DNA of 64,000 nt from Ilumatobacteraceae bacterium (GTDB lineage: Bacteria > Actinomycetota > Acidimicrobiia > Acidimicrobiales > Ilumatobacteraceae): positions 62,001 through 126,000 of the forward strand of contig JALHOG010000003.1 in NCBI GenBank assembly GCA_022843125.1, read 5' to 3'. Positions 1-64,000 of the stretch are shown here, in pieces. The notes under the pieces were generated by a model. It was not told the DNA's origin. It saw nothing but the letters and a program-made list of their open reading frames with translations, and did not search any database. Both the position numbers and the translations under genes were made by a program. Numbering within the stretch: position 1 is the stretch's first letter; every line of letters begins with the position of its first letter.

Positions 1-1224
<1,224 letters not shown>

Positions 1225-1270
1225 TCACCATATCCCGCGCGCAGGCGCGAACGCGCGGATCGCGCCCGAC

Positions 1271-2911
1271 TCAGCCACCGAGCAGCTCGCGCGCATGGTC
1301 GCGGGCCGAAGGTGTGTCGGCGCCCGACAGCATCCGGGCGATCTCGGTGACCCGGTCGTCCCCGTCGACCTCGGCCACCGACGCCGATGTGGAACCGTCG
1401 TGGACGTGCTTGGACACCACGAACTGGCGCTGTGCGCCTGCGGCGACCTGGGGGAGGTGGGTGACGACGAGGACCTGTCGATCGCGCCCCAGCTCGGCGA
1501 GGGCTGCGCCGACCGCGGTCGCAGCAGCGCCGCCGATGCCGGCGTCGACCTCGTCGAACACGAGGGTTCCGGCCCCACCACCTTCGTCACCGGCCCCGGC
1601 GAGCACCAGGCGCAACGCGAGCATCGAACGCGCCAATTCACCGCCTGAGGCAACTCGGCTGAGCGGCAGCATGGGCGCTCCCGGGTTGGCGGCCAGCAGG
1701 AACCGCACCTGATCTCCGGGATGATCGTCGCTGTGCTCCCCCACCTCGATCGCGATCGCGGCGTTCGGCATCGCGAGCGCCCGCAGGTGCTCCTCGACGG
1801 CGACCGCGAGCGACGGCGCCGCCGACCGGCGCTGCCGCCCGACCACCTCGGCCGCCCGGCGCTCGGCCTCGATCGCCTCGCCGCGGGCCACGTCGAGCTC
1901 TGCGGCCCGGGCGTCGTAACCCTCCAACTCGCGGAGACGTTGTTCGGTCTCGGCATGGAACGCCATCACCTCGGCGAGATCGTCGCCGTACTTGCGGCGC
2001 AGGTCGACGAGCAGCTGTCGGCGCACGCGGATCGCCGCCAGACGTTCGGGATCCTCGTCGATCGACTCGGCCTGGGCCCGGAGTTCGGCGGCGACGTCGT
2101 CGAGTTCCGCCGAGACCGAACGCAGCCGCTCGACGAGTGCGACGAACGGGTCGCGGTGCCCGAGGGCGCCGAGCGCCGCTGCGAGAGAGTCGGCGGTTCC
2201 CGCGTCGCCGCGCAACGCCTCGACGGCGAGCGCTCCGGCTTCGCGGTGGGCAACGGCGTCAGCGAGCAACTCCTCCTCCCGTGCCAAGGAGATGTCCTCG
2301 TCGGGGTCGGCGATGGCCGCGGCGTCGAGCTCGGCGACCTGGAACCGCAGCAGGTCGATCTCCCTGGCGCGCGCCCGTTCGTCACCGCCGAGCGCCGCCA
2401 GTTCGGCATCGAGTTCGGTGATCCGCGCCCTCGCCGCTCGCAGCGGTCCGAGATCGACTCCCGCGAACTGGTCGAGTGCCGCCCGTTGTGCGCCCACCGA
2501 GAGCAAGCCCTGGTGTGCGTGCTGCCCGTGGAGATCGATGACGTCGCGCGTGATCTCGGCGAGGTGGGCCACCGTGGCGGGGCGACCGTTCACGTAGGCG
2601 CGCGATCGGCCATCGGCGGGGATGACCCTCGACAGCACCACCTCGTCGTGTCCGTCGGCCGTGGCGATCAGCAAGCGCCCGTCGACGCGGGCTTCGGCGG
2701 CTCCTGTTCTGACCACCGACGCGTCGGCGCGTCCGCCCACGAGGAGCTCGATCGCTTCGACCAGCATGGTCTTGCCGGCGCCGGTCTCGCCGGTCAGCGC
2801 GGTCAGTCCGGCATCGAGGACGAGCACAGCGTGCTCGATCACCCCGAGGTTCTCGATGTGTAGTTCGGTGAGCACGGGCGCCCTCGCTGGTCGTCCCTGG
2901 ACGGTGGTCAC
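1271..2911 (-). CDS. recN: DNA repair protein RecN
   Basis: RecN is an SMC-like ATPase that acts early at double-strand breaks in recombinational repair. The 546-residue product starts its conserved core with LTELHIENLGVIEHA and carries a Walker A motif, TGETGAGKTM, near residue 40. A long charged helical middle follows (roughly 150-370, typical of the coiled coil). Near the C-terminus are the ABC signature region (RVASGGELARSMLAL) and Walker B (TLVFDEVDAGIGG). The length matches the family. Its ATG overlaps the nadK stop by 4 bp, so the two are probably translationally coupled. A shorter start at PVLTELHI is conceivable, but the overlap supports the one given. Confidence 0.96.
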   Translation of the reverse strand: MTTVQGRPARAPVLTELHIENLGVIEHAVLVLDAGLTALTGETGAGKTMLVEAIELLVGGRADASVVRTGAAEARVDGRLLIATADGHDEVVLSRVIPADGRSRAYVNGRPATVAHLAEITRDVIDLHGQHAHQGLLSVGAQRAALDQFAGVDLGPLRAARARITELDAELAALGGDERARAREIDLLRFQVAELDAAAIADPDEDISLAREEELLADAVAHREAGALAVEALRGDAGTADSLAAALGALGHRDPFVALVERLRSVSAELDDVAAELRAQAESIDEDPERLAAIRVRRQLLVDLRRKYGDDLAEVMAFHAETEQRLRELEGYDARAAELDVARGEAIEAERRAAEVVGRQRRSAAPSLAVAVEEHLRALAMPNAAIAIEVGEHSDDHPGDQVRFLLAANPGAPMLPLSRVASGGELARSMLALRLVLAGAGDEGGGAGTLVFDEVDAGIGGAAATAVGAALAELGRDRQVLVVTHLPQVAAGAQRQFVVSKHVHDGSTSASVAEVDGDDRVTEIARMLSGADTPSARDHARELLGG

Positions 2912-3771
2912 CGGTCGGCGAGGCCGAACTTGGCCTTCAGGACCTGGTGGTAGGAGCGCCCACGGAAACGGATGAAGCGGGCTGTGACAGCCGACGGTGA
3001 GCAGCGGACGATAGCGCCGGGCGGCAGCTCACACACCGGACGCCCGTCGACGGCGATCGCTGCGTCACGATCACCGAGGACCTCGATGTCGACCGCTTCG
3101 CTCGGGTCGAGCACGATGCTGCGATCGAACAGCATGTGCGGCGCCACCGGCGTCACGAGGAGCGCACGATGTTTCGGCGACACGATCGGACCGCGTGCCG
3201 ACAGCGAATAGGCGGTCGAGCCGGTCGGCGTCGAGACGATCAGACCGTCCGCGGCGTACGACGTGAACCGCTCGCCGTCGATCCGTAGCAGCAGGCTCAC
3301 GGTTTGCCCCGAGGCGCGCTTCTCGACGACGGCCTCGTTGAGCGAACGCCAGGCGCCGAGCGAAACGCCGGCACCATCGAAGGCCTGCACGTCGAGCATC
3401 ATCCGCTCCTCGAGGTGCCACCCGCCGTCCTCGGGCCCGGCCTCCACCTTGGCGAGCGCATCCGCGAGCTCGTCGACCTCGACTTCGGTCAGGTAGCCCA
3501 ACCGTCCGAAGTTGACCCCGAGCAGCGGCACGCTCGCCCCACCGATCATGTGCACGGATCGGAGCATCGTGCCGTCTCCGCCGAGGCTGATCACGAGGTC
3601 TGCAGTGTCGGCGGCGGCCGGTCCGGCGAGGTCGTCGAGGCCGACCGCCCTCGCCTCGTCGGGTGTCATCCACGCGGTGTGGCCTCTCGACCTGAGCCAT
3701 TCGGCGGCGCGGACTGCTGCCTCTCGCGCATCGCTCCGCTCGTGGTGGACCACGATCAACGCTCGGGTCAC
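2908..3771 (-). CDS. nadK: NAD kinase
   Basis: Phosphorylates NAD to NADP using ATP or polyphosphate, supplying cytosolic NADP. The 287-residue protein shows the diagnostic GGDGT motif (LVISLGGDGTMLRSV), the NxGxLGYLTE segment and the TPTGSTAYSLSARGPIV nucleotide-binding stretch. I chose the GTG at 3769-3771 because it gives a family-like N-terminus ([14 protein letters not shown]) and overlaps the tlyA stop by 4 bp (GTGA). Upstream in-frame codons only duplicate antisense or shifted tlyA sequence. It sits between tlyA and recN, an order conserved across actinobacteria and many firmicutes. Confidence 0.95.
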   Translation of the reverse strand: MTRALIVVHHERSDAREAAVRAAEWLRSRGHTAWMTPDEARAVGLDDLAGPAAADTADLVISLGGDGTMLRSVHMIGGASVPLLGVNFGRLGYLTEVEVDELADALAKVEAGPEDGGWHLEERMMLDVQAFDGAGVSLGAWRSLNEAVVEKRASGQTVSLLLRIDGERFTSYAADGLIVSTPTGSTAYSLSARGPIVSPKHRALLVTPVAPHMLFDRSIVLDPSEAVDIEVLGDRDAAIAVDGRPVCELPPGAIVRCSPSAVTARFIRFRGRSYHQVLKAKFGLADR

Positions 3772-4523
3772 GACATCACCGGATCGGACACACCGACGTG
3801 CACCAGGAACTCTCGGTTCCCGTCGGCACCGGTGATCGGTGAATCCGTCCACGCGAGCACCCGGCAACCGCTGGCGGTGATCGCTGCTGCGATCTCGTCC
3901 CGGACACGGGCCCACACGTCGGGATCGGTGATGACACCCCGACCGCGGCTGACCTCGGCCCGGCCGGCCTCGAACTGGGGCTTCACGAGCAGGACCATCG
4001 TGGCCCCAGGCTGGCACACGGAGCGCAGCGGATCGATGACGAGCCGCAAGGAGATGAACGAGAGGTCGCCGACCACGAGGTCGACCGGCCCGCCGACCTG
4101 ATCGGCCGTGATCGATCGGACGTTGGTCCGCTCGAGGTTGGTCACTCGATGATCGACACGGAGCCGCTCGTGGAGTTGGCCATGGCCGACGTCGATCGCC
4201 ACCACGTGTGCCGCGCCACGCTGGAGGAGGCAGTCGGTGAATCCACCCGTCGAGGCACCCGCATCGAGTGCGCGGCGACCGGCCACGTCGACACCGAACG
4301 CGTCGAGCGCGTGATCGAGTTTGAGACCACCACGCCCGACGAATCGCGGTGGCGGTCCGGTCACGATGACCTGATCGCCGGCCGCGACTTGCCGCGCCGG
4401 CTTGTCGGCGAGAGCGCCGTTGACGAGCACTCGGTGCTCGGAGATCAACTGGTGAGCTTCGCTGCGACTCGACACCAGCCCACGCCGCAACAGGTCGGCA
4501 TCGAGCCGACGCCTGCTGCTCAT
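3768..4523 (-). CDS. tlyA: TlyA family rRNA 2'-O-methyltransferase / hemolysin-like protein
   Basis: TlyA proteins combine an N-terminal S4 RNA-binding domain with an FtsJ/RrmJ-like SAM methyltransferase. In mycobacteria TlyA methylates 16S and 23S rRNA cytidines, and the family is also annotated as hemolysin. Here the S4 domain spans about residues 3-65 ([20 protein letters not shown]). The SAM-binding motif follows as [17 protein letters not shown], then [12 protein letters not shown] and [11 protein letters not shown], which are typical of the family. The ATG at 4521-4523 is preferred; an in-frame GTG at 4533-4535 would add four residues and neither has a strong ribosome site. The stop overlaps nadK. 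Confidence 0.94.
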
Positions 4524-4559
4524 GGACACCAGCACACGCGACGTCGCCGCTCGAAGGGC

Positions 4560-5102
4560 TCAGCTGGACCGGGAGGTGCTGACCTTGCGAACACCCGACG
4601 ACCCGACGGCCGCAACCTTCTTGGCGGGTGCCTTCTTCGCGGGTGCCTTCTTGGTCGGAGCCTTCTTGGCCGGTGCCTTCTTCGCGGGTGCCTTCTTCGC
4701 GGGTGCCTTCTTCGCTGGTGCCTTCTTGGCGGGAGCCTTCTTGGCGGGAGCCTTCTTGGCGGGAGCCTGAGCGGCTGGAGCAGCCGGAGCCTGCTTCGCG
4801 GCGCCTCGCTTCACGCGCTCCTCGAGGGCTTCGGCCAGCGATTCGATGCGATCCTCGACCTCGTCGAAGCGCTCGGAGAAGGCAGACAGCTGCTTGGACA
4901 CCTCGGCTTGAACGAGCTGCGCCACCCGCTCGGTGGTCTCCCGGCCACGCTCGAGCAACTGCGAGACGACCTTCTCAGCGTCCTTGCGCTGTACCTCACC
5001 CGACTTCACCAGACTCTTCACGAGCCCATCGGCTTGCTTGCGCGACATGTCGGTGAACTGCACACCCGCGTCGAGGAACTTCTTGACGGTTGAGTTTCCC
5101 AT
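4560..5102 (-). CDS. phasin-like / histone H1-like protein with KKAP-repeat tail
   Basis: This 180-residue protein has two parts. Residues 1-105 are a charged, largely helical domain ([20 protein letters not shown], then heptad-like segments such as [18 protein letters not shown]) resembling the phasin-family/PHA-granule-associated domain found in actinobacteria. Residues about 105-170 are Ala-Pro-Lys rich, with ten five-residue APAKK-type units like histone H1 tails and bacterial nucleoid proteins. Such tails bind nucleic acid or polyphosphate non-specifically. Either a granule-associated protein that tethers DNA or a nucleoid protein is possible. It is monocistronic-looking between the HAD phosphatase and tlyA genes. 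Confidence 0.75.
4616..4765 (-). repeat. 15-bp tandem repeats encoding APAKK units
   Basis: Ten near-identical 15-bp units (plus-strand core GCCTTCTT with a variable NGCGGG/NGTCGG part) encode ten consecutive APAKK pentapeptides, one of them APTKK. Third-position differences between units show they have diverged and are under coding constraint. Such an array can gain or lose units by slippage, so copy number may vary between strains. Confidence 0.85.
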
Positions 5103-5137
5103 GGGTTCAGCCTACCGACACGCCCGATCGGGGTGGC

Positions 5138-5920
5138 TCAGATGGGACCGATGATCGTCGCAGCCACCGCGGCGAGATCGGCGACGTCGAGATCGACGCT
5201 GCCGCCCACGTGAGCACCCGGAGCCGTGACACCGCTGCGCACGAGCGCGAACGGACAGCCGAGCGCCGCGGCGAAGAGACCGTCGGTCGTCCAGCGGTCC
5301 CCCACCATCACCGCAGCTGCTCCGGTGAACGTCGGCCCGCACCGGGAGCGTGCGAGATCTGCCATCGGCGCGAAGGGCTTGCCGGCGACGACCGGCGCAA
5401 CGCCGGCAGCCGTGCTCACCGCTGCAACGATCGCCCCGCCACCCGGGATCGGTCCGTCGGGTGTCGGATAGGTCGGGTCGTCGTTGGTGGCCACCAGCCG
5501 AGCCCCACGACGCGCGGCATCGCTCGCGACCCGCATGCGCTCGTAGTCGAAGTCGCGATGGAAGCCGACGACCACGACATCGGCGTCGCCCTCGACGACC
5601 GGTTCGGCTCCGCGAGCGGTGACCGCTTCCACGACGCCGGGCCCGCCGCACACGAGCACGGTCTCGCCACGTTCGACGAGAAACGCTGCCGCCTGCGCCG
5701 AGGTGATCACGTCGCCCTCGGCGGGGATGCCGATCGCCGCCAACGCTGCCTCCTGTTCCGCCAACAGTGAGAACGAGTTGTTGGTGACGAACAGGACCCG
5801 CCGACCTGACTCGCGCAGCGCCGCGATCCCCTCAGCCGCACCGGGTATCGCCTCCCGTGCCAACCACACCACCCCATCGAGGTCACAGAGGACGAAGCGT
5901 GTCGCCGACCAATCGCGCAT
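5138..5920 (-). CDS. HAD-IIA family sugar phosphatase (NagD/PGPase-like)
   Basis: A 260-residue haloacid dehalogenase superfamily hydrolase of subfamily IIA. Motif I is FVLCDLDGVVWL near residue 10, with the nucleophile and acid/base aspartates. Motif II is LFVTNNS, the motif III lysine lies in VVAGKPFAPM, and motif IV is MVGDRWTTDGLFA. Subfamily members dephosphorylate small phosphates such as 4-nitrophenyl phosphate, phosphoglycolate or nucleotides; the real substrate cannot be read from sequence. Start at ATG 5918-5920 puts motif I where it is expected. It is divergent from the DUF1015 gene, with 22 bp between the chosen starts. Confidence 0.88.
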   Translation of the reverse strand: MRDWSATRFVLCDLDGVVWLAREAIPGAAEGIAALRESGRRVLFVTNNSFSLLAEQEAALAAIGIPAEGDVITSAQAAAFLVERGETVLVCGGPGVVEAVTARGAEPVVEGDADVVVVGFHRDFDYERMRVASDAARRGARLVATNDDPTYPTPDGPIPGGGAIVAAVSTAAGVAPVVAGKPFAPMADLARSRCGPTFTGAAAVMVGDRWTTDGLFAAALGCPFALVRSGVTAPGAHVGGSVDLDVADLAAVAATIIGPI

Positions 5921-5942
5921 GCCGCCGTTGTAGCAGGCCGGC

Positions 5943-7151
5943 GTGACCTGCCAACCTGTGGCCGTGCCCAGGTTCGAACCTTTCGCCGCGCTCCGGTACG
6001 CGGCCGCCGACATCGACGATCTGATCGCCCCGCCGTACGACGTGCTGTCCGACTCGGACGTCGATGAGCTGGCCGGCCGTCACGAGCAGAACATCGTGCA
6101 CGTCGACGTTCCCCGCGAGCGTGACGGCGACGGCCGGTACGAGGCGGCCGCGGCGGTGCTCCGGCAGTGGGTCGACGACGGCGTCCTCGCCCGGGACCCG
6201 GAGCCCTCGTTCACGCTGTACCGCATGCGCTTCACCGACGACCTGGGGCGCGACCGCGAGATCGTCGGGGTGCTCGGCGCCCTCGAGGTCGTCGACGCCG
6301 GTGCCGGACGCGTGCTCCCCCACGAGCGCACCACGCCGAAGGCCACTACCGATCGCCTCGACCTCACCCGCGCCACCCGGGCCAACCTGTCGCCGATCTG
6401 GGGGCTCTCGCTGGCCGAAGGGCTGACGTCGCTACTGACCGAGCCCGGCGAGCCGATCGCCTCGGTCACGGTCGACGATGTCACCCATTCGGTCGAGCGC
6501 GTGACCGACGAGGCGAGGGTGCAGGCCATCAGCGCGATGGTCTGGTCGGACGACGTGCTGATCGCCGACGGCCACCACCGATACTCGATCTCGCGCACCT
6601 ACCGAGACGAGGTCCGCGAGGCGACCGGCTCGGACGACACCTCGGCCGAGCTCACGCTCGCGTTCGTCAGTGAGTTGGTGGCCGAACAGTTGAGCGTCGC
6701 TGCGATCCATCGCGTGTACCGCGACATCAGTCGTGTCGACCTGATGGCTGCGTTGTCGAAGCACTTCGAGCTCTGGCAGATCGGCCCGGTCGGCCCCCAG
6801 ACACTCGCCGAGATGGACGAGCGCGGGTACCTGTGCCTCGTGTACCCCGACGGTACCGGCGACTGGTTGATGCCTCGCGACGGTGCGTTCGAGGGCGTCC
6901 GTGCGCTCGACGGCGCCTGGCTCGAACACTCGCTCGACGGCGTGAAGCACACGGTCGGCTACCAGCACGGTGTCGACGAACTGTTGGAGTCGATGCAGGC
7001 CGACCCGACGATCACCGCCGCCGTGATGATCCGTCCGGTGAGCGTCGCCGAGATCGAGCGCACGGCACGAGAGGGCCTGCTCATGCCGCCGAAGTCGACG
7101 TTCTTCACACCCAAGCTCCGCACCGGACTCGTGATCCGCGAGCTCTCCTGA
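5943..7151 (+). CDS. DUF1015 family protein
   Basis: A 402-residue DUF1015 protein (annotated in some genomes as a SpoVR-unrelated 'HTH-like' or kinase-like protein; function not established). Family hallmarks seen are PRFEPFAALRYAAADIDDLIAPPYDVLS at the start, LYRMRFTDDLGR, the IADGHHRYSISRTYRDE segment and a C-terminal LLMPPKSTFFTPKLRTG motif. The GHHRY segment suggests a catalytic or metal site, but no reaction is proven. GTG codons at 5943, 5958 and 5964 are all possible starts; the core begins around PRFEPF. It runs alone, converging on the lysozyme-like surface gene. Confidence 0.88.
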   Translation: MTCQPVAVPRFEPFAALRYAAADIDDLIAPPYDVLSDSDVDELAGRHEQNIVHVDVPRERDGDGRYEAAAAVLRQWVDDGVLARDPEPSFTLYRMRFTDDLGRDREIVGVLGALEVVDAGAGRVLPHERTTPKATTDRLDLTRATRANLSPIWGLSLAEGLTSLLTEPGEPIASVTVDDVTHSVERVTDEARVQAISAMVWSDDVLIADGHHRYSISRTYRDEVREATGSDDTSAELTLAFVSELVAEQLSVAAIHRVYRDISRVDLMAALSKHFELWQIGPVGPQTLAEMDERGYLCLVYPDGTGDWLMPRDGAFEGVRALDGAWLEHSLDGVKHTVGYQHGVDELLESMQADPTITAAVMIRPVSVAEIERTAREGLLMPPKSTFFTPKLRTGLVIRELS

Positions 7152-7163
7152 GCGCGGCAGCGA

Positions 7164-9065
7164 TCAGCCGTTGATGAAGCTCTGCGTCAGCCAGGTCTTG
7201 TTGGCATAGTGAAAGCGCACGCTGTCGCCGGTCTGATTCAGATAGGCGTCGGTGTTCCAGTACCACCGGCCGCTGAACCAGACGCCGACGCACCCCCACA
7301 CGTCGCCCGGGCCGTACGTGCCGTTGCGCTCGTCCGTCTGGTTCAACCATGTGTAGACGCCCTCGTAGCACGCCCGCCACGACGCGTACGTGTAGTCGAG
7401 GTTGTAGGCGGTTGACCGGATCGCGTTGTCGGACTGGAACGCACCGGTGCCCGGGCTGGAACCGGACGGGCGGGTTCCGTGAAACGGCACTCGAACCTGT
7501 CCGACTCCGAAGGAGTCGCCGCCATCGCCATTGGTCGCCATGTACCAGTACGACTCTTTGATGATCTGCGCACGGGCGATGTCGACATCGATGCCCCACT
7601 TGCACGCGGCCCACTGGATGATCTCGTCGGTGGTGCCCGTGAAGTCGCCGTCGACCCTGCCGAAGCCGGGCCACTCACCTGTTCGGAAGCCGTTCGCGAA
7701 GCCTCGGGTGGCGTTCTGCGCGGCGTTCTCGGGGCGCACCTCGGCCGCTGATCGCACCCTCGTCGCGCACTGGGCACCGGACGGCAGGGCGGCGCCGACG
7801 GGGAGGGTCTCGAAGTCGCCCGAGCCTGCGGGCGGGCTGGTCGTCGTCGTGGTCGTCGTGGTCGTCGTGGTCGAGTAGGGATCGATCGTCGTGGTGGTGA
7901 CCGGGCCTGCGGTGTTGCTCCCTGCCACGTAGCCGACGACATCGAGCACGACGTGGATGCCGGTGCCGTTCGAGGTGAACGGTCGGATGCACAGCTCACC
8001 GGACCCCGACAGCTTGATCGTGGCCTGGTTGCTGCGGGTCATGCCGGGCCACATGTTGATCGTCGAGGCCAACGGCATCGTGCCGTCGCATGCCCACAGG
8101 GTGATGAAGCCCTCACCCTGGCTGTCTGTCGCGACGATGTTCACGGTGGCGCCGAGCGCTCGGGCAGGGACGTTCCCGCGTCCGGTCACCTGGAGACGTG
8201 CCGTCTGCCCCGAGTCGATGCGGCCCGACGATCCACCGAATCCGATCCGGCTGTCGAGAAGACGCGCCGGGGTGAGTGACCGCACCGAACCGCCGGTCAT
8301 GTACCCGAATGAGTCGACGATGACGTCGGTCTCGACCGACGAGACGACGCAGAGCGCACCACGGTCGAGCGCCGCGAAGGTGAGGTGGGCAACGACCTCG
8401 TTGCGCCGGAAGTTGACCGTGGACGCGTTCGAGGACGATCCGCACGGCTTCACGATCACGAACCCGTCGGCCGCCGGGAGCACGACCGTGACGTTGACGA
8501 CGCCGGCGGTCGCATTCTGCGGGATGCCGGGTGAGCCGGCGATCGTGACGCGCTGCTCGGTACCGGCCCGCAAGCGCGAGCCGGTGCGCGTGTCGAGCAG
8601 ACGGCTCGGTGCGATGCCCGTGACGTCGCCGTCGGTGGCGACTGCGGTCAAATCAGCGATTAGGTGGATGCGTGACGACGACGCGAAGCAGATGCCCGCG
8701 GACGTGTACTCGAGCACCACCATGTTGGGCACGGCACGGCCTGGTTCGAAGTTGACGACCGACGTGTCGGGGCGTTGCCGGTTGCACGGCCAGGCTGTGA
8801 CGACGCCAGGTGTCGAGGCATCGATCGTGGTCAGGTTGAGGAACACGGTCGTGGCGCCGGACACGGACACGGTGCCGAGACGAAGGGTGAGGGTTTCGCC
8901 CGCGTCGAGCTGCCCGCGGCGCGCACCCGTACCGTCACGGGTGTCGAGCACTCGCGTCGGCGAGATCATGTCGGTCGCGGCGCCAACCGATGCCGGCCGC
9001 GGCAGCACCAGGATCGATGCGGCCACGAGACCGGCGAGCAGGACGGCGCCGAGCGCACGCTTCAT
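7164..9065 (-). CDS. secreted repeat protein with C-terminal lysozyme/transglycosylase-like domain
   Basis: This 633-residue exported protein starts with a Sec signal peptide (basic MKR, hydrophobic core ending LPRPASVGA). Three copies of a roughly 120-residue module follow, each opening with R-[VL]-LDTR-x-G and ending in an IxDxxGY-like strand, at about residues 37-150, 155-265 and 270-385. A Thr/Pro-rich linker (TTTTIDPYS and a run of Thr, about 392-412) leads to a C-terminal domain (about 430-633). There a Glu in IIKESYWYM and an SFGVGQVR motif recall soluble lytic transglycosylase/goose lysozyme folds. The likely role is cell-wall remodelling or surface anchoring; peptidoglycan cleavage is inferred. 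A GAGAGGAGC ribosome site precedes ATG 9065. Confidence 0.8.
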   Translation of the reverse strand: MKRALGAVLLAGLVAASILVLPRPASVGAATDMISPTRVLDTRDGTGARRGQLDAGETLTLRLGTVSVSGATTVFLNLTTIDASTPGVVTAWPCNRQRPDTSVVNFEPGRAVPNMVVLEYTSAGICFASSSRIHLIADLTAVATDGDVTGIAPSRLLDTRTGSRLRAGTEQRVTIAGSPGIPQNATAGVVNVTVVLPAADGFVIVKPCGSSSNASTVNFRRNEVVAHLTFAALDRGALCVVSSVETDVIVDSFGYMTGGSVRSLTPARLLDSRIGFGGSSGRIDSGQTARLQVTGRGNVPARALGATVNIVATDSQGEGFITLWACDGTMPLASTINMWPGMTRSNQATIKLSGSGELCIRPFTSNGTGIHVVLDVVGYVAGSNTAGPVTTTTIDPYSTTTTTTTTTTTSPPAGSGDFETLPVGAALPSGAQCATRVRSAAEVRPENAAQNATRGFANGFRTGEWPGFGRVDGDFTGTTDEIIQWAACKWGIDVDIARAQIIKESYWYMATNGDGGDSFGVGQVRVPFHGTRPSGSSPGTGAFQSDNAIRSTAYNLDYTYASWRACYEGVYTWLNQTDERNGTYGPGDVWGCVGVWFSGRWYWNTDAYLNQTGDSVRFHYANKTWLTQSFING

Positions 9066-9077
9066 GAGGGCTCCTCT

Positions 9078-9102
9078 CGGCCACCGCAGCGGGAGGTGGC
9101 CG
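9078..9102 (-). promoter_or_regulatory. 8-bp perfect hairpin in 5' leader next to ribosome site
   Basis: CGGCCACC (9078-9085) and GGTGGCCG (9095-9102) form a perfect 8-bp stem with a 9-nt loop. In the minus-strand mRNA the hairpin ends immediately upstream of the GAGAGGAG ribosome site of the surface protein gene starting at 9065. It could shape translation or stabilise the mRNA; no ligand-binding class was recognised. Confidence 0.45.
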
Positions 9103-9114
9103 TCAGGGAGCTTA

Positions 9115-9163
9115 CATGACGAAACGATGACGGAATCGAGTCTCTCGTCATCAACTCGTCATG
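9115..9163. promoter_or_regulatory. long interrupted dyad, possible operator or hairpin
   Basis: Arm CATGACGAAACGATGACG (9115-9132) and arm CGTCATCAACTCGTCATG (9146-9163) are complementary at 15 of 18 positions, with a 13-bp spacer. Only the central three bases of each arm mismatch. Each arm also contains two copies of a TGACG element. It overlaps the stop of the OB-fold gene and lies 50-98 bp upstream of the surface protein start. It could be a terminator stem, without a U tract, for the former or a regulator site for the latter. Confidence 0.5.
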
Positions 9164-9509
9164 AATCGATTGGTACCGCCGTGGTCATCGTGTGAACCCT
9201 GGCGATCGCCCGCTCGACAGCGCGACGACGGCGGACCGGATGGAGCTCGGCGGCCACCACCTCGGTTCGGCTCTGGGTCACCCCGCCTGCACGGAAGAAC
9301 CGACGGCGCACGTGACCGACGACGACCACATCGTCGCCCTCGCCGACCGTGATCGCCCCGGACTCGACGACGACCGGCACCGAGACGGCTGCGCCCTCGC
9401 ACTTGGTGGTCAGCTCGATCTGGGTGACCGAGGCACCCGACGGCAGATCGCGCACGACGGGGTCGCTCGAGAGACGGCCCCGCAGGACGACGAAGTTGGA
9501 CGTGAACAT
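9159..9509 (-). CDS. small single-stranded DNA-binding-like OB-fold protein
   Basis: A 116-residue protein beginning MFTSNFVVLRGRLSSDPVVRDLPSG, the classic SSB pattern (beta-strand, GRL, DPxxR). VTQIELTTKCE and a later GDDVVVVGHVRRRFFRAGG match the SSB strands 'F-x-L-A' and 'V-x-G-x-L-x-x-R'. It lacks the long Gly/Pro-rich tail and acidic DDIPF tip of housekeeping SSB, ending instead in VHTMTTAVPIDS. It is therefore more likely an accessory OB-fold paralogue than the replication SSB. AGGGGAGCC serves as ribosome site. Confidence 0.78.
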   Translation of the reverse strand: MFTSNFVVLRGRLSSDPVVRDLPSGASVTQIELTTKCEGAAVSVPVVVESGAITVGEGDDVVVVGHVRRRFFRAGGVTQSRTEVVAAELHPVRRRRAVERAIARVHTMTTAVPIDS

Positions 9510-9615
9510 GGATGGCTCCCCTGGGTTGGGACGGTGCTCAGGGGGAAGCCGGACGCACGCGACCGTACGCGAGGGGTGTGACAGTCGAACCGGGCCCGAT
9601 GCCCGTGCGGGGCGC

Positions 9616-10695
9616 TCAGGCGAGCGTGCCGACGTTGTTCAGCTCGGCGAACGCCTGCTCGAGGCGGACGACGAAGGCTTCCTCGCCGGCACGCAGCCAC
9701 ACCCGGGGGTCGTACACCTTCTTGTTGGGCTTGTCGTCTCCCTCCGGGTTGCCGATCTGACCCTGGAGGTAGTCGTGCTTGGCCGCCTCGTACCCCCGGA
9801 TGCCGTCCCAGAAGGCCCACTGCAGGTCGGTGTCGATGTTCATCTTCACGACCCCGTAGCTGATCGCCTCGGCGATCTCGGACGGCGACGAGCCGGACCC
9901 TCCGTGGAACACGAAGTCGACCGGGCGATCCCCGGTGCCGTGCTTGGTGGCGATGTGCACCTGGCTGTCACGCAGGATCGACGGCTTGAGCTTGACGTTG
10001 CCCGGCTTGTACACGCCGTGCACGTTGCCGAACGCGGCGGCGATCGTGAACCGTTCGCTCACCGAGGAGAGCTCCTCGTAGACGTACGCGACCTCTTCGG
10101 GCTTGGTGTAGAGGTCGCTTTCGTCCTTGTCGGAGTTGTCGACGCCGTCCTCCTCGCCACCGGTGATTCCGAGCTCGATCTCGAGCGTCATGCCCATCGT
10201 CGACATGCGCTCGAGGTAACGCTTGCAGATCTCGACGTTCTCCTCGATCGGCTCCTCGGACAGGTCGAGCATGTGGGAGCTGAACAGCGGCCGACCCGTG
10301 GCCCGGAAGTGCTCCTCGCCCGCGTCGAGCAGGCCGTCGACCCATGGCAGGAGCTTCTTGGCGCAATGATCGGTGTGGAGAATGACGCGAGCGCCGTATG
10401 CCGACGCGAGCGTGTGGACATGCTGCGCTCCGGCGATCGATCCGAGCACTGCTGCCCGGTGCTTGTCGACGGCGATCGCCTTGCCGGCGACGAACGCTCC
10501 ACCGCTGTTCGAGAACTGGATGATCACGGGCGAGTTGAGCTTGGCGGCAGTCTCCATGACCGCGTTCATCGAGTTGCTGCCGATGCAGTTGGCCGCCGGG
10601 AGCGCGAAACCGTTGGCCTTGGCCAGCGCGAACACGGCCTGGACGTCATCGCCCGTGAGGACGCCGGCAGGGAACTCATCGCGAAGCTCGGTCAT
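9616..10695 (-). CDS. fbaA: class II fructose-bisphosphate aldolase
   Basis: Cleaves fructose 1,6-bisphosphate to DHAP and glyceraldehyde 3-phosphate in glycolysis, and the reverse in gluconeogenesis. The 359-residue protein contains the Zn site YGARVILHTDHCAKKLLPW near residue 105, and AAAFGNVHGVYKPGNVKL. The phosphate-binding FVFHGGSGSSPSEI and VVKMNIDTDLQWAFW follow. It is the long E. coli FbaA-like subtype (class IIA). Start ATG 10693-10695 gives the usual N-terminus; no in-frame start lies immediately upstream. It is divergent from the dCMP deaminase gene with a 39-bp gap. A weak GC stem (CGGGC/GCCCG at 9591-9605) lies past the stop. Confidence 0.96.
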   Translation of the reverse strand: MTELRDEFPAGVLTGDDVQAVFALAKANGFALPAANCIGSNSMNAVMETAAKLNSPVIIQFSNSGGAFVAGKAIAVDKHRAAVLGSIAGAQHVHTLASAYGARVILHTDHCAKKLLPWVDGLLDAGEEHFRATGRPLFSSHMLDLSEEPIEENVEICKRYLERMSTMGMTLEIELGITGGEEDGVDNSDKDESDLYTKPEEVAYVYEELSSVSERFTIAAAFGNVHGVYKPGNVKLKPSILRDSQVHIATKHGTGDRPVDFVFHGGSGSSPSEIAEAISYGVVKMNIDTDLQWAFWDGIRGYEAAKHDYLQGQIGNPEGDDKPNKKVYDPRVWLRAGEEAFVVRLEQAFAELNNVGTLA

Positions 10696-10734
10696 GGAGT
10701 CGATGGTAGCCGGGTTGGCTACGGTGGTCAGCCG

Positions 10735-11229
10735 ATGCCGCTCCCCGATCGCGACGACTATTACCTCGCACTCGCCTTCGCCGCGGCGCGGCGCGCCAAC
10801 TGCCGCGGCCGCAAGGTCGGGGCGGTGCTCGTCAAAGGCGATCGCGTCATCGCGACCGGCTACAACGGCACACCCGAGGGTCTCCCGAACTGCCTCGACG
10901 GTGGCTGCCTGCGCTGCGCCGACCGCGACCAGTTCGTCTCGGGCACCGCCTACGACCTGTGCATCTGCGTGCACGCCGAGGCGAACGCGCTGCTGACGGC
11001 GGGCCGCTTCGGCGCGTCGACCGACGCTTCGGTCGTCTACACGACCGACCAACCCTGCTTCTCCTGTAGCAAGGAGCTCATCCAGGCGGGTGTCGTCAAG
11101 GTGTACTACGCCCGCACCTGGGCGCCGGACCCGCGGGTGCTCGACGACTACCGGCGGTTGCAGCTCCGGCTCGATGCGGAGCACGTGCCCACCGAATACG
11201 AGATCGTCCCGCTCGACGGCGACATCTGA
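10735..11229 (+). CDS. dCMP/cytidine deaminase family protein (ComEB-like)
   Basis: A 164-residue zinc deaminase. The Zn-binding HAE motif is CVHAEANAL near residue 83 and PCxxC is TTDQPCFSCSKEL. A GYNGTPEGLPNC segment and an extra Cys-rich piece, CLDGGCLRCADRDQF, are typical of deoxycytidylate deaminases (dCMP to dUMP, feeding dTMP synthesis). The length and the N-terminal DRDDYYLALAFAAARRA also match that family. Start ATG 10735-10737 is the first that yields a family-like N-terminus; the longer upstream reading frame only crosses the fba gene in antisense. Confidence 0.92.
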   Translation: MPLPDRDDYYLALAFAAARRANCRGRKVGAVLVKGDRVIATGYNGTPEGLPNCLDGGCLRCADRDQFVSGTAYDLCICVHAEANALLTAGRFGASTDASVVYTTDQPCFSCSKELIQAGVVKVYYARTWAPDPRVLDDYRRLQLRLDAEHVPTEYEIVPLDGDI

Positions 11230-11249
11230 TCTCCACGGCGACCGCGCGC

Positions 11250-11268
11250 CGGCCCGGCGAGCGGGCCG
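11250..11268. terminator. GC hairpin between convergent genes
   Basis: CGGCCCG (11250-11256), loop GCGAG, CGGGCCG (11262-11268) make a perfect 7-bp stem just after the dCMP deaminase stop and adjoining the DUF2510 stop. No T tract is present, so intrinsic termination is uncertain, as is usual in high-GC actinobacteria. Confidence 0.4.
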
Positions 11269-11829
11269 TCAGCGTCTGAGGCGTACCCCGAACAGGGCGC
11301 CGGCGTCGCGGTCGGTGACGTTGTCGATCCGTTCGCCGATCCACTCGAACAGGCTCTGCTGGGCCCAGATCTGGAAACCGACGTAGACCACCAGCACGAT
11401 CAGCGCGAGAACCGACAGGAACCGGATCACACGACCGATCCGGGTGGTGTACTCGGTGATCAGCGGCGCGATGTTGCGAGTCGCCGCGCGCGCCTGCTGG
11501 CCGAACAGCTCGGACGCCCGTTGGGCTTCCTCGCGGGCCGCACGGCGCACCTGCTCGACGAGCTGGGCGTTGTCGATCTGCTGCATCTGTTGGACATGCT
11601 GACCGGCCTGCTGTCCGATTCGCTGCGCGGCCTGGCCGAGGTTGGCGGGTGTCACCTGATCGGCCCACGCTCCCTGGCCTGCTGTCATCTGCCCGACTGG
11701 AACCCGGCGCATGTCGGGTGGTCGGGCGCGGTACCGGTCGGACCAGTCATCACCCTCCCACCAGCGCAGCCGCGATCCACCGGCGGGATCGGGGTACCAA
11801 CCGGGTCTGGGTGCTTCGGTTCGCTTCAC
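11269..11829 (-). CDS. DUF2510 domain membrane protein
   Basis: A 186-residue protein. Its N-terminal DUF2510 motif (PRPGWYPDPAGGSRLRWWEGDDW, residues about 8-30) is a small aromatic module common at the termini of actinobacterial membrane proteins. A Gln/Ala-rich helical centre follows (AAQRIGQQAGQHVQQMQQI), and then one transmembrane helix (VIRFLSVLALIVLVVYVGFQ, about 138-157). Function is unknown. It is followed in the same direction by nothing closer than the convergent deaminase. Upstream, 16 bp separate it from the SPFH protein gene, so it may be co-transcribed with the stomatin/NfeD pair. Confidence 0.8.
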   Translation of the reverse strand: MKRTEAPRPGWYPDPAGGSRLRWWEGDDWSDRYRARPPDMRRVPVGQMTAGQGAWADQVTPANLGQAAQRIGQQAGQHVQQMQQIDNAQLVEQVRRAAREEAQRASELFGQQARAATRNIAPLITEYTTRIGRVIRFLSVLALIVLVVYVGFQIWAQQSLFEWIGERIDNVTDRDAGALFGVRLRR

Positions 11830-11845
11830 GGGAGCCTCTTCCCCA

Positions 11846-12859
11846 TCACTCCGGCGGGAGTTCGACGCGCTCGTCGGGGTCCGGGATGGGGAGGCCGTGC
11901 TTGGGTCGCACCTGGTCGTCGGCGTCGTCCGGACGGATCGCCTCGGCGATCGCGGCGACGCTGCCGAGCAGGCCCGAGAAGTCGGCGGGGATGACCAACT
12001 TGGTGGCGCGTCCGTCGCCGATGCGGGCGAGCGTCTGCAGGTACTCGACGGTGAGGACGTTCTGGTCGGCCCCGGCGGCCTTGATGCCCGACAGCCGCTT
12101 CTGGGCCGCTTCGCCTTCGCCCTGCCCCTGGAGGGCGATGCGCAGGCGGTCGGCCTGGGCCCGCAGCTCGATCGCCTGGGCGTCGCCCTCGGCGTCGAGG
12201 ATCGCCGACTGCTTGCGTCCTTCGGCGGCGAGCACTGCCGACTGCTTCTCGCCGTCCGCGCGAGCGATCGCTGCTTCCCGATAGCCCTGCGCCTCGGTCA
12301 CGGTCGCTCGGCGATCGCGCTCGGCGCGCATCTGGGCGTGCATCGCGGACACGACCTCCGGCGGCGGGTCGATGCGCTGGATCTCGACGCGGACCACCTT
12401 GACACCCCACTTGTCGGTGGCATCGTCGAGCACCTCGCGGAGCTGGGTGTTGATGGTGTCGCGCGACGTGAGCGCGCGGTCGAGTTCGAGGTCACCGATG
12501 AGGTTGCGCAGGTTGGTCTGGGCGAGCTTGGTGATCGCGGTGAAGAAGTCGGCCACGTTGTAGACGAGCCGCTGCGGGTCGGTCGCCTCGTAGTAGACGA
12601 CGGCGTCGACCGACACCACCACGTTGTCGGAGGTGATGACCTCCTGGGGCGGCACGTCGACCACCTGCTCGCGCATGTCGATCAGCTGCATCGTCTCGAT
12701 GAACGGCAGGATGATCTGCAGGCCGGGTTCCTTGGTGGTCTTGTACTTGCCGAGCCGCTCCACCAGGCCTCGCTGGTACGGGCGGACGATCTTCACCGCG
12801 GCAGCGAGGACCGCGATGCCGACGATCGCGAGTGCGATCACGACGATGACGTAGACCAT
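11846..12859 (-). CDS. SPFH/stomatin-like protein (QmcA type)
   Basis: A 337-residue membrane-anchored SPFH protein. A single N-terminal transmembrane helix (VYVIVVIALAIVGIAVLAAA) is followed by IVRPYQRGLVERLGKYKTT, the hallmark start of the stomatin domain. VDAVVYYEATDPQRLVYNV and the VKVVRVEIQRIDPP segment come next, then an Ala/Glu/Arg-rich helical region that drives oligomerisation. Such proteins form membrane scaffolds linked to protease control and lipid domains. The gene lies 4 bp from the upstream NfeD gene, a conserved functional pairing. Confidence 0.92.
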   Translation of the reverse strand: MVYVIVVIALAIVGIAVLAAAVKIVRPYQRGLVERLGKYKTTKEPGLQIILPFIETMQLIDMREQVVDVPPQEVITSDNVVVSVDAVVYYEATDPQRLVYNVADFFTAITKLAQTNLRNLIGDLELDRALTSRDTINTQLREVLDDATDKWGVKVVRVEIQRIDPPPEVVSAMHAQMRAERDRRATVTEAQGYREAAIARADGEKQSAVLAAEGRKQSAILDAEGDAQAIELRAQADRLRIALQGQGEGEAAQKRLSGIKAAGADQNVLTVEYLQTLARIGDGRATKLVIPADFSGLLGSVAAIAEAIRPDDADDQVRPKHGLPIPDPDERVELPPE

Positions 12860-12863
12860 CAGG

Positions 12864-13364
12864 TCATTCCTTTCGGTCGGGCGGATGCTCCGACAGCTGT
12901 GGCACGACGATCACCCGCGTGCCCTTCATGGAGATCACCTTGACACGTGCGCCGGCGGGAATCGACTCGTCCCCGTCCACGAGGGCCGACCAGACCTCGC
13001 CCTCGACGCTGACGCGGCCTCGCCGGTCGATGTCGTCGGGCGCGATGGCTGCGGTCACCGTGCCGATCATGCCGACGAGCCGGTCGGCGCCGACACCCGG
13101 AGTCGCAGGGTGCTCCCGCATGAACTTCTGTGCCCACTGATACATCACGACGAAGAGCACCCCGCCGCCGAACGCGAACACCGACCACTGGATCTCGATC
13201 GAGACGTCGTAGAACGCGAGGATCGCGGCAGCGAACGCCGATGCGGCGAAGGGCAGCACGATGAACGAGCCGCCGACGAAGATCAGTTCGATCAGGGCGA
13301 AGACGACCGCTGTGACCAGCCAGATCCACGGCCAGACGCTGAGGTCGATCCCGAGGTCCAACAC
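12864..13364 (-). CDS. NfeD-like membrane protein
   Basis: A 166-residue short-form NfeD protein. Two hydrophobic segments in the N-terminal half (WLVTAVVFALIELIFVGGSF and a following AASAFAAAILAFYDV stretch, plus VFAFGGGVLFVVMYQW) precede a C-terminal OB-fold domain (about 90-160). The latter holds LVGMIGTVTAAIAPDD, GRVSVEGEVWSALV and the family end motif VKVISMKGTRVIVVP. NfeD partners stomatin-type SPFH proteins, and here it is the first gene of such a pair. Confidence 0.9.
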   Translation of the reverse strand: MLDLGIDLSVWPWIWLVTAVVFALIELIFVGGSFIVLPFAASAFAAAILAFYDVSIEIQWSVFAFGGGVLFVVMYQWAQKFMREHPATPGVGADRLVGMIGTVTAAIAPDDIDRRGRVSVEGEVWSALVDGDESIPAGARVKVISMKGTRVIVVPQLSEHPPDRKE

Positions 13365-13473
13365 AGTGCAACGATACCTGGCCGGGCCGAGTCCGTCCGA
13401 GGGCTACTGCCCACGTCGCCGGGTCTAGTCTTGAATGTCAATCTACTTGATATGCAGTTGAGGGGAGCTGATC

Positions 13474-14649
13474 ATGGCGACGAGGATCGCACCGAGCAGT
13501 GACATCGACCTGTGGAGCGACGCCAACCTGCGTGAACCGTTCGGCGCCTACGCCGCGCTCCGAGCCCTGGGGCCTGTCGTCCGCCTCGAGCGCGAGGGCG
13601 TGTACGCGTTGACCGGCTACGACGCAGTGCGTGGCGCACTCCAGGACTGGCGTACCTTCACGTCGGCCAGGGGCATCATGCTGACCGACGAGATGAACGC
13701 ACGCGCGGGAGCGGGCGTGATCATGAGCGACCCTCCCGATCACGACCGTCGCCGCAAGGTCCTCAACCAGCAACTCGTCCCGCGACGGATGCGCGATCGC
13801 GAGGAGTTCGTCGCCGCACGCGCACGGGAGTTGACTGCGTCGCTGCCGGTCGGTCGCCCGTTCGACGCCGTGCACGATCTGGGTGTGTCGTTCAGCGTGT
13901 CGGTCGTCGGAGATCTCGTCGGGCTCCCGATGGCCGGGCGTGAGCGGCTCGTACCGTGCGCGCAGGACGCGTTCGATCTGTGGGGGCCCGCCGGTGAGCG
14001 CTACGACCGCGCCAAGCCGGGCTTCCGCGAACTACTCGACTACGTCCAGCACGTCGTCACGCCAGAACACCTCACGCCCGGCGGCTGGGGCGCAGAGATC
14101 TTCGGCGCAGGCGACTCCGGCGACGTCTCACCCGAGGAGTGCCCGGGCATCGTCATGGGGTACATCCACGCCGGGATGGACACCACTGCGAGCGCCATCG
14201 CGAGCGCCGTGCTGCTGTTCGGCACCAATCCCGACGCGTGGGGCGCCGTGCGCGCCGACCGCGGCCTGCTCCCGGGCGCGATCAACGAGGTGGTGCGTCT
14301 GTACTCGCCCGTGCAGCGCTACACCCGGTGCGCGACCGTCGACACCGAGATCGACGGCTTCTCCATCTCGGCGGGCGACCGCGTGGTCGTGTTGATCGGT
14401 GCCGCCAACCGCGACCCCGCCAGGTTCGCCGAGCCAGATCGGTTCGACATCGCACGGCCCGCGACCGACCACATCGGGTTCGGCTTCGGCGTGCACCACT
14501 GCGCAGGTGCCGCCCTGGCACGCACCGAGCTGGTCGCTCTGTTCGGTGCGCTCGCCGATCGCGTCGAGCGCTTCGACGTCGGCATCCCGCAGTGGGGGGC
14601 CAACGCTGCGCTGCACGGCCTCGCGGAGCTGACGGTCACGCTCCACTGA
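13474..14649 (+). CDS. cytochrome P450
   Basis: A soluble 391-residue bacterial class I-type P450. The I-helix oxygen-activation motif is YIHAGMDTTASA (about 229-240) and the K-helix ExxR is INEVVRLYSPVQRY. The heme-binding loop is FGFGVHHCAGAALARTE with the cysteine ligand near residue 343. It needs ferredoxin and reductase partners, which are not nearby. The substrate cannot be inferred; the N-terminal GVIMSDPPDHDRRRKVL is typical of P450s acting on terpenes, sterol side chains or fatty acids. GAGGGGAGC precedes the ATG. The 109-bp leader contains a locally AT-rich stretch (13431-13454), a probable promoter. Confidence 0.93.
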   Translation: MATRIAPSSDIDLWSDANLREPFGAYAALRALGPVVRLEREGVYALTGYDAVRGALQDWRTFTSARGIMLTDEMNARAGAGVIMSDPPDHDRRRKVLNQQLVPRRMRDREEFVAARARELTASLPVGRPFDAVHDLGVSFSVSVVGDLVGLPMAGRERLVPCAQDAFDLWGPAGERYDRAKPGFRELLDYVQHVVTPEHLTPGGWGAEIFGAGDSGDVSPEECPGIVMGYIHAGMDTTASAIASAVLLFGTNPDAWGAVRADRGLLPGAINEVVRLYSPVQRYTRCATVDTEIDGFSISAGDRVVVLIGAANRDPARFAEPDRFDIARPATDHIGFGFGVHHCAGAALARTELVALFGALADRVERFDVGIPQWGANAALHGLAELTVTLH

Positions 14650-14657
14650 CCGAGCAC

Positions 14658-16400
14658 TCAGTCGACGCGTGGGAGCACGCGGATGCCGAGCTCGTTGAGC
14701 TGTTTGTCGGCGACCGGGGTGGGGGCGTTGGTCATCGGGTCGGCGCCGCTCTGCGTCTTCGGGAAGGCGATCACCTCGCGGATGTTCTCCTCCCCTGCCA
14801 GGATCGCCACGAGGCGATCGATCCCGAACGCGAAGCCACCGTGCGGCGGCGCGCCGTACCTGAACGGATTCAGGAAGAACCCGAACTTGCGCTGCTGCTC
14901 CTCGGCAGAGATCCCGAGCAACTCGAAGATGCGCGCCTGGAGCTCTGGCTGGTGGATCCGGATCGAACCCGAGCCGAGTTCCCACCCGTTGAGGACGAGG
15001 TCATACGCCTGACTGCGCACCGACATCGGGTCGGTCTCGAGACGATCGACGTCGTCGGGGTGGGGCTGGGTGAACGGGTGGTGACCGGGCTTCGGTCGGC
15101 CGGTGACGTCGTCGACCCCGACGAACATCGGGAAGTCGACCACCCACAGGTAGCGGTATGGCCCCTCGAACACCGGCGGCCGGCCGAGGTCGTTGCGGAG
15201 CTGACCGAGCGCCTCACACGTGGTGATCCACTCGTCGGCCACGATCAGCAGGAGATCGCCAGGCGAGGCGGCGAGCCGCTCGGCCAGCGCAGCGAGCTCG
15301 GACTCGGTGAGGAACTTCGCAACGGGCGACTCGAGCGTGCCGTCCGCCGCGACCTTCATCCACACGAGGCCCTTCGCTCCGAGTCGCTTGGCGGTGTCGG
15401 TGAGGCCGTCGAGCTTGTTGCGGCCGAACTCCTCGGCCTTGCCGGTGGCGTTGATGCCCTTGATGCACGACGCTCCGGCGAACGCCTTGAACTCGGTCGC
15501 CGAGAACACATCGGTCAACTCGGTGAGCTCCATCCCGAAACGGAGATCGGGCTTGTCGATGCCGTACTTGTCCATCGCCTCGTGCCAGGTGATCTTCACG
15601 ATCTCGCCGGTCTCGTGGCCGGCGGCGCGGGCGGCAGCGATGACCGCATTGCCGATCGCGGTGTGGACGTCGTCCTGGTCGACGAAGCTCATCTCGGCGT
15701 CGAGCTGCATGAACTCGTACTGACGGTCGGCGCGGAGATCCTCGTCGCGAAGGCAGCGGGCCAGCTGGTAGTACCGATCGATCCCCGCCACCATCAGGAG
15801 TTGCTTGAACAGCTGCGGGCTCTGCGGCAGCGCGTAGAACGATCCGGGCTGCTGGCGGCTCGGCACGATGAACTCGCGAGCACCTTCCGGGGTCGAGGGC
15901 ACGAGCATCGGCGTCTCGACCTCGACGAAGCCCTGGTCCTCCATCGCCGTGCGGATCGCGGAGTTCACGGCAGCGCGGACACGCAGGTTGCGCTGCATGC
16001 GCTCGCGGCGGATGTCGAGGAAGCGGTACTGGAGACGCGTGCCTTCGGCCACCGTGTCGGTCCGCTCGCTGATCGGGAACGGCGGCGCCTCGGCCACGTT
16101 CAACACCTCGACCACGCAGTCCTGGATCTCGACGCCTCCGGTGGGCAACTTGTCGTTGACGTTCTCTGCAGGGCGAGCCGCGACGGTGCCGGTGACGCGG
16201 ACGACGTATTCGGCGCGCACGTCGACCGTGTTGTCGACGACGCACTGCGTGACGCCGGTGTGGTCGCGGACGTCGACGAAGGCGAGCGAGGAACCGTGCT
16301 CGCGGCGAGTCGCGACCCATCCGGCGAGGGTGACGGTCTGGCCGATCTGGTCGACGCGGAGCTCGCCGCACTGGTGCGTTCGCATGGCGGTGGATGTCAT
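14658..16400 (-). CDS. aspS: aspartyl-tRNA synthetase
   Basis: Class II synthetase charging tRNA-Asp (in bacteria lacking AsnRS also tRNA-Asn; which applies cannot be judged here). The 580-residue bacterial-type enzyme has the N-terminal OB anticodon-binding domain (VTLAGWVATRREHG near 25). Motif 2 includes ARCLRDEDLRADRQYEFMQLD, and the bacterial GAD insertion is in the middle. Motif 3 is FAFGIDRLVAILAGEENIREVIAFPK. The canonical bacterial motif 2 usually reads QPEFTQ where QYEFMQ stands here. ATG 16400 is used; ATG 16385 (MRTHQCGELR) is an equally plausible start. It follows hisS by 5 bp. Confidence 0.96.
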   Translation of the reverse strand: MTSTAMRTHQCGELRVDQIGQTVTLAGWVATRREHGSSLAFVDVRDHTGVTQCVVDNTVDVRAEYVVRVTGTVAARPAENVNDKLPTGGVEIQDCVVEVLNVAEAPPFPISERTDTVAEGTRLQYRFLDIRRERMQRNLRVRAAVNSAIRTAMEDQGFVEVETPMLVPSTPEGAREFIVPSRQQPGSFYALPQSPQLFKQLLMVAGIDRYYQLARCLRDEDLRADRQYEFMQLDAEMSFVDQDDVHTAIGNAVIAAARAAGHETGEIVKITWHEAMDKYGIDKPDLRFGMELTELTDVFSATEFKAFAGASCIKGINATGKAEEFGRNKLDGLTDTAKRLGAKGLVWMKVAADGTLESPVAKFLTESELAALAERLAASPGDLLLIVADEWITTCEALGQLRNDLGRPPVFEGPYRYLWVVDFPMFVGVDDVTGRPKPGHHPFTQPHPDDVDRLETDPMSVRSQAYDLVLNGWELGSGSIRIHQPELQARIFELLGISAEEQQRKFGFFLNPFRYGAPPHGGFAFGIDRLVAILAGEENIREVIAFPKTQSGADPMTNAPTPVADKQLNELGIRVLPRVD

Positions 16401-16405
16401 GGGTG

Positions 16406-17683
16406 TCAGGCTTCCGTGTTCTGGTGGATCGAGAGGAGATGCTGGATGGTGGTGACCATGTCGGCGCGGGCGACGGCGGACTGTTCGCCGCCGCGCATCG
16501 GGCGCACGGTGACGGTACCGGCAGCCAACTCGTCGGTGCCCACGATGATCGAGAGGGCGGCGTCGCTGCGGTCGGCGGCCTTCATCTGGGCCTTCATGCT
16601 GCGCTGTTCGTATGCCCGGTCGGCGCTGAGCCCTGCCGCTCGGAGTTCGGCCGTGATCACGAGCGCCTCACGGCCGCCGGTGGTGTCGACGACGAACGCG
16701 TCGACCGTCGCGCCGGGTGCGGGGAACGTACCTTCGTCGTCACAGGCGAGCAGTGTGCGGTCGAGACCGAGGGCGAACCCGATGCCGGCGGTCGGCGGGC
16801 CGCCGAGGGACTCGACGAGACCGTCGTAGCGACCGCCACCGCCGAGGGCGTTCTGGGCCGAGTCGAGGGTGAGACCCTGGAACTCGAACGTGGTGTGCCG
16901 GTAGTAGTCGAGCCCTCGCACGAGTTTGAGCTCGACGGTGAACGGGATGTCGAGGGCAACGAGCCCGTCACGCACCGCTTCGAAGTGGGCGGCCGCAGCG
17001 TCCGACCAGAACTCGTCGATCGTCGGCGCCGACGCGACGAACGTCGTGTCTTCACGACGCTTGGAGTCGAGCACGCGCAGCGGGTTCTTGGTGAGCGTGA
17101 CGCGGCTCTGCTCGCTCAGCTGGTCGCCGGCGGCAGCGAAGTGCGCCCGGAGCGCCTCGACGTAGCGGGCACGATCGTCGGGCTCGCCGAGGCTGTTGAC
17201 GAGCAACCTCACCTGCTGGAGCCCGAGACGGCGATAGAACTCCCAACCGAGCGCGATCACCTCGACATCGAGGTAAGGATCGTCTGCCCCGAGCGCCTCG
17301 ATACCCACCTGATCGAACTGCCGATAGCGCCCCCGCTGAGGCTTCTCGTATCGGAACTGGGAACCGGAGTACCACGCCTTCCACGGCGTCACCGGGCGAT
17401 GCTCGACGAATGCACGGCACACCGACGCTGTGAGTTCGGGTCGCAGGGCGACGTGCCGGCCGCCCTTGTCGACGAAGTCGTACATCTCCTTGGTCACCAC
17501 GTCGGTCGCCTCGCCGATGCGCGTGAAGACCCCGAGGTCCTCCATGATCGGCGAGATGATCTGGCGATAGCCGGCGCCTTCGACGACGTCGGCGAACACC
17601 TGCGTGAAGCGCCGCCATCGCGCCGACTCCGGCGCGAGGATGTCGCGCATCCCGGGGCTCGTCTGGAACGCAGGCACGGCCAC
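16406..17683 (-). CDS. hisS: histidyl-tRNA synthetase
   Basis: Class II synthetase charging tRNA-His. The 425-residue product begins AVPAFQTSPGMRDILAPESA. It carries motif 2 around WYSGSQFRYEKPQRGRYRQFDQ and the histidine A motif LVRGLDYYRHTTFEF. Further conserved segments are GGGGRYDGLVESLGGP and the C-terminal anticodon-binding domain. The frame is open to a TTG at 17698, but GTG at 17683 (or 17677) fits the family N-terminus better; no clear ribosome site distinguishes them. It is paired with aspS as in most actinobacteria, separated from rel by the repeat surface gene. Confidence 0.95.
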   Translation of the reverse strand: MAVPAFQTSPGMRDILAPESARWRRFTQVFADVVEGAGYRQIISPIMEDLGVFTRIGEATDVVTKEMYDFVDKGGRHVALRPELTASVCRAFVEHRPVTPWKAWYSGSQFRYEKPQRGRYRQFDQVGIEALGADDPYLDVEVIALGWEFYRRLGLQQVRLLVNSLGEPDDRARYVEALRAHFAAAGDQLSEQSRVTLTKNPLRVLDSKRREDTTFVASAPTIDEFWSDAAAAHFEAVRDGLVALDIPFTVELKLVRGLDYYRHTTFEFQGLTLDSAQNALGGGGRYDGLVESLGGPPTAGIGFALGLDRTLLACDDEGTFPAPGATVDAFVVDTTGGREALVITAELRAAGLSADRAYEQRSMKAQMKAADRSDAALSIIVGTDELAAGTVTVRPMRGGEQSAVARADMVTTIQHLLSIHQNTEA

Positions 17684-17715
17684 GCAGGCTAGCGACAAGG
17701 TCTACGCTGACGGCC

Positions 17716-17820
17716 GTGGATCCGCGGCGTGAGCGTTTCGAGTGGGAGCGCGAACACAGCGCCCTGACTCCGGAGGGTCAGATCGAGAACGCCGGCAGGG
17801 CCGCAGCCGTCACCGCGTGA
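17716..17820 (+). CDS. tiny ORF between hisS and surface gene, doubtful
   Basis: GTG-started frame of 34 residues rich in charged residues (VDPRRERFEWEREHSALTPE), in the only gap here that lies between divergent hisS and the convergent surface protein stop. The start lacks a clear ribosome site and the last 11 bp overlap the surface gene. It may be a micro-protein, a decayed gene end or chance. No family recognised. Confidence 0.2.
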   Translation: MDPRRERFEWEREHSALTPEGQIENAGRAAAVTA

Positions 17821-19651
17821 ACGGGTTGCAGGTGTTGCTGACGCCGATGCCCTCGGCGTTCGCCGGGACCGAGATCACGATCGAGTCGTCATCGGCGCTC
17901 TCGTAGCGGGCGATGCGAGAACCGGCTGCGCCGTCCCACGACGACACGACCAGTACGACGCACCGACCGCCGCCAGGGGCCCGACTGCTCCGGTAGGTGC
18001 CGGGCTCGATGTGCACGCCGACCATCCAGTTGCCCGAGACGAACGTGTTCGTCGGGGTCACGACGGTCGGCTCGACGTATGGCACGAGCGGGTCGCACGT
18101 GCCGACCGTCTCGAAGCCACGGACCGTGACGAAATCGACGAAGGCATCGGTGGGCCGGACGTCGGCGAAGAGGTAGCGACCGATCGCGACATTGCTGCCG
18201 AGCACGGTGTTGACCGAGAAGTTGAACTCGCGCTGGGTGAGTCGGCGTGCTTCACACCAGACGTCGTCCGGCGGCGGATTCTCGCTCACGTACCGGCCGG
18301 CCGGCATCTGGTACGGACCCACCGGGTAACCGTTCCACAGGCCGCGGATCGGGAACTCGAGCGGGCACCGGGTGCCGGTGTCGGCAGGCGGCTCACCGAC
18401 GAAGTAGCCGGCGACGTCGACGACCACGTCGACATCGGACGATGCGAACAGGCATGCCATGCCGCCGCCGCCCACGGCTGCGATGACCGTGTTGGCCGAC
18501 ACGCCGCCGACGCCGTAGTTGACGTTCGACGCGTTCGGACGCCCGGAGTTGCGCGGATGCAGGGTCAGGAATCCGGGAGACACAGGATTGACCGCAGTGA
18601 CGTTGAGCGCCACCGCCGTCGCGTTCGCCGGGATCCCCGCACGCCCGACGATCGGGAACTGCAACGTGGTGCCCGCTCGCCGGAAGCCGTCGCCCTCGAC
18701 AACGCCGTCGACGGTCTCCGAACCGGCCCGGCTGTCGACCAGCCGCTGCGGTGCGGCCAGACCGGTGAAGTAGCTGCTCGCAAGCGTGCCGCTGACATCG
18801 ACGATGAGGTGCGCTGGCGCCAGCGTGAACAGACAGATGGCGCCGTCATCGTCGAGGCGGGCGACCACCGAGTTCGCAGTGACTTCGCCGGGCGCGTAGT
18901 TCAGGTTCGACGCCAGCGGCGGCACCGGATCGCACGGGTAGACGGTGACGAACCCGCCGCCGTCGGGATCGGCCACCGTCACGTTGAGCACCGCTGCGGT
19001 GGCATCGGCGTCGATCCCGACACGACCCGCCACCTGTACCCGGAGCACACTGCTCGCCCCGAGCTTGCCGGCGCCCTGGGCGACGCCGTCGAAGGTCTCC
19101 GCTCCGACGCGCGTGTCGGCGATTCGGCGCGGCGCCGCGAGCGGCTCGAACACCCCGTCGGGTAGCCATCCGTTGACGTCGACGATGATGTCGACGGTTG
19201 CCAGCGTGTAGATGCATGCACGCCCCTGGCCGTCGAGTGCGGCGAACACGCCGTTCGAGCGGACCGTCCCAGCGAGGTAGTTCACGTTCGACGACAGCGG
19301 CCGATCCTGGTCACAGGGGTAGACGGTGAGGAAGCCTGGTCCTGAAGCCCCGACCGCGGTGACGTTGAGCGTTGCCGCAGCGGCAGAGGGCGAAACACCG
19401 ACCCGGCCGCCGATCTGGAGCGTGAGCACCTGTCCCGCTGCGACAGCGCCGGTGCCCTGGACCTGACCGTCCGCGGTCTCTGCTCCGATCCGGGTGTCGG
19501 CGATGCGCTGCGGCGCTGGGAGCGGCTCGAACTGGACCGGCGCCTCCGCCTGTGCCGGAGCGGTCCAGATCGAGCCGGCCGCCATCAGGGCGGCAACGAC
19601 GAACGTCGCCCTCTTCCAGGTGGTCCCGCCGAACAGCGAACTGTGTGCCAT
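17810..19651 (-). CDS. secreted repeat surface protein with PGTYRS-type C-terminus
   Basis: A 613-residue exported protein with a long signal peptide (basic WKRATFVVAALMAAGS, cleavage after APAQA). Three copies of an approximately 125-residue module start at about 45, 170 and 300, each with R-[IL]-[AV]-D-[TS]-R-x-G-x-E and a closing DVxVDVxGY/W strand. They are the same module class as in the 7164-9065 protein. The C-terminal region (about 430-613) holds two copies of a short domain around GPYQMPAGRYVSENP and VGVHIEPGTYRSSRAP. This 'PGTYRS' motif is known from secreted actinobacterial proteins. Paired cysteines suggest disulphides. Role unknown, probably cell surface; it interrupts the rel-hisS neighbourhood. 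Confidence 0.78.
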   Translation of the reverse strand: MAHSSLFGGTTWKRATFVVAALMAAGSIWTAPAQAEAPVQFEPLPAPQRIADTRIGAETADGQVQGTGAVAAGQVLTLQIGGRVGVSPSAAAATLNVTAVGASGPGFLTVYPCDQDRPLSSNVNYLAGTVRSNGVFAALDGQGRACIYTLATVDIIVDVNGWLPDGVFEPLAAPRRIADTRVGAETFDGVAQGAGKLGASSVLRVQVAGRVGIDADATAAVLNVTVADPDGGGFVTVYPCDPVPPLASNLNYAPGEVTANSVVARLDDDGAICLFTLAPAHLIVDVSGTLASSYFTGLAAPQRLVDSRAGSETVDGVVEGDGFRRAGTTLQFPIVGRAGIPANATAVALNVTAVNPVSPGFLTLHPRNSGRPNASNVNYGVGGVSANTVIAAVGGGGMACLFASSDVDVVVDVAGYFVGEPPADTGTRCPLEFPIRGLWNGYPVGPYQMPAGRYVSENPPPDDVWCEARRLTQREFNFSVNTVLGSNVAIGRYLFADVRPTDAFVDFVTVRGFETVGTCDPLVPYVEPTVVTPTNTFVSGNWMVGVHIEPGTYRSSRAPGGGRCVVLVVSSWDGAAGSRIARYESADDDSIVISVPANAEGIGVSNTCNPFTR

Positions 19652-19738
19652 GCGGCGACCATACGAATGGCCGCTAACAAGCGGATAACAGCAGCCGGCT
19701 ACCGATTTGCGTCAGCCACCGAGTCCGGGACCACGACG

Positions 19739-21967
19739 TCAGCTGCGGGTGGGGGCGCCGCCGGGGAGGATCCGGTAGGCGTCGTAGACGCCGTCGATGT
19801 GCTTGATGGTGAGCAGCACCGAGTTGAGCTGGGCCGGGTTGGAGAGCTCCATGCCGAAGCGCATGCGCGCCACACGATCGTCGCCGGTGACCGTCTCGCA
19901 CGAGACGATGTTGACGTGGTGCTCGGCGAGCGTGTTGGCGACGTCTCGCAGGAGCCGGGTGCGGTCGAGCGCCACCACCTCGACCGCCACCTTGAACGTG
20001 GCCGACGAGTGATCGCTGTCCCACTCGACGTCGATCATCCTCGTCGACTGCTCGGCGGCGAGCGACATCGCGTTGGCGCAGTCGATGCGGTGCACACTCA
20101 CGCCGCGGCCACGCGTGACGAACCCGAGGATCTCGTCGCCCGGCACCGGCGTGCAGCAGTTCGCGAGTCGCACGAGCACGTCATCGAGACCCTCGACGTG
20201 CACTCCCGTGGACCCGTCGGACCGGCGCCGGTGTCGGGGCGTGAAGGGGGTGGCGGGGACCTGTTCATCGTCGCCGACGCCGTGAAACGCCTTCGAGACC
20301 TTCTGAGCGACGCTCCGGGCCGACACATGGTGCTCGCCGATCGCCGCGAGGAACGTGTCGAGGTCGCTGTAGCCGAACTCGTCGAGCACCGTGGTGAAGT
20401 GATCGCTGCTCCAGATCTTCTGAACGGGCAGGCCCTCGCGCCGGAACTCGTCGGTGAGGTCGTCGCGACCGGCCTCGATCATGTCGACTCGCCGCTCGCG
20501 ACTGAACCACTGCCGGATCTTGTTCTGAGCCCGATGGGACGCAGCGATGCCGAGCCAGTCCTGCGAAGGGCCGGCGGTCTCGACCTTCGACGTGAAGATC
20601 TCGCAGGTGTCACCGCTGACGAGGCGATGGTCGAGCGACACGAGCCGGCCGTTGACCTTGCTCCCGATACAGCGATGTCCGACCTCGGTGTGGACCGCGT
20701 ACGCGAAGTCGATCGGGGTCGAGTCGACCGGCAGGGTGATCACCCTGCCCTTCGGCGTGAACACGAAGACCTCGTCCTGCTCGAGGTCGGTCTTCAGGTT
20801 CTCCATGAACTGGGCCGGGTCGCTGACCTCGGCCTGCCAGTCGATGATGCGGTTCAGCCAGTCGATGTCGGAGGTGTTGCCGTCACCCTTGTACGCCCAG
20901 TGGGCGGCAACGCCCCACTCGGCACGATGATGCATCTCGCGTGTCCGGATCTGCACCTCGATCGGCCGCCCCTGAGGTCCGATCACCGTGGTGTGCAGGC
21001 TCTGATAGAGGTTGAACTTCGGCATCGCGATGTAGTCCTTGAAGCGACCGACGACCGGACGCCAACGACCGTGGATGCTGCCGAGCGCGGCGTAGCAGTC
21101 CTTGATGGAGTCGACGATGACGCGAACCGCAACGATGTCGAAGATGTCGTCGAACTCGCGGCTCTTCACGACCATCTTCTCGTAGATGCTCCACAGGTGC
21201 TTGCCGCGTCCCGTGACCTCGGCCTCGATGCCGAGCTCCTTGAGCCGCTCGCGGATGTCTGCCACCGCCTGGGCGAGGAAGATCTCCCGCTCCGGTGTGC
21301 GGGTGGCGACGAGGTGATCGAGTTCGGCGTAGCGCTTCGGGTGGAGCGCCGCGAACGAGAGATCCTCGAGCTGCTGCTTGATCTCCTGGATGCCGAGCCG
21401 GTGCGCGAGCGGAGCGTAGATGTCGAGCGTCTCCTGCGCGATCCGCTGCTGCTTCTCGATCGGCATGCCTGCGAGGGTTCGCATGTTGTGCAACCGATCG
21501 GCGAGCTTGATGACGAGGACGCGGAGGTCTTTCGCCATCGCGACGAGCATCTTGCGCATCGTCGCGGCCTGCTGCGCCTCACGCGAGTCGAACTGGATGC
21601 GCTCGAGCTTGGTCACCCCGTCGACCAGGCGCGCGACCTCGGAACCGAAGTGGAGCTCGACGTCGGCGAGTGTGATCTCGGTGTCTTCGACGGCGTCGTG
21701 GAGCAGCGCCGCAGCGAGTGAGATGTCGTCGAGGCCGATATCGGCGACGATCGTGGCAACCGCCAGCGGATGATTGATGTAGCTCTCGCCGCTGGAGCGG
21801 GTCTGATTGCGGTGGGCCTCGGCGGCCATGTGGTACGCCCGGTTGATCATGTCGACCCGCGCCTTGGGGTGGCGCCGCCGGTACGTGGCGAGCAGCGGCG
21901 TCAGCTCCGCCGATGCGACGGTCTCGTGGTGCCGCCGCCAGGGTAGGACTCGATCGACGGTGGGCAT
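19739..21967 (-). CDS. rel: bifunctional (p)ppGpp synthetase/hydrolase
   Basis: Long RSH enzyme (742 residues) that makes and degrades the stringent-response alarmone. The N-terminal HD hydrolase domain appears intact (INHPLAVATIVADIG, then LLHDAVEDTEIT, with the HD dyad and ED). The synthetase domain carries GRFKDYIAMPKFNLYQSLHT and EVQIRTREMHHRAEWGVAAH. A TGS domain (VFVFTPKGRVITLPVDSTPID) and a C-terminal ACT domain (about 665-740) follow. Both active sites look complete, as expected for a Rel enzyme that is the only long RSH of an actinobacterium. It lies 17 bp downstream of apt. Confidence 0.97.
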   Translation of the reverse strand: MPTVDRVLPWRRHHETVASAELTPLLATYRRRHPKARVDMINRAYHMAAEAHRNQTRSSGESYINHPLAVATIVADIGLDDISLAAALLHDAVEDTEITLADVELHFGSEVARLVDGVTKLERIQFDSREAQQAATMRKMLVAMAKDLRVLVIKLADRLHNMRTLAGMPIEKQQRIAQETLDIYAPLAHRLGIQEIKQQLEDLSFAALHPKRYAELDHLVATRTPEREIFLAQAVADIRERLKELGIEAEVTGRGKHLWSIYEKMVVKSREFDDIFDIVAVRVIVDSIKDCYAALGSIHGRWRPVVGRFKDYIAMPKFNLYQSLHTTVIGPQGRPIEVQIRTREMHHRAEWGVAAHWAYKGDGNTSDIDWLNRIIDWQAEVSDPAQFMENLKTDLEQDEVFVFTPKGRVITLPVDSTPIDFAYAVHTEVGHRCIGSKVNGRLVSLDHRLVSGDTCEIFTSKVETAGPSQDWLGIAASHRAQNKIRQWFSRERRVDMIEAGRDDLTDEFRREGLPVQKIWSSDHFTTVLDEFGYSDLDTFLAAIGEHHVSARSVAQKVSKAFHGVGDDEQVPATPFTPRHRRRSDGSTGVHVEGLDDVLVRLANCCTPVPGDEILGFVTRGRGVSVHRIDCANAMSLAAEQSTRMIDVEWDSDHSSATFKVAVEVVALDRTRLLRDVANTLAEHHVNIVSCETVTGDDRVARMRFGMELSNPAQLNSVLLTIKHIDGVYDAYRILPGGAPTRS

Positions 21968-21984
21968 GTGCTCCTCGCGCCGCG

Positions 21985-22512
21985 TCAGTACGCGGTCAGA
22001 CTCTCCACACGGTGCTCGCCCAAACGTGAACGGCCATCGAGGTCGGCCAACTCCAGGAGGAATCCGAACCCGACGATCACGCCGCCGAGGGTCTCGATCA
22101 GGCGCCCGGTCGCAGCGGCAGTGCCGCCCGTCGCCAGCACGTCGTCGACCACGAGGACGCGCTCGCCGGGGTGGATCGCATCACGGTGGATCTCGAGCTT
22201 GTCGGTGCCGTACTCGAGTTCGTACTCCTCGCGGGCGACCGCCCACGGCAGCTTGCCGGCCTTACGGACCGGAACGAACCCTGAGCGCAGACGATACGCG
22301 ACCGGTGCAGCCAGGATGAACCCTCGCGACTCGATGCCGACGACCCGATCGACGGCGACGTCGTGGAAGCGGGTGACCAGGTCGTCGACGGCCCGACCGA
22401 ACGCGGCGGCGTTGCCGAGCAGGGGCGTGATGTCACGGAACGTGATGCCGGGCTTCGGGTAGTCGGCGATCGGCCGGATGTGATCTCGGACCCAGGTCGC
22501 GTTGGCTGCCAT
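21985..22512 (-). CDS. apt: adenine phosphoribosyltransferase
   Basis: Salvages adenine to AMP with PRPP. The 175-residue protein starts with HIRPIADYPKPGITFRDITP, the APT N-terminus. It carries the PRPP-binding loop ERVLVVDDVLATGGTAAATG near 120-139. Length and motifs match the family. It stands between secF and rel in the conserved secDF-apt-rel cluster. Confidence 0.96.
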   Translation of the reverse strand: MAANATWVRDHIRPIADYPKPGITFRDITPLLGNAAAFGRAVDDLVTRFHDVAVDRVVGIESRGFILAAPVAYRLRSGFVPVRKAGKLPWAVAREEYELEYGTDKLEIHRDAIHPGERVLVVDDVLATGGTAAATGRLIETLGGVIVGFGFLLELADLDGRSRLGEHRVESLTAY

Positions 22513-22553
22513 GGACTGAGGTTACCGACCCGGAGCGGGCCATCGACGCTTCC

Positions 22554-23789
22554 TCAGCGGCGTGTCTTCTTGCGCGGCCGCGGCGGGTGCGAGAGGGCCA
22601 CCTTGGCCTGTTCGGTGGTGTTCGCACCCGTCAACGAGGGGACGACGGCGTCGGCCTGCTGTGACGCGACGGCCGCGCGTCCGCGAGCACGCCGACCGCT
22701 CATGTTGCCCGACACGACCATCTCCCGCAGCGGCTCGCCGATGACGTGGGGGGAGTTGCGGGATCCGGCCCAGTTGGCGTCGCTGTTCTTGAACAGGTAC
22801 AGGAGCGGGACCGCGACGAAGATCGACGAGTAGGTGCCCGTGGCCATGCCGACCAGGAGGGCGATCGCGAACTCTGCGAGCGTGTCCTCCCCCATCAGGA
22901 ACGACCCGACGAACAGCAGCGAGACGACCGGCACGATCGATGAGATCGTCGTGTTGAGGGAGCGCATCAGCACCTGGTTCATCGACACGTTCAAGACGTC
23001 GGCGTACGGCGGTTTGGTGGTGCCGAACCGGGCCTCGTTCTCCTTGATCCGGTCGAAGACCACGATCGTGTCGTACAGCGAGTAGCCGAGGATGGTGAGG
23101 AACGCGATCACCGTGGAGGGCGTGACGATGAACTGGAACAGCGAGTAGATGCCCACGCTGATGAGGACGTCGTGGACCATGGCGATGATCGAGGCGATCG
23201 CCATGCGCCACTCGAAGCGCAAGGAGATGTAGATCGCCACCAGTGCGAGGAAGATCAGGAGCGCCCGCACCGCCTTGCTCGTCACCTCGCTGCCCCATGT
23301 CGAGCTCACGAGGTTGACGTCGACCGATTCGAGGTCGACCCCGGCAGAGTCGGCGAACGCCTGCCGGAGCTGTGTGCCGACCTCTTCGGGCTGATCACCG
23401 ACCTGCACCTTGATGAACTCGCCCGCATCGGACGAGCGCTCCTGGATCCGGGCGCCCTCCGTCGACAATCCGGCCTGGGCGAGGACCTCGTCCGCGTCGG
23501 CGGGGCCGAAGCCGTTCTCCGAGGGAACGTCCCACGAGACGCCGCCGGTGAAGTCGATGCCGAGGTTGAGACCCTGGATGAACAGCGATCCGACTGTGAT
23601 CAGGATCAACAGCCCGGAGGCGATCAACCCGAACCGCCGCCCGCCGACGAAGTCGACCGCCGTCTGTCCCTCGAGCAGGCGTCCGGTCTTGGTGCGCGCG
23701 ATCGGCATGCCGCCGATCGACGAACGGCCGTCTGCGCCCGTGACGGTGATGGGTGTGCTCTCGCCGGAGCGGGGCTCGGTGACGCTCAC
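22554..23789 (-). CDS. secF: protein translocase subunit SecF
   Basis: With SecD it uses the proton gradient to help pull proteins through SecYEG. The 411-residue product has TM1 (FGLIASGLLILITVGSLFI), the hallmark LNLGIDFTGGVSW, an extracytoplasmic domain of about 130 residues, then five more TM helices. These include the conserved FLTILGYSLYDTIVVFDRIKEN. A basic C-terminal tail (RGRAAVASQQAD..., ending RKKTRR) is longer than usual. Start GTG 23787-23789 overlaps the secD stop (GTGA). The reading frame stays open further upstream but only through shifted secD sequence. Confidence 0.95.
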   Translation of the reverse strand: MSVTEPRSGESTPITVTGADGRSSIGGMPIARTKTGRLLEGQTAVDFVGGRRFGLIASGLLILITVGSLFIQGLNLGIDFTGGVSWDVPSENGFGPADADEVLAQAGLSTEGARIQERSSDAGEFIKVQVGDQPEEVGTQLRQAFADSAGVDLESVDVNLVSSTWGSEVTSKAVRALLIFLALVAIYISLRFEWRMAIASIIAMVHDVLISVGIYSLFQFIVTPSTVIAFLTILGYSLYDTIVVFDRIKENEARFGTTKPPYADVLNVSMNQVLMRSLNTTISSIVPVVSLLFVGSFLMGEDTLAEFAIALLVGMATGTYSSIFVAVPLLYLFKNSDANWAGSRNSPHVIGEPLREMVVSGNMSGRRARGRAAVASQQADAVVPSLTGANTTEQAKVALSHPPRPRKKTRR

Positions 23790-25462
23790 TGGGTGCCTCC
23801 CAAGGCAGTTCCGATGCCGAACGACTTCGGGTTCGACGAGTCGAACCACTTGGTGTCGGCGAGCAAGAAGACCAACGGGCGGGTGAAGAACCAGAACACC
23901 ACCACGTCGCAGATCGTGGTGACGCCGAGGTACAGGGCGAACCCACGTACCGAACCGACGCTCAGGAAGAACAGCACCACCGACGACAGCAGCGCGACGA
24001 AGTTGGCGGCGAAGATCGTCTTCCAGGTCGCGTTGAACGCCCTCGGCGCGGCGTTGCGGAGCGTACGACCCACTCGTACCTCGTCCTTCAGCCGCTCGAA
24101 GAACACGATGTACGTGTCGACCGTGACGCCGATCGACACGATGATGCCGGTCGCACCGGCGATCGTGAACGCGTAGTTGGTCTCGCGTGAGATGTAGGTC
24201 GCGAGCACGTAGATCAGCACGCCCCACACCGCCAGGCCGGCAATGATCACCAGCGACAGCCTGCGGTAGTAGACGATCATGTAGAGCAACGTGAGCGCGA
24301 CACCGATCAGACCGGCGATGAGGGCCGCGTTCAACGCACTCTCACCCGCTGTGGGCGACACCGTCTCGACCCGCTGCTGCTCGACCTGGACAGGGAACGC
24401 GCCGCGGTTGATCGTCTGCGCGAGGTCGCGCGCTTCGGTCTCGGTGAAGTCACCGGAGATGGTGACCGCGCCGGGGAACGACTGGGCGTTGACCGTGGGC
24501 GCAGATTGGACGATGCCGTCGAGCACGATCGCGAGCCGCCCTCGGCCGCCGGGTGCTGCCGGGCAGGTGGGCAGGCCGTTGAAGCACTGCTGCGCGATCG
24601 AGTTCCAGGCGAGCTGACCCTCGCCGCGGAGATCGGCGCTGACGATCCAACCGCCGGTCTGGAGGTCGATCTCGACCGCAGCGCTCTTGCGTTCGAACGC
24701 TTCGCCGGTGCCCGCTGCGGGACCGAGGACGCACAGCTCGGTGCCGTCCTGGTTGGGGGCGGTGATCTGGCCCGTCGTGTCGGGCGGCAGGGTGGTCGTC
24801 GGAGCGGGCGGACCGAACTCGGGCGCACCCGTGGTGGGCGGCGTCTCACCTGCGTCGCCGGTGTCGGTGCCGGTACCCGTGTCGACTGGGGTCGTCGTCT
24901 CGGGCACGGTGGTGACCGGAGCAGCTGACGGGGCCAGGAAGCGCCCTCGTGCGACCGGGCTCCGACCCGCGGCGCTGGCTGCGGTCTCCTCGGATTCGGG
25001 CACCGTGGTTCCGGGCACCGAGGTGTCGACCGAGGCGCCCGGCGACGTGGTCGCAGGTACCGACGAACCGGGCAGCGACGACCCGGGCACCGTCTCGGTC
25101 GGGGGCAGCGTCTGCTGGCACTGGAGCACGGGACGGAGCTCGACGATGCCCGACACCTGCAGCGCCTCGAACGCCTCGGCTTGGTCGGTGACGCCGGGCA
25201 GGTCGACGATGATGTTCTCGCCCTCGACCCGGACGTCGGGTTCGGCGATGCCGAACGACTCCAGCTGATCGCGCATGAGATCGCGGATGGCGATCAAGTC
25301 ATCGGCATCCGCTTCCTCGGTGGTGGCGTAGATGACCGAGAGGCCGCCCTTGAGATCGAGACCGAGGACCGGCGAGCGTTCGTTCGCGACGTCGAAGATG
25401 AAGAGGCCGGTGATCAGGGCGACGAAGATGACCATCGTCGCCCAGAGGGCACGTTTGTTCAC
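23786..25462 (-). CDS. secD: protein translocase subunit SecD with Pro/Thr-rich insert
   Basis: SecDF motor subunit, 558 residues. TM1 (LWATMVIFVALITGLFIFDV) is followed by LGLDLKGGLSVIYAT and the large extracytoplasmic P1 domain. Near the C-terminus are five TM helices with YYRRLSLVIIAGLAVWGVL and GVTVDTYIVFFERLKDEVR. Between about residues 115 and 235 sits a low-complexity stretch of Thr, Pro, Ser, Val and Gly (repeated VPGSSLPGSS/ TVPETTTP-like patterns) that has no counterpart in short bacterial SecD proteins. It would be exposed outside the membrane. The ATG overlaps the yajC stop by 4 bp. Confidence 0.95.
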   Translation of the reverse strand: MNKRALWATMVIFVALITGLFIFDVANERSPVLGLDLKGGLSVIYATTEEADADDLIAIRDLMRDQLESFGIAEPDVRVEGENIIVDLPGVTDQAEAFEALQVSGIVELRPVLQCQQTLPPTETVPGSSLPGSSVPATTSPGASVDTSVPGTTVPESEETAASAAGRSPVARGRFLAPSAAPVTTVPETTTPVDTGTGTDTGDAGETPPTTGAPEFGPPAPTTTLPPDTTGQITAPNQDGTELCVLGPAAGTGEAFERKSAAVEIDLQTGGWIVSADLRGEGQLAWNSIAQQCFNGLPTCPAAPGGRGRLAIVLDGIVQSAPTVNAQSFPGAVTISGDFTETEARDLAQTINRGAFPVQVEQQRVETVSPTAGESALNAALIAGLIGVALTLLYMIVYYRRLSLVIIAGLAVWGVLIYVLATYISRETNYAFTIAGATGIIVSIGVTVDTYIVFFERLKDEVRVGRTLRNAAPRAFNATWKTIFAANFVALLSSVVLFFLSVGSVRGFALYLGVTTICDVVVFWFFTRPLVFLLADTKWFDSSNPKSFGIGTALGGTQ

Positions 25463-25836
25463 GACGCTTCCGAGTCGTCGGTCGCCTTGTCGGTCGCCTT
25501 GTCGGTCGTATCGGTGGCAGCATCGTCGGTTGCCTTGGTGACCACCTTGCCCTGGACCGCAGCCCGGGCGATCCTGATCTGGACGTCATCGTCGATCTCG
25601 AGCCAGAAGCGATCACCTTCGACGCCGGTGATGAACCCGTAAATGCCCGAATTGGTGATCACCTCGTCGCCGACGCCGATCGACGCCTGCATCGCGGCCT
25701 GATCCTTCATCCGCTTGCGCTGCGGCCTGATCATCAGGAAATACATGGCGACCGGGATCAGCAGGAAGATCAACAAGGTGGCGGGGCTGCCGCTGCTATT
25801 GGCGTTTTCCTGGGCGAGGATGGAGACGGAAGTCAT
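25459..25836 (-). CDS. yajC: preprotein translocase subunit YajC
   Basis: Small single-TM protein associated with SecDF. The 125-residue protein has one TM helix (ATLLIFLLIPVAMYFLMI, about 19-36), followed directly by the family motif RPQRKRMKDQAAM. A small beta domain (VGDEVITNSGIYGFITGVEG) comes next. The tail (about 100-125) is an Asp/Thr/Lys/Ala low-complexity run. First gene of yajC-secD-secF, with ATGA coupling to secD. Confidence 0.93.
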   Translation of the reverse strand: MTSVSILAQENANSSGSPATLLIFLLIPVAMYFLMIRPQRKRMKDQAAMQASIGVGDEVITNSGIYGFITGVEGDRFWLEIDDDVQIRIARAAVQGKVVTKATDDAATDTTDKATDKATDDSEAS

Positions 25837-25876
25837 AGCGGAGCGCGATCCTACCCAGCGGGCCGCCGGAGCGGCA

Positions 25877-26974
25877 TCATGCCCAGACCGAGAGCACCGA
25901 TGCCCGGAACGCGCCCCAGCGGTCCTCGATGATCGCAGCACGTGCTCGGCGCATCAGTTCGATGGTCCACGCCACGTTGTGCACGCTGACCAGCCGGGAT
26001 GCGGTCGGTTCCCCCACCTTGAAGAGGTGCCGGATGTAGCCGCGTGAATGGCGTGCACACACCCAGCAGGGGCAGTCGGCGTCGAGCGGAGCGTCGCTGA
26101 GCGCGAATTCATTTCGTTTCACGTTCAGCCGGCCGTCACCGGTGAACGCGGTTCCGTGCCGACCGAGACGAGTTTGCATGACGCAGTCGAACTGATCGAC
26201 ACCGAGATGGATCGCTTCGACCATCGACGCCGGATCGCCGACGCCCATCAGATAGCGCGGGCGGTCGGGGGGCAGGTGAGCGATGGCCGCTGCGAGCGCA
26301 GGCACCATTTGGTCCCGGGTCTCGCCGACCGAGAGACCGCCGATGCCGTAGCCGTCGAAGTGGAGCGCGACGGTGCGCTGCGCCGATTCGGCTCGCATCG
26401 ACTCGCTGACCCCGCCCTGGACGATCCCGAACAGCGCCTGATCGTCCCGGGTGTGGGCGCCACGGGCCCGCGCTGCCCAGGCCGCTGTGCGCTCGACGGC
26501 GAGCCGAACGACGTCGGGTGCGCTCGGAAGCGGCGGGCACACGTCGAGCACCATCTGGATGTCGGCGCCCAAGAGCTGCTGTGTGGCGACCGCTCCCTCC
26601 GGCGTGAATCGATGGTTCGAGCCGTCGTATGTCGACCTGAACGTCACACCGTCGTCGTCGACCTTGGGCGAGAGGGAGAACACCTGGAAACCGCCCGAGT
26701 CGGTGAGGGTGAGCCCGTCCCAGCCGGCGAACTTCGCCAACCCCCCGAAGTGGGCGACGGTCTCGGCGCCGGGGCGCAGCATCAGGTGATACGTGTTGCC
26801 CAGCACGATCTGCGCCCCGACCTCGGTGTAGTCGGTGGCGCTCAGGTACTTGATCGCACCCCGTGTCCCGACGGGCATGAACAGCGGCGTGGTGTAGGAG
26901 CCGTTGGCGGTGTGCGCCACTCCGGCGCGCGCCGTCCCGTCCGAGGCGACGGTTGCGAACTCGACGGCATGCAC
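25877..26974 (-). CDS. tgt: tRNA-guanine transglycosylase
   Basis: Exchanges guanine-34 for preQ1 in GUN-anticodon tRNAs on the queuosine path. The 365-residue protein contains the nucleophile region LTDSGGFQVFSLS and GGVSESMRAESAQR. GYGIGGLSVGETRDQM follows, along with the zinc site CPCWVCARHSRGYIRHLF (three Cys plus a downstream His). It is 31 bp from queA, whose product acts next in the same pathway, and the two run together. Confidence 0.96.
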   Translation of the reverse strand: MHAVEFATVASDGTARAGVAHTANGSYTTPLFMPVGTRGAIKYLSATDYTEVGAQIVLGNTYHLMLRPGAETVAHFGGLAKFAGWDGLTLTDSGGFQVFSLSPKVDDDGVTFRSTYDGSNHRFTPEGAVATQQLLGADIQMVLDVCPPLPSAPDVVRLAVERTAAWAARARGAHTRDDQALFGIVQGGVSESMRAESAQRTVALHFDGYGIGGLSVGETRDQMVPALAAAIAHLPPDRPRYLMGVGDPASMVEAIHLGVDQFDCVMQTRLGRHGTAFTGDGRLNVKRNEFALSDAPLDADCPCWVCARHSRGYIRHLFKVGEPTASRLVSVHNVAWTIELMRRARAAIIEDRWGAFRASVLSVWA

Positions 26975-27005
26975 GTCCGCCGAGGGTACCGGCCCTCCTG
27001 GAGGC

Positions 27006-28040
27006 TCACCCGTGACGGTCGAGGAGCATCGCGTCGCCGAAGCTCAAGAAGCGGTAGTGCTCGCGCAGGGCTTCGGCATACAGGGTTCGCCAGCGTGGGC
27101 CGACGAACGCGTCGATCATCATGAGCAGCGTCGTGCGTGGCATGTGGAAGTTGGTCATCAGGACATCGACCACCTGCCACTCGTACGGGCGGTGGATGAA
27201 GATGTCGGTACGGCCGACGAGCTCGTTGCGCATCGCTGCCGATTCGAGCGCGCGGACCGACGTGGTTCCCACGGCAACCACTCGTTCAGCAGCACGGCAG
27301 CGCTCCATCGTCGCTTCAGGGACCCGATAGCGCTCGGTGTGCATCTGGTGCTGTATCGGGTCGTCGGTGCCGATCGGCCGGAAGGTGTCGAGCCCGACCA
27401 CGAGCTCCACCGTGGCCATCTCGACTCCTCGCTCGGTGAGTGCGGCGAGCAGCTCCGGCGTGAAGTGCAGCCCGGCGGTGGGCGCGGCGGCGCTTCCTGG
27501 CTCGGTGGCGTAGACCGTCTGGTACCGATCGGGCCGGTCGAGCCGTTCGGTGATGTACGGCGGCAGTGGCATCTCACCGTGCGCATCCAGGATGTCGAGC
27601 GAGTCGGTGAGCGAGCCGGTCATGTCGTCCGTGTTGCCGACGAGGGCGACGTTGAACGTGTCGCCGATCTCGGTCCGCTCGCCGATCTCGACCACAGGCG
27701 TGCCGTCGGGAGCGAACAGGATCTCCCCGGTCCGGAGCTTGCGAGCCGGGCGCACGAGGGCCTCCCACACCCGCCGTTCACCGTCGAGTGGCTCCAGCAT
27801 CAGGACTTCAGCGGCTCCACCTGTCGCGCGACGAAGAGTCAGCCGAGCGGGGATCACCTTGGTCTCGTTGACAACGAGCAGGTCGCCGGGCCGCAGGATG
27901 TCGACGAGATCACGGACGTGACGATGGTCGGGCGGCGCGCTTCCCCGATCGACGAGGAGGCGGGCGGCGTCGCGCGGTTCGATCGGCGTTTGCGCGATCC
28001 GTTCCGGCGGCAACTCGTAGTCGAAATCGGCCAACTCCAT
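27006..28040 (-). CDS. queA: S-adenosylmethionine:tRNA ribosyltransferase-isomerase
   Basis: Transfers the ribosyl moiety of SAM to preQ1-34 in tRNA, giving epoxyqueuosine. The 344-residue protein starts MELADFDYELPPERIAQTPI, typical of QueA. It has RDAARLLV, DLLVVNETKVIPARL, GSAAAPTAGLHFTPELL and the late NFHMPRTTLLMMIDAFVG motif. Length is normal. The genes for earlier preQ1 synthesis are not in this window. Confidence 0.96.
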   Translation of the reverse strand: MELADFDYELPPERIAQTPIEPRDAARLLVDRGSAPPDHRHVRDLVDILRPGDLLVVNETKVIPARLTLRRATGGAAEVLMLEPLDGERRVWEALVRPARKLRTGEILFAPDGTPVVEIGERTEIGDTFNVALVGNTDDMTGSLTDSLDILDAHGEMPLPPYITERLDRPDRYQTVYATEPGSAAAPTAGLHFTPELLAALTERGVEMATVELVVGLDTFRPIGTDDPIQHQMHTERYRVPEATMERCRAAERVVAVGTTSVRALESAAMRNELVGRTDIFIHRPYEWQVVDVLMTNFHMPRTTLLMMIDAFVGPRWRTLYAEALREHYRFLSFGDAMLLDRHG

Positions 28041-28077
28041 GACCTGGTGCAGGCTACGCCCGCGCGATCATGCCGAC

Positions 28078-28782
28078 ATGAGCGAATCCATCACCGTAGG
28101 GGTCTCCTGTGTCGGCGGCGCGATGGACATGCACGTCTGGCTTCCGCAATCGGGTTCCGGTCCGGGCCTCCTCCTCGTGCAGGAGATCTTCGGCGTCGGG
28201 CCGTACATCCGTGCGGTCGCCACCCGCCTCGCTGAGGCCGGCTACGTGGTCGGCGCACCTGACGTGTTCTGGCGGTTCGCTCCAGGTTGGGTGGCCGGAC
28301 ACGACGAGGCCGGGCTGAACGCATCGTTGGTGCAAGCCGGCAACCTCGACGGTCAGATCGCCGTCGGCGATTGTGTCGCTGCGCTCGGTGCGCTCGGTGC
28401 GCTCGATGAGGTGGCAGGTGAACCCGGAGTCATCGGGTTCTGCCTCGGCGGCACTCTTGCGTGGGGCGTGGCGCTCGCCGCCGAACCGTCGGTGTGCGTC
28501 AGCTACTACGGATCGGGAGTGCCGTCCATGCTCGATGGGATCGACGCAGTGTCGTGCCCGACGCTGTTCCATTTCGGCAACGCAGACGCCTACATCCCCG
28601 ACGACGGTGTCGAGGCGGTCAACGCCGCGATCGCCGGGCGATCGGGCTTCGTGCTCAACGTCGAGAACGCCGGCCACGCGTTCGACAACCACGAGAGTGT
28701 GCTCTTCTGGAACGAGTCGGCGGCCCAGGCCGCCTGGGCGAAGACGATGGCCTTCCTCACCGAGCATCTCCCGGTCACCTGA
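28078..28782 (+). CDS. dienelactone hydrolase family protein
   Basis: A 234-residue alpha/beta hydrolase. Nucleophile cysteine is in GVIGFCLGGTLAWG (about 120), with an Asp in FGNADAYIPDD and a His in VENAGHAFDNHES completing the Cys-Asp-His triad of dienelactone hydrolases. The family acts on dienelactone in chlorocatechol degradation, but many members are generic carboxylesterases, so the substrate is open. ATG 28078 gives the family N-terminus (MSESITVGVSC). Divergent from queA with a 37-bp gap, convergent with the hydroxylase gene. Confidence 0.9.
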   Translation: MSESITVGVSCVGGAMDMHVWLPQSGSGPGLLLVQEIFGVGPYIRAVATRLAEAGYVVGAPDVFWRFAPGWVAGHDEAGLNASLVQAGNLDGQIAVGDCVAALGALGALDEVAGEPGVIGFCLGGTLAWGVALAAEPSVCVSYYGSGVPSMLDGIDAVSCPTLFHFGNADAYIPDDGVEAVNAAIAGRSGFVLNVENAGHAFDNHESVLFWNESAAQAAWAKTMAFLTEHLPVT

Positions 28783-28807
28783 CCGTGCGCCGGTCACGTC
28801 GTGGCGA

Positions 28808-29650
28808 TCAGGTCGGCGGCGTGAGGGCGTACCGGACGCGGGCGGGCACGGTCGGGAGTCGCCGGAGGTCGTCGGCGAGTGCCGGGTAGCCACCCACCAA
28901 CGCCTCGGTCGGTGTGTCGATCTGCTTGCTCCCGATGCCGTACCGCACCGGCGCCACCTCGGGCTCGTAGGTCCCGAACAGGCGGTCCCACACGATGAAC
29001 ACGGCACCGAAGTTCTTGTCGATGTATTCGGGGTTCGACCCGTGGTGCACCCGATGTGCCGACGGGGTCACGAACACCCGGTCGATCACGGGGATCCGCC
29101 GCACCCGCTCGGTGTGGTAGAGCTGCGCGATGGCAGCGGCGAGCAGGTCGAGCACGATGAACGCCACCGGGTTGAAGCCGATCAGCGGCACCCACAGCCC
29201 GAGCCACGGCTTGTAGACCGCCTCCATCCACGGCACGCGTACCGCCGTCGTGAAGCCGATCGTCTGCGGCGAGTGGTGCACCATGTGCGACGCCCAGAGC
29301 ACCCGGACCCGGTGTTCGGCACGATGCACCCAGTAGTAGATGAGGTCGCGCAGGAGAAACACGCCGACCCAGACCAGCGGGTCGGTCAGATCGAGCGTCC
29401 ACCACCGGTAGCGCTCGTAGACGATCAGTGCGAGCGCCGTGATCGCGACTCTGGCCACCAACGTCTTCACGACGAGGAACGCTGCACCGGACGTGAGCGA
29501 CGTCACCGCCGACGCCATCTCGGCGCGGCTCGGGCGACCCCGCCGGCGCCAGCAGCGGTGACCTTCCTCGATCAGGATCGCCGCCACGACGAGGATCGCG
29601 AACGCGACCTTGGCGTGGCCGGGGAACGAGAGTGCGAGGTGATCGAGCAT
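28808..29650 (-). CDS. sterol desaturase / fatty acid hydroxylase family membrane protein
   Basis: A 280-residue integral membrane di-iron oxygenase. The three histidine clusters are visible: YYWVHRAEHR, ASHMVHHSPQ and SAHRVHHGSN. Several hydrophobic helices surround them (FAILVVAAILI, AITALALIVY, FIVLDLLAAAIA). Members hydroxylate or desaturate sterols, carotenoids or lipid alkyl chains (including alkylglycerol monooxygenase-like ones); the lipid substrate is unknown. ATG 29650 is chosen; an in-frame start at 29695 would add 15 residues that are not membrane-like. It stands alone between dienelactone hydrolase and mtnP. Confidence 0.88.
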   Translation of the reverse strand: MLDHLALSFPGHAKVAFAILVVAAILIEEGHRCWRRRGRPSRAEMASAVTSLTSGAAFLVVKTLVARVAITALALIVYERYRWWTLDLTDPLVWVGVFLLRDLIYYWVHRAEHRVRVLWASHMVHHSPQTIGFTTAVRVPWMEAVYKPWLGLWVPLIGFNPVAFIVLDLLAAAIAQLYHTERVRRIPVIDRVFVTPSAHRVHHGSNPEYIDKNFGAVFIVWDRLFGTYEPEVAPVRYGIGSKQIDTPTEALVGGYPALADDLRRLPTVPARVRYALTPPT

Positions 29651-29725
29651 GCCGGCACAGTGCGCCGACGGGAGACCGGAGGGGAATCCGGGCAAGCCCC
29701 CACGGTGGCGTGGGGCGCCGGGTGA

Positions 29726-30475
29726 TCAACCGGCGCTGACCAGCTGATCGTGGCCGTGCGTGATCGCGTCGATGATGACCGCTTGCACGCGGGACACGTT
29801 CGCGCGCATCACGGCGAACACGGCGTCCATCGTGACCGGCTCGTGCCCATCGGCACCCGCGTCGTAGTCGGTCACGAGGGCGACGGTGGCGTAGCGGATC
29901 CCGACCTCTGCGGCGAGCACCGCCTCGGGGTAGCCGGTCATGTTGACGACGTGCCAGCCCATGTCACGGAACCAGCGGCTCTCCGCTCGGGTCGAGAACC
30001 GTGGGCCGTTGATGACGACCATCGTGCCCCCGTCGAGCAGGTCGGCACCGGTCCGGTGTCCGGCGGCTACCAGCGCGGCCCGCATCCCGGCGTCGTATGG
30101 ATCGGCGAAGCTCTGGTGGTGGACGGGCGGCTCGTCGTGGAACGTGTCGGCCCGACCCCAGGTGCGATCGACGAGCTGATCGACGACGACCAACTGCTCG
30201 GGGTGGATGTCGGCCTGCAACGAGCCCACCGAGCATGGGGCGATCAGCGAGGTGACGCCGAACTCGTGCAGCGCCCAGATGTTGGCCCGGAACGGCACCC
30301 GGTGGGCGACGTAGTCGTGGTGCCGGCCGTGGCGGGGCAGGAACGCCACGTCGTGCCCACCGATCGTGCCGACAGCGATGGGCGCCGCAGGGGCACCGTA
30401 TGGAGTGTCGACGGTGTGCTCGCTCGCACCCTCGACGAACTCGTAGAACCCCGACCCGCCGACGACCCCGATCAT
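29726..30475 (-). CDS. mtnP: S-methyl-5'-thioadenosine phosphorylase family
   Basis: A 249-residue class I nucleoside phosphorylase that splits 5'-methylthioadenosine (or, in some relatives, methylthioinosine) with phosphate for methionine and purine salvage. Motifs seen are VGGSGFYEF at the start, LPRHGRHHDYVAHRVPFRAN, INGPRFSTRAESRWFR, NMTGYPEAVLAAE and LVTDYDAG. MtnP versus 6-oxopurine phosphorylase cannot be separated by eye. ATG 30475 gives the canonical N-terminus. Confidence 0.9.
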   Translation of the reverse strand: MIGVVGGSGFYEFVEGASEHTVDTPYGAPAAPIAVGTIGGHDVAFLPRHGRHHDYVAHRVPFRANIWALHEFGVTSLIAPCSVGSLQADIHPEQLVVVDQLVDRTWGRADTFHDEPPVHHQSFADPYDAGMRAALVAAGHRTGADLLDGGTMVVINGPRFSTRAESRWFRDMGWHVVNMTGYPEAVLAAEVGIRYATVALVTDYDAGADGHEPVTMDAVFAVMRANVSRVQAVIIDAITHGHDQLVSAG

Positions 30476-30512
30476 GGGCTCACCGTAACGCTCGTGGTGA
30501 CCAGTCGGCCGC

Positions 30513-31547
30513 TCACGCGTCGAACAGACCACCCTGGCGGTCTGCGGGGGCGGGCACCGGCAGGCCGACGTGGCGGTAGGCGGCCGGCATGGCGACGCGG
30601 CCGCGGGGCGTTCGGGCGATCATGCCCTGCTGGATGAGGAACGGCTCGTACACGTCTTCGACGGTGTCGGGCTGCTCCCCCACGCTGATCGCCAGCGTCG
30701 ACAGGCCCACCGGGCCGCCGCGGAACTGTTGACACAGCGCGGTGAGCAGCGCCCGGTCGACCTTGTCGAGGCCGAGATCGTCGACGCCGAACAGGGCGAG
30801 GCCGTCGTGTGCGATCTCAGCGGTGATCGCGCCGTCGGCGCGCACCTCGGCGAAGTCGCGAACGCGCCGGAGCAGCCGGTTCGCGATGCGAGGTGTGCCT
30901 CGCGATCTGCGGGCGATCTGCCAGGCGCCGTCGGTGTCGATCGAGACACCCAGGATCCCGGCCGCACGGGTGACGATCTGCTGCAGCTCGTCGGCGTCGT
31001 AGTAGTCGAGCCGGGCGACGAGACCGAACCGGTCGCGCAGCGGGCCGGTGATCATGCCGGTCCGGGTGGTGGCGCCCACCAGCGTGAACGGCGGCATCGT
31101 GAGCCGGATGCTCGACGCCGCCGGCCCCTTGCCGACGACGATGTCGAGCTGGAAGTCCTCCATGGCCGGGTAGAGGATCTCCTCGACGGCACGCGACAGC
31201 CGATGGATCTCGTCGATGAAGAGGACGTCGCCCTCTTCGAGCTTGGTGAGGATCGCTGCGAGGTCACCGGCGCGCTCGAGCGCCGGGCCCGACGTGATGT
31301 GCAGGTGCACGCCCATCTCGGTCGCGACGATGCTCGCGAGCGTGGTCTTGCCGAGCCCGGGTGGGCCGGCGAACAGCAGGTGATCGACCGACTGCCCGCG
31401 GCGACGGGCGGCCTCGAGCACGATCGCGAGGTGCTCCTTCAGCTCACGCTGACCGACGAACTCGGCGAGCGCGCGCGGCCGTAGACCGGCCTCGACCACC
31501 TCCTCGACGTCGGAGGCGACCCCTGGGTCGAGGAACTCATCCCGCAC
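30513..31547 (-). CDS. ruvB: Holliday junction branch migration helicase RuvB
   Basis: AAA+ motor of the RuvABC resolvasome. The 344-residue protein has [18 protein letters not shown], Walker [12 protein letters not shown] and Walker [18 protein letters not shown]. Sensor 1 lies in [11 protein letters not shown], followed by the arginine finger region PLRDRFGL and the C-terminal winged-helix domain. Its start overlaps the ruvA end by 11 bp, so ruvC-ruvA-ruvB is one translationally coupled unit. Confidence 0.97.
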
Positions 31548-32133
31548 GACGCGCCCCGAGCAGCTTCAGCGCATCACGCAGGAGCGAAGCGGCGTCGTCT
31601 GTCGACTGCAGCTCCCGGAGCGTGTCACGGATCTCGGCGTCGCCGTACCCGAGCCCGGCCAGCGCTTCGCGCACATCGGCCATCGCCGACGAGCCGCCCG
31701 AACCGGACGGGCCGACGCCCTCGAGCACGGGCACGTGCAGTCGCTCTTTCAACTCGATCAGCAGGCGTTCGGCGGTCTTCTTGCCGACCCCGGGCACCAG
31801 CGTGAGCGAACCCACGTCGCCGCTCGCGACGATGTCGACGAGCGCCGTGGGTGGATGGGTCGCGAGGATCGCGAGCGCCAACGTGGGGCCGACACCGTGG
31901 GCCGCTATCAACGACTGGAAGGTCATGCGTTCGTCGCGGGTGAGGAAGCCGAACAGCGCCTGTGCGTCCTCACGGATGTGGTGATGGACGTAGAGGAACG
32001 CCTGTGACGACGGTTCCAGCTCGGCGAGCGCACGCTGGGTGACGTTGACGACGTAGCCGACGCCGGCGACTTCGATCAGGACCGAGCCGGTGAGGTCGCG
32101 TTCGAGGACGGAGCCGCGCAGCGAGCCGATCAT
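31537..32133 (-). CDS. ruvA: Holliday junction binding protein RuvA
   Basis: A 198-residue junction-binding subunit that recruits RuvB. N-terminal OB domain starts [12 protein letters not shown] with VGYVVNVTQ. Two helix-hairpin-helix motifs follow ([39 protein letters not shown]), and domain III is at the C-terminus (about 148-198) for RuvB contact. ATG 32133 overlaps the ruvC stop by 4 bp. Confidence 0.96.
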
Positions 32134-32669
32134 CGGCGGCCCCCGGCTGCGGCCACGCGGCGCGACATCGGCGCCATCGCGAGGTGGCACAACGCCAGCG
32201 CTGCGGCGTCGGCTGCGTCGGCGGGCTTCGGGAGCTGCGCGAGCTTGAGGCGGGCCTGCACCATCTTCTGGACCTGCTCCTTGCCGGCGCTGCCGTAGCC
32301 GGCGACGGCGTCTTTGACCTGATTGGGGGTGTACTGCACGACCTCGCATCCAGCGGCTGCGGCCTCGCACAGCGCAAGACCGCTCGCCTGGCCGACGCTC
32401 ATCGCGGTGCGCACGTTGACCTGGAAGAACACCTGCTCGACGGCCACGACGTGCGGTTCGAACTCGACGAGCAAGCCGACGAGCTCGACTCGCAGCGCGG
32501 CGAGGCGTTGGGGCAGCGCGTCGGTTGGTGGCGTGCGGATCACGCCCATCGAGATCGCACGTGCGGCGCCGGGGCCCCGCCCGTCGACCACGGCGTACCC
32601 GCAGCGGGTCAGGCCGGGGTCGATCCCGAGGACACGCAGCGTGCTGGCGGAGCGATCGGCGGCGAACAC
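32130..32669 (-). CDS. ruvC: Holliday junction resolvase RuvC
   Basis: Endonuclease that resolves Holliday junctions. The 179-residue protein carries the first catalytic Asp in LRVLGIDPGLTRCGYAVV and the Glu in HVVAVEQVFFQVN. QYTPNQVKDAVAGYGSAGKEQV and the late acidic pair in KPADAADAAALALCH follow. The start is a GTG (32667-32669) that adds a short MFAADRSAS lead before the core; the core itself is unambiguous. First gene of ruvCAB. Confidence 0.96.
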   Translation of the reverse strand: MFAADRSASTLRVLGIDPGLTRCGYAVVDGRGPGAARAISMGVIRTPPTDALPQRLAALRVELVGLLVEFEPHVVAVEQVFFQVNVRTAMSVGQASGLALCEAAAAGCEVVQYTPNQVKDAVAGYGSAGKEQVQKMVQARLKLAQLPKPADAADAAALALCHLAMAPMSRRVAAAGGRR

Positions 32670-32710
32670 AGGTTCGAGACTAGCCGGGGAGTCCAGTCGA
32701 GTGGTGGCTT

Positions 32711-32727
32711 GTCGAGCGGCGCTCGAC
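32711..32727. repeat. perfect 7-bp inverted repeat upstream of ruvC
   Basis: GTCGAGC-GGC-GCTCGAC lies in the 187-bp divergent gap between ruvC and the chemoreceptor gene, 42 bp from the ruvC start. It could be an operator or a leader hairpin. It does not match the mycobacterial SOS box pattern (TCGAAC followed by GTTCGA with a 4-bp spacer) closely enough to call it one. Nothing else of note was seen in this gap apart from the GGAGGAA ribosome site of the chemoreceptor. Confidence 0.4.
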
Positions 32728-32856
32728 GAACTTCATCTCGACGTGAGGCACCGCAGATCTGAGCCAGATGTCACGTCACCTCCTTGATCTGAACGAGAGA
32801 TTCCGCACTCTCCAAGAGCAAGCGGACACGCCGCCCACACGGAGGAACCTACGGAA

Positions 32857-34320
32857 ATGTTGCAGAACGTCAAGGTGAGCATCCGGTTACCGCTCGTCCC
32901 AGCCGTCGCGCTCGTTGCACTCGTCATCGTCGCTGTCGCAGCACTCACCACCGTCGATGCCGTCAAGGTGGGTGGGGACGTCCAGCGCGACATCGCGCTG
33001 CAGAACGAACTCCTCGCCGACATCCTGCCCCCGCCGGCGTATCTCGTGGAGGCGCATCTCGATGCACAGACGATCGTGATCTCGCTCGGCATCGACGACG
33101 TCGAACATGTTCGTGAGGTCGCCGCCGGTATGGAGGCACACGCGGCCATCTTCGACGAGCGCCATCAGATCTGGCAGGCCGCCGACATCGATCCGAACGC
33201 GAAGGACCTGATGGCCTCGGCGTACTCGACCGGGCTGGCGTACCTGGAGATCGTCATGGACGAGTTGCTGCCGGCGGCGCTCGAGAACGATCTCGCACGC
33301 GTGATGACGATCGAGCCGCTCCTGGTCGACGCGTATCAGACCCATCGCGCAGCGATTGTCGAAGCCGCCGATGCCTCGGTGGCCATCGCGCAGCAGGACA
33401 CCGCGGCGGGCATCGACCTGGCTGCCGATCGTCAGCGGATGCTCCTGCTCCTGGTCCTGATCGTGATCCCGATCGTTGCGATCTCCGCACTGGTCGTGAC
33501 GCGATCCGTCGTCAAGCCGCTGTCCAAACTGCGTGACCAGATCACCGGCGGTGACGCCGCCGACACGCTCGTCGCCACCCAGAGCAAGGACGAGATCGGC
33601 GACCTTGCGCGTGCGTTCGACGACTATGCGATGCGGCTCGAACTCCGGGCGGCCGAGATCGACGGGCACGCGCGCGACGCGCAGGCCCGAGCCCTCGTGC
33701 TCAGCGAGTCGGCCGAGTCGGTCAACGAGAACATCAACCAGGTCTCGGTAGCGAGCACCGAGCTGGCCGCTGCCGCCTCCGAGATCTCACGCACCGTCGG
33801 GGCTGCCGCCGACACCGCTGCCCGCGCTACATCGGCTGCGATGGATGCGAATCAGAGCATGTCGGCCCTCGTCGAGTCGTCGGTCGGCATCGCCGAGGTC
33901 GTCGAGTCGATCCGGCAGATCGCCCGGCAGACGTCGATGCTGGCGCTCAACGCGACCATCGAAGCAGCCAGGGCCGGCGATGCGGGCCGCGGCTTCGCCG
34001 TAGTGGCGAGCGAGGTGAAGGATCTCGCCGGGCTGACCAGCCAGGCGACCGATGACATCGTCCGTCGGGTCGATCAGATCCGCGAGGACAGTGCCGCGGC
34101 CGAGAATGCGCTGATCGACATGACAGCGGTGATCCAGGACATCAACTCGTCCCAGACCGTCATCGCTGCGGCGGTCGAGGAGCAGGCATCGACGACCGCC
34201 GAGATCGACAGGAACCTGCTCGAGGTGGCGACAACCGTCCGTCGCCTCGTCGACTCCGATGGCGCTCGACAACAGCCGAACCAGGCCCGGGGCGCAGAGC
34301 GCGTGTTGGCGTACGCCTGA
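32857..34320 (+). CDS. methyl-accepting chemotaxis protein
   Basis: A 487-residue transmembrane sensor. TM1 is at about 10-31 ([20 protein letters not shown]), a roughly 160-residue extracytoplasmic helical sensor domain follows, and TM2 is about 190-213 ([19 protein letters not shown]). Then come HAMP ([16 protein letters not shown]...) and a cytoplasmic signalling domain. The highly conserved tip reads [21 protein letters not shown], with [10 protein letters not shown] after it. It should signal through CheA/CheW, but no che or flagellar genes are in the window. The ligand is unknown. It breaks the otherwise conserved yebC-ruvC link, suggesting later insertion. Confidence 0.93.
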
Positions 34321-34333
34321 CGCGGGCAGGCCC

Positions 34334-34786
34334 TCAGCGGATCGCTTCGAGCTCGTTGACGAGTTCGCTGACGGGCCGATAGGTCAGCCCTGCGATCGCA
34401 CGGTGGGCGTATCGGATCACGCCCTCGCGATCGATGATGAAGACACTCCGACGGGGAAACCCGATCGGCCCGAGCGTGCCGTAGGCGGACGCCACGGTCT
34501 TGTCGGTGTCGGCGAGGAGGGGGAAGTCGAACCCGTGCTTGTCGGAGAAGGCATCGTGACTGTCGATGCCCTGCGCAGAGATCCCGAGCACCTGGGCGTC
34601 GAGCTCCCTGAACTGATCGAGACCGTCGTTGTACGCGTTGAGCTGCTTCGTGCACACCGGCGTGTCGTCGCCCGGGTAGAACACCAGCACCAGCGGCCGT
34701 CCGCGATACTCGCCGAGCGAGTACTCCCGTCCACCGGTGCCCGGCAGGGCGAAATCCGGAGCACGATCACCGACGCCGACGCTCAT
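34334..34786 (-). CDS. bcp: peroxiredoxin, BCP/PrxQ type with single cysteine
   Basis: A 150-residue thioredoxin-fold peroxidase. [20 protein letters not shown] and [18 protein letters not shown] carry the peroxidatic Cys (about 45) in the P-x3-T-x2-C motif. The [18 protein letters not shown] stretch is typical of the BCP subfamily. No second cysteine exists in the protein, so it must use an external thiol such as mycothiol or thioredoxin for recycling. Its start overlaps the yebC stop by 4 bp, coupling the two. Confidence 0.92.
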
Positions 34787-35532
34787 CCGGCTGCTGCTTC
34801 CATGACCTCATCGGCGATGTCGAAATTCGAGTAGACGTCCTGCACGTCGTCATTGTCCTCCATTGCCTCCACGATGCGCAGCACCTTGCGCGCATCTTCG
34901 ACACTCGTCACGGGGACGAGGTTCTCGGAGAACATCGGCGTGTCGGCGGATTCCACGGTGAAACCAGCCGCCTCGAGCGCGTCCTTGAGCTCGTACGCGA
35001 TCGACGGCTCGGACATCACGCGCCACGCTCCCCCATCGTTGACCACGTCGTCGGCGCCGGCGTCGATCGCCGTCATCATCAACGATTCCTCGTCAGCGGC
35101 CCCGTCGACGATGATGACGCCGCGACGGCTGAACTGCCAACCGACGGCCCCGGGCTCGGCCATCGAGCCGCCCAGCTTGCTGAAGATCGCCCGGACCTCC
35201 GCACCCGTGCGGTTGCGGTTGTCGGTGAGGACGTCGATCAGCAGCGCCACACCGCCGGGCGCGTAGCCCTCGTACATGATCGACTCGTAGGTCTCGGCCC
35301 CCGCCTCGCCGGTACCCCGCTTGATCGCCCGATCGACGGCGTCGTTGGTCATGCGGGCCGCTCGCGCCTTCGACACGGCGGTGCGCAAGGTGGGGTTGGC
35401 GTCGATGTCGCCGCCGCCGGCCTTGGCCGCCACCTCGATCTGCCGCGCGATCTTGGCGAACAGCTTGCCGCGTGCCTTGTCGGCCGCGCCCTTCTTGTGT
35501 TTGATCGTTGCCCATTTGGAGTGGCCGGACAT
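34783..35532 (-). CDS. yebC: YebC/PmpR family regulator
   Basis: A 249-residue YebC protein beginning [19 protein letters not shown], the family signature. IYEGYAPGG-type motif is present as [26 protein letters not shown], and domain III carries [19 protein letters not shown]. YebC proteins are DNA-binding regulators and, in several bacteria, ribosome-associated factors that help translate proline-rich stretches. Its ATG shares one base with the pdxT stop. Standard pdxS-pdxT-yebC-ruvC order. Confidence 0.95.
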
Positions 35533-36155
35533 CAGTTGGTCTCCGTGATGCTCTCGTTGACGTGATGGATGTAGTGCTGTGACGCGGTGTGCAGGAACTG
35601 GTCGTGCAGGCGAGCGTCGCGCGCCAGCTCCGGATGGAACGAGACGACGCTGACGTGTCCTGCGCGTGCCAGGACCGGAACACCATCGTGCTCGGCGAGG
35701 ACCTCGACCCCTGGACCGACCCGCTCGACCTTCGGCGCCCGGATGAAGACGCCGTGAAACGGGCCGCCGTCGATGGACGGGACGGAGATGTCTGCCTCGA
35801 AGCTGTCGACCTGCCGCCCGTATCCGTTGCGACGGACCGCGATGTCGATCGAGGCGAATGAACGCTGATCGGGTCGGCCGTCGATGACCTGGGCGGCGAG
35901 CAGGATCATGCCTGCGCACGTGCCGAACACGGGCATGCCGGTGGCGATTCGTGCGGCGATGGGATCGAACAGGCCGCTGCTGACGAGCAGCTTCGACATC
36001 GTCGTCGACTCGCCGCCGGGCATCACGAGCGCGTCGACGCTCCCGAGGTCGTCCGGCGTGCGGACCTGGAGTGTGGACGCGCCGAGCTCAGCGAGGCGCT
36101 GTTGATGCGACGCGAATGCGCCCTGCAGCGCGAGAACACCGATGGTCGGACCCAC
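35532..36155 (-). CDS. pdxT: pyridoxal 5'-phosphate synthase glutaminase subunit
   Basis: Class I glutamine amidotransferase giving ammonia to PdxS for de novo PLP synthesis. The 207-residue protein shows IGVLALQGAFASHQQRL and MPGGESTTMSKLL. The nucleophile Cys is in PVFGTCAGMILLA, and His/Glu are in VVSFHPELARDARLH. All triad residues are present. It lies 39 bp downstream of pdxS. Confidence 0.96.
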   Translation of the reverse strand: MGPTIGVLALQGAFASHQQRLAELGASTLQVRTPDDLGSVDALVMPGGESTTMSKLLVSSGLFDPIAARIATGMPVFGTCAGMILLAAQVIDGRPDQRSFASIDIAVRRNGYGRQVDSFEADISVPSIDGGPFHGVFIRAPKVERVGPGVEVLAEHDGVPVLARAGHVSVVSFHPELARDARLHDQFLHTASQHYIHHVNESITETN

Positions 36156-36194
36156 GGCGTCCCCCTGGAGGCTCCTGGTTCGACATGGCGACGC

Positions 36195-37082
36195 TCACCA
36201 GCCGCGTTCGGCGTAGCGCTGGTTGATCTCGTCCATGCCGATGCCGGTCATCGGCGCCCCGAGCCCGCGGCTCACCTTGGCGAGGATCTGCGGGTCGTTG
36301 AAGTGCGTCGTGGCTTCGACGATCGCAGCGGCGCGCCGTGCCGGCTCGTCGCTCTTGAAGATGCCGGAGCCGACGAACACGGCCTCGGCCCCGAGCTGCA
36401 TCGCGAGCGCAGCGTCGGCGGGCGTGGCGAGACCGCCGGCGCAGAACATCGGGACGGGCAGCCAACCCGATTCGGCGACCTCCTGGACGAGAGGCAGCGG
36501 CGCCTGGAGGCGCTTCGCCCAGTCGAACAGCTCGGCCGAATCGGCCTGGCCGATCTTCTTGATGTCGCCGATGATCGAGCGAAGGTGGCGGACGGCCTCG
36601 ACGACGTTGCCGGTCCCGGCCTCGCCCTTCGAGCGGATCATCGCCGCACCCTCGCTGATGCGACGGAGCGCCTCGCCCAGGTTGGTCGCTCCGCACACGA
36701 ACGGGGCGGTGAACTTCCACTTGTCGATGTGGTGGGCCTCGTCGGCGGGGGTCAGCACCTCGGATTCGTCGATGAAGTCGACACCGAGCGCCTCGAGGAT
36801 CTGGGCCTCGACGAAGTGCCCGATGCGGGCCTTGGCCATCACCGGGATCGAGACGGATGCCTTGATGGCCTCGATCATCTCGGGATCGCTCATCCTCGCC
36901 ACGCCCCCGTCACGGCGGATGTCGGCCGGGACACGCTCGAGCGCCATGACGGCGCAGGCGCCGGCGTCCTCGGCGATCTTGGCCTGCTCGGACGTGACGA
37001 CGTCCATGATGACGCCGCCCTTGAGCATTTCGGCCAGGCCGCGCTTGACGGGGAACGAACCGGTGATCGCCTTGTCGGACAT
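36195..37082 (-). CDS. pdxS: pyridoxal 5'-phosphate synthase lyase subunit
   Basis: Forms PLP from ribose 5-phosphate, glyceraldehyde 3-phosphate and ammonia, as a dodecamer with PdxT. The 295-residue protein has [20 protein letters not shown] and [28 protein letters not shown] (two stretches). [26 protein letters not shown] (two stretches) carries the second catalytic Lys, followed by the phosphate-binding [26 protein letters not shown] region. ATG 37082 gives [10 protein letters not shown], the normal N-terminus. Confidence 0.97.
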
Positions 37083-37145
37083 GCTGGCCAGGTTATCCAC
37101 CACGTTCGACACCTGTCCTGGTGGGAACACCACCGGCCACAAGCG

Positions 37146-38087
37146 TCACATCGAGAAGGCGCCGCGTGCGCCGAGCAGCAGGTCGATCACCGATCGATCA
37201 CCTTCGCGCATCACCGACACCGATCCGAGGTCGATCCGACCGGCGACGAGGCGGCAGTACTCGACGACGTCGAGCGCGGCCGTGGCGACGGGCGAACCCG
37301 GGCCGCCGATGTCGTATGTGCCTCCTCCGTCCCCGGTGAGGACGATCCGCACGGGCACGACCTGGGCGTTCGGGTGCTGGAGTTGCACCAGGTAGGGCAG
37401 CCCGACCACCGAGAAGCTCGACATCGCGCGCAGTTCCACCCCCGGTGTGCGCTGCAGGGCCCGACCGATCGCACTGCGGATGTCGTCGGTGTGGGTCCAG
37501 AGCTCGAACGCCCGGGCGACGAGTGCCGACGACTGGGAGAACGGCCATCCGTGCAGCACGGTCGGCTGCCCGGGTCGGTAGGCCTCGGAACGCACGTGGT
37601 CGCACACCCGTCGAGCGGCGACCGCCCATGCCGTCGCGGTGACCTCGGGATCGCGGCCGAGCTCGCGACGGATGGTGTCGGCGCCGAGCGTGAGGTGGTC
37701 GTCGCCTGCTCCGGACCCGTTCCCGACGCCGTCGACCGGCGGGGTGTCGAGGCCCAACCGGCTGGCCGTGTACCGCTCGATCACGAGCATGTGGCCGACG
37801 AGGCCGTGCACCGTCCAGTCGGAGGGCTCGGCCCGCCGCTCCCAATCGAACGGGGACAAGGACTCCAGGAGCCCCCTCAGGACGGTGATTCGCCGGTGGT
37901 AGAGATCGACCGCATCGATCGCATCGCCTCCGCCTGGGGCTCGGCGCTGCGCACGCTCCAGCAGCGCAGCACGCAATCGACGCGGTGGCGCAGCGGCGCA
38001 CTGCTCGTCCAGCGCAGCGAGCACCGACTCGACGCCCCACTCCTCTGCGACGTCGTCGAGACCGGGATCGTCACGCAGCCCGGTCAC
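37146..38087 (-). CDS. mycothiol-dependent (DinB/MDMPI-like) protein, candidate anti-sigma partner
   Basis: A 313-residue protein. Residues about 90-200 form a DinB-like four-helix domain of the maleylpyruvate isomerase type, with probable metal ligands in VHGLVGHMLVIERY and ELWTHTDDIRSAIG. In front is a 60-residue segment (VESVLAALDEQCAAAPPRRL, then RAALLERAQRR) that recalls the linker of actinobacterial anti-sigma factors. A C-terminal beta-rich domain (about 215-313) may be SCP-like. It starts at GTG 38087, overlapping the ECF sigma factor stop by 4 bp. Two readings are possible: a mycothiol-using enzyme controlled by that sigma factor, or a sensor/anti-sigma factor. Confidence 0.75.
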   Translation of the reverse strand: MTGLRDDPGLDDVAEEWGVESVLAALDEQCAAAPPRRLRAALLERAQRRAPGGGDAIDAVDLYHRRITVLRGLLESLSPFDWERRAEPSDWTVHGLVGHMLVIERYTASRLGLDTPPVDGVGNGSGAGDDHLTLGADTIRRELGRDPEVTATAWAVAARRVCDHVRSEAYRPGQPTVLHGWPFSQSSALVARAFELWTHTDDIRSAIGRALQRTPGVELRAMSSFSVVGLPYLVQLQHPNAQVVPVRIVLTGDGGGTYDIGGPGSPVATAALDVVEYCRLVAGRIDLGSVSVMREGDRSVIDLLLGARGAFSM

Positions 38088-38665
38088 GCCAGACCAACCG
38101 GACCCCGGTCCGGGAGCTCCCGAGCGAGCCGGTCGAGCCCGCGGCGGACGAGGGCGGTGGCACTCGCCTCTGCCGTGCCGGTCCTGATTGCGAGTTCCCG
38201 GAAGGTCAGGCCCTCCAGGTGGACGAGCTCGAGCGACTCGCGCTGGTGCGCAGGCAGCTGGTCGAGCGCGCCGCGCACCCGTTCCGCCGCGAACAGGGCG
38301 ATCGCGGCTTCGTCGATGTCAGGCACCGGGACGAGCGGTGCATCGAGCCAGTCATCGGAGTGCCGGGTGTCGGTGCTGGCGGTGCCCTTGCGTGTCCGGA
38401 GGAACTCGCGGGCCTGACGGCGGGTGACGGTCGCGAGCCCGGTTCGCAGCGACCCCTGCCCGGCGACGAACTGTTCGGGATGATCCCAGAGGAGCTCGAA
38501 CACGTCCTGCGTGATCGCAATCGCCCCATCGCAGCCGGCGGCCCGAAGCGCGATGCCGTACACGAGCGCGCCGAACTGGTCGTAGATCGTGGCGAGTGCC
38601 GAGTCGTCTCCTGCTGCGACACGGTCGACGAGGGCACTCTCCCATCGGCGGATGCTGGCGGGCAC
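38084..38665 (-). CDS. ECF-type RNA polymerase sigma factor
   Basis: A 193-residue ECF sigma factor. Region 2 is at about 18-85 (LATIYDQFGALVYGIALRAAG, then AITQDVFELLW, the standard sigma2 helices). A variable linker follows, and region 4 is about 130-185 (ALDQLPAHQRESLELVHLEGL, TFRELAIRTGTAEASATALV), a helix-turn-helix for -35 recognition. It directs transcription of an unknown regulon. It is translationally coupled to the DinB-like gene downstream. The pdxS gene follows that, so the pair could also be transcribed on toward pdxS. Confidence 0.9.
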   Translation of the reverse strand: MPASIRRWESALVDRVAAGDDSALATIYDQFGALVYGIALRAAGCDGAIAITQDVFELLWDHPEQFVAGQGSLRTGLATVTRRQAREFLRTRKGTASTDTRHSDDWLDAPLVPVPDIDEAAIALFAAERVRGALDQLPAHQRESLELVHLEGLTFRELAIRTGTAEASATALVRRGLDRLARELPDRGPVGLA

Positions 38666-38747
38666 CGCACAGCATGGTAATCGACGAGCAGTCGGCGGCG
38701 ATCAATCCCCGCCTCGCCGATCGTGGAGCGTCGATACGCTCGGGCGC

Positions 38748-39278
38748 ATGGCAACCCTCGTGCTCACGGTGATCGGTGACGACCGCTCCGGCCTCGTCAA
38801 CGCAGTGGCCGAGGTCGTCGCACGACATGGCGGCAACTGGGAACAGAGCCAGATGGCGGAACTCGCCGGCAAGTTCGCCGGGATCGTGCTCGTCACGGTC
38901 CCCGACGCGTCGGCCGACGATCTCGTGTTCGCGCTGAACCCGCTCACCGGGATGCTCGACATCACCGCCCAGGTCGCCGATGCCGAGATCGCCGCCCGCG
39001 AACCCCAGCGCTTCGTCCTCGACCTCGTCGGGGCGGATCGGCCTGGCATCGTGCGTCAGATCACCGAGGTGCTCGCTGCCCACGGCGTGAACATCGACCG
39101 GTTGCGCACCGAGGCGCGCGACGCTCCCATGTCGGGCGGACGCCTCTTCGAGGCCCACGCGCAGCTCGAGATGTCGGCCACCACCGACCTCGGTGCCCTT
39201 CGGGTCGCGCTCGAACGGCTGGCCGACGAGTTGATGGTCGACATCGAACTCGATGCGCGATGGCAAGGCGCCGACTGA
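38748..39278 (+). CDS. tandem ACT-domain protein (GcvR-like)
   Basis: A 176-residue protein made of two ACT domains. The first is about 1-80, beginning LVLTVIGDDRSGLVNAVAEVVARHGGN. The second is about 88-170, with RFVLDLVGADRPGIVRQITEVLAAHGVNI. This resembles GcvR and other amino-acid-sensing ACT-ACT proteins. It has no DNA-binding domain, so it probably acts through a partner. The 82-bp gap upstream separates it from the divergent sigma factor gene. Confidence 0.88.
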   Translation: MATLVLTVIGDDRSGLVNAVAEVVARHGGNWEQSQMAELAGKFAGIVLVTVPDASADDLVFALNPLTGMLDITAQVADAEIAAREPQRFVLDLVGADRPGIVRQITEVLAAHGVNIDRLRTEARDAPMSGGRLFEAHAQLEMSATTDLGALRVALERLADELMVDIELDARWQGAD

Positions 39279-39282
39279 GCGG

Positions 39283-39888
39283 TCAGCTACCCGCCGGCAT
39301 CCGGTGCTGGACGTCCAGCCAGGCGACCACTCCCGGCGCCGTGATCACGTGATCGGCGGCCGGCTCGATGCGGACTCGCACCGTCATGCGATCGGCCTCC
39401 GGGTCCGCCAACTCGATCCCGGCGCCGTTGACGTCTCGACGCTCGAGGTCTGCCAACGTTCCGCTGTGGATCTCGGCCGACCGGTGGAAGTCCGTGCAGT
39501 CGCCGAGCGAACCGGTGCCCTGCTCCACGGTGACATGGAGCCGTGACGCCGCCCCGTCACTGCCGTTCGTCCGGGCTGCGAGGCGGACGTCGCCACCTCG
39601 GCGATCCCATGCCGACGGTACGACGATGCAGCCTTCCTTCACGAGCCCGGTCGCGAGACCGTCTGCTCTGACTCCGAACGACGTCGTCGCCATCGCCGGT
39701 TGCCCATCGGCGACCGTCATGCCGACCGGGAACAGCCGCCCGCCGACGTCGCGGGTGCGCGCCGCAGGCGGATCGGCGAAGAGGGCCGATCCGATCATCA
39801 CGCCGGCCGTGCTGCACAGCACGAACCAGCCGAGCACACCGTGCTTCGACACCTGTCGGACCGTCCAGTACTTCGCGAACGGCGCCAT
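39283..39888 (-). CDS. membrane-anchored or secreted protein of unknown function
   Basis: A 201-residue protein when started at ATG 39888. One hydrophobic helix near the N-terminus ([21 protein letters not shown], about 14-34) serves as signal peptide or anchor. The rest is polar and beta-rich, with two cysteines ([10 protein letters not shown] and LGDCTDFHR) that could pair outside the cell. No family recognised. An in-frame start at 40038 would add 50 non-hydrophobic residues overlapping the divergent dehydrogenase gene, so it is not used. Confidence 0.6.
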
Positions 39889-39961
39889 CAGCACGCACGA
39901 CCGTGTTCTCGGATGCGGGACGCTGTTCCCCAGCGTGGGACGCCGCGTCCAGACTGGCCGC

Positions 39962-40867
39962 ATGCGAACCGCTGCCATCGTCGGGTCGGGCAACATCGGC
40001 ACCGACCTGCTGTACAAGCTCCTGCGCTCCGAGCACATCGAGCCCCGCTACATGGTCGGTGTCGACCCCAACTCGGAGGGGCTCGCCCGTGCCCGCGAGC
40101 TCGGCGTCGAGGCCAGCCACGAGGGCGTCGACTGGCTGCTGGCGCGTCCCGAGCTCCCCGATCTCGTGTTCGAAGCCACCAGCGCGTACATCCACGAGGG
40201 CAACGCGCCCCGCTACCTCGATGCCGGCATCCGCGCGATCGACCTCACGCCCGCGGCGATCGGACCGTACGTCGTGCCTCCGGTCAACCTCACCGAGCAC
40301 CTCGACCTGATGAACGTCAACATGGTCACCTGCGGCGGGCAGGCCACGATCCCGATGGTGTACGCGGTCAGCCGTGTTGTCGACGTGCCGTACGCCGAGA
40401 TCGTCGCGACGGTCGCGTCGAAGTCGGCCGGGCCCGGCACCCGGGCCAACATCGACGAGTTCACCCGCACCACCACCCAGGCGATCGAGGTCTGCGGCGG
40501 CGTGCAGCGCGGCAAGGCGATCATCGTGCTCAACCCGGCAGAGCCGCCCCTGATCATGCGTGACACGATCTTCTGCCAGATCCCCGGCCCTGACGACGAG
40601 GGGTACGCCGATCACGACGCCATCGTCACGTCGATCCGCGACGTCGCCGCGTACGTGCAGTCGTACGTGCCGGGGTACCGCCTCACGGTCGACCCGCAGT
40701 TCTCGGTCACGTCCGACGGCACCCACCGGGTCGCGACGTTCGTGGAGGTCGAGGGCGCCGGCGACTTCTTCCCGCCGTATGCCGGGAACCTCGACATCAT
40801 GACGGCCGCCGCGACCCAGGTCGGCAACCAGATCGCCCAGCACCTCGACTCGAAAGTGACCGCGTGA
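39962..40867 (+). CDS. acetaldehyde dehydrogenase (acylating)
   Basis: Converts acetaldehyde, NAD and CoA to acetyl-CoA, the last step of catechol meta-cleavage. The 301-residue protein has the NAD-binding start [18 protein letters not shown]. The catalytic Cys is in [19 protein letters not shown], with [21 protein letters not shown] and [14 protein letters not shown] after it, all typical of DmpF/MhpF/HsaG. It overlaps the aldolase gene by 4 bp; in this family the two enzymes form a complex that channels acetaldehyde or propionaldehyde. Whether it serves aromatics or the sterol pathway cannot be decided here. Confidence 0.95.
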
Positions 40868-41919
40868 TGCCCTACTCCGACTCCCTCGACATCCGGATGA
40901 CCGACTCGGCGCTGCGCGACGGTTCGCACGCAAAGGGGCACCAGTTCACGGCCGACCACGTGCGCGACGTCGTCGGCGCGCTCGACGCGGCCGGCATGCC
41001 CGTCATCGAGGTCACCCACGGCGACGGCCTCGGCGGCTCCTCGTTCAACTACGGCCGGTCGCTGACCGACGAGCGGATCCTCATGAAGACCGCCGTCGAG
41101 ACGGCGACCAACGCCAAGATCGCAGCCCTGATGGTCCCCGGCATCGGCACCATGGACGACATGCGTGCGTGCCGCGACCTCGGCGTGTCGATCGTGCGGA
41201 TCGCCACCCACTGCACCGAGGCCGACATCTCCATCCAGCACTTCGGCCTCGCCCGCGAGCTCGGCTTCGAGACGGTCGGCTTCCTGATGATGGCGCACAA
41301 GGTTTCACCCGAGACGCTCGCCGAGCAGGCCCGCATCATGGTCGACGCCGGCTGCCAGTGCCCCTACGTCGTCGACTCCGCCGGAGCGATGATCCTCGAT
41401 GACGTGACCGAGCGGGTCCAGGCGGTCGTCGCCGAGGTCGGCAACGACGCCCAGGTGGGGTTCCACGGGCACGACAACCTCGGCATCGCCGTCGCCAACT
41501 CGGTGCTCGCCGTGCGTGCCGGGGCGGTCCAGATCGACGGGTCGACGCGCGGCTTCGGCGCAGGCGCCGGCAACACGCGCAACGAGGTGTTCGCAGCGGT
41601 GTGCGATCGGCTCGGGATCCGCACGGGCATCGACGTGCTGGCTCTGATGGACGCCGCCGAGGACGTCGTGCGTCCGGTCATGGACCAGGAGTGCACGCTC
41701 GACCGACTCGCACTCGTGATGGGCTACGCGGGCGTCTACTCGAGCTTCCTCCGGCACGCGTACCGGGCGGCCGAGCAGTACCAGGTGCGGGGCGCCGACA
41801 TCCTCATGCGATGCGGCGAGCAGCAACTCGTCGGCGGCCAGGAGGACCAGATCATCTCGATCGCCGCCGAGCTCGCCGCCGAGGCCGCACGCACCCCCCA
41901 GCCGGTCGCCGGCGACTGA
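40864..41919 (+). CDS. 4-hydroxy-2-oxovalerate aldolase
   Basis: Metal-dependent class II aldolase cleaving 4-hydroxy-2-oxovalerate (or -hexanoate) to pyruvate and an aldehyde. The 351-residue protein has [18 protein letters not shown] with the Arg-Asp pair. [12 protein letters not shown] and the metal-binding [19 protein letters not shown] follow, then [22 protein letters not shown]-terminal domain contacts the dehydrogenase. It is of the DmpG/MhpE/HsaF family. The start is GTGATG, overlapping the dehydrogenase stop; translation may begin at either codon. Confidence 0.95.
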
Positions 41920-41935
41920 CCTCCGTCTCGTCCTG

Positions 41936-42916
41936 CTACGACGGCGGACTCGTCGTCCCGCGGGAAGGGGCCACCTCGGGTACCGACGTCCACACGACGG
42001 GGGAAGCGAGCGGCGCCGTGACCTGGAGCTGGAAGATGTCGGGTCGGTTGTAGTGGCCGACGACATCCAGGGCGAGCTGCTCCTCCGGGATCCTCGAGAG
42101 GTCGAGATCGGCGTAGATGATCGTCTCATCGTCGAACACCGGCTCGACGACCCACTCGCCGTCGGGACCGACCACTCCCGAGCCACCGCACAGGAGGATC
42201 TCTGAGTTGCGTGCCTCGAGAAAGTGGCGCATGGGAAAGCTCGTCGGGACGTCCTTCATCGACAGGACGGCGCCGACCGCGAGCACGAACGTGCGACCCT
42301 CGAACGCGTAGCTGCGCGCGGCGAGGTGGTGGAATGGCGGCACGTCGGGAAAGGCGGCGACGTGGATCTGCTCACCGAGGGAGTGCATGGCGAATCGGTT
42401 GAGGGGCATCCAGTGTTCCCAACAGATCGCCCCTCCCACTCGACCGGCCGGGGTCTCGTAGACGCTGAGTCCACGACCGTCGCCGAGGCCCCAGAAGAGA
42501 CGCTCCCCGTGGGTGGGCATCAGCTTGCGCCGCACGCCGAGGAGCTCGCCGGTGTCGCCGATGAAGATCTGGGAGTTGTAGAGCGAACCTCCCGAGAACT
42601 GCTCATCCCGCTCGTTCACACCCATCACGATCGTGACGCCTGATTCCCGTGCGGCGTCCTTGAGGACGGCCACCTCCGGTCCGGAAGCGGTCACCGACTC
42701 GTCGTGCAGCAGCCGGAACGTCTGCTTCACCTCCGGATCGTCCCAGCCCGCTGCACCTTGCACCCACAGGGGGTAGCACGGGATCCAGGTCTCGGGGAAC
42801 GCGATGAGTTCTGCGCCGTTCGCGGCTGCTTCCCGGATGACCGCGACCGCCTTGTCGACGGTCTTGGTCGTGTCGAGAAAGACCGGCGCAACCTGCGCCA
42901 GGGCGACCTTGGGCAT
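41936..42916 (-). CDS. nitrilase
   Basis: A 326-residue carbon-nitrogen hydrolase of the true nitrilase branch (nitrile to acid plus ammonia). The catalytic triad is visible: Glu42 in LIAFPETWIPCYP, Lys131 in GVRRKLMPTHGERLFW and Cys165 in VGGAICWEHWMPLNRF. The C-W-E-H/N sequence after the Cys and the HGERxxW segment distinguish nitrilases from amidases of the superfamily. Substrate preference (aryl, aliphatic or arylaceto) is not readable. GAGGAGCG precedes ATG 42916. Divergent from the nitrile hydratase operon across 148 bp, suggesting shared control. It may overlap in substrate with that operon. Confidence 0.93.
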   Translation of the reverse strand: MPKVALAQVAPVFLDTTKTVDKAVAVIREAAANGAELIAFPETWIPCYPLWVQGAAGWDDPEVKQTFRLLHDESVTASGPEVAVLKDAARESGVTIVMGVNERDEQFSGGSLYNSQIFIGDTGELLGVRRKLMPTHGERLFWGLGDGRGLSVYETPAGRVGGAICWEHWMPLNRFAMHSLGEQIHVAAFPDVPPFHHLAARSYAFEGRTFVLAVGAVLSMKDVPTSFPMRHFLEARNSEILLCGGSGVVGPDGEWVVEPVFDDETIIYADLDLSRIPEEQLALDVVGHYNRPDIFQLQVTAPLASPVVWTSVPEVAPSRGTTSPPS

Positions 42917-43018
42917 GTGAACGCTCCTCGCTGCGCTACGAGCCGGCTGTGTCCCGGCTGCGGTCGGGGTGGGAACGGTTGGGTTCCGGCCCCGTTGCAG
43001 GCCCCGACGTCGCGGGCG

Positions 43019-43058
43019 TAGAATATCTGAAACCTACGGATCATGCATAGTCTGGAGA
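43019..43058 (+). promoter_or_regulatory. probable nitrile hydratase operon promoter with palindromic site
   Basis: TAGAAT at 43019-43024 is a good -10 candidate in an otherwise GC-rich gap. ATCATGCATAGT (43040-43051) follows just downstream of the expected start point and resembles the perfect palindrome found at 59529-59540. A GGAG ribosome site lies at 43054-43057 before ATG 43065. A repressor bound at 43040-43051 would block initiation or early elongation. The binding factor is not known; the GntR-type regulator encoded at 51717 is the obvious candidate. Confidence 0.4.
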
Positions 43059-43064
43059 TCTCGG

Positions 43065-43781
43065 ATGCATGGGGTACACGATCTTGGCGGCGTCGAAGGA
43101 TTCGGGCCGGTCGTCCAGGAGCCCGACGAACCCGTCTTTCATGATGATTGGGAACGGGTCGTCTTCACGATGGTCCAGACGCTCGCCATCCATGGCCTCT
43201 TCGTGAGCGACAAGTTCCGCTACGGCGTCGAGCAGATGCCCGCCGTGCGGTATCTGACGTCCACGTACTACGAGCACTGGCTGTTCTCGTTGACCAAGCA
43301 CGCCATCGACGCCGGCATCGTCGACGCGGACGAGTTGGCGGACCGCACCCGCTACTACCGGGAGCACCCGGACGAGGTGGTTCCCCCTTCATCGAGGCCC
43401 GAGCTCGTGGACAGGCTCCGCCTGATGATCGAAGGCGACGAAGGCAGCAGGCGCGAGGTCACCGGCGAGGCGCGGTTCGCTGTCGGCGACGTGGTCCGGG
43501 TCCTGGATCACGCCTCGGTGACCCATACGCGCCGGGCTCGCTACGTGCGGGGCAGGGTCGGCACGGTGCTCCTGACCCACGGTGCGCATGTCTTCCCGGA
43601 CACCAGCGCGCTCGAGATGGGAGAGGATCCCGAGTTCGTCTACGCAGTCGAGTTCCTGGGCGACGTCTTGTGGCAGAGCGACGATCGGTCTGCCAACAGC
43701 CGCGTCATCATCGATCTGTGGGAGTCCTATCTCGAACCGGTCGACCACGCCACCACCGAACGGAGCCGCAGTGTCGGATGA
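43065..43781 (+). CDS. nthB: nitrile hydratase beta subunit
   Basis: Beta subunit of the hetero-oligomeric nitrile hydratase (nitrile plus water to amide). The 238-residue protein starts [16 protein letters not shown], the canonical beta N-terminus. It continues with [21 protein letters not shown]. The C-terminal SH3-like barrel holds [26 protein letters not shown] and a [11 protein letters not shown] strand near the end. Gene order beta-alpha-activator is that of cobalt-type systems. The end overlaps the alpha-subunit start by 11 bp. Confidence 0.96.
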
Positions 43782-44460
43782 CCATGACCACCATGACCAC
43801 CATGACCACCATGACCACCATGACCACCATGACCACCATGACCACCATGACCACCATGACCATGAGCACCATGACGCTGATGTGGTCGCTCGTGTCAAGG
43901 CGATGGAGTCGCTCCTCGTCGAGAAGGGTCTGCTGTCGTCAGATGCGGTGGATCTCGTGAGCGCCGTCTACGAGAACGCTGTCGGTCCGAAGCTCGGTGC
44001 CAAGGTGGTCGCACGAGCCTGGACCGATCCCGACTTCAAGGCGAGACTGCTCGCTGATGGCACGGCAGCCTGCCGCGAGCTCGGCATCAGCGGTATGCAG
44101 GGCGAGGAGATGATCGTGCTCGAGAACACCGACGACGTCCACAACATGATCGTGTGCACCCTCTGCTCGTGCTACCCGTGGCCGGTACTCGGACTCCCAC
44201 CCAACTGGTACAAGGATCCCGCGTATCGGTCGCGCGTCGTTCGCGAGCCGCGGAGGGTGGCAGCGGAGTTCGGATTGGAACTCCCGATGGAGGTCGAGAT
44301 CCGCGTGTGGGACAGCAGCGCGGAGCTCAGGTATTGGGTGCTCCCCCAGCGCCCTGCAGGCACGGACGGGCTCAGCGAGGACGAGCTCGCCGCGCTCGTG
44401 ACCCGAGACTCGATGGTCGGCGTTGCACAGGCCCTCGCCACCAGCAGCAGGTCGACATGA
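43771..44460 (+). CDS. nthA: nitrile hydratase alpha subunit, cobalt type, with His-rich N-terminal tail
   Basis: Catalytic, metal-binding subunit (229 residues). The metal site [20 protein letters not shown] has Cys129, Cys132 and Cys134; Thr between the first two cysteines and Tyr after the last mark the cobalt type (iron enzymes have CSLCSC-T). [17 protein letters not shown] follows, as usual. What is unusual is the N-terminus: after V-S-D, residues 4-36 are almost only His and Asp, with eight tandem DHH units and 20 histidines in total. The normal domain then begins at [18 protein letters not shown]. The tail is a likely cobalt-binding or metal-buffering element. GTG start at 43771 is inferred from the nthB overlap; an internal ATG start would lose the tail. 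Confidence 0.94.
43786..43857 (+). repeat. eight 9-bp tandem repeats encoding Asp-His-His
   Basis: Eight exact copies of GACCACCAT, flanked by partial copies, inside the start of the alpha-subunit gene. The units are identical to the base, including third positions, which points to recent expansion by slippage or to assembly uncertainty in copy number. Because the unit is 9 bp, length changes keep the frame. Confidence 0.95.
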
Positions 44461-44867
44461 CGAACCGTTTGCCGGCAGACCCGTCGCGCTCTCGACTGGA
44501 GCAGCTGGTGGGCGGCCTGCCGAGACCGGAGGTCCAGCCTCGCGATGGCGGCGACCTCGCGTTCGACGAGCCGTGGCAGCTCCGGGTGCTGGCCATCGCG
44601 GTGGTGTTGGCCGAGGCAGGCGAGTTCCGGTGGTCCGACTTCCAGGCGCAGCTCATCGCCGTGATCTCCGAGTGGGAGACCTCACCGCCCGAGACGCGAG
44701 GCGAGTGGGACTACTACGCGTTGTGGACCGCCGCACTTGAGCGGCTGCTGGCCGCCAAGCGGTTGCTGAGCTCGGACGCGCTCGAGGAACGCACGCACGA
44801 GGTGCTGGCCACGCCGGCGAACAAGGATCACCAGCAGGCCACGCGCCGACCCGTCGCCATCGCCTGA
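44457..44867 (+). CDS. nitrile hydratase activator / accessory protein (P14K-like)
   Basis: A 136-residue homologue of the beta-subunit N-terminal half. Such proteins carry cobalt to the alpha subunit by self-subunit swapping in Rhodococcus and Pseudomonas cobalt enzymes. [20 protein letters not shown], then [14 protein letters not shown] and [21 protein letters not shown], match that family. ATGA overlap with nthA couples its synthesis to the enzyme. It has no Cys-rich motif of its own, as in known activators. Confidence 0.9.
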
Positions 44868-44884
44868 GGCTCCGAGCGGCGCGA

Positions 44885-46237
44885 TCAGGACGGCCGCCGC
44901 AGGTGCCAATCGGTCCGCGTCTGGTACTCGGTGGCGACCCGGAGCAAGACTGCCTCTTGATCCGGTGCGGCGCTGAGCTGGAACGCGCACGGAAGGCCGT
45001 CACCGGCGGTGCCCGACGGCAGCGAGATGGACGGGCAACCGACTGCGTTCCAGTAGCCGGTCCGTAGGGTCGAACCCCAACGGACCAAGTCGTCGCCCAG
45101 CTGATCGAGCTCCGGGGCCGTCGAGAGCACGCTCAGGCTCGCGATGACGTCGACCCGCGCCCACAAGTCCTGCAGCCGGGCGACCGCCTCAGCCCTGACA
45201 CGTTGGGCACGCACGTAGTCCGCAGCGGAGAAGAACGTGTGCCTGATGAGCGACGCGCGTGTCGACGGCGCGTACTCGCTGAACAGGCGGCTGGCACACG
45301 GGAGGTGGTAGGCCAAGGCTTCACCCTCGGCAACGATGCTGCCCGCAGCGAGGACATCCGCTTCCATCGGCAGACCGACCTCGATCGTCTCGGCCCCGGC
45401 TTCCTCCAACTCGCGCATCGCAGCGTCGAAGCGGTCGACGAGGGTGGGATCCGTCCCGACGTCGCTCGCTGGAGCGCAGACACCGACTCGGAGTCCGCGC
45501 AGTCCCCTCCCTTCCCCGACGTGCTCGATCGTGGTGGTCTTCCCAACTCCGGCCGGGCCCGCCATCACCGAGCACATGAGCTCACAATCGGCGGCCGAAG
45601 CAGCGATGGCACCCACATGATCGAGGCTGAAGGCCAGCGGCAACACGCCGTGCATGGAGATCTGACCGTAGGTCGGCATGAGGCCGGTGACCCCGCAGTA
45701 CGCAGCGGGGATCCGGATGCTGCCTCCGGTGTCTGTGCCCACGGCAGCCAAGAACATGCCGCTCGCGACCCCGCTCGCGGACCCCGAGCTCGACCCCCCC
45801 GCCCACCTCGTGAGGTCCCACGGGTTCCTCGGGATGGGGAACGGCCCGCCTCGATCGGGCAGTCCGTGGGCGTACTCCATCGTGGTGGTCTTCCCGACGA
45901 TCACCGCCCCGGCCGCCCGCAAACGTGCGACCACGTCCGCGTCGAACGGCTGAGTCCGTGGGTGCACCCGGCTCTGTGCCGTCGTCGCCGACTCCCGCGT
46001 CTCGATGATGTCCTTGATCGCGATGGGCAGTCCGTGGAGCGGGCCGAGCGACTCGCCGGAGGCGGTGGCGCGGTCCGCCTCGTCGGCGGCCGAGAGGGCC
46101 GCCTCGTCGAAGCGGGCCAGGAAGACACCAAGTTGCGCGTCCGCACGATCCGCGGCGGCGTGAGCCGCTGCGACCAGTTCTCGGCTCGACACCTCCCTGC
46201 TCTGTATCCGGCGTCTCGCCTCGACGAGTGTCGTCAC
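44885..46237 (-). CDS. amidase signature family amidase (first)
   Basis: A 450-residue Ser-cisSer-Lys amidase. Catalytic Lys is in GLPIAIKDIIETRESATT, the Gly/Ser-rich signature is GGSSSGSASGVASGMF, and the nucleophile Ser is in AVGTDTGGSIRIPAAYCG. Such enzymes hydrolyse the amide made by nitrile hydratase to acid and ammonia. Its ATG overlaps the next amidase's stop by 4 bp. The pair is convergent with the nitrile hydratase operon. GatA of the tRNA amidotransferase is unlikely given context and length. Confidence 0.9.
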   Translation of the reverse strand: MTTLVEARRRIQSREVSSRELVAAAHAAADRADAQLGVFLARFDEAALSAADEADRATASGESLGPLHGLPIAIKDIIETRESATTAQSRVHPRTQPFDADVVARLRAAGAVIVGKTTTMEYAHGLPDRGGPFPIPRNPWDLTRWAGGSSSGSASGVASGMFLAAVGTDTGGSIRIPAAYCGVTGLMPTYGQISMHGVLPLAFSLDHVGAIAASAADCELMCSVMAGPAGVGKTTTIEHVGEGRGLRGLRVGVCAPASDVGTDPTLVDRFDAAMRELEEAGAETIEVGLPMEADVLAAGSIVAEGEALAYHLPCASRLFSEYAPSTRASLIRHTFFSAADYVRAQRVRAEAVARLQDLWARVDVIASLSVLSTAPELDQLGDDLVRWGSTLRTGYWNAVGCPSISLPSGTAGDGLPCAFQLSAAPDQEAVLLRVATEYQTRTDWHLRRPS

Positions 46238-47658
46238 GATGACCAGACCGCGGGATCGGGCGACCGCAGATGCCAGTCGGTGTCGCGCTGCAGGAACGCA
46301 GCGACCCGGAGCACCAGGTCATCTGACCCGGACGCCGCCGCGATCTGCATCGCAACGGGCATGCTCTCATGGTCCACCCCGATGGGCACCGAGGCGACCG
46401 GGTTGCCGACGGCGTTCCAATACTTGGTGTGGATCGATCCGAGCTCGATCATCGCGGTCGCTGCTCGGCGCACGAGCTGCGCGTCGTTCCGCCAACTCGA
46501 GCCGGGCGCGAAGCCCGGATCCAGATCGGTGAGCGGCAATGCGCCGATGGTCGCCGTGGGCATCACGAGCACATCGACGTCGCGAAGCACGGCCGCCAGC
46601 TCGAGCTGCGCCCGACGTCGCACCTGCTGCGCCATGACGTAGTCGGCAGCGGTGAACGAGACCCCGGCGGCGATGATCCCGCGGGTGGAGGCGAAGTACT
46701 CGGACCAATGCTTCGAGAGTCGATCGCGGTGATGCTCGAGCGCCTCGCTGAGCAGGATGATGCTGACGGCCAGGCTCGCCTCTTCGTACAGCGGGATGGT
46801 CGCTCGCGCCACATGAGCCCCGCCCGAGCGGAGCACCTCGACCGCGTCGTCGTGCCTGTCCCAGAACCCGGGCGAGGAGTCCGACTGTGGCATCTCCACG
46901 ACTCCGATTCGGAGTCCCGCCAGGCCTGACCCCGGCTCGCCCATCGAGCCGGCACGGTCGTGTTCGACTCCGCGCATGACGTCCAGCAACAGCGCGCAGT
47001 CCTCGGCGGACCTCGCGATCGGGCCGACGTGGTCGAGCGATGTCGCCACCGGAAGGACTCCCCGGCAGGGAACGGAACCGAACGTCGGCTTGATCGTCGT
47101 GACGCCGCAGAAGGCAGCGGGGATCCGCAGGCTTCCGCCCGAATCAGTGCCGAGGCCACCGAGGGTGGCGCCGATGACGACCGCGCTGGCGGCGCCCGAG
47201 CTGGAACCGCCGGCCCATCGACCCGGGTCCCAGGGGTTCCGTGACACTGCGACATCTCGTGCCGGATCGGGATACCCGATCGCGAACTCCGTGGTCGTGG
47301 TGTGCCCGATGATGATCGCTCCAGCCGCACGGACGCGCGCGACGGCGTCCGCGTCGACGGCAACGGATTCAGCGGGCACCCTGCTGTGGCCGGCGGCGGC
47401 ACGCTCGCGGAGGCCGAAGAGGTCCTTCACTCCGAGAGGAATGCCGAGCAGCGGCGCGGCCGGTGATCTCCGCGAGCGGACTCGGTCGGCGGTTCGAGCG
47501 GCCGCCAGTGCGGACTCCCCGAAGGTGGCGACGAACACGCCGAGCGAGGCATTCGCCGACGCCGCCACATCGAGCGCCTGCTCGACCAACTCGACGCTGG
47601 ACATCTGGCCCGCATCGAGCGCCTGCTTCGTCCCGACGAGCGTGACGGGGGTCATCAC
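46234..47658 (-). CDS. amidase signature family amidase (second)
   Basis: A 474-residue paralogue of the neighbouring amidase. Lys is in GIPLGVKDLFGLRERA, the signature is GGSSSGAASAVVIGATLG, and the nucleophile Ser is in GLGTDSGGSLRIPAAFCG. The whole-length resemblance (shared TEFAIG/MEYAHG, RNPWDPGRWAGG/RNPWDLTRWAGG) suggests a local duplication followed by divergence. It overlaps the GatC-like gene by 4 bp upstream and the first amidase downstream, so all three are coupled. Confidence 0.9.
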   Translation of the reverse strand: MMTPVTLVGTKQALDAGQMSSVELVEQALDVAASANASLGVFVATFGESALAAARTADRVRSRRSPAAPLLGIPLGVKDLFGLRERAAAGHSRVPAESVAVDADAVARVRAAGAIIIGHTTTTEFAIGYPDPARDVAVSRNPWDPGRWAGGSSSGAASAVVIGATLGGLGTDSGGSLRIPAAFCGVTTIKPTFGSVPCRGVLPVATSLDHVGPIARSAEDCALLLDVMRGVEHDRAGSMGEPGSGLAGLRIGVVEMPQSDSSPGFWDRHDDAVEVLRSGGAHVARATIPLYEEASLAVSIILLSEALEHHRDRLSKHWSEYFASTRGIIAAGVSFTAADYVMAQQVRRRAQLELAAVLRDVDVLVMPTATIGALPLTDLDPGFAPGSSWRNDAQLVRRAATAMIELGSIHTKYWNAVGNPVASVPIGVDHESMPVAMQIAAASGSDDLVLRVAAFLQRDTDWHLRSPDPAVWSS

Positions 47659-47849
47659 TCTCCGCCGCGTGGGTCGAAGACGACTGCCGGCGCCACGCCG
47701 GACAGGTCGAGGCCGCGCAGTCGCTCGACCATGGCGCGTGCGTCACCGAAGGTCGATGCCAACGCATCCACTTCGTCGGACGGGACATCCAAGCCGTGCA
47801 TCTCCAGCAACGCCTGCACCAGTTCCCGCTCGCTCGGCGATTCGGTCAT
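47655..47849 (-). CDS. small GatC/AtzG-like amidase partner
   Basis: A 64-residue acidic helical protein (ERELVQALLEMHGLDVPSDE, then LASTFGDARAMVERLRGLDL, ending APAVVFDPRGGE). Its size, two-helix pattern, 'hydrophobic-FDP' end and location immediately before an amidase gene match the DUF4089/AtzG or GatC-like small subunits that wrap and stabilise amidases. ATG 47847-47849 is used; an upstream in-frame start would add 19 unlikely residues. Confidence 0.65.
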   Translation of the reverse strand: MTESPSERELVQALLEMHGLDVPSDEVDALASTFGDARAMVERLRGLDLSGVAPAVVFDPRGGE

Positions 47850-47892
47850 GGTCGCCCATCGCGGAGTACCGCCGGCGATGCATCCCGCCCGT

Positions 47893-49461
47893 TCACCGCT
47901 GACCAACCCAGTACGGATCGCGCAGTGCGGCCTTGTAGAGCTTGCCGGTGTCGAGGCGCGGGAGCGACTCCATGAAATCGAAGCTGCGCGGAACCTTGTA
48001 GCCGGCGAGTCGCTTTCGACAGTAGGACTCGAGTTCGGCTGCGAGACCGTCGGTCGCCTCGATGCCGGGAGCCGGCTGAACGACGGCCTTCACCTCCTCG
48101 CCGAAGTCGGGGTTGGGGACACCGAACACCGCCACGTCGGCCACCTTCGGGTGCAGTACCAGGACCGACTCGATGTCCTGCGGGTAGATGTTCACCCCGC
48201 CCGAGATGATCATGTACGCCTTGCGATCGCTGAGGTAGATGAAGCCTTCGTCGTCCATCCGACCGATGTCGCCGGCCGTGGCCCAACCGCGAGCGTCGTC
48301 CCGATTCGCGGACAGCGCTGCGTCGTCGCCGATGTAGGAGAACGGGAAGTCGCCCTCGAACCACAGCTCGCCCTCCTGCCCGGGCGGCAACACGTTCTTG
48401 TCGGCATCCACGATCCGCGGTGCACCCCACCCCGGGAGCGAGCGACCCACCGAGCCGGGGTGGGCCAGCCACTCGTGGCTGTCGATGAACGTGGCGCCGA
48501 TGAGTTCCGTCGAGGTGTAGTACTCGAAGAGCATCGGTCCCCACTCGGCGATCATCGCCCGCTTGACATCCTGGGGGCAGGGCGCCGCCGAGTGGATGAC
48601 CGCACGCAACGAGCTGATGTCGGCGGCCGCCCTGACGTCCGCCGACATCTTGAGGATGCGCACGAACATGGTCGGGACCATCTGGCAGTGCGTCACACGG
48701 TGCTGCTCGATCAGGTGCAGGGTCTGCTCCGGCACGAACTTCCTGGTGAACACGACGGTGCCGCCCCGCCGGTGGACGCCGACCGCCCAGCCCAAGGGAG
48801 CGGAGTGGTACAGCGGTGCCGACGACATGTAGACGTCGCCGTCACCGAACCCGACGAGCTCGAGAAACTCCAACGTGAGCGTGTCCGGGGCATCGCCCAA
48901 CTCACGCCGACCGAGCGGCGCTCGTCGAATTCCTTTGGGCGTGCCCGTACTCCCAGAGGAGTAGTACAGGAAGGCCCCTTCGTAGCCGTCGGGGATCGCT
49001 CTGGTCTCGAGTGACGATTCGACGGACTCGAACGACGTCCAGCCCTCCAGGTCGCCTCGAGCCAGCAGCCGAGTCGTGACCCTGGGGACCAGATCTGGGG
49101 TGAGAGCGGCGAGGTGGTCCTCCATCTCGCCGGTGCTGATGAGCGCGGCGGCACGCGAGTGGTTCAGGATCTGAGCGACCTCGTCCACCGTCAGGTGGTA
49201 GTTGATCGGCGTGAACTCCACGCCGGACCGTTGCAGCGCCCACACGATCGGAAAGACGTCGATGACATTGGGCAGCAGCACCGCGACCTGACTGCCGTGA
49301 CCGATCCCGTGTTCACGCAAGAGGTGCGCCCACCGGTTGGCACTGCCCTCGAGTTCCAGGTAGGTCAGGACCTGGTCGGTGTCCCCATCGATCACGGCCG
49401 GACGAGAGGGATGGACCTGCACGACCTGCGACGGATGGCTGAAAGGTGGCGCGAGTGTCAC
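47893..49461 (-). CDS. acyl-CoA synthetase (AMP-forming)
   Basis: A 522-residue adenylate-forming enzyme. P-loop is FLYYSSGSTGTPKGIRRA, A5 is LFEYYTSTELIGATF, A7 is RGWATAGDIGRMDDEGFIYL, and A10 has the catalytic Lys in LPRLDTGKLYKAALRDP. It would activate the acid released by the amidases or nitrilase as a CoA thioester; the chain type is unknown. Start GTG 49459-49461 overlaps the enoyl-CoA hydratase stop (GTGA). The frame remains open far upstream, but only through shifted hydratase sequence. Confidence 0.92.
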   Translation of the reverse strand: MTLAPPFSHPSQVVQVHPSRPAVIDGDTDQVLTYLELEGSANRWAHLLREHGIGHGSQVAVLLPNVIDVFPIVWALQRSGVEFTPINYHLTVDEVAQILNHSRAAALISTGEMEDHLAALTPDLVPRVTTRLLARGDLEGWTSFESVESSLETRAIPDGYEGAFLYYSSGSTGTPKGIRRAPLGRRELGDAPDTLTLEFLELVGFGDGDVYMSSAPLYHSAPLGWAVGVHRRGGTVVFTRKFVPEQTLHLIEQHRVTHCQMVPTMFVRILKMSADVRAAADISSLRAVIHSAAPCPQDVKRAMIAEWGPMLFEYYTSTELIGATFIDSHEWLAHPGSVGRSLPGWGAPRIVDADKNVLPPGQEGELWFEGDFPFSYIGDDAALSANRDDARGWATAGDIGRMDDEGFIYLSDRKAYMIISGGVNIYPQDIESVLVLHPKVADVAVFGVPNPDFGEEVKAVVQPAPGIEATDGLAAELESYCRKRLAGYKVPRSFDFMESLPRLDTGKLYKAALRDPYWVGQR

Positions 49462-50255
49462 GTCGTCACCTCCCGGGCGCTCCACACCGGCGGGCGCCGC
49501 TCGAAGAAGGCCGCCATCGCCTCGTCGGTGTCGGGGTGCTGACGGGCCTCTTCGATGTAGTCCGCCTCCCGGGCCCAGATGTCGTCGGGTACCGCCGGTT
49601 TCAGACTCCGCAGGAGTTCGAGGTTCCGCCTCACGACCAGTGGAGGGATGGCCTGGATCCTGGCCGCCCAATCCAGTGCGGCGTCCATCAACTTCTCGTG
49701 CTCGACCACGAGATTGATGGCGCCCAAGTCGTAGGCCCGCTGGGCAGTGAGGCGGGCGCCGAGGGCGACCTCTGCCCATGCCGCGATCGGGAGCATGTTG
49801 AGGTAGCCGACCTCCCAACCCGCCACGCCGCCGCGGTGGATCTCGCTCAGCTCGAACTGTGCAGTCTGCGTCGCGATGCACAGATCGGCCTGAAGGGCCA
49901 TGTAGAAGCCACCTCCCATCGCGTAGCCGTTGACTGCAGCGATGATCGGTTTGCTGACATGGTTGGTGCGGCCCGGCCAGAACGGGTTGACCAACGGAGT
50001 GATGTCGGGGAAGTTGAGGCCCCGCTCCCCCGCAGATGAGAGCTCCTTGACGTCGACACCTGCCGTGAATGCCCGGTCGCCGGCGCCCGTCAGCACCGCT
50101 ACGTCCAGCGCGTCATCCTCGTCGAACCGACGGAAGGCGTGGGCCAGGCCCACGAACATGTCCCGGTTCATCGCATTGAGCTGCTCGGGGCGATTCATCG
50201 TGATCACGTAGGTACGACCGATGATCTCCGTCAACACCGAGTCGGACGTGGTCAT
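49458..50255 (-). CDS. enoyl-CoA hydratase/isomerase family protein
   Basis: A 265-residue crotonase-fold protein. YVITMNRPEQLNAMNRDM, GDRAFTAGVDVKELSSAG (first oxyanion segment) and IIAAVNGYAMGGGFYMALQAD (two stretches, second oxyanion) are present. The usual catalytic Glu position after this reads SEIHRGGVAGWEVG, so hydratase, isomerase or hydrolase activity cannot be fixed. ATG 50255 with AAAGG ribosome site fits; 11 extra residues upstream are unlikely. It is coupled to the acyl-CoA ligase gene. Confidence 0.9.
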   Translation of the reverse strand: MTTSDSVLTEIIGRTYVITMNRPEQLNAMNRDMFVGLAHAFRRFDEDDALDVAVLTGAGDRAFTAGVDVKELSSAGERGLNFPDITPLVNPFWPGRTNHVSKPIIAAVNGYAMGGGFYMALQADLCIATQTAQFELSEIHRGGVAGWEVGYLNMLPIAAWAEVALGARLTAQRAYDLGAINLVVEHEKLMDAALDWAARIQAIPPLVVRRNLELLRSLKPAVPDDIWAREADYIEEARQHPDTDEAMAAFFERRPPVWSAREVTT

Positions 50256-50362
50256 GCGGTGCCTTTCGAAGACGCGCGTTGTAGGCATTGCGAAGACGTA
50301 TCACGTATCATTCCACCCGATCATATGTGCTCAGTGCAGTGGAGTGGAAGAGAGGCGACAAG

Positions 50363-50782
50363 GTGGCAGACCGTGACGACAGCCATCCGGCCGGCATCCC
50401 GGGATACGCAGGCGGCGAGCTCGAACACAGGATGGGGATCGAGTTCCTGGAGCTCAGCGCCGAGTACTCGGTCGCCCGAATGCCCGTGATGGGCAATCGC
50501 CAGGGCATCGGCCTGCTACACGGAGGTGCCCACGTCGTCGTGGCGGAGTCGTTGGGCAGCCTGTCAGCGGCGAAGCACGCCGGACCCGGGCGGTACGCGG
50601 TCGGGATCGAGATCAACGCCAGCCACAGCCGGTCGGTGACCGAGGGGCATGTGACAGCAACGTGTCGCGCCGTGCAACTCGGGCGCACCGTGTGCACCCA
50701 CGAGATCGTGGTGACCGACGACCAAGGTCGGCGCCTGTCCACCCTGCGAATGACCAATCTGCTGCGCGACCGCGACGCGTAG
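50363..50782 (+). CDS. PaaI-type hotdog thioesterase
   Basis: A 139-residue hotdog-fold protein. The family motif NRQGIGLLHGGAHVVVAESLGSL has the Gly-rich turn and the Glu/Ser helix, followed by VGIEINASHSRSVTEGHVTAT. PaaI-like enzymes release CoA from aryl- or phenylacetyl-type thioesters, recycling CoA when a pathway stalls. GTG 50363 follows GAGAGG at proper spacing; upstream GTG 50339 or ATG-less frame is less likely. It is divergent from enoyl-CoA hydratase; the 107-bp gap has a GTATCAC/GTATCAT direct repeat at about 50298-50311. Confidence 0.85.
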   Translation: MADRDDSHPAGIPGYAGGELEHRMGIEFLELSAEYSVARMPVMGNRQGIGLLHGGAHVVVAESLGSLSAAKHAGPGRYAVGIEINASHSRSVTEGHVTATCRAVQLGRTVCTHEIVVTDDQGRRLSTLRMTNLLRDRDA

Positions 50783-50809
50783 CAGCGACAACTGCCCGAC
50801 AGGAGACGA

Positions 50810-51550
50810 ATGATCATGCACGCCAGCCCGGACGGCGAGATCACGACCGAGGCGTACCGCCAGTTGATGGACCTCTTGCGATCGAGGCACAGCTGTCGCG
50901 CCTTCCTGGATGACCCGGTCGACCACGTCACGATACGACAGATGCTCGAGGCAGCACAGCTCAGCGCCACGTGGAACAACTGCCAACCGTGGGACGTCAT
51001 CGTCACATCGGGCCCGGCCACCGAGGCGTTCCGCGAAGGTCTGCTCCGGGCCGCGACCACAGAGGATGTGAACTCTGACATCCCGATCCCTGAGGTCTAC
51101 GAGGGCAAGTACAAGATGCGGCGACGCGAGGCGGGCCTGGCGCTGTACGCGGCGGTTGGAATCGAACGGGGCGATCATGAGGGCCGCGAACGACAGAGCC
51201 TCGAGAACTTCCGGCTGTTCGGCGCACCGCATGCGCTCATCGTGCATGCCGAGGCCGTCCTCGGCCCGTACGCCTACGTGGATTGCGGCGCGTACATCGC
51301 CAACTTCCTCCTTGCGGCGCAAGCACTCGGCATCGCAGCGATCCCGCAGGCGGCGATCGCGATGCAGTCCCGATTCCTGCACGAGCACTTCGGCATCGGG
51401 CCTGAACGCGTGATGGTGGCAGGCATTTCATTCGGGTACGCCGCGCCATATCGGGTGAACGACTTCCGCACCTCGCGAGCGCCGCTCGACGAGGTTGTCA
51501 CCTGGCTTCCCGCCGATGGCGGCGATCACGAGATCGACGATCATGCCTGA
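50810..51550 (+). CDS. nitroreductase family FMN enzyme
   Basis: A 246-residue nitroreductase-fold flavoprotein. FMN-binding signatures are LLRSRHSCRAFLDDPV near residue 25, AAQLSATWNNCQPWDVIV, and VDCGAYIANFLLAAQALGI plus a late FGYAAPYRVNDF. Members reduce nitro groups, quinones or enone double bonds with NAD(P)H. In a catabolic island it could act on a nitro- or unsaturated nitrile substrate. It is 27 bp after the thioesterase gene. Confidence 0.9.
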   Translation: MIMHASPDGEITTEAYRQLMDLLRSRHSCRAFLDDPVDHVTIRQMLEAAQLSATWNNCQPWDVIVTSGPATEAFREGLLRAATTEDVNSDIPIPEVYEGKYKMRRREAGLALYAAVGIERGDHEGRERQSLENFRLFGAPHALIVHAEAVLGPYAYVDCGAYIANFLLAAQALGIAAIPQAAIAMQSRFLHEHFGIGPERVMVAGISFGYAAPYRVNDFRTSRAPLDEVVTWLPADGGDHEIDDHA

Positions 51551-51710
51551 TCGAGCGGACGCACGTGAACAGCATCCTGGCGTGGTCGAGAGCCTGCGAG
51601 GCCCGATGATCGACAAGCTCGTCATCCCGCGGGTGGCCGCTATCCTCACGAGGGCTGGCCGGACGTCAAGACGACCAGCACACGCACCGGTCGAGATGAT
51701 GGGCAGCTGA
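51543..51710 (+). CDS. possible 55-residue ORF coupled to nitroreductase
   Basis: ATG 51543 overlaps the nitroreductase stop (ATGCCTGA) and the frame runs to 51710, six bases before the GntR start. The product (MPDRADAREQHPGVVESLRG, then a basic Arg/Pro-rich end) has no recognised domain. It fills an otherwise empty 166-bp gap, but base composition is not clearly coding. Could be a micro-protein or leader region for the regulator. Confidence 0.3.
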   Translation: MPDRADAREQHPGVVESLRGPMIDKLVIPRVAAILTRAGRTSRRPAHAPVEMMGS

Positions 51711-51716
51711 CGGCAC

Positions 51717-52382
51717 ATGACCGACTTCAATTCGGAGACGAAGCGCGACTTCATCGTCCAGCAACTCCGACGACGCATCCTTTCCGGTGAGTACGCAAGG
51801 GGTGCTCGTCTCCGCCAGGACCAACTGGCTGCTGACTTCGGTGTCAGCATCACGCCGATCCGGGAAGCGCTTCGCGTGCTCGAATCGGAGCGGCTGGTCG
51901 AGGCTGAACCGCACCGAGGGGTGCGAGTCGCGGAGATCGACCTCGACCGAATCGAGGGCATCTACGTCGTTCGTCGACTCGTCGAGTCGTACGCGATGCG
52001 TCGGGCGGTGCACCGCCTCAGCCGGCACGACTTCGGTGTCCTACGCCGGATGCTGGACGAGATGTCTCAATCGACCACGCCAGAAGCCCAGCGCGACATG
52101 AACCGCGCGTTCCACTTCTACTTCTACGACCGATGTGGTCTGCCGGAACTGACACAGCAGATCGGCAACCTGTGGGACAGCTTCCCGTGGGACCTGCTCT
52201 TGGACAGCGAGGATCGCGCAGACGCGTCGCGTCAGGAGCACGAGCGAGTCCTCATCGCTGCAGAGAGCGGAGACGCAGACGCCGCGGCGGCGGCGCTCGG
52301 TACCCACGTGGCCAACGGCATCGCCGCGGTTCGTCTGCACCTCACCGGCGACCGGGGCCGCGACGTCTTCGATGAGGACTGA
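51717..52382 (+). CDS. GntR family regulator, FCD subgroup
   Basis: A 221-residue FadR-type regulator. The N-terminal winged helix (about 5-72) reads IVQQLRRRILSGEYARGARL and ADFGVSITPIREALRVLESE. The C-terminal all-helical FCD ligand domain has metal/ligand residues in MNRAFHFYFYDRCG, QEHERVLIAAESGD and ALGTHVANGI. FCD regulators usually respond to organic acids and repress adjacent catabolic genes. Probable ligand: an acid or CoA ester made by this island. Candidate sites are the ATCATGCATGAT-like palindromes upstream of nthB and between the CoA-transferase and dehydrogenase genes. Confidence 0.92.
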   Translation: MTDFNSETKRDFIVQQLRRRILSGEYARGARLRQDQLAADFGVSITPIREALRVLESERLVEAEPHRGVRVAEIDLDRIEGIYVVRRLVESYAMRRAVHRLSRHDFGVLRRMLDEMSQSTTPEAQRDMNRAFHFYFYDRCGLPELTQQIGNLWDSFPWDLLLDSEDRADASRQEHERVLIAAESGDADAAAAALGTHVANGIAAVRLHLTGDRGRDVFDED

Positions 52383-52398
52383 GCGGCACAGCCCGCTC
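52381..52398. terminator. short stem-loop after GntR gene
   Basis: GAGCGG (52381-52386) and CCGCTC (52393-52398) pair over a 6-nt loop immediately after the regulator stop and before the convergent permease stop. Stem of 6 bp, no T tract; weak terminator candidate. Confidence 0.3.
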
Positions 52399-52430
52399 GG
52401 TGGTCCAGTCCGAACGCGTCAGCCGCAGAT

Positions 52431-53651
52431 CTAGACCAGTCCCTGGCGGCGCCGGCGTTGCCTGGCGAGCGCGTCGAGCGCGACCGCTACGAACAGCACG
52501 AGGCCCGTGATGGTGTTCTTGATCCACGCCTCCCAGCCCATCAAGTCCATGCCGTTGGAGATGGCACCGATGACCACGGAACCGAGTAGCGCTCCCCACA
52601 CCGATCCACGGCCACCGAAAAGGCTCACGCCGGCGATGACCGGAGCGGCGATCGCCAGCAGAAGCAGATCACTTCCACCTGCCGCCCGCGTGGCCGCCTG
52701 CAGTCGAGCTGCAGCCATCACGCCGCCAAGGGCGCCCAGGGCTGCAGTCAGCGAGAATGCCAGGATGATGATGCGCTTGACGGAGATGCCGACCCGACGG
52801 GCGCTCTCCGTACCACCGCCGACCGCCATGAGATGACGGCCGAACACCGACGCCGTGATGAGCGCGTTCAGCGCGATGAGCACGCCGATGAAGATGACCA
52901 GCGCGAGTGGCACTCCACGGTCACTGATGAGTAGCGCCGTGACGCCGACTGCCGCGACGGCCAGCCCCACGATGCGAGCGACCGTCAGGCGCGACGGATC
53001 GGCCTCGACGCCCGCCGTGTTCTGGCTCCGCATCCGAGCGAGCTGCTGGACGGCGTAGCCGCCGACGCCCATCCCCGCGAGCAGCCAGGACGCTGCATTC
53101 GGTAACCGCAGCGTCGCGAGGTTGGTGATCGCCTCGTTCGTGATGTTGACGGTCCCGTTGTCGTTGAGCACCCAGAGATGCAAGCCCTGCCACGTCAGCA
53201 GTCCGGCGAGGGTGACGATGAACGACGGCAGGCCCAAGAACGTGATGGCCGTGCCCTGCAGGGCCCCGAGCGCCGCCCCGACGACGATCGCCATGGCGAT
53301 GGCCAGCGGCGCAGGCCATCCCTGATTGACTGCCAGGACAGCCATCACGGACCCGCAGAGTCCGCTCATCGCTCCCACGGAGAGGTCGATCTCGCCGAGG
53401 AGCAACACGATGACCACCCCTGACGCGATGATGCCCATCGGCACGATCTGGAGGGCCAGGTTGCTGATGTTGGCGGCGGTGAGGAAGTTCGAGTTCAGCG
53501 ACTGGAAGATCGTCGCGATGACGATGAGGACCAGGATGACCCGCAGCGGCCCGGTGAGCGCGTGCCCGACGGCGATCGCCGCGCGGCGAGAGGTCGAGCG
53601 CTCCCGCGTGGTCACTGCGACCGTCTCATCGATGCGGGTGCTGGTGGTCAC
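52431..53651 (-). CDS. sugar-type ABC transporter permease (XylH/RbsC-like)
   Basis: A 406-residue membrane protein with about ten hydrophobic helices. The branched-chain/ribose permease core is recognisable: MGIIASGVVIVLLLGEIDLS, ITFLGLPSFIVTLAGLLTWQ, and the EAA-like AVGGGTESARRVGISVKRII loop. The GSDLLLLAIAAPVIAGVSLFGGRGSVWGALLGS region (two stretches) also fits. Length near 400 with an extra central part (AGVEADPSRLTVARIVG) resembles XylH. GTG start overlaps the ATPase stop. Confidence 0.92.
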   Translation of the reverse strand: MTTSTRIDETVAVTTRERSTSRRAAIAVGHALTGPLRVILVLIVIATIFQSLNSNFLTAANISNLALQIVPMGIIASGVVIVLLLGEIDLSVGAMSGLCGSVMAVLAVNQGWPAPLAIAMAIVVGAALGALQGTAITFLGLPSFIVTLAGLLTWQGLHLWVLNDNGTVNITNEAITNLATLRLPNAASWLLAGMGVGGYAVQQLARMRSQNTAGVEADPSRLTVARIVGLAVAAVGVTALLISDRGVPLALVIFIGVLIALNALITASVFGRHLMAVGGGTESARRVGISVKRIIILAFSLTAALGALGGVMAAARLQAATRAAGGSDLLLLAIAAPVIAGVSLFGGRGSVWGALLGSVVIGAISNGMDLMGWEAWIKNTITGLVLFVAVALDALARQRRRRQGLV

Positions 53652-54448
53652 GCAACAGATCCTTCCGGGGCAACGGCGTTGATGCCGGTGATGGCTGCGA
53701 TGATGTCGCCGCGCGCTTCGGGTAGGCAGGGGAAGTCGCCTGCGTTACTGCCCAGGTGGAGGACGGTGACGCGGTCACACACCTGCATCACGTCGGCCAT
53801 GTTGTGACTGATCAGGATCACTCCGTGACCTGCAGCCTTGAGCCGCCGGATGAGTTGGAGGACCTGCTCGGTCTGCGTCACCCCCAGCGCAGCCGTCGGC
53901 TCATCGAGGACGAGCAACTGCGGCTCCCCGATCATGGCGCGGGCAATGGCGATCGCCTGACGTTGCCCGCCCGAGAGCCCGCCCACCTCGGTGCGCAGGC
54001 TCTGCAACGTACGCACCCCGACGCTGTCCAGCAGTGCACGTGTGCGCGCGTGCATCTCTACGCCCTTGAGACGTTTGAACGGTCCCCGCCCGGCGATCTC
54101 GCGACCGAGGAACAAGTTGGCGACGACGTCGAGGTTGTCGCACAGCGCCAAGTCTTGATAAACGAAGGCAAGTCCGAGGTTGGCGGCGTCGGCCGGACCG
54201 TGGATCTCGACCTCGCGGCCTTCGAAGGCGAATGACCCCGAGTCCGCGGGCTGCACACCGGAGATGGTCTTGATCAGGGTCGACTTGCCTGCTCCGTTGT
54301 CACCGACGAGGCCGACAACCTCGCCAACGGCGACCCGCAGCGTCGCACGTCTCAATGCCTGGACGTTGCCGAAGTTCTTGCAGATGTCCGTGGCTTCGAA
54401 GAGCCAACTTTGAGCATCGGCCGGTACGTCGATCGGAGCCGCCGTCAT
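53648..54448 (-). CDS. sugar-type ABC transporter ATP-binding protein (XylG-like, single domain)
   Basis: A 266-residue ATPase with Walker A VGDNGAGKSTLIK, Q-loop FVYQDLALCDNLDV, signature GGLSGGQRQAIAIARAM and Walker B LLVLDEPTAAL. The H-loop is ILISHNMADVMQV. Only one ABC domain is present, whereas E. coli XylG/RbsA have two; single-domain versions are common in actinobacteria and act as dimers. GAGGAACC ribosome site precedes ATG 54448. Confidence 0.92.
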   Translation of the reverse strand: MTAAPIDVPADAQSWLFEATDICKNFGNVQALRRATLRVAVGEVVGLVGDNGAGKSTLIKTISGVQPADSGSFAFEGREVEIHGPADAANLGLAFVYQDLALCDNLDVVANLFLGREIAGRGPFKRLKGVEMHARTRALLDSVGVRTLQSLRTEVGGLSGGQRQAIAIARAMIGEPQLLVLDEPTAALGVTQTEQVLQLIRRLKAAGHGVILISHNMADVMQVCDRVTVLHLGSNAGDFPCLPEARGDIIAAITGINAVAPEGSVA

Positions 54449-54469
54449 GGGTTCCTCGAAGAGCTGGAT

Positions 54470-54499
54470 GCCGCGCCGGGGCCTGCGCCCCGGCGCGGC
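54470..54499 (-). terminator. 13-bp perfect stem-loop between binding-protein and ATPase genes
   Basis: GCCGCGCCGGGGC (54470-54482), loop CTGC, GCCCCGGCGCGGC (54487-54499). The stem is perfect and very GC-rich, starting 6 bp after the binding-protein stop, with no U tract. Such elements commonly stabilise the upstream message or cause partial termination, so the binding protein is made in excess over the membrane components. Confidence 0.7.
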
Positions 54500-54505
54500 T
54501 GTCGG

Positions 54506-55693
54506 TCAACTGATGCCGGCCTCGGCGCAGGCGTCGGCGAAGTCGGCGGTGCAGATCTCGGCCGCGGTGTAGACACCCGTGTCGATGAGCTCGGCCTTCA
54601 TGTTCGAGATCGTGATCGAGATCGGGTCGGGCGGCAGGATCAGCGGGATCTCGCCGACGTTGTTCGCCAGCGTGCCCGTCGTTGCCGGCGTCCCGCCGGC
54701 GACGAGTTCGGATACGACCGCGGCTGCAGCCGTGGCAATGTTGGACGGCGAGTTGTACAGCGATGTGAGCTGCTCCCCCACCAAAATGCGCTGGAGAGCT
54801 GAGACCTCGGCATCCATGCCGGTGATCGGCGGGAACTCCGTCACCCCGGCGGACTTGAGCGCTGCGATGACGCCGCCCGCCATGCCGTCGTTCATCGCAT
54901 AGACGCCAGCGATGTTCTCCGCACCCAAGGCGGTGATCGCCTGGTCCATCGCCAGTTGAGCCTCGGCCGGGTCCCAGTTCTTGATGTTGAACTCGCGAGC
55001 GATGTTCGGAGTGCCCAACGCTTCGACCGCCCCTTCTCGAACGAACGGCACGGCGGCGGTGGTCTCGTCCCCGAGGATGAAGACCAGCTGACCATCGGAC
55101 TGGCCGTTGGCCTCCAAGGCGGCCGCGAGGGCCTGGCCGTTGATCTGACCCAGCTGGTTCAACGAGAAGCTCACGGTGTAGTCGACCGGGCCGTCGGGGT
55201 TGCGGTCGTATCCGATGACCGTGACGCCGGCATCCTTGGCCGCCGAGACGATCGCCGCCGCCGCCGCTCCGTCAACCGGGTTGAGCACGAGGTACTCGAT
55301 GCCCTGGGCGATCATCGACTCCGCCTGGGTCTGCTGCAACGCAGCGTCGTTTTCTGCGTTGGCGTACAGCAACTCGCACTGCGGACAGCCCGCCGCCAGC
55401 TGCTCTTCGAAGACAGGTCGGTCGAACTTTTCGTAACGAACCGTCTGGTTCTCCGAGAGGAGGAACCCGACCTTCACCGCCTCCGCTGCTGCGGGCGCGG
55501 ACGTCGTGTCAGCTGCGGGCGCGGACGTCGTCTCTGCTGCGGGCGGGGACGTCGTCTCTGCTGCGGGCGCGGATGTCGCCTCGCTCGGGGCAGCGGTGCT
55601 GTCGCTGTCACCCTCACCGCTGGACCCGCACGCTGCGAGCGCGAGCGCCGCGGCTGCGAATAGTGCGAACTGCGCCTTGTTGGCCTTCATCAT
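54506..55693 (-). CDS. ABC transporter sugar-type substrate-binding lipoprotein
   Basis: A 395-residue periplasmic-binding-protein-like lipoprotein. The signal peptide ends in a lipobox (FALFAAAALALAACGSSGEG, Cys at about 22). A Ala/Pro/Thr/Ser-rich linker contains near-repeats of APAAETTS (about 32-65), then comes the type I sugar-binding fold (VKVGFLLSENQTVRYEKFDR, MIAQGIEYLVLNPVDG, VTVIGYDRNP). The closest pattern is XylF/RbsB-like. It delivers ligand to the permease/ATPase encoded downstream. GGAGAGG lies before the double ATG. Confidence 0.92.
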   Translation of the reverse strand: MMKANKAQFALFAAAALALAACGSSGEGDSDSTAAPSEATSAPAAETTSPPAAETTSAPAADTTSAPAAAEAVKVGFLLSENQTVRYEKFDRPVFEEQLAAGCPQCELLYANAENDAALQQTQAESMIAQGIEYLVLNPVDGAAAAAIVSAAKDAGVTVIGYDRNPDGPVDYTVSFSLNQLGQINGQALAAALEANGQSDGQLVFILGDETTAAVPFVREGAVEALGTPNIAREFNIKNWDPAEAQLAMDQAITALGAENIAGVYAMNDGMAGGVIAALKSAGVTEFPPITGMDAEVSALQRILVGEQLTSLYNSPSNIATAAAAVVSELVAGGTPATTGTLANNVGEIPLILPPDPISITISNMKAELIDTGVYTAAEICTADFADACAEAGIS

Positions 55694-55782
55694 CGGTTTC
55701 CTCTCCGGGGATCGGCTACCCCGAACGCTGAGCGGGAGGGGCTGCGGCACTCTCTTGGTCGACAGGGAAACATAGAGCAGAG

Positions 55783-55809
55783 AATGCATGAAAGCAAGAC
55801 TCACGCATT
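55783..55809. promoter_or_regulatory. imperfect inverted repeat upstream of binding-protein gene
   Basis: AATGCATGAA (55783-55792) and CTCACGCATT (55800-55809) are complementary at 8 of 10 positions around a 7-bp spacer, in an AT-richer 127-bp gap before the ABC operon. It contains the ATGCATGA element seen at the other island promoters. The rest of the gap shows no gene; the glycosidase stop is at its far end. Confidence 0.4.
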
Positions 55810-55820
55810 ACTCATCATCC

Positions 55821-58286
55821 TCAGGTATCAAGTACCTTCTCGTGTGTCGCGTCACTGCCGTCGAGGAACAGGAGCTGTGCGCTCTCGTCATCTGCGTGTG
55901 CACCCACCAGGAGTTCGTAGCGGGTGTCCTCGACGATCCACGTGCGGGTCTTCACGTCGTAGTGGGCGACGGCGGAAGCCGGTACATCGATCACGACCGG
56001 CGTGCTGACTCCTGGGTCGGCATGGACAGTCGTATGACCGACCAGCCAGCGATCCGGCCGTGAGATGCCGGATCCCGGGGCAGTCGCGTATGCCTGCAGC
56101 ACGTGCTTGCCGGCCATGTCGCCGACATTGGTGACGATCCCGTGCACCCGCCATCCATCGGCAGACGACTCGACCGTGAGCTCGCCGGTCGCCCACCGGG
56201 CGAGACTCAACCCGAACCCGAACGGGTAGAGCTGGTTGACGCGACGTCGCTCGTCGGAGCGGTAACCGATGTTGAGGCCGTCGCGGTAGGTCAGGACCCC
56301 ATCCGTCGGCGCGATGTCGGGATGGGTCAGCCCCTCGACCCGAGGCCACGTCATGGGCAGTCGCCCACCGGGGTCCACCGCGCCCGCGAGGACGTCACCC
56401 AGCGCGTTCCCGTACTCCTGGCCGGCGAACCAGACCACGACGATCGCACTCACCTCGTCGGCCCATGGCAGCAGGACCGGCGCACCGGCGTTGATGACCA
56501 CCACGGTCCGTCGGTTCGCGGCCGCGACTGCTCGCACCAGATCGTCCTGCCGGCCGGGCAACCCGAGCGAGCTGCGATCCATGCTCTCGCTCTCGACCTC
56601 GGCTCCCGTCTCGACGAACACGATCGGTACGTCGACACTCCTCGCCAGTGCGGTGGCGGCTTCGATCGCGTGCTCGTCGGCGTGGTCGACGCGCTCGATG
56701 TTGAGTTCGATGCGCGTCGAGTGGCCCGTGTGGGAGATCGCGTGCGTCAGCGTAAGCGGCACCAGAGCGCCCTCTTCCACCTCGATCTCGATCGTTCGTT
56801 GTGGCGGTCGGATCAGCGCTGCGATGGGATCCTCATCAGGGCGCGGCGCCACGGACTCAGTGAGCGACGCATCACCAACTCGAAGGGTGAAGTCGCCGAT
56901 CCCCGAGAAGCCCATCCGGTAGCGCCCACCGCCGGGCGCGACGAAGGTGGCGGAGACCGTGACGGTAGCGGTGTCCTGCCGCGCCGCCCGGGGCGTGAAG
57001 TCCCCGAGCCACTTCAGCAGACCGTTGCGACGCACCTCCCGGTCCAGCTCGCGCCCATCGGCGGCATGGAAGCTGACAGCCACGCCCTCGTCCCCCGCCG
57101 GGGAGCGCAACTGCCGCCACTCGGCGACCTGGCACCGCTGGCCGACCCGCACGCCGGCTGTGGACGACACCTTCTCGTCGCCGTACCGAGCGCGGAGAGC
57201 GGCCTCGGGAGACACGATGTACTGGGGGAAGACCGTGCAGCTGCCACCACCGAGCACACGCGGCTCACGAGCGCCACGGCCCACCAAACCCAGCGATGTC
57301 GCAGGAGGCAACGGGAGGACGGTCTGGTTACGCAGGAGGACCATGGACTCCGACGAGGCCCGGCGGAGAACTGCCGGTGCCGAGTCGAGGTCGGGCGGCG
57401 GCGGCCAGGAGACGTCGGACACCTGGGGCAGGCATCCCACCCGTGCTGCCAGGAGGAGCACGCGCCGCACCTTGGCGTCGATCGTGGACTCTGCCACATC
57501 GCCGTTCCGCACGGCCTCGATCAGTCCGTCTGCCCACGGCGTCGCCGGCCCCGGCATGACGAGGTCGAGCCCGCCCCGTGCGCTCTCGATGACCGTCCGA
57601 GTCGCGAACCAGTCCGACATCACCACGCCGTCGAACCCCCACGCGTCGCGCACGGGGTCGTCCAGCAATGGATGCTCGGTCATCGGGATGCCGTTCACCC
57701 CGTTGTAGGCCGCCATCACGGCCCAGACGCCGGCGCGGACCGCCATGCGGAAGGGGAGCAGATACAACTCATGGAGCGTTCGCTCGTCCACGTGCGCGTC
57801 GACCGTGAAGCGCTCTGTCTCGGAGTCGTTGGCGACCAGGTGTTTGGCGGTCGCCGCGACGCCGTGCTGCTGGAGGCCGCGTACGAAAGCGGAGGCGATC
57901 TCCCCCGTCAGCCGGGGCTCCTCACCCATGTACTCGAAGTTCCGCCCAGCACCGGGGTGCCGCTGCAGGTTCACTCCGGGAGCCAGGACGACGTGGACCC
58001 CCTTGCGCTTGGCGTCCGCGGCAAGGAGTGAGGCCACGGCCCGCACGATGTCAGGGTTCCAGGTCGCGGCCAGGGCGATCGGCGCCGGGCTGTTCAGGGA
58101 GGGGTCCCGCTCATCCCACTTCTCGCCGCGGACGCCGGCGGGTCCGTCCGAGAGGACCATCCGCGCGAGCCCGACCTGTGGCTCGGGACCGACCGACCAG
58201 AAGCTGCTGCCCGACAACAGGCGGACCTTGGCGTCGAACGACATGCGCATCACCAGCTGCGAGATCGTGTTGTGGACGGCATCCAT
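55821..58286 (-). CDS. GH3 family beta-glycosidase with PA14-like domain
   Basis: An 821-residue glycoside hydrolase family 3 protein. The N-terminal TIM barrel has VLSDGPAGVRG, HVVLAPGVNLQRHPGAGRNFEYMGEEP (two stretches) and GVAATAKHLVANDSE. The nucleophile Asp is in FDGVVMSDWFAT (about 230). The alpha/beta sandwich contains SMVLLRNQTVLPLP, a PA14-like insert (about 395-530), VVVINAGAPVLLPW and a GDVLAGAVDPGGRLPMTW stretch. A fibronectin III-like C-terminal domain follows. No signal peptide: the sugar conjugate would be cleaved inside the cell after ABC import. It starts 2 bp after the CoA-transferase gene, with GGAGAT as ribosome site. Confidence 0.93.
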   Translation of the reverse strand: MDAVHNTISQLVMRMSFDAKVRLLSGSSFWSVGPEPQVGLARMVLSDGPAGVRGEKWDERDPSLNSPAPIALAATWNPDIVRAVASLLAADAKRKGVHVVLAPGVNLQRHPGAGRNFEYMGEEPRLTGEIASAFVRGLQQHGVAATAKHLVANDSETERFTVDAHVDERTLHELYLLPFRMAVRAGVWAVMAAYNGVNGIPMTEHPLLDDPVRDAWGFDGVVMSDWFATRTVIESARGGLDLVMPGPATPWADGLIEAVRNGDVAESTIDAKVRRVLLLAARVGCLPQVSDVSWPPPPDLDSAPAVLRRASSESMVLLRNQTVLPLPPATSLGLVGRGAREPRVLGGGSCTVFPQYIVSPEAALRARYGDEKVSSTAGVRVGQRCQVAEWRQLRSPAGDEGVAVSFHAADGRELDREVRRNGLLKWLGDFTPRAARQDTATVTVSATFVAPGGGRYRMGFSGIGDFTLRVGDASLTESVAPRPDEDPIAALIRPPQRTIEIEVEEGALVPLTLTHAISHTGHSTRIELNIERVDHADEHAIEAATALARSVDVPIVFVETGAEVESESMDRSSLGLPGRQDDLVRAVAAANRRTVVVINAGAPVLLPWADEVSAIVVVWFAGQEYGNALGDVLAGAVDPGGRLPMTWPRVEGLTHPDIAPTDGVLTYRDGLNIGYRSDERRRVNQLYPFGFGLSLARWATGELTVESSADGWRVHGIVTNVGDMAGKHVLQAYATAPGSGISRPDRWLVGHTTVHADPGVSTPVVIDVPASAVAHYDVKTRTWIVEDTRYELLVGAHADDESAQLLFLDGSDATHEKVLDT

Positions 58287-58288
58287 CG

Positions 58289-59485
58289 CTATCTCCGATC
58301 GGCTCGGGCCTGGGCCGCTGCAGATCCGTGGGCCATGGGGACATCCCGATCGCTGAGCTCCTCCAGGATGGCATCGATGCTCGAAGAACCGAGCCCCGGG
58401 ACCGGGTCCATTCGAGGGGCCACCCCCTCCCACGTGATGGCGGGCAGCAGTGCCGCCACCGCCCCCACCGGCGTCTGGACCTCGGTCCAGCGCCCCCGAC
58501 CGCCCAGTTGAGGGTGGTCGAGCAGTTCGTTGATTCCCCTGACCCGGGCGTGCGCCACCCTCGCCAGGGCGAGGCGAGATTCGAACTCGACGCCGGTGAC
58601 GGAATCGAGCACACCGGCGATGACCTCCTCCAGTTGCGCACGGTTCTCGACGCGTCGCGGTACCGAGTCGAACCGCGGATCGACAGCGAGCTCCTCGAGC
58701 TGCAGCACGGAGCGGCAGAACGAGTGCCACTCGCGCTCGTTCTGGACGGAGAGGATGAACTGACAGCCGTCTCCGGCGGCGTAGACGCCGTAGGGTGCGA
58801 TCGCCGCATGGCTCGTCCCGGCACGTACCGGGGCCGACCCGCCGTACATCGTGTAGTACATCGGGAATCCCATCCATTCGACGAGAGAGTCGAACAGGCT
58901 GATCTCCAGATGCGCGCCCTCCCCTGTTCGTTCACGGACGAACAGCGCGGCCAGGATGGCGGAGAAGGCGTACATGCCCGCGGCGATGTCGGCCACCGGG
59001 ATCCCGGCCTTCGCCGGCTCGTCGGCGGTGCCGGTGATCGAGATGAGCCCGGCTTCCGCCTGGATCAGCGCGTCGTACGCCTTCGCGTGCATCATCGATC
59101 CGCCATCGCCGTATCCGCTCACGTCGCACACGATCAAGGAGGGACTCGCGTCACGAAGCGCAGCGTGACCGAATCCCAGTCGGTCAGCGACGCCCGGGGC
59201 GAAGTTCTGGATGAAGACGTCAGCATGACGGAGGAGTTCGTGCAGCTTCGCAACGTCGTCGTCCGCCTTGAGGTCCAGCGTGACGCTCTCCTTCGAGCGG
59301 TTCAGCCACACGAAGTGCGACGACAGGCCGCGAACCGTCACGTCATAATCTCGTGCGAAGTCCCCGACAACCGGGCGCTCCACCTTGATGACGCGTGCGC
59401 CGAGATCGGCCAACTGGCGAGTCGCGAAGGGTGCCGCGACCGCCTGCTCACAGGCAACCACGACCAAACCCTCAAGTGGCCTCAT
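58289..59485 (-). CDS. type III CoA-transferase (CaiB/Frc family)
   Basis: A 398-residue CaiB/BaiF-type protein that moves CoA between carboxylic acids. VVVACEQAVAAPFATRQLADLGARVIKVERP (two stretches) is the family start. LNRSKESVTLDLK follows, and the catalytic Asp is in AYDALIQAEAGLISITG (about 135). AAGMYAFSAILAALFVRERTG and LEISLFDSLVEWMG also fit. It provides a second route, besides the AMP-forming ligase, to activate the acid product. AGGAGCG precedes ATG 59485. Confidence 0.93.
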   Translation of the reverse strand: MRPLEGLVVVACEQAVAAPFATRQLADLGARVIKVERPVVGDFARDYDVTVRGLSSHFVWLNRSKESVTLDLKADDDVAKLHELLRHADVFIQNFAPGVADRLGFGHAALRDASPSLIVCDVSGYGDGGSMMHAKAYDALIQAEAGLISITGTADEPAKAGIPVADIAAGMYAFSAILAALFVRERTGEGAHLEISLFDSLVEWMGFPMYYTMYGGSAPVRAGTSHAAIAPYGVYAAGDGCQFILSVQNEREWHSFCRSVLQLEELAVDPRFDSVPRRVENRAQLEEVIAGVLDSVTGVEFESRLALARVAHARVRGINELLDHPQLGGRGRWTEVQTPVGAVAALLPAITWEGVAPRMDPVPGLGSSSIDAILEELSDRDVPMAHGSAAAQARADRR

Positions 59486-59528
59486 AGACGAACGCTCCTG
59501 TCACGCCAAACGATGTAGGGAAGAGGCA

Positions 59529-59560
59529 ATCATGCATGATCACCGGCGTCAAGGCATGAT
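59529..59560. promoter_or_regulatory. perfect palindrome ATCATGCATGAT with repeated GCATGAT
   Basis: The 134-bp divergent gap between the CoA-transferase and dehydrogenase genes contains ATCATGCATGAT (59529-59540), a perfect 12-bp palindrome. A second GCATGAT (59554-59560) lies 20 bp further, two helical turns on. A related CATCGTGCATCATC lies at 59582-59595. This spacing is what a dimeric repressor would use to control both directions. The factor is unknown. Confidence 0.5.
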
Positions 59561-59619
59561 AGCTCTGTCCACGAGGCGCTTCATCGTGCATCATCTACCG
59601 CATACCTGAACGGAGAATC

Positions 59620-60390
59620 ATGTCTGAACCATCAACGCTGGTCGGAAGAGTTGCCGTGGTGACCGGAGCCGGATCCGGAATCGGTGCTGCGCTGGCCACG
59701 ACCTTCGCCCGGCATGGAGCCAAGGTCGTGGTCTCGGATGTGAACGCCGAGACCGCCGAGAACACGGCAGCGGCCATCCAGGCAGCGGGCGGCGTGGCGA
59801 TCGCCGCCGAAGGGGATGTGACCAACCGCGCACACATGGAACGCGTTGCGGCCGTGGCGGAGTCCACCTTCGGCTACGTGTCGGTTCTTGCTGCCAACGC
59901 CGGATACACCGGTCCGGCGGCCAGTCTCGAGAGCACATCCGACGACGAGTTCCGGCGCGTGTTCGACATCAACGTCGGCGGCGTCTGGACCACGTGCACC
60001 GCAATGCTGCCGTCGCTTCGCCGAGCCGGCGGCGGATCGGTCATCGTCACGGGTTCGATCATGGCTGACCGTCCGCGACCGGGATTCGGAACGTACTCGA
60101 CGAGCAAAGCCGCTGTGAACCACCTGGCTCGGGTCATGGCACTGGAGTGGGCGCCGTTCAACATCCGCGTGAACTGCCTGGCTCCGACCGCCACCGAGAC
60201 GAACATGCTTCCAACCTTCCTGGGCGACGACGACCCGGAGGCCACGAGAAGCCGCTTCTTGTCGACCATCCCGCTCGGCCGTCTCGCCCGGCCGGAGGAT
60301 GTTTCCGAGGCTGCGCTCTTCCTGGCCAGCGAGTCGGCGTCCTTCCTCACCGGCGTCGTCCTGCCGGTCGATGGCGGCAGAAGCATCTGA
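59620..60390 (+). CDS. short-chain dehydrogenase/reductase (first)
   Basis: A 256-residue classical SDR. Cofactor motif VVTGAGSGIGAALA, the Asp in VVVSDVNAET indicating NAD preference, and LAANAGYTGP (NAG) are present. The catalytic Ser is in VIVTGSIMADR and Tyr/Lys in FGTYSTSKAAVNHL. The FabG-like end is LASESASFLTGVVLPVDGG. A likely hydroxyacyl-CoA or alcohol dehydrogenase step. CGGAGAATC precedes the ATG. Confidence 0.92.
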   Translation: MSEPSTLVGRVAVVTGAGSGIGAALATTFARHGAKVVVSDVNAETAENTAAAIQAAGGVAIAAEGDVTNRAHMERVAAVAESTFGYVSVLAANAGYTGPAASLESTSDDEFRRVFDINVGGVWTTCTAMLPSLRRAGGGSVIVTGSIMADRPRPGFGTYSTSKAAVNHLARVMALEWAPFNIRVNCLAPTATETNMLPTFLGDDDPEATRSRFLSTIPLGRLARPEDVSEAALFLASESASFLTGVVLPVDGGRSI

Positions 60391-60448
60391 GAGCCAGGCG
60401 GATCGGTCCGGCTCGCCCTGCGCAGCAGGGAACCAACACACTGACGAC

Positions 60449-61291
60449 GTGCAGCAACTCGCAGGCAAGACCGCGTTGATCACCGGAGGTGCCGGCGGGA
60501 TCGGTCTCGGCATGGCGCATGCCTTCGTCGCCGAAGGCATGCGCGTTGCTCTCGCCGATGTCAACGAAGCCGACATCTCGGTGTTCCCTCCCGGTGCGGC
60601 GATGAGCGTGCCGGTCGACGTGACCGACATCGAGTCGGTCCGCGCCGCCGTTGCCGCGGTGCTCGAACAACTCGGCCCGATCGACGTCGTGTGTGCCAAC
60701 GCCGGCATCGGCGGCGGGGGCGGCCACGTCGCTGCGGACGAGTACGAGGTCTGGAATCGTGTGATGGCGGTCAACCTCGACGGGGTGGTGCACACGGTCA
60801 AGTCGACGGTGCCGCTGATGCGCGAGCGAGGCGTAGGCGGCCATGTGGTGATCACCTCGTCGGTTGCCGGGATCACGGCGCTGCCCTTCGAGTTCGGCGC
60901 CTACACGACCTCGAAGTTCGCTGTTCGCGGTCTCGGCGAGTCGCTCCGTCTCAGCCTGGCGGAGGAGGGCATCGGCGTCTCGATCCTGTGCCCAGGGCTC
61001 ACGAACACGGGAATCCTCGACGAGGCGAACGACGACGGCAACCTGGAGTTCGAACGTGTGGATGGAGCGATGAACCCGATCGACGTGGGCTGGGCCGTCG
61101 TTCGCGGCATCCGCGAGAACGCGCCGTACATCTTCACGCACGGCGAGTTCGCAGACGAGTTCCGCGCCCTGTTCGACGAGATCGTCGCGGCGGTGCCCGC
61201 TGACCAGGCAGTCCCAGCCGATCGAGCTGCGTTCGAGCGCGGGCGGCGTGAGCTGTGCGACCGCCTGCGGCACCTGCCGGCTCGCGACTGA
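60449..61291 (+). CDS. short-chain dehydrogenase/reductase (second)
   Basis: A 280-residue SDR. LAGKTALITGGAGGIGLGMA binds the dinucleotide, Asp in VALADVNEAD suggests NAD, and VVCANAGIGGGGG carries the NAG motif. Ser is in VVITSSVAGITALP and Tyr/Lys in FGAYTTSKFAVRGL. The longer, variable C-terminus (about 195-280) with GWAVVRGIRENAPYIFTHGE resembles SDRs of sterol and terpenoid oxidation. GTG 60449 is inferred from the motif position; ribosome site is weak and the frame is open further upstream. Same strand, 58 bp after the first SDR gene. Confidence 0.88.
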   Translation: MQQLAGKTALITGGAGGIGLGMAHAFVAEGMRVALADVNEADISVFPPGAAMSVPVDVTDIESVRAAVAAVLEQLGPIDVVCANAGIGGGGGHVAADEYEVWNRVMAVNLDGVVHTVKSTVPLMRERGVGGHVVITSSVAGITALPFEFGAYTTSKFAVRGLGESLRLSLAEEGIGVSILCPGLTNTGILDEANDDGNLEFERVDGAMNPIDVGWAVVRGIRENAPYIFTHGEFADEFRALFDEIVAAVPADQAVPADRAAFERGRRELCDRLRHLPARD

Positions 61292-61394
61292 TCGATCCGG
61301 CGTTACTCAAGACTCCCTCATGGCTCGTCAACCCGAGCCTGCGACCGGGCGATGTTGCTCGAGAAGGACATCGTCACCCGGGAAGGAGGTCACC

Positions 61395-62012
61395 ATGATC
61401 GGCATCAGGATCTCGAGCGCACCGCAACGCCCCGTGGCGTTCGTGTGTCCTCACTGCGGCGTCGATCGTGAAGGCGCCGTCGTCCTGCGACGCCGGTGGC
61501 TCGCGGTCGGCAAGCGGCCCGTGCTCCCGATGCGGGCGGTCTCCCCGATGGTCCAATGCGCCGTGTGCGGCCAACAGTGCGGACTCGCGATCCTCAACGT
61601 GCCCACGTCGAGCGCGCTCGAGGCAATGCTCCACACCGCGCTCCGGCACGCGATCGTGTCGGTGGTCAGGGCGGGCCGCGGGATGGGGCCGGCCAACGAC
61701 GAGGTCGATCGGCACGCCGTCAGCGTGATGCGCAACGCCGGCTACATGTACGACCGGTTCGACCTCGACGACGACCTTCGGACGCTGAACGATGCAGGCA
61801 TGACGCCACATCTGCGCCCGCTGGCCGACGAGCTGACGCAGCACGGCAAGCAGAGCCTGCTGCACAAGCTCCACACGCTGGCCGCCATCGACGGTCCGGT
61901 CCGCCCTGGTCAGCGCGAGGTGCTCCTTCGCGTCGGCGTGGCGCTGGGGATGGCCGCGACCCACATCAACGGCGTCCTCGCCGTCGGCGACATCGAGACC
62001 CAGTCGACCTGA
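61395..62012 (+). CDS. TerB-like protein with N-terminal zinc ribbon
   Basis: A 205-residue protein. Residues about 15-65 contain two CxxC pairs (FVCPHCGVDREG and VQCAVCGQQCGL), a zinc ribbon. Residues about 80-195 are helical with TerB-like acidic patches (DRFDLDDDLRTLNDAGM, LLHKLHTLAAIDGPVRPGQREVL). TerB-like domains occur in tellurite resistance and in membrane-linked stress proteins; the role here is unknown. Ribosome site GGAAGGAGG at ideal distance predicts strong translation. It ends 18 bp from the convergent hydratase gene. Confidence 0.7.
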   Translation: MIGIRISSAPQRPVAFVCPHCGVDREGAVVLRRRWLAVGKRPVLPMRAVSPMVQCAVCGQQCGLAILNVPTSSALEAMLHTALRHAIVSVVRAGRGMGPANDEVDRHAVSVMRNAGYMYDRFDLDDDLRTLNDAGMTPHLRPLADELTQHGKQSLLHKLHTLAAIDGPVRPGQREVLLRVGVALGMAATHINGVLAVGDIETQST

Positions 62013-62030
62013 ACGAACCTCGCCGACAGA

Positions 62031-62825
62031 TCAGTGTGCGAGTCGGGTGACGACGGAGCCGAGGTCACCGAAGTTGGCGACCACCTCGTCGCCGGGCGCG
62101 ATCGCCTGCATCGGGCCGAGTGCACCGGTCATCAGGACATCGCCGGCCTTGAGCGGGATGCCACGCTCACACAGCACGTCGGCCAGCCAGCGCGCAGCGT
62201 GGAGAGGGTTGCCGAGGCATGCGCCACCAGACCCCGTCGATACCTCGACACCGTTGATCGTCATGCTCATCGGCACCGTGCGGATGTCGAACGCGCTCAA
62301 CGGCACCGGCCGACTGCCGATCACGTAGAGGCCGCAGCTCGCGTTGTCGGCGACCGTGTCGACGATGCTGATCTGCCAGTTCGCGATGCGGCTGTCGACG
62401 ATCTCGATCGACGGCAGGGCGAACTCGATCGAGCGCATGATCTCGACGAACCCGTGCGGCGCGTTGTTGAGATCACGCCCGACCACGAGCGCCACCTCGG
62501 CCTCGGCACGGGGCTGGATCAGGCGTGACGCAGGGATGTCGACGTTGTCGCCGTACTCGGTGTCGGTGAACAGGGTTCCGAAGTCGGGCTGATCGACACC
62601 GATCTGCTGCTGCACCGCCTTGGACGTGACGCCGATCTTGCGGCCACTGATGCGATGCCCCGAGGCAACCTTGCGGTTCGTGTTGATCTGTTGCACCGCA
62701 TAGCCCGCGTCGATGTCGGTGGACGTGCCGAGTATCTCGCGAATCGGGGCGATCGGGGCGAGATTGCGGTCGGCATGCCACAGGGCGTCGGCGGCCTGCT
62801 TGATGAGGGTCTGGTCGACGGTCAC
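62031..62825 (-). CDS. 2-keto-4-pentenoate hydratase family protein
   Basis: Hydrates 2-oxopent-4-enoate to 4-hydroxy-2-oxovalerate. The 264-residue protein carries GYAVQQINTNRKVASGHRISGRKIGVTSKA (two stretches), LIQPRAEAEVALVVGRDL with metal-binding Glu residues, IEIVDSRIANWQ and NPLHAARWLADVL. It belongs to the FAA-hydrolase-like fold shared with the decarboxylase encoded upstream. The hydratase/decarboxylase pair forms a complex in DmpE/DmpH-type systems. GTG 62825 overlaps the tautomerase stop by 4 bp. Confidence 0.92.
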   Translation of the reverse strand: MTVDQTLIKQAADALWHADRNLAPIAPIREILGTSTDIDAGYAVQQINTNRKVASGHRISGRKIGVTSKAVQQQIGVDQPDFGTLFTDTEYGDNVDIPASRLIQPRAEAEVALVVGRDLNNAPHGFVEIMRSIEFALPSIEIVDSRIANWQISIVDTVADNASCGLYVIGSRPVPLSAFDIRTVPMSMTINGVEVSTGSGGACLGNPLHAARWLADVLCERGIPLKAGDVLMTGALGPMQAIAPGDEVVANFGDLGSVVTRLAH

Positions 62826-63046
62826 TGCTTCACCTGCTGTTGTTCGCGGGCGATCCGCGCCTGCTTGTCGACGAGGATCTCGGTCCCTGCGAGGAAGTCG
62901 GTGTTCTCGACCTCGGTGACCCACACCCGGATCGAGTCACGGGGCGCGCCGATCGAGGTGTGGATCGCCTCTGCGATCGCATGGAGCATCTGGGACTTGG
63001 CCTCGGGCGTGCGCCCGCGCGCCATCGTCACGTTGACGAGCGGCAT
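62822..63046 (-). CDS. 4-oxalocrotonate tautomerase family protein
   Basis: A 74-residue tautomerase. Catalytic Pro is residue 2, exposed after Met removal (MPLVNVTMARGRTPEAKSQM), and the conserved Arg is near position 10. It converts 2-hydroxymuconate to 2-oxohex-3-enedioate in the oxalocrotonate branch of meta-cleavage. At 74 residues it is slightly longer than the usual 62, with a Gln/Lys-rich tail. It is sandwiched between hydratase and decarboxylase genes. Confidence 0.92.
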   Translation of the reverse strand: MPLVNVTMARGRTPEAKSQMLHAIAEAIHTSIGAPRDSIRVWVTEVENTDFLAGTEILVDKQARIAREQQQVKQ

Positions 63047-63068
63047 GGAACGATCTCTCTCTCCTGGG

Positions 63069-63869
63069 TCAGACTCCGCGAACGGTCACGTCACCGAAGT
63101 GGCTGTAACTCGCAGTCGCGACCGTACCCACCCCGAACGGGCGGGCGTCGAGCGGAGCACCGGCCGGGACGACCCAACCGGCCTTGAGACCGCGCCCCGA
63201 ACGGGCGAGGTGCCGCACGAGCAGCGCGACGCACTCGGCCGGGGAGCCGAGCAGGGCTTCGCCCGTCGCCGTGCCGGTGACCTCACCGTCGACGGTGAAG
63301 GTGCACGTGACCTCGCGCAGATCGACGTCGCGCGGAGCGATCCCCGCCGTCCCGACGACGACGCGTGCGGCCGAGGTGTTGTCGGCGATCACGTCGGGCA
63401 GCGTGAACTTGAAGGCCTCGAAGCGCGAATCGATCACCTCGATACCTCCGACCACGAGCGCCGTCCGGTCGAGGACGTCGTCAGCGGTGCAGTCGTCGCC
63501 CTCGAGGTCGTCACCCATGACGAAGACGAACTCCGGCTCGACGCGCGGGTGGATCAGCTCGCTGATCACGACCTCGGCGTCAGGCCCCGGGACGACCGAC
63601 GATCGCGAAACCCAGCCGTAGCCGGGCTCGTCGACCCCCATCTGCTGCTGCTTCGCCTTGGACGTGAGCCCAAGCTTGGCGCCGGCGAGCGACTCACCGT
63701 GGAACAAGCGAGCCGCGAGCAGGGCGTCCTGGACGAGGTAGGCGTCGTCGAGCGACATCTCGGCGCCCAGCTGCGCGCCGATGCCCGTGACTTCGCGGCG
63801 GTCGTCGACCGCCGCCTGCAGATAGCGAGCCCAGTGTGCGTGATCGACGCTCACCCTCAGCTCACTCAC
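63069..63869 (-). CDS. 4-oxalocrotonate decarboxylase (2-oxo-3-hexenedioate decarboxylase)
   Basis: A 266-residue DmpH/NahK-type decarboxylase. GAKLGLTSKAKQQQMGVDEP, ELIHPRVEPEFVFVMGDDL with acidic metal ligands, and IEVIDSRFEAFKFTLPDVIADNTSAARVVVG (two stretches) are diagnostic. Assignment against the paralogous hydratase rests on the order and on the SRFEAFKF segment, so the two names could in principle be exchanged. Start GTG 63869 overlaps the end of the upstream gene by 8 bp. Confidence 0.87.
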   Translation of the reverse strand: MSELRVSVDHAHWARYLQAAVDDRREVTGIGAQLGAEMSLDDAYLVQDALLAARLFHGESLAGAKLGLTSKAKQQQMGVDEPGYGWVSRSSVVPGPDAEVVISELIHPRVEPEFVFVMGDDLEGDDCTADDVLDRTALVVGGIEVIDSRFEAFKFTLPDVIADNTSAARVVVGTAGIAPRDVDLREVTCTFTVDGEVTGTATGEALLGSPAECVALLVRHLARSGRGLKAGWVVPAGAPLDARPFGVGTVATASYSHFGDVTVRGV

Positions 63870-64000
63870 CGGCGACCGTGAGCGGACCGGCCTTCTCGCG
63901 GTATGCCCACGCCTCGATGTGAAGCTTCTTCAGGTCGTCGGCGAGCGGGCTGTACTTCATCGACCCACGGTCGATCCACTGGGTCGCGAACTCGGCGCCG
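63862..64000 (-). CDS. C-terminal end of an unidentified gene, cut by window edge
   Basis: An open frame of 45 codons ends at TGA 63862-63864 (last residues KKLHIEAWAYREKAGPLTVA-GE). It overlaps the decarboxylase start by 8 bp, so it belongs to the same operon. By position one would expect a semialdehyde dehydrogenase, an extradiol dioxygenase or a ring-hydroxylating enzyme, but I do not recognise the family from this tail. Confidence 0.6.
   Translation of the reverse strand, partial: GAEFATQWIDRGSMKYSPLADDLKKLHIEAWAYREKAGPLTVAGE

Follow-up and report, generated by a model that had tools for sequence, protein, structure and literature searches.

Nitrile hydratases (NHases) fall into cobalt and iron types, which are separated in sequence by a VCT/VCS rule (PMC3323583), and the usual gene order of the Co-type is beta-alpha-activator (PMC7193024). 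The alpha subunit contacts both beta and the activator during maturation, and the review reporting these contacts treats the route of cobalt acquisition, by subunit swapping or by direct delivery from the activator, as undecided (PMC7193024). For the split-beta NHase of Streptomyces canus, AnhD complexed with alpha has been described as both a swapping and a metal chaperone (PMC7329996).

The beta-alpha fused NHases of opisthokonts contain a His-rich linker, given as 17 residues in Monosiga brevicollis, 12 in T. trahens and 11 in S. arctica, and two more fused NHases of opisthokont type have His-rich stretches of 5 and 2 residues (PMC3323583). The remaining eukaryotes named in that study mostly have other linker repeats, with serine-histidine ones in B. 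natans, and a bootstrap support of 100% separates the clade of eukaryotic-type sequences from that of the prokaryotic-type ones (PMC3323583). According to the review cited above, metal incorporation does not depend on the Monosiga (His)17 linker and the activator of the fused enzyme is still undiscovered (PMC7193024). Outside the NHases, HypB of Bradyrhizobium japonicum has 24 His near its N-terminus and binds 9 Ni(II) per monomer (Kd 2.3 uM) and also Co(II); storage or buffering has been suggested as the role of this tail, yet the role is called unknown (PMC7055735). H. pylori HspA, with its extension rich in His and Cys, offers a comparable example (PMC3856676), and in COG0523/UreG a His stretch, found in some homologues only, has a proposed metallochaperone role (PMC2770081). 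A search of open-access papers on nitrile hydratase yielded no account of a His-rich tail on bacterial alpha subunits.

A cobalt-type nitrile hydratase operon with a histidine-rich alpha subunit

The window, a 64,000-nucleotide stretch of an Ilumatobacteraceae genome, carries a complete NHase operon in the order beta-alpha-activator. On the plus strand, a 238-residue beta subunit (43065..43781; PF21006 and PF02211; TIGR03888, 228.9 bits, model 1-226/226) precedes a 229-residue Co-type alpha subunit with a GTG start (43771..44460; PF02979, 300.3 bits; TIGR01323, 307.4 bits), and directly 3' of alpha lies the gene for a 136-residue accessory protein, a P14K-like activator (44457..44867; PF21006; TIGR03889, 71.2 bits, cut-off 46). 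All three proteins exceed the curated NCBIfam cut-offs of their TIGR models. The genes are separate, with no beta-alpha fusion: the beta stop lies at 43779-43781 and alpha is read from 43771 in another frame, so that beta and alpha overlap by 11 bp, while alpha and the accessory gene overlap by 4 bp. Residues 128-134 of alpha read VCTLCSC, the Co-type signature (T where the Fe-type has S), and the CTLCSC cobalt-site motif (residues 129-134; 44155..44172, plus strand) is invariant in a 34-row alignment. By family models, motif and gene order, the locus is classed as an ordinary beta-alpha-activator operon for a predicted Co-type NHase; the cobalt type agrees with the first-pass annotation. A carbon-nitrogen hydrolase (41936-42916) and two amidases (44885-46237 and 46234-47658), all encoded on the minus strand, lie nearby, a neighbourhood consistent with nitrile use. 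A small 83-residue ORF on the minus strand (47655-47906), with no Pfam match, overlaps an amidase gene.

The alpha subunit begins with a His/Asp-rich N-terminal tail (codons 1-36; 43771..43878, plus strand). Its first 40 residues include 20 His and 13 Asp, with all 20 His within the first 34 residues, and the D/H-rich stretch spans residues 3-35, close to the 4-36 first described. At the DNA level, TRF identified a perfect 9-bp tandem array of 82 bp (43781..43862, plus strand; 9.1 copies, 100% matches), in which eight exact GACCACCAT copies (43786-43857; starts 43786, 43795 ... 43849) encode the DHH units of residues 6-29. Since the array is perfect at period 9, the window repeat is not due to chance. 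The eight copies, the 20 His and the position of the stretch at the beta/alpha gene junction were thus all as originally noted. Both the Monosiga-type enzymes and the window have a His-rich stretch between the beta and alpha parts, but the former are single fused proteins, whereas the window has overlapping separate genes plus an activator.

Three other repeat arrays occur in minus-strand ORFs of the window. A 15-bp array of 10 copies (4616-4768; ORF 4560-5102) encodes a PAKKA-repeat C-terminus, a 24-bp array (55486-55589; ORF 54506-55804) a TTSAPAAE-type linker in a protein that by eye resembles a sugar-binding lipoprotein, and a 9-bp array (7843-7873; ORF 7164-9065) a Thr-rich linker.

The assignment of the alpha start to GTG 43771 appears sound. 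A GGAG Shine-Dalgarno-like site inside the 3' end of beta (43762..43765, plus strand) lies 5 nt before this GTG, and neither of the later in-frame starts, GTG 43882 and ATG 43903, has a Shine-Dalgarno match. In an AlphaFold2 model of alpha alone (34-row alignment), residues 1-33 are without helix or strand and the first predicted helix spans residues 34-51; the pLDDT is 55, 61 and 56 over the residue blocks of 1-30 and 91 from residue 41. The tail is therefore predicted to be flexible and unstructured. RNA of the repeat stretch folds somewhat better than shuffled sequences (z -2.78, 1/200 as good), which we attribute to the CATG of each unit, a self-complementary sequence, and an RNA-level role of the repeat was rejected. 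Phase variation by the repeat was ruled out because the 9-bp unit preserves the frame.

Histidine- and aspartate-rich tails among alpha subunits

To survey the tails, alpha subunits were gathered from the genome, genus, class and phylum of the window, from an alphaproteobacterial and a gammaproteobacterial class and from 80 named contigs; for the two proteobacterial classes, and for the Burkholderiaceae searched in addition, the name was deduced from the organisms of L056 and L054. The 80 named loci are the best 80 of 591 found with the pattern VCTLCSCY, which selects the Co-type. The 292 alpha reading frames were reduced to 288 by dropping four without an N-region and to 276 by removing near-copies at 95% ungapped identity; three full-length and one partial alpha, two near-complete ones, two others and fragments were left out. 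Each alpha was scored by the maximum number of His per 20 residues in the region from an in-frame start to the conserved arginine of R(V/A)KALE; starts were chosen by our own Shine-Dalgarno score.

Scores from 0 to 14 were obtained for 29, 25, 25, 48, 38, 31, 29, 15, 8, 13, 8, 3, 1, 2 and 1 of the 276 alphas, respectively. At least 3 His per 20 residues are thus present in 197, at least 5 in 111 and at least 8 in 36, while 79 have at most 2. With 14 His per 20 residues the window alpha ranks first, and its total of 20 tail His is also the highest, followed by 18 in L075 (Longimicrobiales) and in L018. Its tail is not the longest in residues (51 in L018, 54 in L287), and the exact tandem of L018 is longer as well (90 bp, period 33). 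The window tail is the most His-rich surveyed case of a widespread, fast-evolving His/Asp-rich N-terminal tail. The first-pass annotation had held that usual alphas lack such a tail; the survey does not support this in general, but it does hold for the clade to which the window alpha belongs, described below.

The share of alphas with at least 3 His varies by source, being 22/28 in the window genome, genus and class, 31/50 in the phylum, 92/104 in the alphaproteobacterial class, 7/14 in the gammaproteobacterial class and 45/80 among the named contigs (best 80 of 591), so that the survey total leans on alphaproteobacteria. When searches of the window's family and of Burkholderiaceae and six plasmid loci were added, 219 of 319 alphas reached this threshold, as did 108 of the 158 clusters formed from this enlarged set at 75% identity. 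Among eight further plasmid alphas inspected by eye, six hold at most 2 His in the tail; two of the eight have clear tails, those of the haloarchaeon Halalkalicoccus (L359) and of Parageobacillus (L362). Two haloarchaeal alphas were examined: L359 has a long tail rich in His, Asp and Glu, and L358 has none. Since many alphas are tail-poor (79 of the 276, among them the 17 clade-mates of the window, and 6 of the 8 plasmid alphas), the tail is not required.

The Fe-type alphas compared as a negative control, five sequences of a single Burkholderia lineage, have 0-1 His. The motif carries S in four of the 276 alphas (L024, L160, L238 and L291), two of which, L024 with 5 His and L238 with none, sit by eye among Co-type-like relatives. 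The window's genome encodes a second NHase (L002, G000:C23) of the alpha-beta kind, with an 8-His tail of its own and, by eye, an accessory gene. Tails of this composition, built from differing units and codons, recur in loci of the alpha-beta, the beta-alpha and the split-beta order. They are less frequent in beta-alpha than in alpha-beta loci (at least 3 His in 27/72 vs 85/99), but only 2 supported independent pairs underlie this association, so descent may explain it, and a tie between tail and gene order was rejected.

His makes up a fraction of 0.180 in the 276 N-tails compared with 0.014 in the cores, 0.004 in the alpha C-tails (delimitable in 147 of the 276) and 0.017 in 166 activator N-termini. 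It is by far the most enriched tail residue; Asp is enriched as well (0.133 vs 0.060 in cores), and Glu and Lys equal the activator N-termini. With the start picked by Shine-Dalgarno score, 69.9% of tails reach at least 3 His per 20 residues, whereas 0.6% would be expected at 1.7% His. Most of the richest tails lack a long exact tandem: of the 43 that contain at least 8 His, 34 gave none above 24 bp when eight periods of 3-36 bp were tried, and in L075, with its 18 His, the longest exact repeat is 9 bp. The His codons are mixed, with CAT the main one in 6 of 8 tailed alphas whose core GC3 is below 0.5 and with a CAC share that climbs weakly with core GC3 (rho 0.27, p 0.0015, n=141). Thus, DNA slippage alone does not account for the shared composition, and what the tails have in common is a peptide composition and not a single DNA repeat. 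We infer that a His/Asp-rich tail has probably been selected for on NHase alphas.

Descent of the tail and its relation to the activator

On a FastTree tree of 290 rows, the state of at least 3 His requires 36 changes, compared with 68-80 in 20 label shuffles; with 108 of the 287 inner branches weakly supported, the tail state appears to be inherited but often changing. In a maximum-likelihood tree of 40 rows, built from the 34 closest rows of the FastTree tree and chosen outgroups, the window alpha is sister to that of Prauserella halophila (L032; 72% identity, support 98/95), and both belong to a clade of 18 rows (99/94) in which the 17 members besides the window alpha have 0-2 His. Given these tail-poor clade-mates, the window tail is, as far as sampled, a lineage-specific expansion. 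An orthologue in which the copy number could be tracked was sought in 221 genomes of the window's family, and none above 66% identity was found. The perfect repeat suggests slippage as the origin of the array, and since a 9-bp unit preserves the frame, slippage can lengthen the tail while the gene stays intact. Elsewhere in the survey, L304 and L308, with 94% core identity, have 7.7 and 10.5 exact 6-bp copies, about three GACCAC units apart. As far as sampled, the window tail would thus be a slippage expansion in one lineage that converges on a widespread tail type.

In alpha-beta loci, an activator was detected in 46/48 with at least 5 His, 35/37 with 3-4 and 8/13 with at most 2; the corresponding counts in beta-alpha loci are 6/12, 12/14 and 37/44, where each of the six activator-less loci with at least 5 His is divergent in its core (LEIA.., M.TA..). 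In 102 loci no full-length beta was recognised, 83 of them with at least 3 His and 12 with a detected activator. The three of these that were inspected by eye (L249, L129 and L021), each with a His-rich tail, have a beta split into N and C halves and no adjoining activator, a three-gene layout that resembles AnhD/AnhE/AnhA of Streptomyces canus. Across the 263 loci with enough flank, at least 3 His are present in 105/158 with an activator and in 84/105 without one, where divergent activators missed by the model count as absent; this raw table leans towards the tail replacing the activator. The comparison of 5 supported independent pairs, which is underpowered, shows no such trade-off: at the threshold of at least 3 His, the tail goes with the activator in 2.4 pairs, against it in 0.1 and makes no difference in 2.5, and at the threshold of at least 5 His the values are 1.4, 0.9 and 2.7. 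In this weak comparative test, a replacement of the activator by the tail is not supported.

Several tail-poor plasmid NHases (L323, L324, L361 and L364) adjoin cobalt/nickel importer genes, annotated as members of the CbtB, HupE and NixA families. The idea that the tail substitutes for a linked cobalt importer was dropped, as this plasmid hint failed in a count of 63 loci out of the best 80 of 591 (the others had less than 2.5 kb on one side), in which a match to four seed proteins was found in 1/28 tail-poor, 1/17 middle and 0/18 rich loci.

Possible roles of the tail

Together, our results and the analogy with known metal-binding tails suggest that the tail may be a disordered Co(II)-binding arm that aids cobalt loading beside the activator, a reading that we place slightly on the favourable side of even. 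The disordered tail would bind several Co(II) ions loosely, as the HypB N-terminus does Ni(II), Co(II) and other ions, and the bound cobalt would raise the local supply around newly made alpha or alpha-activator complexes. In this way the tail would aid loading when cobalt is scarce, being helpful rather than essential. A metal arm had been proposed in the first-pass annotation, and the idea stands as an interpretation of a composition strongly and repeatedly biased to His/Asp. Because the Monosiga linker is reported to be dispensable and many relatives are tail-poor, a helpful arm is what would be expected, with its effect most visible at scarce cobalt. HypB and the window alpha share a long N-terminal His-rich tail and a tie to metallocentre assembly; however, HypB is a hydrogenase assembly protein, whereas the window tail sits on a subunit of the metalloenzyme. 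COG0523/UreG is a different family, in which the stretch may stand in for UreE, whereas the window retains its activator. A counterpart among the NHases is the alpha subunit of PDB 3QXE, the P. putida enzyme, which has SHTHDHHHD at the corresponding N-terminal place. Both are Co-type alphas with an N-terminal His/Asp stretch ahead of the same fold, but 3QXE has 5 His where the window has 20, and it has no tandem array.

An unlikely but serious alternative is that the tail expanded neutrally: 9-bp slippage would have lengthened a short seed of His/Asp residues in the disordered N-terminus, harmlessly and to a length that has no function. The perfect array, the copy-number difference between L304 and L308, and the low-complexity tails or linkers encoded by the three other coding arrays of the window would all fit such a history, the start of the sister L032 (MSLEHDIHP) could be the seed, and the Monosiga linker is reported to be dispensable (PMC7193024). 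However, tails of this His/Asp composition turn up repeatedly in different phyla, are written with mixed codons and in most cases lack long exact repeats; no enrichment of His is seen in alpha C-tails or at the N-termini of activators. Neutrality would thus account better for the extra length of the window tail than for the shared trait. We regard it as improbable that the tail is functional but serves something other than metal storage, as a charged arm that docks to beta or the activator, keeps the protein soluble or responds to pH. Asp is indeed enriched along with His, and alpha contacts both partners while maturing (PMC7193024). Such a role sits poorly with the strong preference for His over other residues, with Glu and Lys at the level of activator N-termini, with a tail too variable in sequence and length for a specific contact and with the lack of structure in the AlphaFold2 model of alpha alone, without partners.

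It is very improbable that the tail replaces the activator, as the His stretches of UreG are thought to compensate for a missing UreE (PMC2770081). The split-beta NHase of Streptomyces canus, whose layout the three tailed loci without an adjoining activator resemble, uses AnhD as a chaperone (PMC7329996). Those three loci, the raw table and the 6 of 12 His-rich beta-alpha loci in which no activator was detected favour replacement, but an activator adjoins the window alpha and nearly all alpha-beta loci with at least 5 His, and the independent pairs show no trade-off. The suggestion in the first-pass annotation that the tail may take over part of the activator's job thus found no support, within the limits of an underpowered test. 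Very improbable, too, is an artefact, by which translation would start after the repeats or the copy number would be an assembly error. Two in-frame starts do exist downstream and the assembly is a draft in 183 contigs, but GTG 43771 is the only candidate start with a well-placed Shine-Dalgarno site and many relatives have a start preceded by such a site ahead of the tail; the array, moreover, spans only 82 bp, which is less than the usual sequencing read length.

Returning to the cobalt-binding arm, it is tempting to speculate, with somewhat less than even confidence, that Co-type NHases carry their own metal-capture arm, that alpha is partly its own cobalt-gathering chaperone, that the tail is gained, lost and re-grown many times via repeat expansion, and that the opisthokont linker is such a tail caught between fused subunits. 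The tail belongs to alpha in either gene order; its position at the beta/alpha junction therefore follows from the beta-alpha order, and if beta and a tailed alpha became fused in a beta-alpha operon, exactly such a linker would result. That the eukaryotic linker comes from the window gene itself, a descent that the first-pass annotation had entertained, is unlikely, since the tail of this gene appears to have grown in a bacterial clade that is otherwise tail-poor.

There may be nothing specifically eukaryotic about the Monosiga His linker. NHase is used industrially and needs cobalt loading for its activity, and the recurrent His/Asp tail of alpha may be a cheap, testable extra element in that loading. 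The tailed window enzyme and its tail-poor Prauserella and Pseudonocardia kin offer a clean comparison. If the metal-capture reading is true, the window gene would be a natural experiment, its tail being the most His-rich one and its clade one that lacks tails.
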